Shown: positions 1 through 12,878 of the stretch, piece after piece
How the letters are laid out: each line of letters begins with the position of its first letter
How positions within the stretch are numbered: the first letter of the stretch is position 1
Source: a bacterium
Lineage (GTDB): Bacteria > Krumholzibacteriota > Krumholzibacteria > LZORAL124-64-63
NCBI GenBank assembly: GCA_016873405.1
Contig: VGXH01000013.1
Span: forward strand, 1-12,878
DNA: 12,878 bases
Direction of reading: 5' to 3'
Translations under genes and position numbers: made by a program
Notes under the pieces: generated by a model
The model's input: only the letters and a program-made list of their open reading frames with translations
What the model was told of the DNA's origin: nothing
Databases searched by the model: none

Positions 1-98
1 ATGCGTTTGAAGCGCCAGTCGGGGTCGAAGTGGCTGTGGAAGCTGCACTTGGGGTTGGGGCAGTGGGGCGGGGTGAAGGTGTCATGGGTTGTGCTCAT
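1..98 (-). CDS. Transposase-like zinc-ribbon protein, N-terminal fragment cut by the window edge
   Basis: Reading the minus strand from an ATG at 98-96 gives 32 codons that run off position 1 without a stop. The peptide contains PPHCPNPKCSFH followed by DPDWRFKR. Paired Cys-x4-Cys and nearby His residues ahead of an aromatic, basic stretch resemble the N-terminal zinc ribbon of a widespread family of DDE transposases (CPNP-C-FH type); this is recognition from memory, not a search. The frame is also open upstream and includes a further CPAC motif about ten codons before the chosen ATG, so the true start could lie further up. No clear ribosome binding site is visible. Codon use here is less strictly GC-ending than in the rest of the window, which would suit a mobile element. 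The element would continue to the left of the window. The exact IS family cannot be told from 32 residues. Confidence 0.5.
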   Translation of the reverse strand, partial: MSTTHDTFTPPHCPNPKCSFHSHFDPDWRFKR

Positions 99-420
99 GC
101 CCGACCCGGGCAACTGGCAGGCCGGACACATTCTCGACGGCACAACTGAAGACGTGCGGTGCCCGTGCCGGCCGAAGCGCGCGCAGACGGCAACGCTCGC
201 GGATTGCCAGTCGCGCGAGGCGGCCACGATGCCGAACGCTTCCGTCACCGCGGCGGCGAACCGCGAGCGCGTCGGCACGCGCTCGAGCGCGGCCTCCACC
301 AGGTCCAGGCGCGCGCTGCGCGCCCGTGGTGAACAGGTGGTGGCGGGCGACGCCCAGCGCCAGGCGCGGGCGCACCGAAGGCAGCAACCGCGTCCGCAGA
401 TGCTCCCGCCTGATCGGCAT
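82..420 (-). pseudogene. Unrecognised small gene, possibly frameshifted or interrupted
   Basis: An ATG at 420-418 on the minus strand is preceded by GGGAGG with a 5-base spacer, an excellent ribosome binding site. The first ~36 codons (MPIRREHLRTRLLPSVRPRL onward) are strongly GC-ending and look coding. After about position 315 the same frame turns into a Gly/Arg-rich, shadow-like sequence and stops at 82-84. A neighbouring frame instead becomes coding-like (LDLVEAALERVPTRSRFAAA) down to about 170. The switch falls in the GCGCG-rich stretch near 303-318, where a one-base indel or a sequencing error is easy. I do not recognise the protein. It lies directly before the transposase-like gene on the same strand, so interruption by a mobile element is a second explanation. 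The symporter gene is divergent from it. It could also be a simple chance open frame. Confidence 0.33.
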
Positions 421-466
421 CGCCGCCTCCCGGCCCGCTCGGCAAAGCACGCGTTGGAGAATCCGC

Positions 467-495
467 TTGACCCCTGTATGCTGTCAGGGTACTTT
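467..495 (+). promoter_or_regulatory. Candidate sigma-70-type promoter of the symporter/GH17 locus
   Basis: TTGACC at 467-472 and TACTTT at 490-495 are separated by exactly 17 bases. The -35 box matches the consensus at five of six positions and the -10 at three of six. This is one of the few less GC-rich stretches in the window and it lies about 90 bases before the symporter start. The -10 overlaps the left arm of a palindrome at 491-515, which would suit repressor control. Confidence 0.4.
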
Positions 496-515
496 GTTCG
501 GCGGTCGTACAAAGT
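491..515. repeat. Inverted repeat ACTTTGT / ACAAAGT, candidate operator
   Basis: ACTTTGT at 491-497 is a perfect inverted copy of ACAAAGT at 509-515, with an 11-base spacer. Both arms are preceded or entered by GTAC (489-492 region and 507-510). The left arm covers the candidate -10 box of the symporter promoter. An operator for a sugar-responsive repressor is the natural reading; a short leader hairpin is the alternative. No regulator gene is in the window. Confidence 0.35.
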
Positions 516-583
516 CTCCGGCAGGGCACCCGGGGCCGGACCGCCGCGCCGGGAGAGCCGCTCGCGAACCCGAAGAGGTCCCC

Positions 584-2053
584 ATGCACGCCGCCCAGCA
601 CGTCCGCACCGCGCCGGAAGACCGCATCGGCTTCGGCCAGCGCCTGGCCTACGGCACCGGGGCCTTCGTCAACAACCTCCTGGGCGCCGCCAGCGGCGGC
701 ATGATGATCGTGCTGAACCTGGGCTTCGGGATGAACCCGGCCCTGGTCGGCATGCTGGGCGCGATCCCGCGCTTCACCGACGCGCTCACCGATCCCATCA
801 TGGGCTTCATCAGCGACGGCACGCGCTCGCGCTGGGGGCGCCGGCGCCCGTGGATCTTCCTGGGCGCGCTCTTGACCGCCGTCCTGTTCGCCCTGCTCTG
901 GCAGCTGCCGCGCGAGCAGAGCGAGATGTTCCACTTCTGGTACTTCATGGTCGGCTCGATCCTCTTCTACATCGGCTACACGATGTTCGCCACGCCGTGG
1001 GTGGCATTGGGCTACGAGCTGACGCCGGACTACCACGAGCGCACGCGCCTGATGGGCACGCAGAACTTCATCGGCCAGACGGCCTTCATGGTCTCGCCCT
1101 GGTTCCTGTGGATCATGACCTACAAGGGGTTCTTCCCCGACCAGGTCGCCGGCGCCTCCGGACTGGCGATCATCCTGGCCGTGGTCGTGGCCGGGCTGGG
1201 CATCCTGCCGGCGATCTTCCTGCGCGAGCGGATGGCGGCGGTCGCCGCGGCCGAGTCGGCGGAACACCGCGAGACGGCCGCGAAGGGCGGCGCCTTCCGG
1301 CGCAACGTCGTCGAGTTCCTGCGCGGCTTCCGCATCACCATGTCCTCCGGCCCCTTCCTCAAGCTGAGCGCCGCCACGTTCCTGCTCTTCAACGGCTTCA
1401 TGCTGATCGCCTCCTTCCAGAGCTACGTGATCATCTACTACGTCTGCGGCGGCGACCAGGAGCTGGGCGCGCGCTGGGCGGGGCTCGCGGGCACGGTCGG
1501 CGGCTTCGCCAACTTCGCCGTCGTGGCGTTCGTGGCCTGGCTGGGCACGCGCATCGGCAAGCGGCACGCGTTCTTCGTCTCGACCAGCGTGGCGATGGTC
1601 GGCTACGCGCTCAAGTGGGTCTGCTACAACCCGCAGGTGCCGTGGCTGGTGGTGCTGCCGGCGCCGCTGCTGGCGTTCAGCCTGGGCGGCCTGTTCACGC
1701 TGGTGCCGTCGATGATCGCCGACGTCGTCGACGCCGACGAACTCAAGACGCACCAGCGGCGCGAGGGCATGTTCGGCTCCATCTTCTGGTTCATGGTCAA
1801 GCTGGGCATGTCCGCCGCGCTGGCCGGCGGCGGCTACATGCTGAACGCCTCCGGCTTCGACGTGGCGCTGGGCGGCGCTCAGGCGCCGGGCACGATCCTG
1901 CTGCTGCGCCTGTTCGACGCCGGCGTGCCCCTGCTCTGCTCGGCGCTGGCCATCTGGGCCGTGGCGACGTTCCCGATCACCGAGGCGCGGGCCTACGAGG
2001 TGCGTCGCGAACTGGAACAGAGGCGCGGCCGCGCCGGCCCGGTGCAGGCGTGA
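584..2053 (+). CDS. GPH-family (MelB-like) cation/sugar symporter, MFS superfamily
   Basis: This 489-residue protein is an inner-membrane transporter of the glycoside-pentoside-hexuronide:cation symporter family, with the usual length and about twelve hydrophobic segments. Near the N-terminus RFTDALTDPIMGFISDGT is followed by RSRWGRRRPW, the family signature. D66 and D70 correspond in spacing to the cation-binding Asp55 and Asp59 of E. coli MelB. A long basic cytoplasmic loop around residues 215-250 separates the two halves. The ATG at 584 is chosen because AGAGG lies about 7 bases upstream and because residues before it (the frame is open back to 89) look non-coding. The gene overlaps the following GH17 glucanase by 4 bases, so an oligoglucoside released by that enzyme is the likely substrate. 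That substrate is inferred from context; the family also carries melibiose, glucuronides and xylosides. Confidence 0.88.
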   Translation: MHAAQHVRTAPEDRIGFGQRLAYGTGAFVNNLLGAASGGMMIVLNLGFGMNPALVGMLGAIPRFTDALTDPIMGFISDGTRSRWGRRRPWIFLGALLTAVLFALLWQLPREQSEMFHFWYFMVGSILFYIGYTMFATPWVALGYELTPDYHERTRLMGTQNFIGQTAFMVSPWFLWIMTYKGFFPDQVAGASGLAIILAVVVAGLGILPAIFLRERMAAVAAAESAEHRETAAKGGAFRRNVVEFLRGFRITMSSGPFLKLSAATFLLFNGFMLIASFQSYVIIYYVCGGDQELGARWAGLAGTVGGFANFAVVAFVAWLGTRIGKRHAFFVSTSVAMVGYALKWVCYNPQVPWLVVLPAPLLAFSLGGLFTLVPSMIADVVDADELKTHQRREGMFGSIFWFMVKLGMSAALAGGGYMLNASGFDVALGGAQAPGTILLLRLFDAGVPLLCSALAIWAVATFPITEARAYEVRRELEQRRGRAGPVQA

Positions 2054-3051
2054 GGCGCGGGCGGGCCGCAGGATCGCTGGCGGCGCTCGCGTTCGGCGCC
2101 GCGCTGGCGTTGGCCTCATCGACCTTGGCCTCATCGACCTTGGCCGCCGTCACGCCCGGCGAACGGCGCCCCTTCCCGCCCGCCGGCCTGCCCACGCCCA
2201 ACGCGATCTGCTACGGCCCCCACCGCGACGGCCAGCGCCCGGGCACCGTGGATCCGGACGCCGCCCAGCTGCGCGAGGACGTCCGCTTGCTGCGCGACCA
2301 CTGGCCGCTGCTGCGCATCTACGGCGCCGGCGGGTTCGCGCGGACCTTGCTGGACGTGCTGCGCGAGGAGGGCGGCCGGCCGCTGGTGGTGCTGGGCGCG
2401 TGGATCGCGCCCCATGACAGCGTCGGCAACCGCGCCGAGATCGAGGCCGCCGTCGCGCTGGCCGCCGCGTACCCCGACCTGGTGGCCGCCGTCTGCGTCG
2501 GCAACGAGACGCAGGTCTCGTGGTCGGCCCACCGCTGCGACCCGGCCATCCTGCTTGACGCTCTGAAGGAAGTGCGCGCCCGCGTGGCCGTGCCGGTGAC
2601 GACCGCCGACGACTACAACTTCTGGAACAAGCCCGAGAGCGCGGCCGTCGCGGCCGAGATCGATTTCATCCTGCTGCACGCCCACCCGCTGTGGAACGGC
2701 AAGCGATTGGACGAGGCCCTGCCCTGGCTGCAGGCGCAGCTGGCCGACGCGCGGACCCGCCACGCGGGCGTGCCGGTGTTCGTCGGCGAGACGGGCTGGG
2801 CCACGCGCCGCCACACCGAGGGCGAACAGGCCACCCTGATGAAGGGCGTCCTCGGCGAGCCGGAGCAGGCGCGCTTCCACGCCGACCTGCGCGCGTGGGC
2901 CGACAGCGCGGGCATGACCACGTTCTTCTTCGAGGCCTTCGACGAGAACTGGAAGGGCGGCGAGCACCCCGACGAGGTCGAGAAGCACTGGGGGCTGTGG
3001 CGGGCCAACCGGTCGCCCAAGCAGGGGGCGCCGGCCGGCGGCCGCCCCTGA
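2050..3051 (+). CDS. Secreted glycoside hydrolase family 17 (beta-1,3-glucanase-like)
   Basis: The 333-residue protein starts at GTG 2050, which shares bases with the TGA of the symporter (GTGA overlap), indicating translational coupling. A basic N-terminus, a hydrophobic stretch and ASSTLAA form a signal peptide ending near residue 35. The rest is a TIM-barrel hydrolase: ICYGPHRDGQRPG opens it, LLRIYGA follows, CVGNE carries the predicted acid/base E153, and FVGETGW the predicted nucleophile E247; FFFEAFDENWK comes near the end. These are the hallmarks of GH17, whose members cut beta-1,3-glucans such as laminarin, while some bacterial members are transglycosylases. The enzyme should act in the periplasm or outside, supplying oligosaccharides to the symporter. 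The signal peptide contains a 15-base tandem duplication. Exact linkage specificity cannot be read from sequence. Confidence 0.85.
   Translation: MRRGRAAGSLAALAFGAALALASSTLASSTLAAVTPGERRPFPPAGLPTPNAICYGPHRDGQRPGTVDPDAAQLREDVRLLRDHWPLLRIYGAGGFARTLLDVLREEGGRPLVVLGAWIAPHDSVGNRAEIEAAVALAAAYPDLVAAVCVGNETQVSWSAHRCDPAILLDALKEVRARVAVPVTTADDYNFWNKPESAAVAAEIDFILLHAHPLWNGKRLDEALPWLQAQLADARTRHAGVPVFVGETGWATRRHTEGEQATLMKGVLGEPEQARFHADLRAWADSAGMTTFFFEAFDENWKGGEHPDEVEKHWGLWRANRSPKQGAPAGGRP
2110..2145 (+). repeat. 15-base tandem duplication within the GH17 signal peptide
   Basis: TTGGCCTCATCGACC occurs at 2110-2124 and again, identical, at 2125-2139, followed by a partial third copy TTGGCC at 2140-2145. It encodes LASST-LASST-LA in frame. 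Third-codon identity between the copies indicates a recent slippage duplication that lengthened the signal peptide h/c-region. Confidence 0.85.
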
Positions 3052-3088
3052 CGCCCTCTCCCGGAAACCCGCTGGTCCGCGCGCCGTA

Positions 3089-3115
3089 GAAGCCCTATTG
3101 TGCCCGAGGGGCTTT
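3089..3115 (+). terminator. Weak hairpin after the GH17 gene, possible terminator
   Basis: GAAGCCC (3089-3095) can pair with GGGCTTT (3109-3115) over seven base pairs (one G-U), leaving a 13-base loop. It lies 38 bases after the GH17 stop and before the thioredoxin gene. No T-run follows the stem, so it is at best a weak or Rho-assisted terminator, or a boundary hairpin separating the sugar locus from the next gene. Confidence 0.25.
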
Positions 3116-3164
3116 CCCGGGGTCCCGCCGATTCCAGGCCCGATCAACCGACAGGAGCCACAAG

Positions 3165-4364
3165 ATGCGCAAGAACGTGCCGGCGCCCGCCCTCGCGGCG
3201 CTGGCCCTGGGCCTGCTCGCCGGCGCGGCCGTGGCCGCCGACGGCGGCCCCGCCACCCTCGACGAGGCGCTGACCCTGGCCCGCCAGCAGGACAAGGTCC
3301 TGATCATCGACTTCTACACCGACTGGTGACCCAGCTGCAAGGTGTTCGCCCGTGAGGCGAGCAGCAGCGACGTCATCAAGGCCGCGCTGGCCGAGGTCGT
3401 CTTCCTGAAGGTGGACTGCGAGAAGGGCGACGGCCCCGCGGTCGCGCAGAAGTACGGTGTCCGCGGCTATCCCACCTACTACGCCGTCAACGCGGACGGC
3501 GAACCCATCGAGCGCTGGATCGGCTACGACGGCCCCGAGGCTTTCGCGCGCTCGGCGGCCGCCGCGCGGCGCGACACGCGCACGCTGGCGCAGAAGCGGG
3601 AGGCCTTCGCCGCGGCGCCCACGGCCGACCTGGCCGTGTCGCTGGCCAACGACGTGGCCACCGGCTACGACTGGGCGGGCGCCGTGAAGCACTTCCGCCA
3701 GGCCCGCGACCTGGACCCCGCCCGCGCCGACGACTGCACGCGCAACATCTTCACCTACATGTTCTACGGCGCCGACGACGGCGGCTTCACCTTCGAGGAG
3801 ATGAAGCTGGAGGGTGACCGCGTGCTGGCGGCGGCCGGCACCACGGACGTCGACCGCGTGGAACTGTCGGCGATGATGCTGCAGCTGGCGCGCCGCCAGG
3901 AGCGGCCCGCCGACGGCATTCCCTACCTGGAGGCCGGGCTGGCGGCGGCGGCCGCGTTGCCGGAGGATTCGCCGGCGGCGCGCACGGTGCGCGGCCTGAA
4001 GGTCGACCATGCGCTGCTGGTGGAGAAGGATGTCGAAAAGGCGATCGGGCTGCGCAAGGCGATGCTGCCGGAGAACTGGCAGCAGGAGCCGCGCCGCCTC
4101 AACCAGTTCGCCTGGTGGTGCCTGGAGAACGGCGTGAACCTCGAGGAGGCCGAGGCGCTGGCGATGCAGGCGGCGGAGCTGGCTGAGGACGCCGGCGACC
4201 GCGCAGGCTACCTCGACACCGCGGCCGAGATCTGCCTGAAGCGCGGCAACTGCGAGCAGGCGATCGCCCGCATCAAGCAGGCGATCGAGCTGGATCCGGA
4301 GCGCGACTACTACAAGGAGCAGCTGGCGAAGTTCGAGGCGGCGGCGGCGCAGAAGAAGGGCTGA
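3165..4364 (+). CDS. Predicted selenoprotein: periplasmic thioredoxin-fold (UxxC) and TPR protein with in-frame TGA at 3327-3329
   Basis: The full frame is 399 residues with Sec at codon 55. ATG 3165 has AGGAG 7 bases upstream and begins a clear signal peptide (MRKNVPAP, then a Leu/Ala core to AVAAD). A thioredoxin fold follows: VLIIDFYTDW, U55-P-S-C58-K, then FLKVDCEKG and GVRGYPTYY with the predicted cis-proline P103. Residues ~145-399 are alpha-helical with TPR-like units (DWAGAVKHFRQARDLDP; NCEQAIARIKQAIELDP). TGA occupies exactly the place of the nucleophilic cysteine (TGC expected). The same frame stays open for 344 codons downstream with normal codon use, and a SECIS-like hairpin follows immediately. 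Starting instead at GTG 3342 would lose the signal peptide and active site. Role: thiol-disulfide exchange in the cell envelope with partners bound by the TPRs; substrate unknown. The alternative is a point-mutated or misread TGC codon. Confidence 0.78.
3327..3329 (+). other. Selenocysteine-type recoded TGA codon
   Basis: TGA at 3327-3329 lies in frame between TGG (W54) and CCC (P56), followed by AGC and TGC. The result W-U-P-S-C-K is the thioredoxin W-C-x-x-C-K active site with Sec for the first cysteine. One base (C to A) separates TGA from the expected TGC. TGA ends most other genes in the window (2051, 3049, 4362, 8289, 9670, 12211), so it is a stop by default here and would need a local signal to be recoded. 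Confidence 0.75.
3330..3368 (+). promoter_or_regulatory. Candidate bacterial SECIS stem-loop directly downstream of the TGA
   Basis: In the mRNA, GCUGC (3334-3338) pairs with GCAGC (3364-3368), an AAGG bulge (3339-3342) follows on the 5' side, then UGUUCGCC (3343-3350) pairs with GGCGAGCA (3356-3363) over eight base pairs, closing a five-base loop CGUGA (3351-3355). The distance from UGA to the loop is 21 nt. Published bacterial SECIS models ask for about 16-37 nt, a small apical loop and a G in its first two bases; all three hold (G at loop position 2, followed by U). SelB binding is inferred. Confidence 0.65.
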
Positions 4365-6153
4365 ACGCGCCGAAGAGCGCTTCCAGCTCCCCGGCTCCCT
4401 CGCTGACGGCCTCGCTGATGCGCCGGCTCTGGCGCAGCGACCAGGCCGTGGTTGCCAGGCGATCGGCGCTCGGCGGTCGCGCGTCACCGCGCGCGGCCGC
4501 CGCGGCCTTGTCGCCGACCAGCGCGTTGAGCAGGCGGGTGGCGCGGGTCCGGTCACCCAGGGCGACCTCGGCCGCGGACAGGAGGGGCAGCGTGCGCGTC
4601 AGACGCGCCGTCTGCCCCGCTTCCAGTTCGGCCAGGGCGCGCGCGGCCAGGCCCGCCGCCGTCCGCGCGGCAGCCGCCGCCGCCGACAACGCCGCCAGTT
4701 CGCGCGCGACCTCGCGCCACAGCGCGGCGGCGTCGGGAGCGATCGCGGCCGCGATCGCCGCGTCCAGGCGCCGGCGCGGAGCGACGGCATCCGCGCCCGG
4801 CGGCTTCGCCGCAAGCGCCGCCGCCAGAGCGTCCGGTTCGATCTCCTCCCAGCCGTGGATGCGCGCGCCGCCGCCGGTGGCATTGATCAGCGCCCGGTCG
4901 CCGGCCCAGGTGTCGGCCGCCGCCTCGAACCACAGGCGGTAGGCGTTGAACGCCGGCCGCGTCGGCACCGGCGACGCCCCGCCCCAGGCCGGGGCCAGTT
5001 CGCCCTGCCACGAGCCGCCGGCCGGCCTGTCCTGCGACGTGAAGACGAAGCGGCCGGTTTCCGCGTCATACTGCCCGCGCCGCCGGCCCTGCGTGCTGCC
5101 GTCAGCGTGCGTGCGCCCGTCCGTCAACGCCAGGTCCATGCCGGTCAGGACCAGCGGATCGCAGCCCAGGCGGTGCAGCGCCGACAGCGCCAGGCAGGCG
5201 ACGCTGCCGCCGCTCGGCAACGGCCGACAGCCCCAGGCACGCTGGAGCCAGTCGCCGGCCGCGGTGTCGCGCACGGCCAGGGCCAGGTTGCGCGCGGGCG
5301 GGACCGCGAAGTGCGCCGGATGCCCTTGGGGATCGGCCAGCAGCAGCACGCGGTCCAGGTGCGGGACGTCCGCGAAATGGGCCGCGTTGTCGTTCGCCTC
5401 GATGACGACGACCAGATCCGGCACGATGCCGGCGCGCGCCAGCGGCGGCAGGGCGGTGCTTGCCGCGCAGAGCAAGGCCCGCCCCTGGAGCCGACGCAGC
5501 GCGTCCAGGCCGCGATCGAGCGAGGGCCCGGCGCCGACGACGACGCCCGGCCAGCCGGCGGCGACGCCCTCCAGGAGGTCGAACGGGAGCTGCGTCGCCA
5601 GCCGTGGCAGGTTCGTCGCCAGGTGGTGCGACCAGACGCCGGCCGAGTGCGACACCGTGACCCGCCGGATGCGCGCGGAGGCCAGCAGACGCTTGACCGC
5701 ATCGACGAAGCGCGCGAACGCCTCGGGCATCTCATCCCGCAGTTCGGGAATCGCGCCGACGGCCACCTGTCGCGAGGCGAGATCGGTGATCGCGGCCGCC
5801 GCTTCGACCAACTCGCCCAGGCTCGCGAACACCTGCACCCGCGGCGGCGCCGACGACGCCGGTGCGGCGGGGCGCGGTTCCCAGACCAGGACCGTTGCCC
5901 CGCAGCGATGTCGGATCGCCTCGGCATGGGCCCCGTCGCCGTGGCCGAGGAAGAAGACCACCTCGGGCGCGCGACCGGCCAGGAAGGCATCGATGCGCCT
6001 GCCGATCGTTTCCGGTTCGCGCCGACCCCCGCTGTCCAGTTCCCGGGCGGTGGCGGCGGCGGGCGCGGCGGGCGCGGCCGCTGCGGCGCCCGCTTCGGCG
6101 GACGCTGCCGGAGCCGCCGAGATCCCTGTTAACCCACTGTCCGACAACGACAT
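4273..6153 (-). CDS. DUF115 / MptE-like protein (motility accessory factor-type)
   Basis: A 626-residue protein starting at ATG 6153, chosen because GGAGG stands four bases upstream on the minus strand; the frame is open 24 codons further but without such a site. After an Ala-rich, disordered-looking N-terminus (residues ~10-40), the core shows VVVGAGPSLDRGLDALRRL (about residue 204 on), PDLVVVIEAND, and SVACLALSALHRLGCDP leading to LVLTGMDLALTDGRTHA. These are the marks of the MptE-like/DUF115 domain. The domain occurs in archaeal pterin pyrophosphokinase MptE and in bacterial Maf proteins that glycosylate flagellin with nonulosonic acids. Size and layout fit the Maf type, so glycosyl transfer to a surface protein is possible, but no flagellin or sugar-synthesis gene is adjacent. 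The last ~30 residues (SPSSAPPPPRTSPA onward) read through the antisense of the thioredoxin-TPR 3' end. Confidence 0.72.
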   Translation of the reverse strand: MSLSDSGLTGISAAPAASAEAGAAAAAPAAPAAATARELDSGGRREPETIGRRIDAFLAGRAPEVVFFLGHGDGAHAEAIRHRCGATVLVWEPRPAAPASSAPPRVQVFASLGELVEAAAAITDLASRQVAVGAIPELRDEMPEAFARFVDAVKRLLASARIRRVTVSHSAGVWSHHLATNLPRLATQLPFDLLEGVAAGWPGVVVGAGPSLDRGLDALRRLQGRALLCAASTALPPLARAGIVPDLVVVIEANDNAAHFADVPHLDRVLLLADPQGHPAHFAVPPARNLALAVRDTAAGDWLQRAWGCRPLPSGGSVACLALSALHRLGCDPLVLTGMDLALTDGRTHADGSTQGRRRGQYDAETGRFVFTSQDRPAGGSWQGELAPAWGGASPVPTRPAFNAYRLWFEAAADTWAGDRALINATGGGARIHGWEEIEPDALAAALAAKPPGADAVAPRRRLDAAIAAAIAPDAAALWREVARELAALSAAAAAARTAAGLAARALAELEAGQTARLTRTLPLLSAAEVALGDRTRATRLLNALVGDKAAAAARGDARPPSADRLATTAWSLRQSRRISEAVSEGAGELEALFGAFSPSSAPPPPRTSPAAPCSSRAPDPARSPA

Positions 6154-6322
6154 CAGACCTCCGGGCGCGGGCCCGCGCGCAGGTAGGCGCACCGGGGTCA
6201 TCCCGCCGGAGCACTCCCGCGTCACCTCAGGTCGCGCGACGCGCGGAGCCGATGCAACCGGCGTACCGGCGGCGCGGCGGCGGCGGGCAGGGCCCGGGCG
6301 ATCGGCGGGCCGGACACGAGAT

Positions 6323-6371
6323 CGGCGGTTCGACTCAAGAGGCGCCGCGCCCGGTCGATCACGAACCGCCG
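6323..6371. repeat. 10-base perfect inverted repeat in the divergent intergenic region
   Basis: CGGCGGTTCG (6323-6332) and CGAACCGCCG (6362-6371) are perfect inverted copies separated by 29 bases. They lie in the 275-base gap between the divergently transcribed DUF115 gene and the helical/HD-GYP pair, 58 bases before the latter's start. Either a leader hairpin or a pair of half-sites is possible. I see no convincing promoter boxes in this gap. Confidence 0.4.
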
Positions 6372-6428
6372 GCCGAGGCGGGGCGCCCCTGCCCGCCTTC
6401 GGACTTCCCGCACCCAGGACCGGTCGTG

Positions 6429-8291
6429 ATGACGCTGCTCGGAACGAACGGTGAGACGATCCTCGATACCGCCGGCCAACCGGTGCCGGCGCACGTGTCG
6501 GCCTTCGTCCGCGCGCTGGACCGCCTGCTGACGGTGAGCGCCTACTACGCCGATGGCCACGACCAGCACCTGCGCGCGATCGCGACCGCGGCCGAGGCCA
6601 TGACGGCCGCGATCGGGGCCCGCCCTTGGCTGGCCCTCGAGGTGTCGGCCGCCGGGTTGATCGTGGACGGCGTCACCGTGGACCCGCGCCAACGCGGCGC
6701 GCGCCAGGTGCACGACCTGCTGGTCGCGCTCGACATCGCCAACCTCAGCTTCTCGCCCCGGATGACGGCGCCCGACCTGCGCGCCGCGCTGTCGGCGCTG
6801 CAGGCGCATCGACTGGCCCGACACCAGGCGCACAGCTTTCGCGCCCTCGCGTTGGAGGGGCTGCCGCCGACGGTCTGCGCCGCGAACCGGCGCCTGCAGG
6901 CGACCGGCCAGCTGGGGCCGGCGGCAACCGGGACCGACGAGGCGCGAACTGGCGACCAGGTGCAGGCCGGCGCCGAACTGCTGGATGTGCTGCGCCGGAT
7001 CGTCAGCGGACGGGAACCGGGCGACCGGGCGCCTGACTCCGGCCAGCACCGACCGCTCGATCTGTCCGCCGAGGACCTGGAAGCCATTCGCGACGGCGTC
7101 CGGCGGCTGCTCGCGCGCGACCCGGGCGCCGGCGAGCTGTCGGCGCTGCTGGGTCTCGCCGCGCAGGCGCTGGAACTGGGAGGCGCGCCCGCGGCGATGC
7201 GTCTTGCCTTCGCGCAGTTGAGCCGCCGGGTCGCGCCGTCCGCGGCCTCGACGTCGACGCCGGCTCCCCGCCCGGACGAACACGCCCGGTCCGTGGGGGA
7301 TCTGTCGCGTCTGGTCGCCGACCTGGCGGCGCGCGCGCCGGCGATCGGCGACCCGGCCGTCGAATCCCGCCGCGACCAGGTGGCGATCTGCTTCCGTCTG
7401 CTGGCCAACGGCGCGCGGGACGAGTCCTTCGCCCCGGCCCTGACGGCGCTGGAAGCGGGCTGTGCCGCAACGCGCCCGGACCCCGCCGAAGCCGCCCTGT
7501 ACGCGGCCGCGTTGCGCTGGCTCGCCACTACCGCCGCGGCATCGGACATCGATCGCGCGCTGCCGCCCCTGCTGGCGGGCTTGCGCGCGGCGCAACCCGA
7601 CCTCCCGGCGCGGATCTGGGCGGCCGTCGCCGAAGAGATCGAGCCTCCCGCGCTCTCGTCGTTGTGGCCGCACCTGGTCAACGACGTGGCCCTGGGTCTG
7701 GAGCCCGCTGAACCGTCGGCGATCGAGCGCTGCTGCCGGCTGGCGGGGTCGCTGGACGCCGCGGAGGCGGTGCGCCAGGCGCCGCGCTTCCTGGCCCTGC
7801 CCGGCGCCAGGCGCGCCGTCGTCCCGCGAGAGGTCTTCCTGCTGCCGCCGCAGCGGTCGTTTGGCCTGCACGCGGCGCTGCTGAAGGGAGCCGCCGCCGC
7901 CCGCCACGCGACGAACCTGCTGCGCGAGCTGCGGCGCCGTCCGCCGGACGAGCTGACCGGGATCGTCCTGGCTGCGCTCGACGGCGTGGGCGCCGTCGAT
8001 GCCGGGCTGCTGCTGGAGATCCTGCGCGAGGGCGGCCGGAGCGAGGCTTCGCCGGACTTCCGGTCGTTCGCCGCCACGTTGCTGACCGATACCGTCGAGG
8101 CGCTCCCCGCCGAGCGTCGCGGCGAGGCCTGGGTCGTGAGCGCCCTCGCCTGGCTGGCGCGCAACGCGCCGAACCGGGCGGGCGAGCTGCTGAACCGCGT
8201 CGACAGCCAGCGGAACTTGCTGCTGCGCCCGGCCTGGCCCGAGGCCTGCCGCGTCGCCGCGCGGGCGACGACGCCCGTCGGAGGCAACTGA
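6429..8291 (+). CDS. Unnamed alpha-helical protein partnered with HD-GYP, HEAT-like
   Basis: A 620-residue soluble protein with no signal peptide. ATG 6429 is chosen because AGGA (6416-6419) lies nine bases upstream and the residues before it are Arg/Gly/Pro-rich noise. Residues ~30-125 (YYADGHDQHL; LIVDGVTVDP; LDIANLSFSPRMTAPDLRAA) match the pattern of a domain seen N-terminal to many HD-GYP proteins: a helix with a GH-x-x motif, a short beta unit ending in V-x-G, then a helix and a phrase like G-I-x-x-L-x-F-x-x-x-x-T-x-x-D-L. The remainder is Ala/Leu-rich helices resembling HEAT repeats. The downstream HD-GYP gene begins one base after the stop, so the two are surely co-translated. A scaffold or sensor for that enzyme is inferred. 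No catalytic motif is visible. Confidence 0.7.
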   Translation: MTLLGTNGETILDTAGQPVPAHVSAFVRALDRLLTVSAYYADGHDQHLRAIATAAEAMTAAIGARPWLALEVSAAGLIVDGVTVDPRQRGARQVHDLLVALDIANLSFSPRMTAPDLRAALSALQAHRLARHQAHSFRALALEGLPPTVCAANRRLQATGQLGPAATGTDEARTGDQVQAGAELLDVLRRIVSGREPGDRAPDSGQHRPLDLSAEDLEAIRDGVRRLLARDPGAGELSALLGLAAQALELGGAPAAMRLAFAQLSRRVAPSAASTSTPAPRPDEHARSVGDLSRLVADLAARAPAIGDPAVESRRDQVAICFRLLANGARDESFAPALTALEAGCAATRPDPAEAALYAAALRWLATTAAASDIDRALPPLLAGLRAAQPDLPARIWAAVAEEIEPPALSSLWPHLVNDVALGLEPAEPSAIERCCRLAGSLDAAEAVRQAPRFLALPGARRAVVPREVFLLPPQRSFGLHAALLKGAAAARHATNLLRELRRRPPDELTGIVLAALDGVGAVDAGLLLEILREGGRSEASPDFRSFAATLLTDTVEALPAERRGEAWVVSALAWLARNAPNRAGELLNRVDSQRNLLLRPAWPEACRVAARATTPVGGN

Positions 8292-8292
8292 G

Positions 8293-9672
8293 ATGGAACA
8301 GCGCCGCGGCGACTTGATCATCCGCCTGGCCAACGGCATCAGCCTGCGCCGTCTCTACTTCGACAGCCACCCGCGCGTCGTGGCCGCCAGCGTCGAGATA
8401 GCGGCGGATCTGGCCGCCGTGCTGGGCGACGGCACGCGGGAGTCGTTCGACATCGGCGTCTACGGCGGCAAGTTCGTGCACGAAGGGTGCTACCTGGTCG
8501 GACCCTCCATCGCCGGACGGGCGCTGATCGACTTCGCCGAGCGCCTGGGCTGCGGCGGGTTCGTGTTCGGCGCCTCGGTGACGTCCGCCGACCTGATCGC
8601 CTTCTTCCGCCTGGGCGCCGAGAAGTCGGAGACCCTCGCCGGGCTTGCCGAAGCCCGTGCGGTCTTCGCGCGGCACGGCCTGGCGCACATCGGGCTGTCC
8701 GCGCCCTTCTCCGAGGAGGGAACCGACCCGCTCCAGAGCGACGCCGCGCCCGGAGGCAACGACCGCGTCGCGGCCGATTTCGCGCCGCTGGTCGAGATCT
8801 ACCAGTCGATGTACGCGTCGGTGTCGGCCAACGCTCTGGCCATCGGGACCGGCGCCGCGCTCGACTGCGGCGCCACGCGCGCCGCGGCCGCGAACCTGGC
8901 CGGCCTGGCTGCCGACGACGCGCTCGACGTGATGCAGTTCCTGCGCTACCCCGACTTCGACAGCTACACGATCGGCCACTCGGTCCGCGTCGCGGCGCTC
9001 TCGTCCGTCCTGGGCCGCGCCCTGGGCTGGCCGGCGCAGATCCTGGCCGAGCTGGCGACGGCCGGGCTGCTGCACGATCTGGGCAAGAGCCGCATTCCGC
9101 CCGAGATCCTCTTCAAGCCCGGACGCCTGGACGAGGACGAGCGGCGCGTCATGGACTCGCACGTTGAACTGGGGGCGCGCGTGCTGCTGGACGGCGGCGA
9201 GCGCAGCGCCCTGGTCCTCTCGGCGGCCTGGGGCCACCACCGTCGCCACGACGGCGGCGGCTATCCCGCCATGCCGGGCTGGTATCGGGTCGGCGTCGTC
9301 GCGGAGCTCATGCACGTGTGCGACGTCTTCGAGGCGCTGACGGCCCGGCGTCCCTACAAGCCGGCCCTGTCGGCCCGGCATGCCTACGAGATCATGCTGG
9401 AGGACGCGGACAGCTACCATCCGCGTCTGCTGGCTTCGCTCATCGAGACGCTGGGGATCTACCCGCCCGGCAGCGAGGTGCAGTTGAGCGATCGGCGCCG
9501 GGCCGTTGTCGTCGGGCGGGGCCAGGACCTCGATCGTCCGCGCGTTCGCCTGACCCACGCGCCGTTCGGAGCGCCCCTGCCGGCGGACGAGCGCCAGGTG
9601 CTCGATCTCGCGGTCGAGGACAGCCTGTGCATCGCCGGGCTCATCCCGACCGACGCCGATGCGGTACGTTGA
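8293..9672 (+). CDS. HD-GYP domain protein, probable cyclic-di-GMP phosphodiesterase
   Basis: This 459-residue cytoplasmic protein starts at ATG 8293, with GGAGG at 8280-8284 and a single base after the preceding stop. Residues ~18-105 form the same type of N-terminal domain as its upstream neighbour (YFDSHPRV; KFVHEG; LGCGGFVFGASVTSADLIAF). The C-terminal half is a complete HD-GYP domain: H229 in TIGHSVRVA, the metal-binding H261-D262 in LLHDLGKSRIP, H315-H316, then HDGGGYP (H319-P325) and CDVFEALTARRPYK. HD-GYP enzymes hydrolyse c-di-GMP to pGpG or GMP, or related dinucleotides; all key residues appear present, so activity is expected. No receiver or membrane segment is seen, so input probably comes through the N-terminal domain and its partner. 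It is convergent with the M28 peptidase gene. Confidence 0.9.
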   Translation: MEQRRGDLIIRLANGISLRRLYFDSHPRVVAASVEIAADLAAVLGDGTRESFDIGVYGGKFVHEGCYLVGPSIAGRALIDFAERLGCGGFVFGASVTSADLIAFFRLGAEKSETLAGLAEARAVFARHGLAHIGLSAPFSEEGTDPLQSDAAPGGNDRVAADFAPLVEIYQSMYASVSANALAIGTGAALDCGATRAAAANLAGLAADDALDVMQFLRYPDFDSYTIGHSVRVAALSSVLGRALGWPAQILAELATAGLLHDLGKSRIPPEILFKPGRLDEDERRVMDSHVELGARVLLDGGERSALVLSAAWGHHRRHDGGGYPAMPGWYRVGVVAELMHVCDVFEALTARRPYKPALSARHAYEIMLEDADSYHPRLLASLIETLGIYPPGSEVQLSDRRRAVVVGRGQDLDRPRVRLTHAPFGAPLPADERQVLDLAVEDSLCIAGLIPTDADAVR

Positions 9673-9692
9673 CCTCGCCGAGACCGGATTTC

Positions 9693-9750
9693 GCCTTCGC
9701 AGAAGGGCAATTGACCAGCCGCAGCCGGACCTTCGTGAATAGTCCGGGCT
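9693..9750. terminator. Two small hairpins between convergent genes, possible bidirectional terminator
   Basis: CCTTC (9694-9698) pairs with GAAGG (9702-9706) around a 3-base loop, and AGCCGGAC (9723-9730) pairs with GTCC-G-GGCT (9742-9750), with one bulged G and an 11-base loop. Both sit in the 76-base gap between the HD-GYP and peptidase stops, the second touching the peptidase stop codon. Neither has a T-run. Confidence 0.25.
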
Positions 9751-11476
9751 AGCGCACGAGCAGGAGGCGGGTCGCGGCCTCGCCCTGCGGCAGCGACAGC
9801 CGGCACAGGTAAGCCCCGCTCGGCAGCGCGCGTCCGCCGGCATCCCTCCCGTCCCAGGTGAACGCGTGCGCGCCCGCCGCCAGCGCACCCGCCTGCAGCA
9901 CCCGCAGGCGCCGCCCCGCCAGGTCGAAAACGGCCAGTTCGGCGACGCTCGCCTCGGCCAGCGCGAACGTCACGCTCACGCGCGGATTGAAGGGGTTCGG
10001 CGCCGCCGTCAGCGCGGGCAGCGCGGCGGGCGCGACGTCGCCGGCTCCGGCGACGTAGGCCGGCTGCAGCCCGGCCAGATCGGCGACGAGCCCCGCCCCG
10101 GCGCGCGCGACCTGCACCGACTTCGCCGCCGTCGCCGCGATGGCCGCCCAGGTGTCGGTGGTGCGGTGGTAGTGCCCGTAGTCGTCCCAGTCGTAATCGA
10201 TGGCCAGGAACGCCGGGTAGCCGGCCTGCTGGAACGGCACGTGGTCGCTGCCCCAGCTGTAGTAATCCTTCTGCCAGCCCAGATCGGTCAGGGCGTCGAC
10301 ATTGGCGGCCATCGCCGACATCAGCGATTCCCAGGCCGGCTGGCCCTCGATGCGGATCGCGTAGTTGGCGGCGTGGAAGGCGACCATGTCGTGGATCAAC
10401 GCGCCGACGATCACGCGCCCGCCGGCCACCGCCTCGTCCACGAAACGGTCGCTGCCGATCAGCCCGCGCTCCTCGGCATCGAAGAGCACGAACTGGAGCG
10501 AACGGTCGAAGGTGCGACCGGCCGCCACTCGCGCCAGTTCCAGGACCAGCGCCGTGCCGGAGGCGTTGTCCTCGGCTCCGGGCGCCAGCGACGACGGAGT
10601 CTGCGACGTGGAGTCGTAGTGTCCGCCGACGACCACGTATTCGGCGGGCGCCACGGCGCCGAGGCGGGTCGCGACGACATTGCGGCAGACGATTTGGTTG
10701 TGGGTGAACGACTGGAACGTAACGTCGTAGCCCCACGCGGCCAGCGTGGCGGCCAGGGCGTCGGCGACGAACGCCTTGTCCGGGGCGCTGTAGTAGCGCG
10801 TGGCGATGGTGCGCGTCTGGCCCGCGTGCGTCAGGGGCAACGAACCGCTGATCCGGCGGATCGTCGTGAAGATGGAGTCGGCGGCGACGACGGCGGCGAA
10901 GGCCGTCTTGAGTGCCAGGTCCTTCGCGGCGCGCGTCGCCGGCGCCGTCGCCGCCATCCGCCCGCGCAGGCGATCCCAGCCGGGGGGCGGCGCGTCCAGG
11001 CGCAACCGCTGGCGGCCGGCCCCAAGCGCGGCGAAGGCCTCGGCCTGCGCCGGCGGGATCTCGACGACCCAGGCCCCGTCCAGTGCCAGATGCACGCGGC
11101 CGACCGCGGCCAGGTCCGACGTCGTGACCGGCCGGCCGTGGGCGCGGCCCTTCGCGCGCACCAGGAACCACTCGCCGTCGGGCCAGGACGGCACGAGCGG
11201 CCGGCCGAAACGGTGCTCCCCCGCGGGCGAGACGCGGTCGGCCACCAGCACGCCGCCGGGCAGTTCCCAGACGAGCGTGCCGAGGTCCCCGGCAGCGGCG
11301 CGCGCGGCGTCCGCCCGCGACCCGGACACGAAGGCCAGGCCGGCCGCGCCGGCGGCCGGCGGCAGCGCCAGCAGCGCCGCCAGCGTCAGCGCGGACAGGG
11401 CCGAGGGCGCGCGCGCGCGCAGGCAACGGGATGCGCACCGGGAGGCGGGATCGGCGGGCGAGGACACGGGCGGCAT
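9749..11476 (-). CDS. Secreted M28-family zinc aminopeptidase with FlgD-like C-terminal sorting domain
   Basis: The 575-residue protein starts at ATG 11476, preceded by AGAAGGG five bases upstream on the minus strand; the longer open frame lacks a site. An Arg-rich N-terminus and a hydrophobic ALSALTLAALLALPPAAG form a signal peptide. The peptidase domain shows the co-catalytic zinc ligands of M28: H286 in GGHYDS, D303 in AEDNASG, E335/E336 in FDAEERGLIGS, D363 in IHDM, and the final histidine in YGHYHRTTDT; SDHVPFQQAGYPAF is also typical. Residues ~489-575 form a FlgD-like beta-sandwich: APNPFNPRVSVTFAL, VFDLAGRRLRVL, FTWDGRDAGG, LPSGAYLCRL. Such domains direct export or surface anchoring in FCB-group bacteria. 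The enzyme likely removes N-terminal residues from peptides outside the cell. It stands alone, divergent from mntP. Confidence 0.9.
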   Translation of the reverse strand: MPPVSSPADPASRCASRCLRARAPSALSALTLAALLALPPAAGAAGLAFVSGSRADAARAAAGDLGTLVWELPGGVLVADRVSPAGEHRFGRPLVPSWPDGEWFLVRAKGRAHGRPVTTSDLAAVGRVHLALDGAWVVEIPPAQAEAFAALGAGRQRLRLDAPPPGWDRLRGRMAATAPATRAAKDLALKTAFAAVVAADSIFTTIRRISGSLPLTHAGQTRTIATRYYSAPDKAFVADALAATLAAWGYDVTFQSFTHNQIVCRNVVATRLGAVAPAEYVVVGGHYDSTSQTPSSLAPGAEDNASGTALVLELARVAAGRTFDRSLQFVLFDAEERGLIGSDRFVDEAVAGGRVIVGALIHDMVAFHAANYAIRIEGQPAWESLMSAMAANVDALTDLGWQKDYYSWGSDHVPFQQAGYPAFLAIDYDWDDYGHYHRTTDTWAAIAATAAKSVQVARAGAGLVADLAGLQPAYVAGAGDVAPAALPALTAAPNPFNPRVSVTFALAEASVAELAVFDLAGRRLRVLQAGALAAGAHAFTWDGRDAGGRALPSGAYLCRLSLPQGEAATRLLLVR

Positions 11477-11549
11477 GCCGACCCTTCTGCAGGCCGGCGC
11501 AGGCTGGCGCCAACCCGGACTGAGGACCATCGTTGCGGGGCGAACGACA

Positions 11550-11555
11550 ATCATA
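11550..11555 (-). promoter_or_regulatory. Candidate -10 box (TATGAT) upstream of the M28 peptidase
   Basis: On the minus strand TATGAT (11555-11550) matches the -10 consensus at five of six positions in an otherwise GC-rich region. Transcription would start near 11543, giving a leader of about 67 bases to the ATG at 11476. No good -35 box is visible 16-18 bases upstream (GGCGCC), so activator or alternative-sigma use cannot be excluded. Confidence 0.35.
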
Positions 11556-11579
11556 GCACGCCGCCGGCGGACGGCGCCA

Positions 11580-11605
11580 GCGCGCGGGGTTCCGCCCCCG
11601 CGCGC
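11580..11605. repeat. Strong GC hairpin in the peptidase/mntP divergent region
   Basis: GCGCGCGGGG (11580-11589) pairs perfectly with CCCCGCGCGC (11596-11605) over ten base pairs, with a 6-base loop TTCCGC. It ends 44 bases before the mntP start. It may be a leader structure, an operator, or a block between the divergent promoters. It does not carry the conserved bases of the yybP-ykoY manganese riboswitch that often precedes mntP. Confidence 0.5.
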
Positions 11606-11649
11606 GATCCGGGCGACTGCCGGCGGGTTACGGGGCGCGGGGGCATGAC

Positions 11650-12213
11650 ATGGGCATCGCGCAATACGTCGTCATCGCTTGCGGCCTCGCGATGGACGCC
11701 ACGGCGGTGTGCCTGGGCGCCGGCGCCTCGGGCCGCGCGCGCGACGGCCGCGCCGCCTTCCGACTGGTGTTCCACTTCGGGCTCTTCCAGATGCTCATGC
11801 CCCTGCTGGGGTGGCTGCTCGGTCGCGGCCTGGTGGGGATGCTGCACCACGTGGACCACTGGCTCGCGTTCGCTCTCCTGGCGTTCGTCGGCGGGCGCAT
11901 GGTCCTGGCCGGCGCGCGGCCCCACGACCAGGAGCGGCCGCGCGGCGACCCGACGCGCGGATGGTCGCTGGTGGCCCTCAGCGTGGCCACGAGCATCGAC
12001 GCGCTGGCGGTGGGACTGAGCCTGGCCGTGCTGGACGTCTCGATCTGGCTGCCCTGCCTGCTGATCGGGGTGATCACGGCGGCGATGTCGTGGAGCGGTC
12101 TCGCGCTCGGCGGTGTGCTGCACGCGCGCTGGGGCAGCCGCATGGAGGTGGCCGGCGGCGTGCTTCTGATCCTGATCGGTCTGCAGATCCTGGTCTCGCA
12201 CCTGCGGGCGTGA
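11650..12213 (+). CDS. mntP: MntP-type manganese efflux pump
   Basis: At 187 residues this is the normal length of MntP (E. coli YebN, 188). The protein is an integral inner-membrane exporter with six hydrophobic segments. Two internally repeated motifs carry the conserved transmembrane aspartates: GLAMDATAVCLGAGAS near the N-terminus and VATSIDALAVGLSLA in the second half. FQMLMPLLGWLLGRG, HWLAFALLAFVGGRM and the end GLQILVSHLRA also match the family closely. It removes excess Mn(II) from the cytoplasm, protecting cells from manganese toxicity and mismetallation. The ATG at 11650 places the first motif where it belongs; the ribosome binding site is poor (GGGGGC), so expression may depend on the leader structure. 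The hemerythrin gene converges on it with a 19-base gap. Confidence 0.92.
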   Translation: MGIAQYVVIACGLAMDATAVCLGAGASGRARDGRAAFRLVFHFGLFQMLMPLLGWLLGRGLVGMLHHVDHWLAFALLAFVGGRMVLAGARPHDQERPRGDPTRGWSLVALSVATSIDALAVGLSLAVLDVSIWLPCLLIGVITAAMSWSGLALGGVLHARWGSRMEVAGGVLLILIGLQILVSHLRA

Positions 12214-12219
12214 ACAGGT

Positions 12220-12233
12220 GCCGGCTGTCCGGC
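12220..12233. terminator. Short hairpin between convergent mntP and hemerythrin genes
   Basis: GCCGG (12220-12224) pairs with CCGGC (12229-12233) around a 4-base loop CTGT, filling most of the 19-base gap between the two stop codons. Position suits a bidirectional terminator, but the stem is short and no T-run follows on either strand. Confidence 0.25.
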
Positions 12234-12694
12234 TAGGCGCGGCCGCTCGGCGCCGGTTCGCGGGGCGCGGGCGCGGCGGTCCCGTCCGGCTCGCCCCGGC
12301 CGCCGCCCAGGCAGGTCCCGAACGCGCGGTCGTCGCGCTGGATGTGATTCACCAGCCAGTAGCCGAGGAGTTCGTGCAGTTCGGCGGTGATGCGCCGTCC
12401 GGCGATACCGTGCTCGAACTGCAGGCGCTCGATCTTCTGCAGAAGCTGCCGGTGCTGGCTTTGATGCAGCTTCAGGTGCGGATAGCCGGCCTCGGCCATC
12501 AGACGTTCCTCGGTCGCGAAGTGCTCCTGGGTGTAGCCGGTCAGGTCATTGAGGATCTCGTTCGCCTGGCGGGAGCCCCTGCCCTTGCGCAGGGCCTCGT
12601 CGAACCGGTTGATGATCTCGACCAGGTGCCGATGCTGCTCGTCGATCAGGGCGACGCCGATCTCGTACTCGGGCTTCCATTCGATGCGCGCCAT
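12233..12694 (-). CDS. Bacteriohemerythrin
   Basis: A 153-residue single-domain hemerythrin, starting at ATG 12694 with GAAGGGG nine bases upstream on the minus strand. All seven di-iron ligands are visible: H21 (LIDEQH), H58 and E62 (EHFATEE), H77 and H81 (LHQSQH), H117 and D122 (NHIQRDD). WKPEYEIGVALIDEQHRHL is the classic opening. The last ~23 residues (Gly/Pro/Ala-rich) are a disordered tail beyond the usual end. Such proteins bind O2 reversibly at a non-haem di-iron centre and serve in oxygen storage, sensing or delivery, or in iron handling; with no fused signalling domain, a cytoplasmic carrier or buffer role is likely. Two histidine-rich spots and spacing match functional members, so activity is expected. 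No operon partner is in the window. Confidence 0.93.
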   Translation of the reverse strand: MARIEWKPEYEIGVALIDEQHRHLVEIINRFDEALRKGRGSRQANEILNDLTGYTQEHFATEERLMAEAGYPHLKLHQSQHRQLLQKIERLQFEHGIAGRRITAELHELLGYWLVNHIQRDDRAFGTCLGGGRGEPDGTAAPAPREPAPSGRA

Positions 12695-12878
12695 CGTTGC
12701 CGGCCCCTTCAATCCCTTGCGGCGTCACAGGTTCGAGTCCGCCGCGCGACCGATGTCCGCGGCGCGCGGCGTCCCGCGAATGATCGGCCCGACGGGCGGG
12801 TTCTTGACCGTTTTCGGGTGCCCGGCGCGCCGTCCGGACCGGGGCGGGAACATCGGGGCGGCAGCCGCGTTACGATGC
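12695..12878. other. Right-edge intergenic region, no gene supported
   Basis: These 184 bases lie upstream of the hemerythrin gene. GCGGCG (12719-12724) and CGCCGC (12740-12745) form a six-base-pair stem around a 15-base loop containing GGTTCGAGTCC, which would sit in the hemerythrin leader. I find no convincing promoter boxes on either strand and no coding region with a ribosome binding site. Confidence 0.4.

Follow-up and report, generated by a model that had tools for sequence, protein, structure and literature searches.

A conserved thioredoxin-TPR protein family with a probable active-site selenocysteine in Krumholzibacteriota and other bacterial phyla

An in-frame TGA codon in a thioredoxin-TPR gene of a Krumholzibacteriota bacterium was found to be conserved in a family of related genes and is probably decoded as selenocysteine (Sec), a reading to which we assign a probability of about 0.95 from comparative sequence evidence. 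The gene lies in the window, the whole stretch of 12,878 nucleotides that was analysed (contig VGXH01000013.1 of GenBank assembly GCA_016873405.1), and its features are collected in Table 1. A sequence-only reading had described a frame from ATG 3165 to TGA 4364 interrupted by TGA 3327-3329 alone, at the first active-site position (W-U-P-S-C), and had proposed that this codon, number 55 of 399, probably specifies Sec. The first claim was borne out by the frame; the second gained support from the alternation of TGA and Cys codons among relatives, from a covarying hairpin resembling a SECIS element and from the presence of selA, selB, selC and selD in most of the relatives' genomes. The group comprises, as named in the record titles, Krumholzibacteriota, Zixiibacteriota, Eiseniibacteriota, Acidobacteriota and Latescibacterota.

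The residues flanking codon 55 read DFYTDW-U-PSCKVFARE. The TGA is flanked on either side by what looks like coding sequence, since GC3 is 100% across the 54 codons 5' of it and 95.6% across the 344 codons 3' of it, in a window with a G+C content of 73%. The gene itself showed no decay, as had been claimed earlier. The window was also scanned with Rfam and for tRNA, with no match; the absent Rfam match was not counted against the SECIS-like hairpin, because such hairpins vary by gene.

Table 1. Features of the predicted selenoprotein gene in the window.
Feature	Position	Strand	Basis
Predicted thioredoxin-TPR selenoprotein gene of 399 codons, with Sec at TGA 3327-3329	3165..4364	+	open frame, GC3, homologues
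End stop of the gene, TGA	4362-4364	+	frame
Shine-Dalgarno-like AGGAG, 5' of ATG 3165	3153..3157	+	by eye
Probable signal peptide, about residues 1-25	3165..3239	+	hydrophobic N-terminus in window and relatives, by eye
Thioredoxin-fold domain, DsbD-gamma-like, about residues 31-131	3255..3557	+	PF13899 51.6 bits; PDB profile and fold matches to DsbD gamma
TGA, probable selenocysteine codon, residue 55	3327..3329	+	TGA/Cys alternation among relatives
Predicted U-P-S-C redox motif; Cys58 at 3336-3338	3327..3338	+	Cys58 in 45/45 aligned rows
SECIS-like hairpin core TTCGCC-CGTGA-GGCGAG, loop 3351-3355	3345..3361	+	fold, covariation, codon-shuffle test, 42/42 TGA members
Predicted cis-proline Pro103 (GYPT)	3471..3473	+	Pro in 45/45 rows; cis form inferred
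C-terminal helical TPR-like domain, residues 141-398, invariant W318-C319	3585..4358	+	AlphaFold2 model; TPR fold matches

A DNA scan of a genome contig collection gave 67 loci. At the position aligned with codon 55, TGA was found in 37 and a Cys or Ser codon in 27, while three (L022, L047 and L050) stop short of the codon and were unreadable; TAA or TAG did not occur. The loci without TGA fall into 11 that match the whole thioredoxin-TPR protein, with Cys in ten and Ser (TCG) in L033, and the thioredoxin-only kin (L051 and L053-L067, of which L056 matches weakly past the thioredoxin part), with Cys in 16 of 16. A second search covered the class-level set to which the nearest genome, G001, belongs (80 genomes), and a strong family match (E ≤ 1e-60) was present in 34 of these, which include three added Cys forms and some others with Cys. 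Seven further family loci carried TGA (L075, L078, L082 and L083) or Cys (L079, L080 and L081); the remote paralogues L084 and L085 carry Cys and were kept out of the family counts. Together with the window, 56 family members were readable, with TGA in 42, Cys in 13 and Ser in one and neither TAA nor TAG in any, which agrees with the alternation that the sequence-only reading had named as support if seen in homologues at this codon. A plasmid collection yielded five records only, with weak matches confined to the thioredoxin part. One assembly, M3-44_Bin_119, holds both a TGA form (L039) and the paralogue L033, in which Ser replaces the nucleophile.

The TGA-form members share about 29-69% identity with the window protein. 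At the level of sequence conservation a chance occurrence of TGA at codon 55 is excluded, because the same codon is TGA in 37 of the 67 scanned loci and in four of the seven further ones. Relatives with frameshifts had been named as a possible sign of decay, and one was found: L052 contains several frameshifts and is broken. In the 38 genes checked (the 37 loci and the window), the frame 3' of the TGA nevertheless measured 335-350 codons in all but three, namely L023 (529), L052 (55) and L039, which runs into the contig end. Among the four added TGA members the corresponding frame was 336-344 codons in three, and L083 runs into the contig end. The terminal stop of the 38 TGA-form genes was TGA in 19 (L052 included), TAG in 14 and TAA in four, so TGA also serves as a normal stop in these genes.

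A protein search with the read-through query scored the 7998 candidates sharing most words with it, a selection that favours close relatives, and returned 49 matches. Forty-six were family members at 38-100% identity, among them the window's own entry (P0002); three more distant matches (P0048-P0050) were left out of the family count. The first residue of the family proteins corresponded to residue 60 in 41 of the 46, to 65 in one, 71 in two, 75 in one and 131 in one. None of the 46 thus begins before residue 60, which is what gene callers would produce by treating the TGA as a stop, and all lack the active-site residue because they begin past the Sec codon. No full-length Cys form was present among the matches to these 7998 word-sharing candidates, in which close relatives are favoured.

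The hairpin 3' of the TGA lies 21 nt from the UGA in the window and has 6-8 bp and a 5-nt loop, CGUGA, with G at position 2 followed by U. Folding of a 42-nt segment (-20.3 kcal/mol) predicted a longer stem, reaching to 3343-3363, and a second, outer one at 3334-3338/3364-3368. These values fall within the bacterial SECIS model given in section 5 of PMC13188914, with a loop of 3-9 nt, G in the first two loop positions, a distance of 16-37 nt from the UGA, a stem of 4-16 bp and an MFE ≤ -7.5. For comparison among loci, columns were numbered from the TGA, and the stem was defined as the pairing of 19-24 with 30-35 (3345-3350 and 3356-3361 in the window). Standard pairs occupied 228 of 228 stem cells in 38 TGA loci, and double changes were seen in three of the six stem pairs (10 cells). 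The covariation score of 0.328 was equalled by none of 500 shuffles, control (a) of this test being one that does not preserve relatedness; the number of further standard pair types was not above the shuffles, 464 of 500 being as high. When the stem partners were shifted, pairing fell to 38-58%.

Codon choice in the hairpin was also assessed, with each gene's own codon usage or, where the gene is short, pooled usage. All six pairs were kept in 38 of 38 genes, versus 5.6 expected under synonymous codon choice; the joint log-probability of this test, in which related rows count as independent, was set aside. The loop Arg codon was CGT in 34 of 38, CGT making up 9.2% of the Arg codons elsewhere in the same genes. 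The six pairs are possible in all 42 TGA members versus two of the 14 Cys/Ser members, namely L021, with a GU loop, and L042, whose loop is altered. When the 42 nt that follow the TGA were folded, the structure of lowest energy held all six pairs in 33 of the 42 TGA members and not in the other nine, and an energy at or below -7.5 kcal/mol was obtained for 40 of the 42, all except L024 and L052.

Genes for Sec synthesis and insertion were common in the relatives' genomes. Among the 50 genomes with scanned loci, matches over the curated cut-offs were found for tRNA-Sec in 43, selB in 44, selA in 45 and selD in 46, and in the 14 control genomes in five, two, one and two respectively. The tRNA-Sec cut-off is loose, as five of 14 controls pass it (three of 14 at E 1e-9) and the matches in G024 (49 bits) and G048 (47 bits) are borderline. 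Each of the 37 scanned TGA-form genomes had one or more of selA, selB and tRNA-Sec over the cut-off, and 29 had all three; only selB was found in G040 and only selA in G005. All three were missing from 0 of 37 TGA-form versus two of ten Cys-only genomes (G034 and G037), and with seven more genomes, in which selA and tRNA-Sec alone were tested, from 0 of 41 versus two of 13 (Fisher p ~0.05, uncorrected for kinship), a weak association that is no main argument. The anticodon was TCA in all 14 tRNA-Sec genes examined, which were chosen among strong matches, and in all 15 genomes chosen for a selD match holding one TGA, that codon lay in frame at the GUxxK site of SelD. The nearest genome, G001, has selA, a selD of the Sec form and tRNA-Sec, but its best selB match, of 187 bits, is below the cut-off, which counts against Sec decoding of the window's gene. 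In the class-level set of G001 selA was over the cut-off in 77 of 80 genomes (27/28 and 50/52), so kinship makes it very probable that the organism of the window uses Sec, and the machinery for the window's gene is likewise deduced from its kin. For the same reason, and because the Cys-form genomes G055-G057 also carry selA and tRNA-Sec, the presence of the machinery is weak evidence for the thioredoxin-TPR gene itself.

Three other accounts of the TGA were weighed against decoding as Sec. If the catalytic Cys codon had suffered a nonsense mutation or a sequencing error and the frame were otherwise a remnant, a change of the one base that separates TGA from TGC or TGT would be enough, and L052 is indeed broken by frameshifts; the recurrence of the TGA in 42 members that share about 29-69% identity with the window, the long frame that follows it and the covariation of the hairpin speak against this, and with such conservation the account is in effect refuted and its chance negligible. 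A tRNA reading opal, through a code change or a suppressor, might instead place Cys or another residue at the UGA. An opal-reading tRNA-Cys is known, and 13 of the 14 family members without TGA have Cys there. This is nonetheless very improbable: TGA doubles as terminal stop in half of these genes (19/38), the tRNA-Sec examined have the anticodon TCA, the covarying hairpin fits the SECIS rules, and in such genomes the known Sec site of SelD is itself encoded by TGA.

It might also be supposed that the TGA terminates translation, which then starts afresh at GTG 3342 to make the downstream part as a TPR protein lacking a signal peptide; this would fit the 41 database entries beginning at residue 60. 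With such a start every lineage would lose the first strand of the thioredoxin fold together with its active site, while the Cys-form relatives are single uninterrupted frames and the conserved hairpin sits just over the supposed start, so that we find this account hardly credible. Decoding of the UGA as Sec is preferred.

In Pfam, Thioredoxin_7 (PF13899) matched residues 31-109 with 51.6 bits, and the matches of Thioredoxin_7, Thioredoxin and Thioredoxin_2 all lie inside residues 31-128. A structure was predicted with AlphaFold2 from a 45-row alignment with Cys substituted for Sec (mean pLDDT 94.1, pTM 0.86). The model shows a thioredoxin fold with residue 55 immediately N-terminal to a helix beginning at 56, and residues 141-398 form helices only. 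A fold search of the PDB returned YbbN (3qou) as top match by E-value (3.1e-6), and also consensus TPR superhelices and DsbD gamma; sequence profiles concur on DsbD gamma and TPR. The TPR part announced by the sequence-only reading agrees with the helical model and the fold matches, although the Pfam TPR matches stayed under the gathering score. The best NCBIfam match was the DsbD C-terminus, which scored 54.7 bits where the cut-off for the whole protein is 330.

Cys58, Pro103, W318 and Cys319 are invariant in the 45 aligned rows. Pro103, which had been put forward as the cis-proline, is upheld as a conserved residue, its cis form being a prediction. Half of the Sec rows (17 of 34) have PS between U and C, and GP stands between the active-site residues in six of 11 Cys/Ser rows versus 0 of 34 Sec rows. 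A third Cys of the thioredoxin domain, Cys85 (3417-3419, DCEKG), was seen in 21 of 34 Sec rows versus one of 11 Cys/Ser rows; it might serve as an additional resolving residue, or the pattern may reflect only kinship. In the helical domain the motif FAWWC (4107-4121, residues 315-319) contains a Trp-Cys pair shared by all 45 rows, a degree of conservation that seems surprising in a plain TPR scaffold. By eye the N-termini resemble signal peptides, some relatives having a lipobox-like Cys.

SelB and Sec-tRNA-Sec would decode UGA 3327-3329 as Sec, steered by the hairpin at 3345-3361, to give a protein in which a DsbD-gamma/thioredoxin-like domain, with U-x-x-C as its active site, precedes a TPR-like helical domain. 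From its fold and motifs the protein looks exported, and would most likely act as a thiol-disulfide oxidoreductase in the cell envelope. Sec55 would attack a substrate disulfide (or sulfenate), Cys58 would resolve it, the TPR part would bind the substrate or a partner, and electrons might be returned by a DsbD/CcdA-type membrane protein; the direction of the reaction, the binding role and the electron donor are likewise suggested by fold and motifs. The presence of DsbD_TM over its cut-off in 15 of 15 genomes tested is not specific, since 10 of 14 controls also have it. An envelope oxidoreductase with a TPR part for substrate or partner is thus favoured, if by a modest lead over even odds.

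Another alternative concerns function, and is weighed apart from those on decoding: a CnoX-like envelope chaperedoxin, that is, a holdase guarding its clients from irreversible oxidation and not a plain disulfide reductase. CnoX/YbbN (3qou) likewise has a thioredoxin domain followed by a TPR domain, it is the best PDB match by E-value, and roles of both domains have been described in CnoX (PMC11241051). However, the domain packing is unlike that of the window protein (TM-score just 0.23/0.32, rmsd 21.2), no CnoX/YbbN model is among the Pfam and NCBIfam matches, the clients of CnoX go to cytosolic chaperones, and the thioredoxin domain of the window protein fits DsbD gamma better (2fwe and 1uc7, about 26% identity, TMt 0.68). 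A CnoX-like function is consequently judged unlikely, though it keeps an appreciable share. CnoX also differs in having SxxC or CxxC without Sec (PMC11241051). In DsbD the gamma domain is C-terminal on a membrane protein, whereas the corresponding domain in the window is N-terminal and fused to TPR-like helices.

For a tree of the family 62 proteins were assembled, from which the short L052 and L083 and four thioredoxin-only kin were removed, and 56 rows were used, labelled Sec (40) or Cys (16, a label also given to the Ser row L033 and to the remote L056 and L084). The window falls in a four-row Sec set (support 100/100). The label requires six changes (bootstrap 5-7) versus a shuffled mean of 14.1, at least three of them forced by well-supported branches, in a tree rooted at midpoint only and with a bootstrap that had not settled. 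The Cys gene L021, with its hairpin kept, groups with three Sec rows in a set of four from Zixiibacteriota (100/98), and L042 forms a pair with the Sec row L044, a long branch (98/97). At L021:2717-2770 the TGC form is followed by a full SECIS-like hairpin with a GU loop. A Cys gene with an intact hairpin inside a Sec clade points to Sec-to-Cys reversion, and the hairpin of L021 is a probable fossil SECIS left by such an event, judging from the alignment and tree. Sec-to-Cys reversions are called rare in bacteria (PMC13188914, section 10). A fuller scenario would have the protein act as a Sec-based envelope chaperedoxin that reduces or shields oxidised Cys residues of clients held on its own TPR part, old in several phyla, with Cys versions arising more than once and at least one keeping a fossil SECIS; as a whole this is speculative and rather doubtful.

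Gene context yields no function for the family, as no redox operon was recognised by eye among the ORFs around seven of the loci. ORF clustering over 52 loci for a conserved neighbourhood returned largely antisense ORFs and the gene itself. Upstream of L003 lies an amidohydrolase-like lipoprotein, with a related ORF upstream in some other loci. In the window an MFS_2 sugar transporter and then a GH17-like glycosyl hydrolase (533-3048) lie just 5' of the predicted selenoprotein gene, and an MptE-like (PF01973) frame on the reverse strand (4273-6225) overlaps its 3' end in antisense. Further on, a 618-aa frame at 6435-8288 has no Pfam match at E 0.001 and is followed directly by an HD-domain gene.

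The sequence-only reading had not recognised any secreted Sec thioredoxin joined to TPRs, and our comparison agrees with this. There is no entry for the family in Table 1, with 119 selenoprotein families, of the 2026 catalogue (PMC13188914), and no NCBIfam model is over its cut-off for the window protein. A thioredoxin-TPR selenoprotein was not found in the accessible text of PMC12013277 and PMC9312934, and a term search of that of PMC5029168 gave no mention of TPR or thioredoxin. No paper on such a protein was found in a literature search that had most subscription papers and bioRxiv preprints outside its range. A predicted selenoprotein family with a DsbD-gamma-like thioredoxin domain and a UxxC motif (U-P-S-C in the window) is already on record as 'Trx-like 2' (cd02953; PMC2398784), and a Thiol:disulfide interchange protein family (PF13098, UxxC) is listed in PMC13188914, Table 1; going by the names we read these as one family, with WP_011366075.1 as reference protein. 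Its table rows mention no TPR part, and it is by this description that the present family is set apart. Since the Trx-like 2 UxxC family is already listed, the thioredoxin-TPR proteins appear to form a new family of this known, DsbD-gamma-like kind of Sec protein. The Bacteroidota proteins found in the scan (L053-L055 and L057-L067) share the thioredoxin-fold domain at 27-36% identity, but have Cys in 14 of 14 and match mainly over residues 1-169.

The thioredoxin-TPR proteins add a well-conserved, apparently unlisted family to the selenoproteins. They are a ready case for re-annotation, as the database entries found carry the truncated form only. The Cys genes that keep the hairpin would offer a direct view of Sec-to-Cys reversion, and the family raises the question why a highly reactive Sec is used in a redox protein that looks exported.
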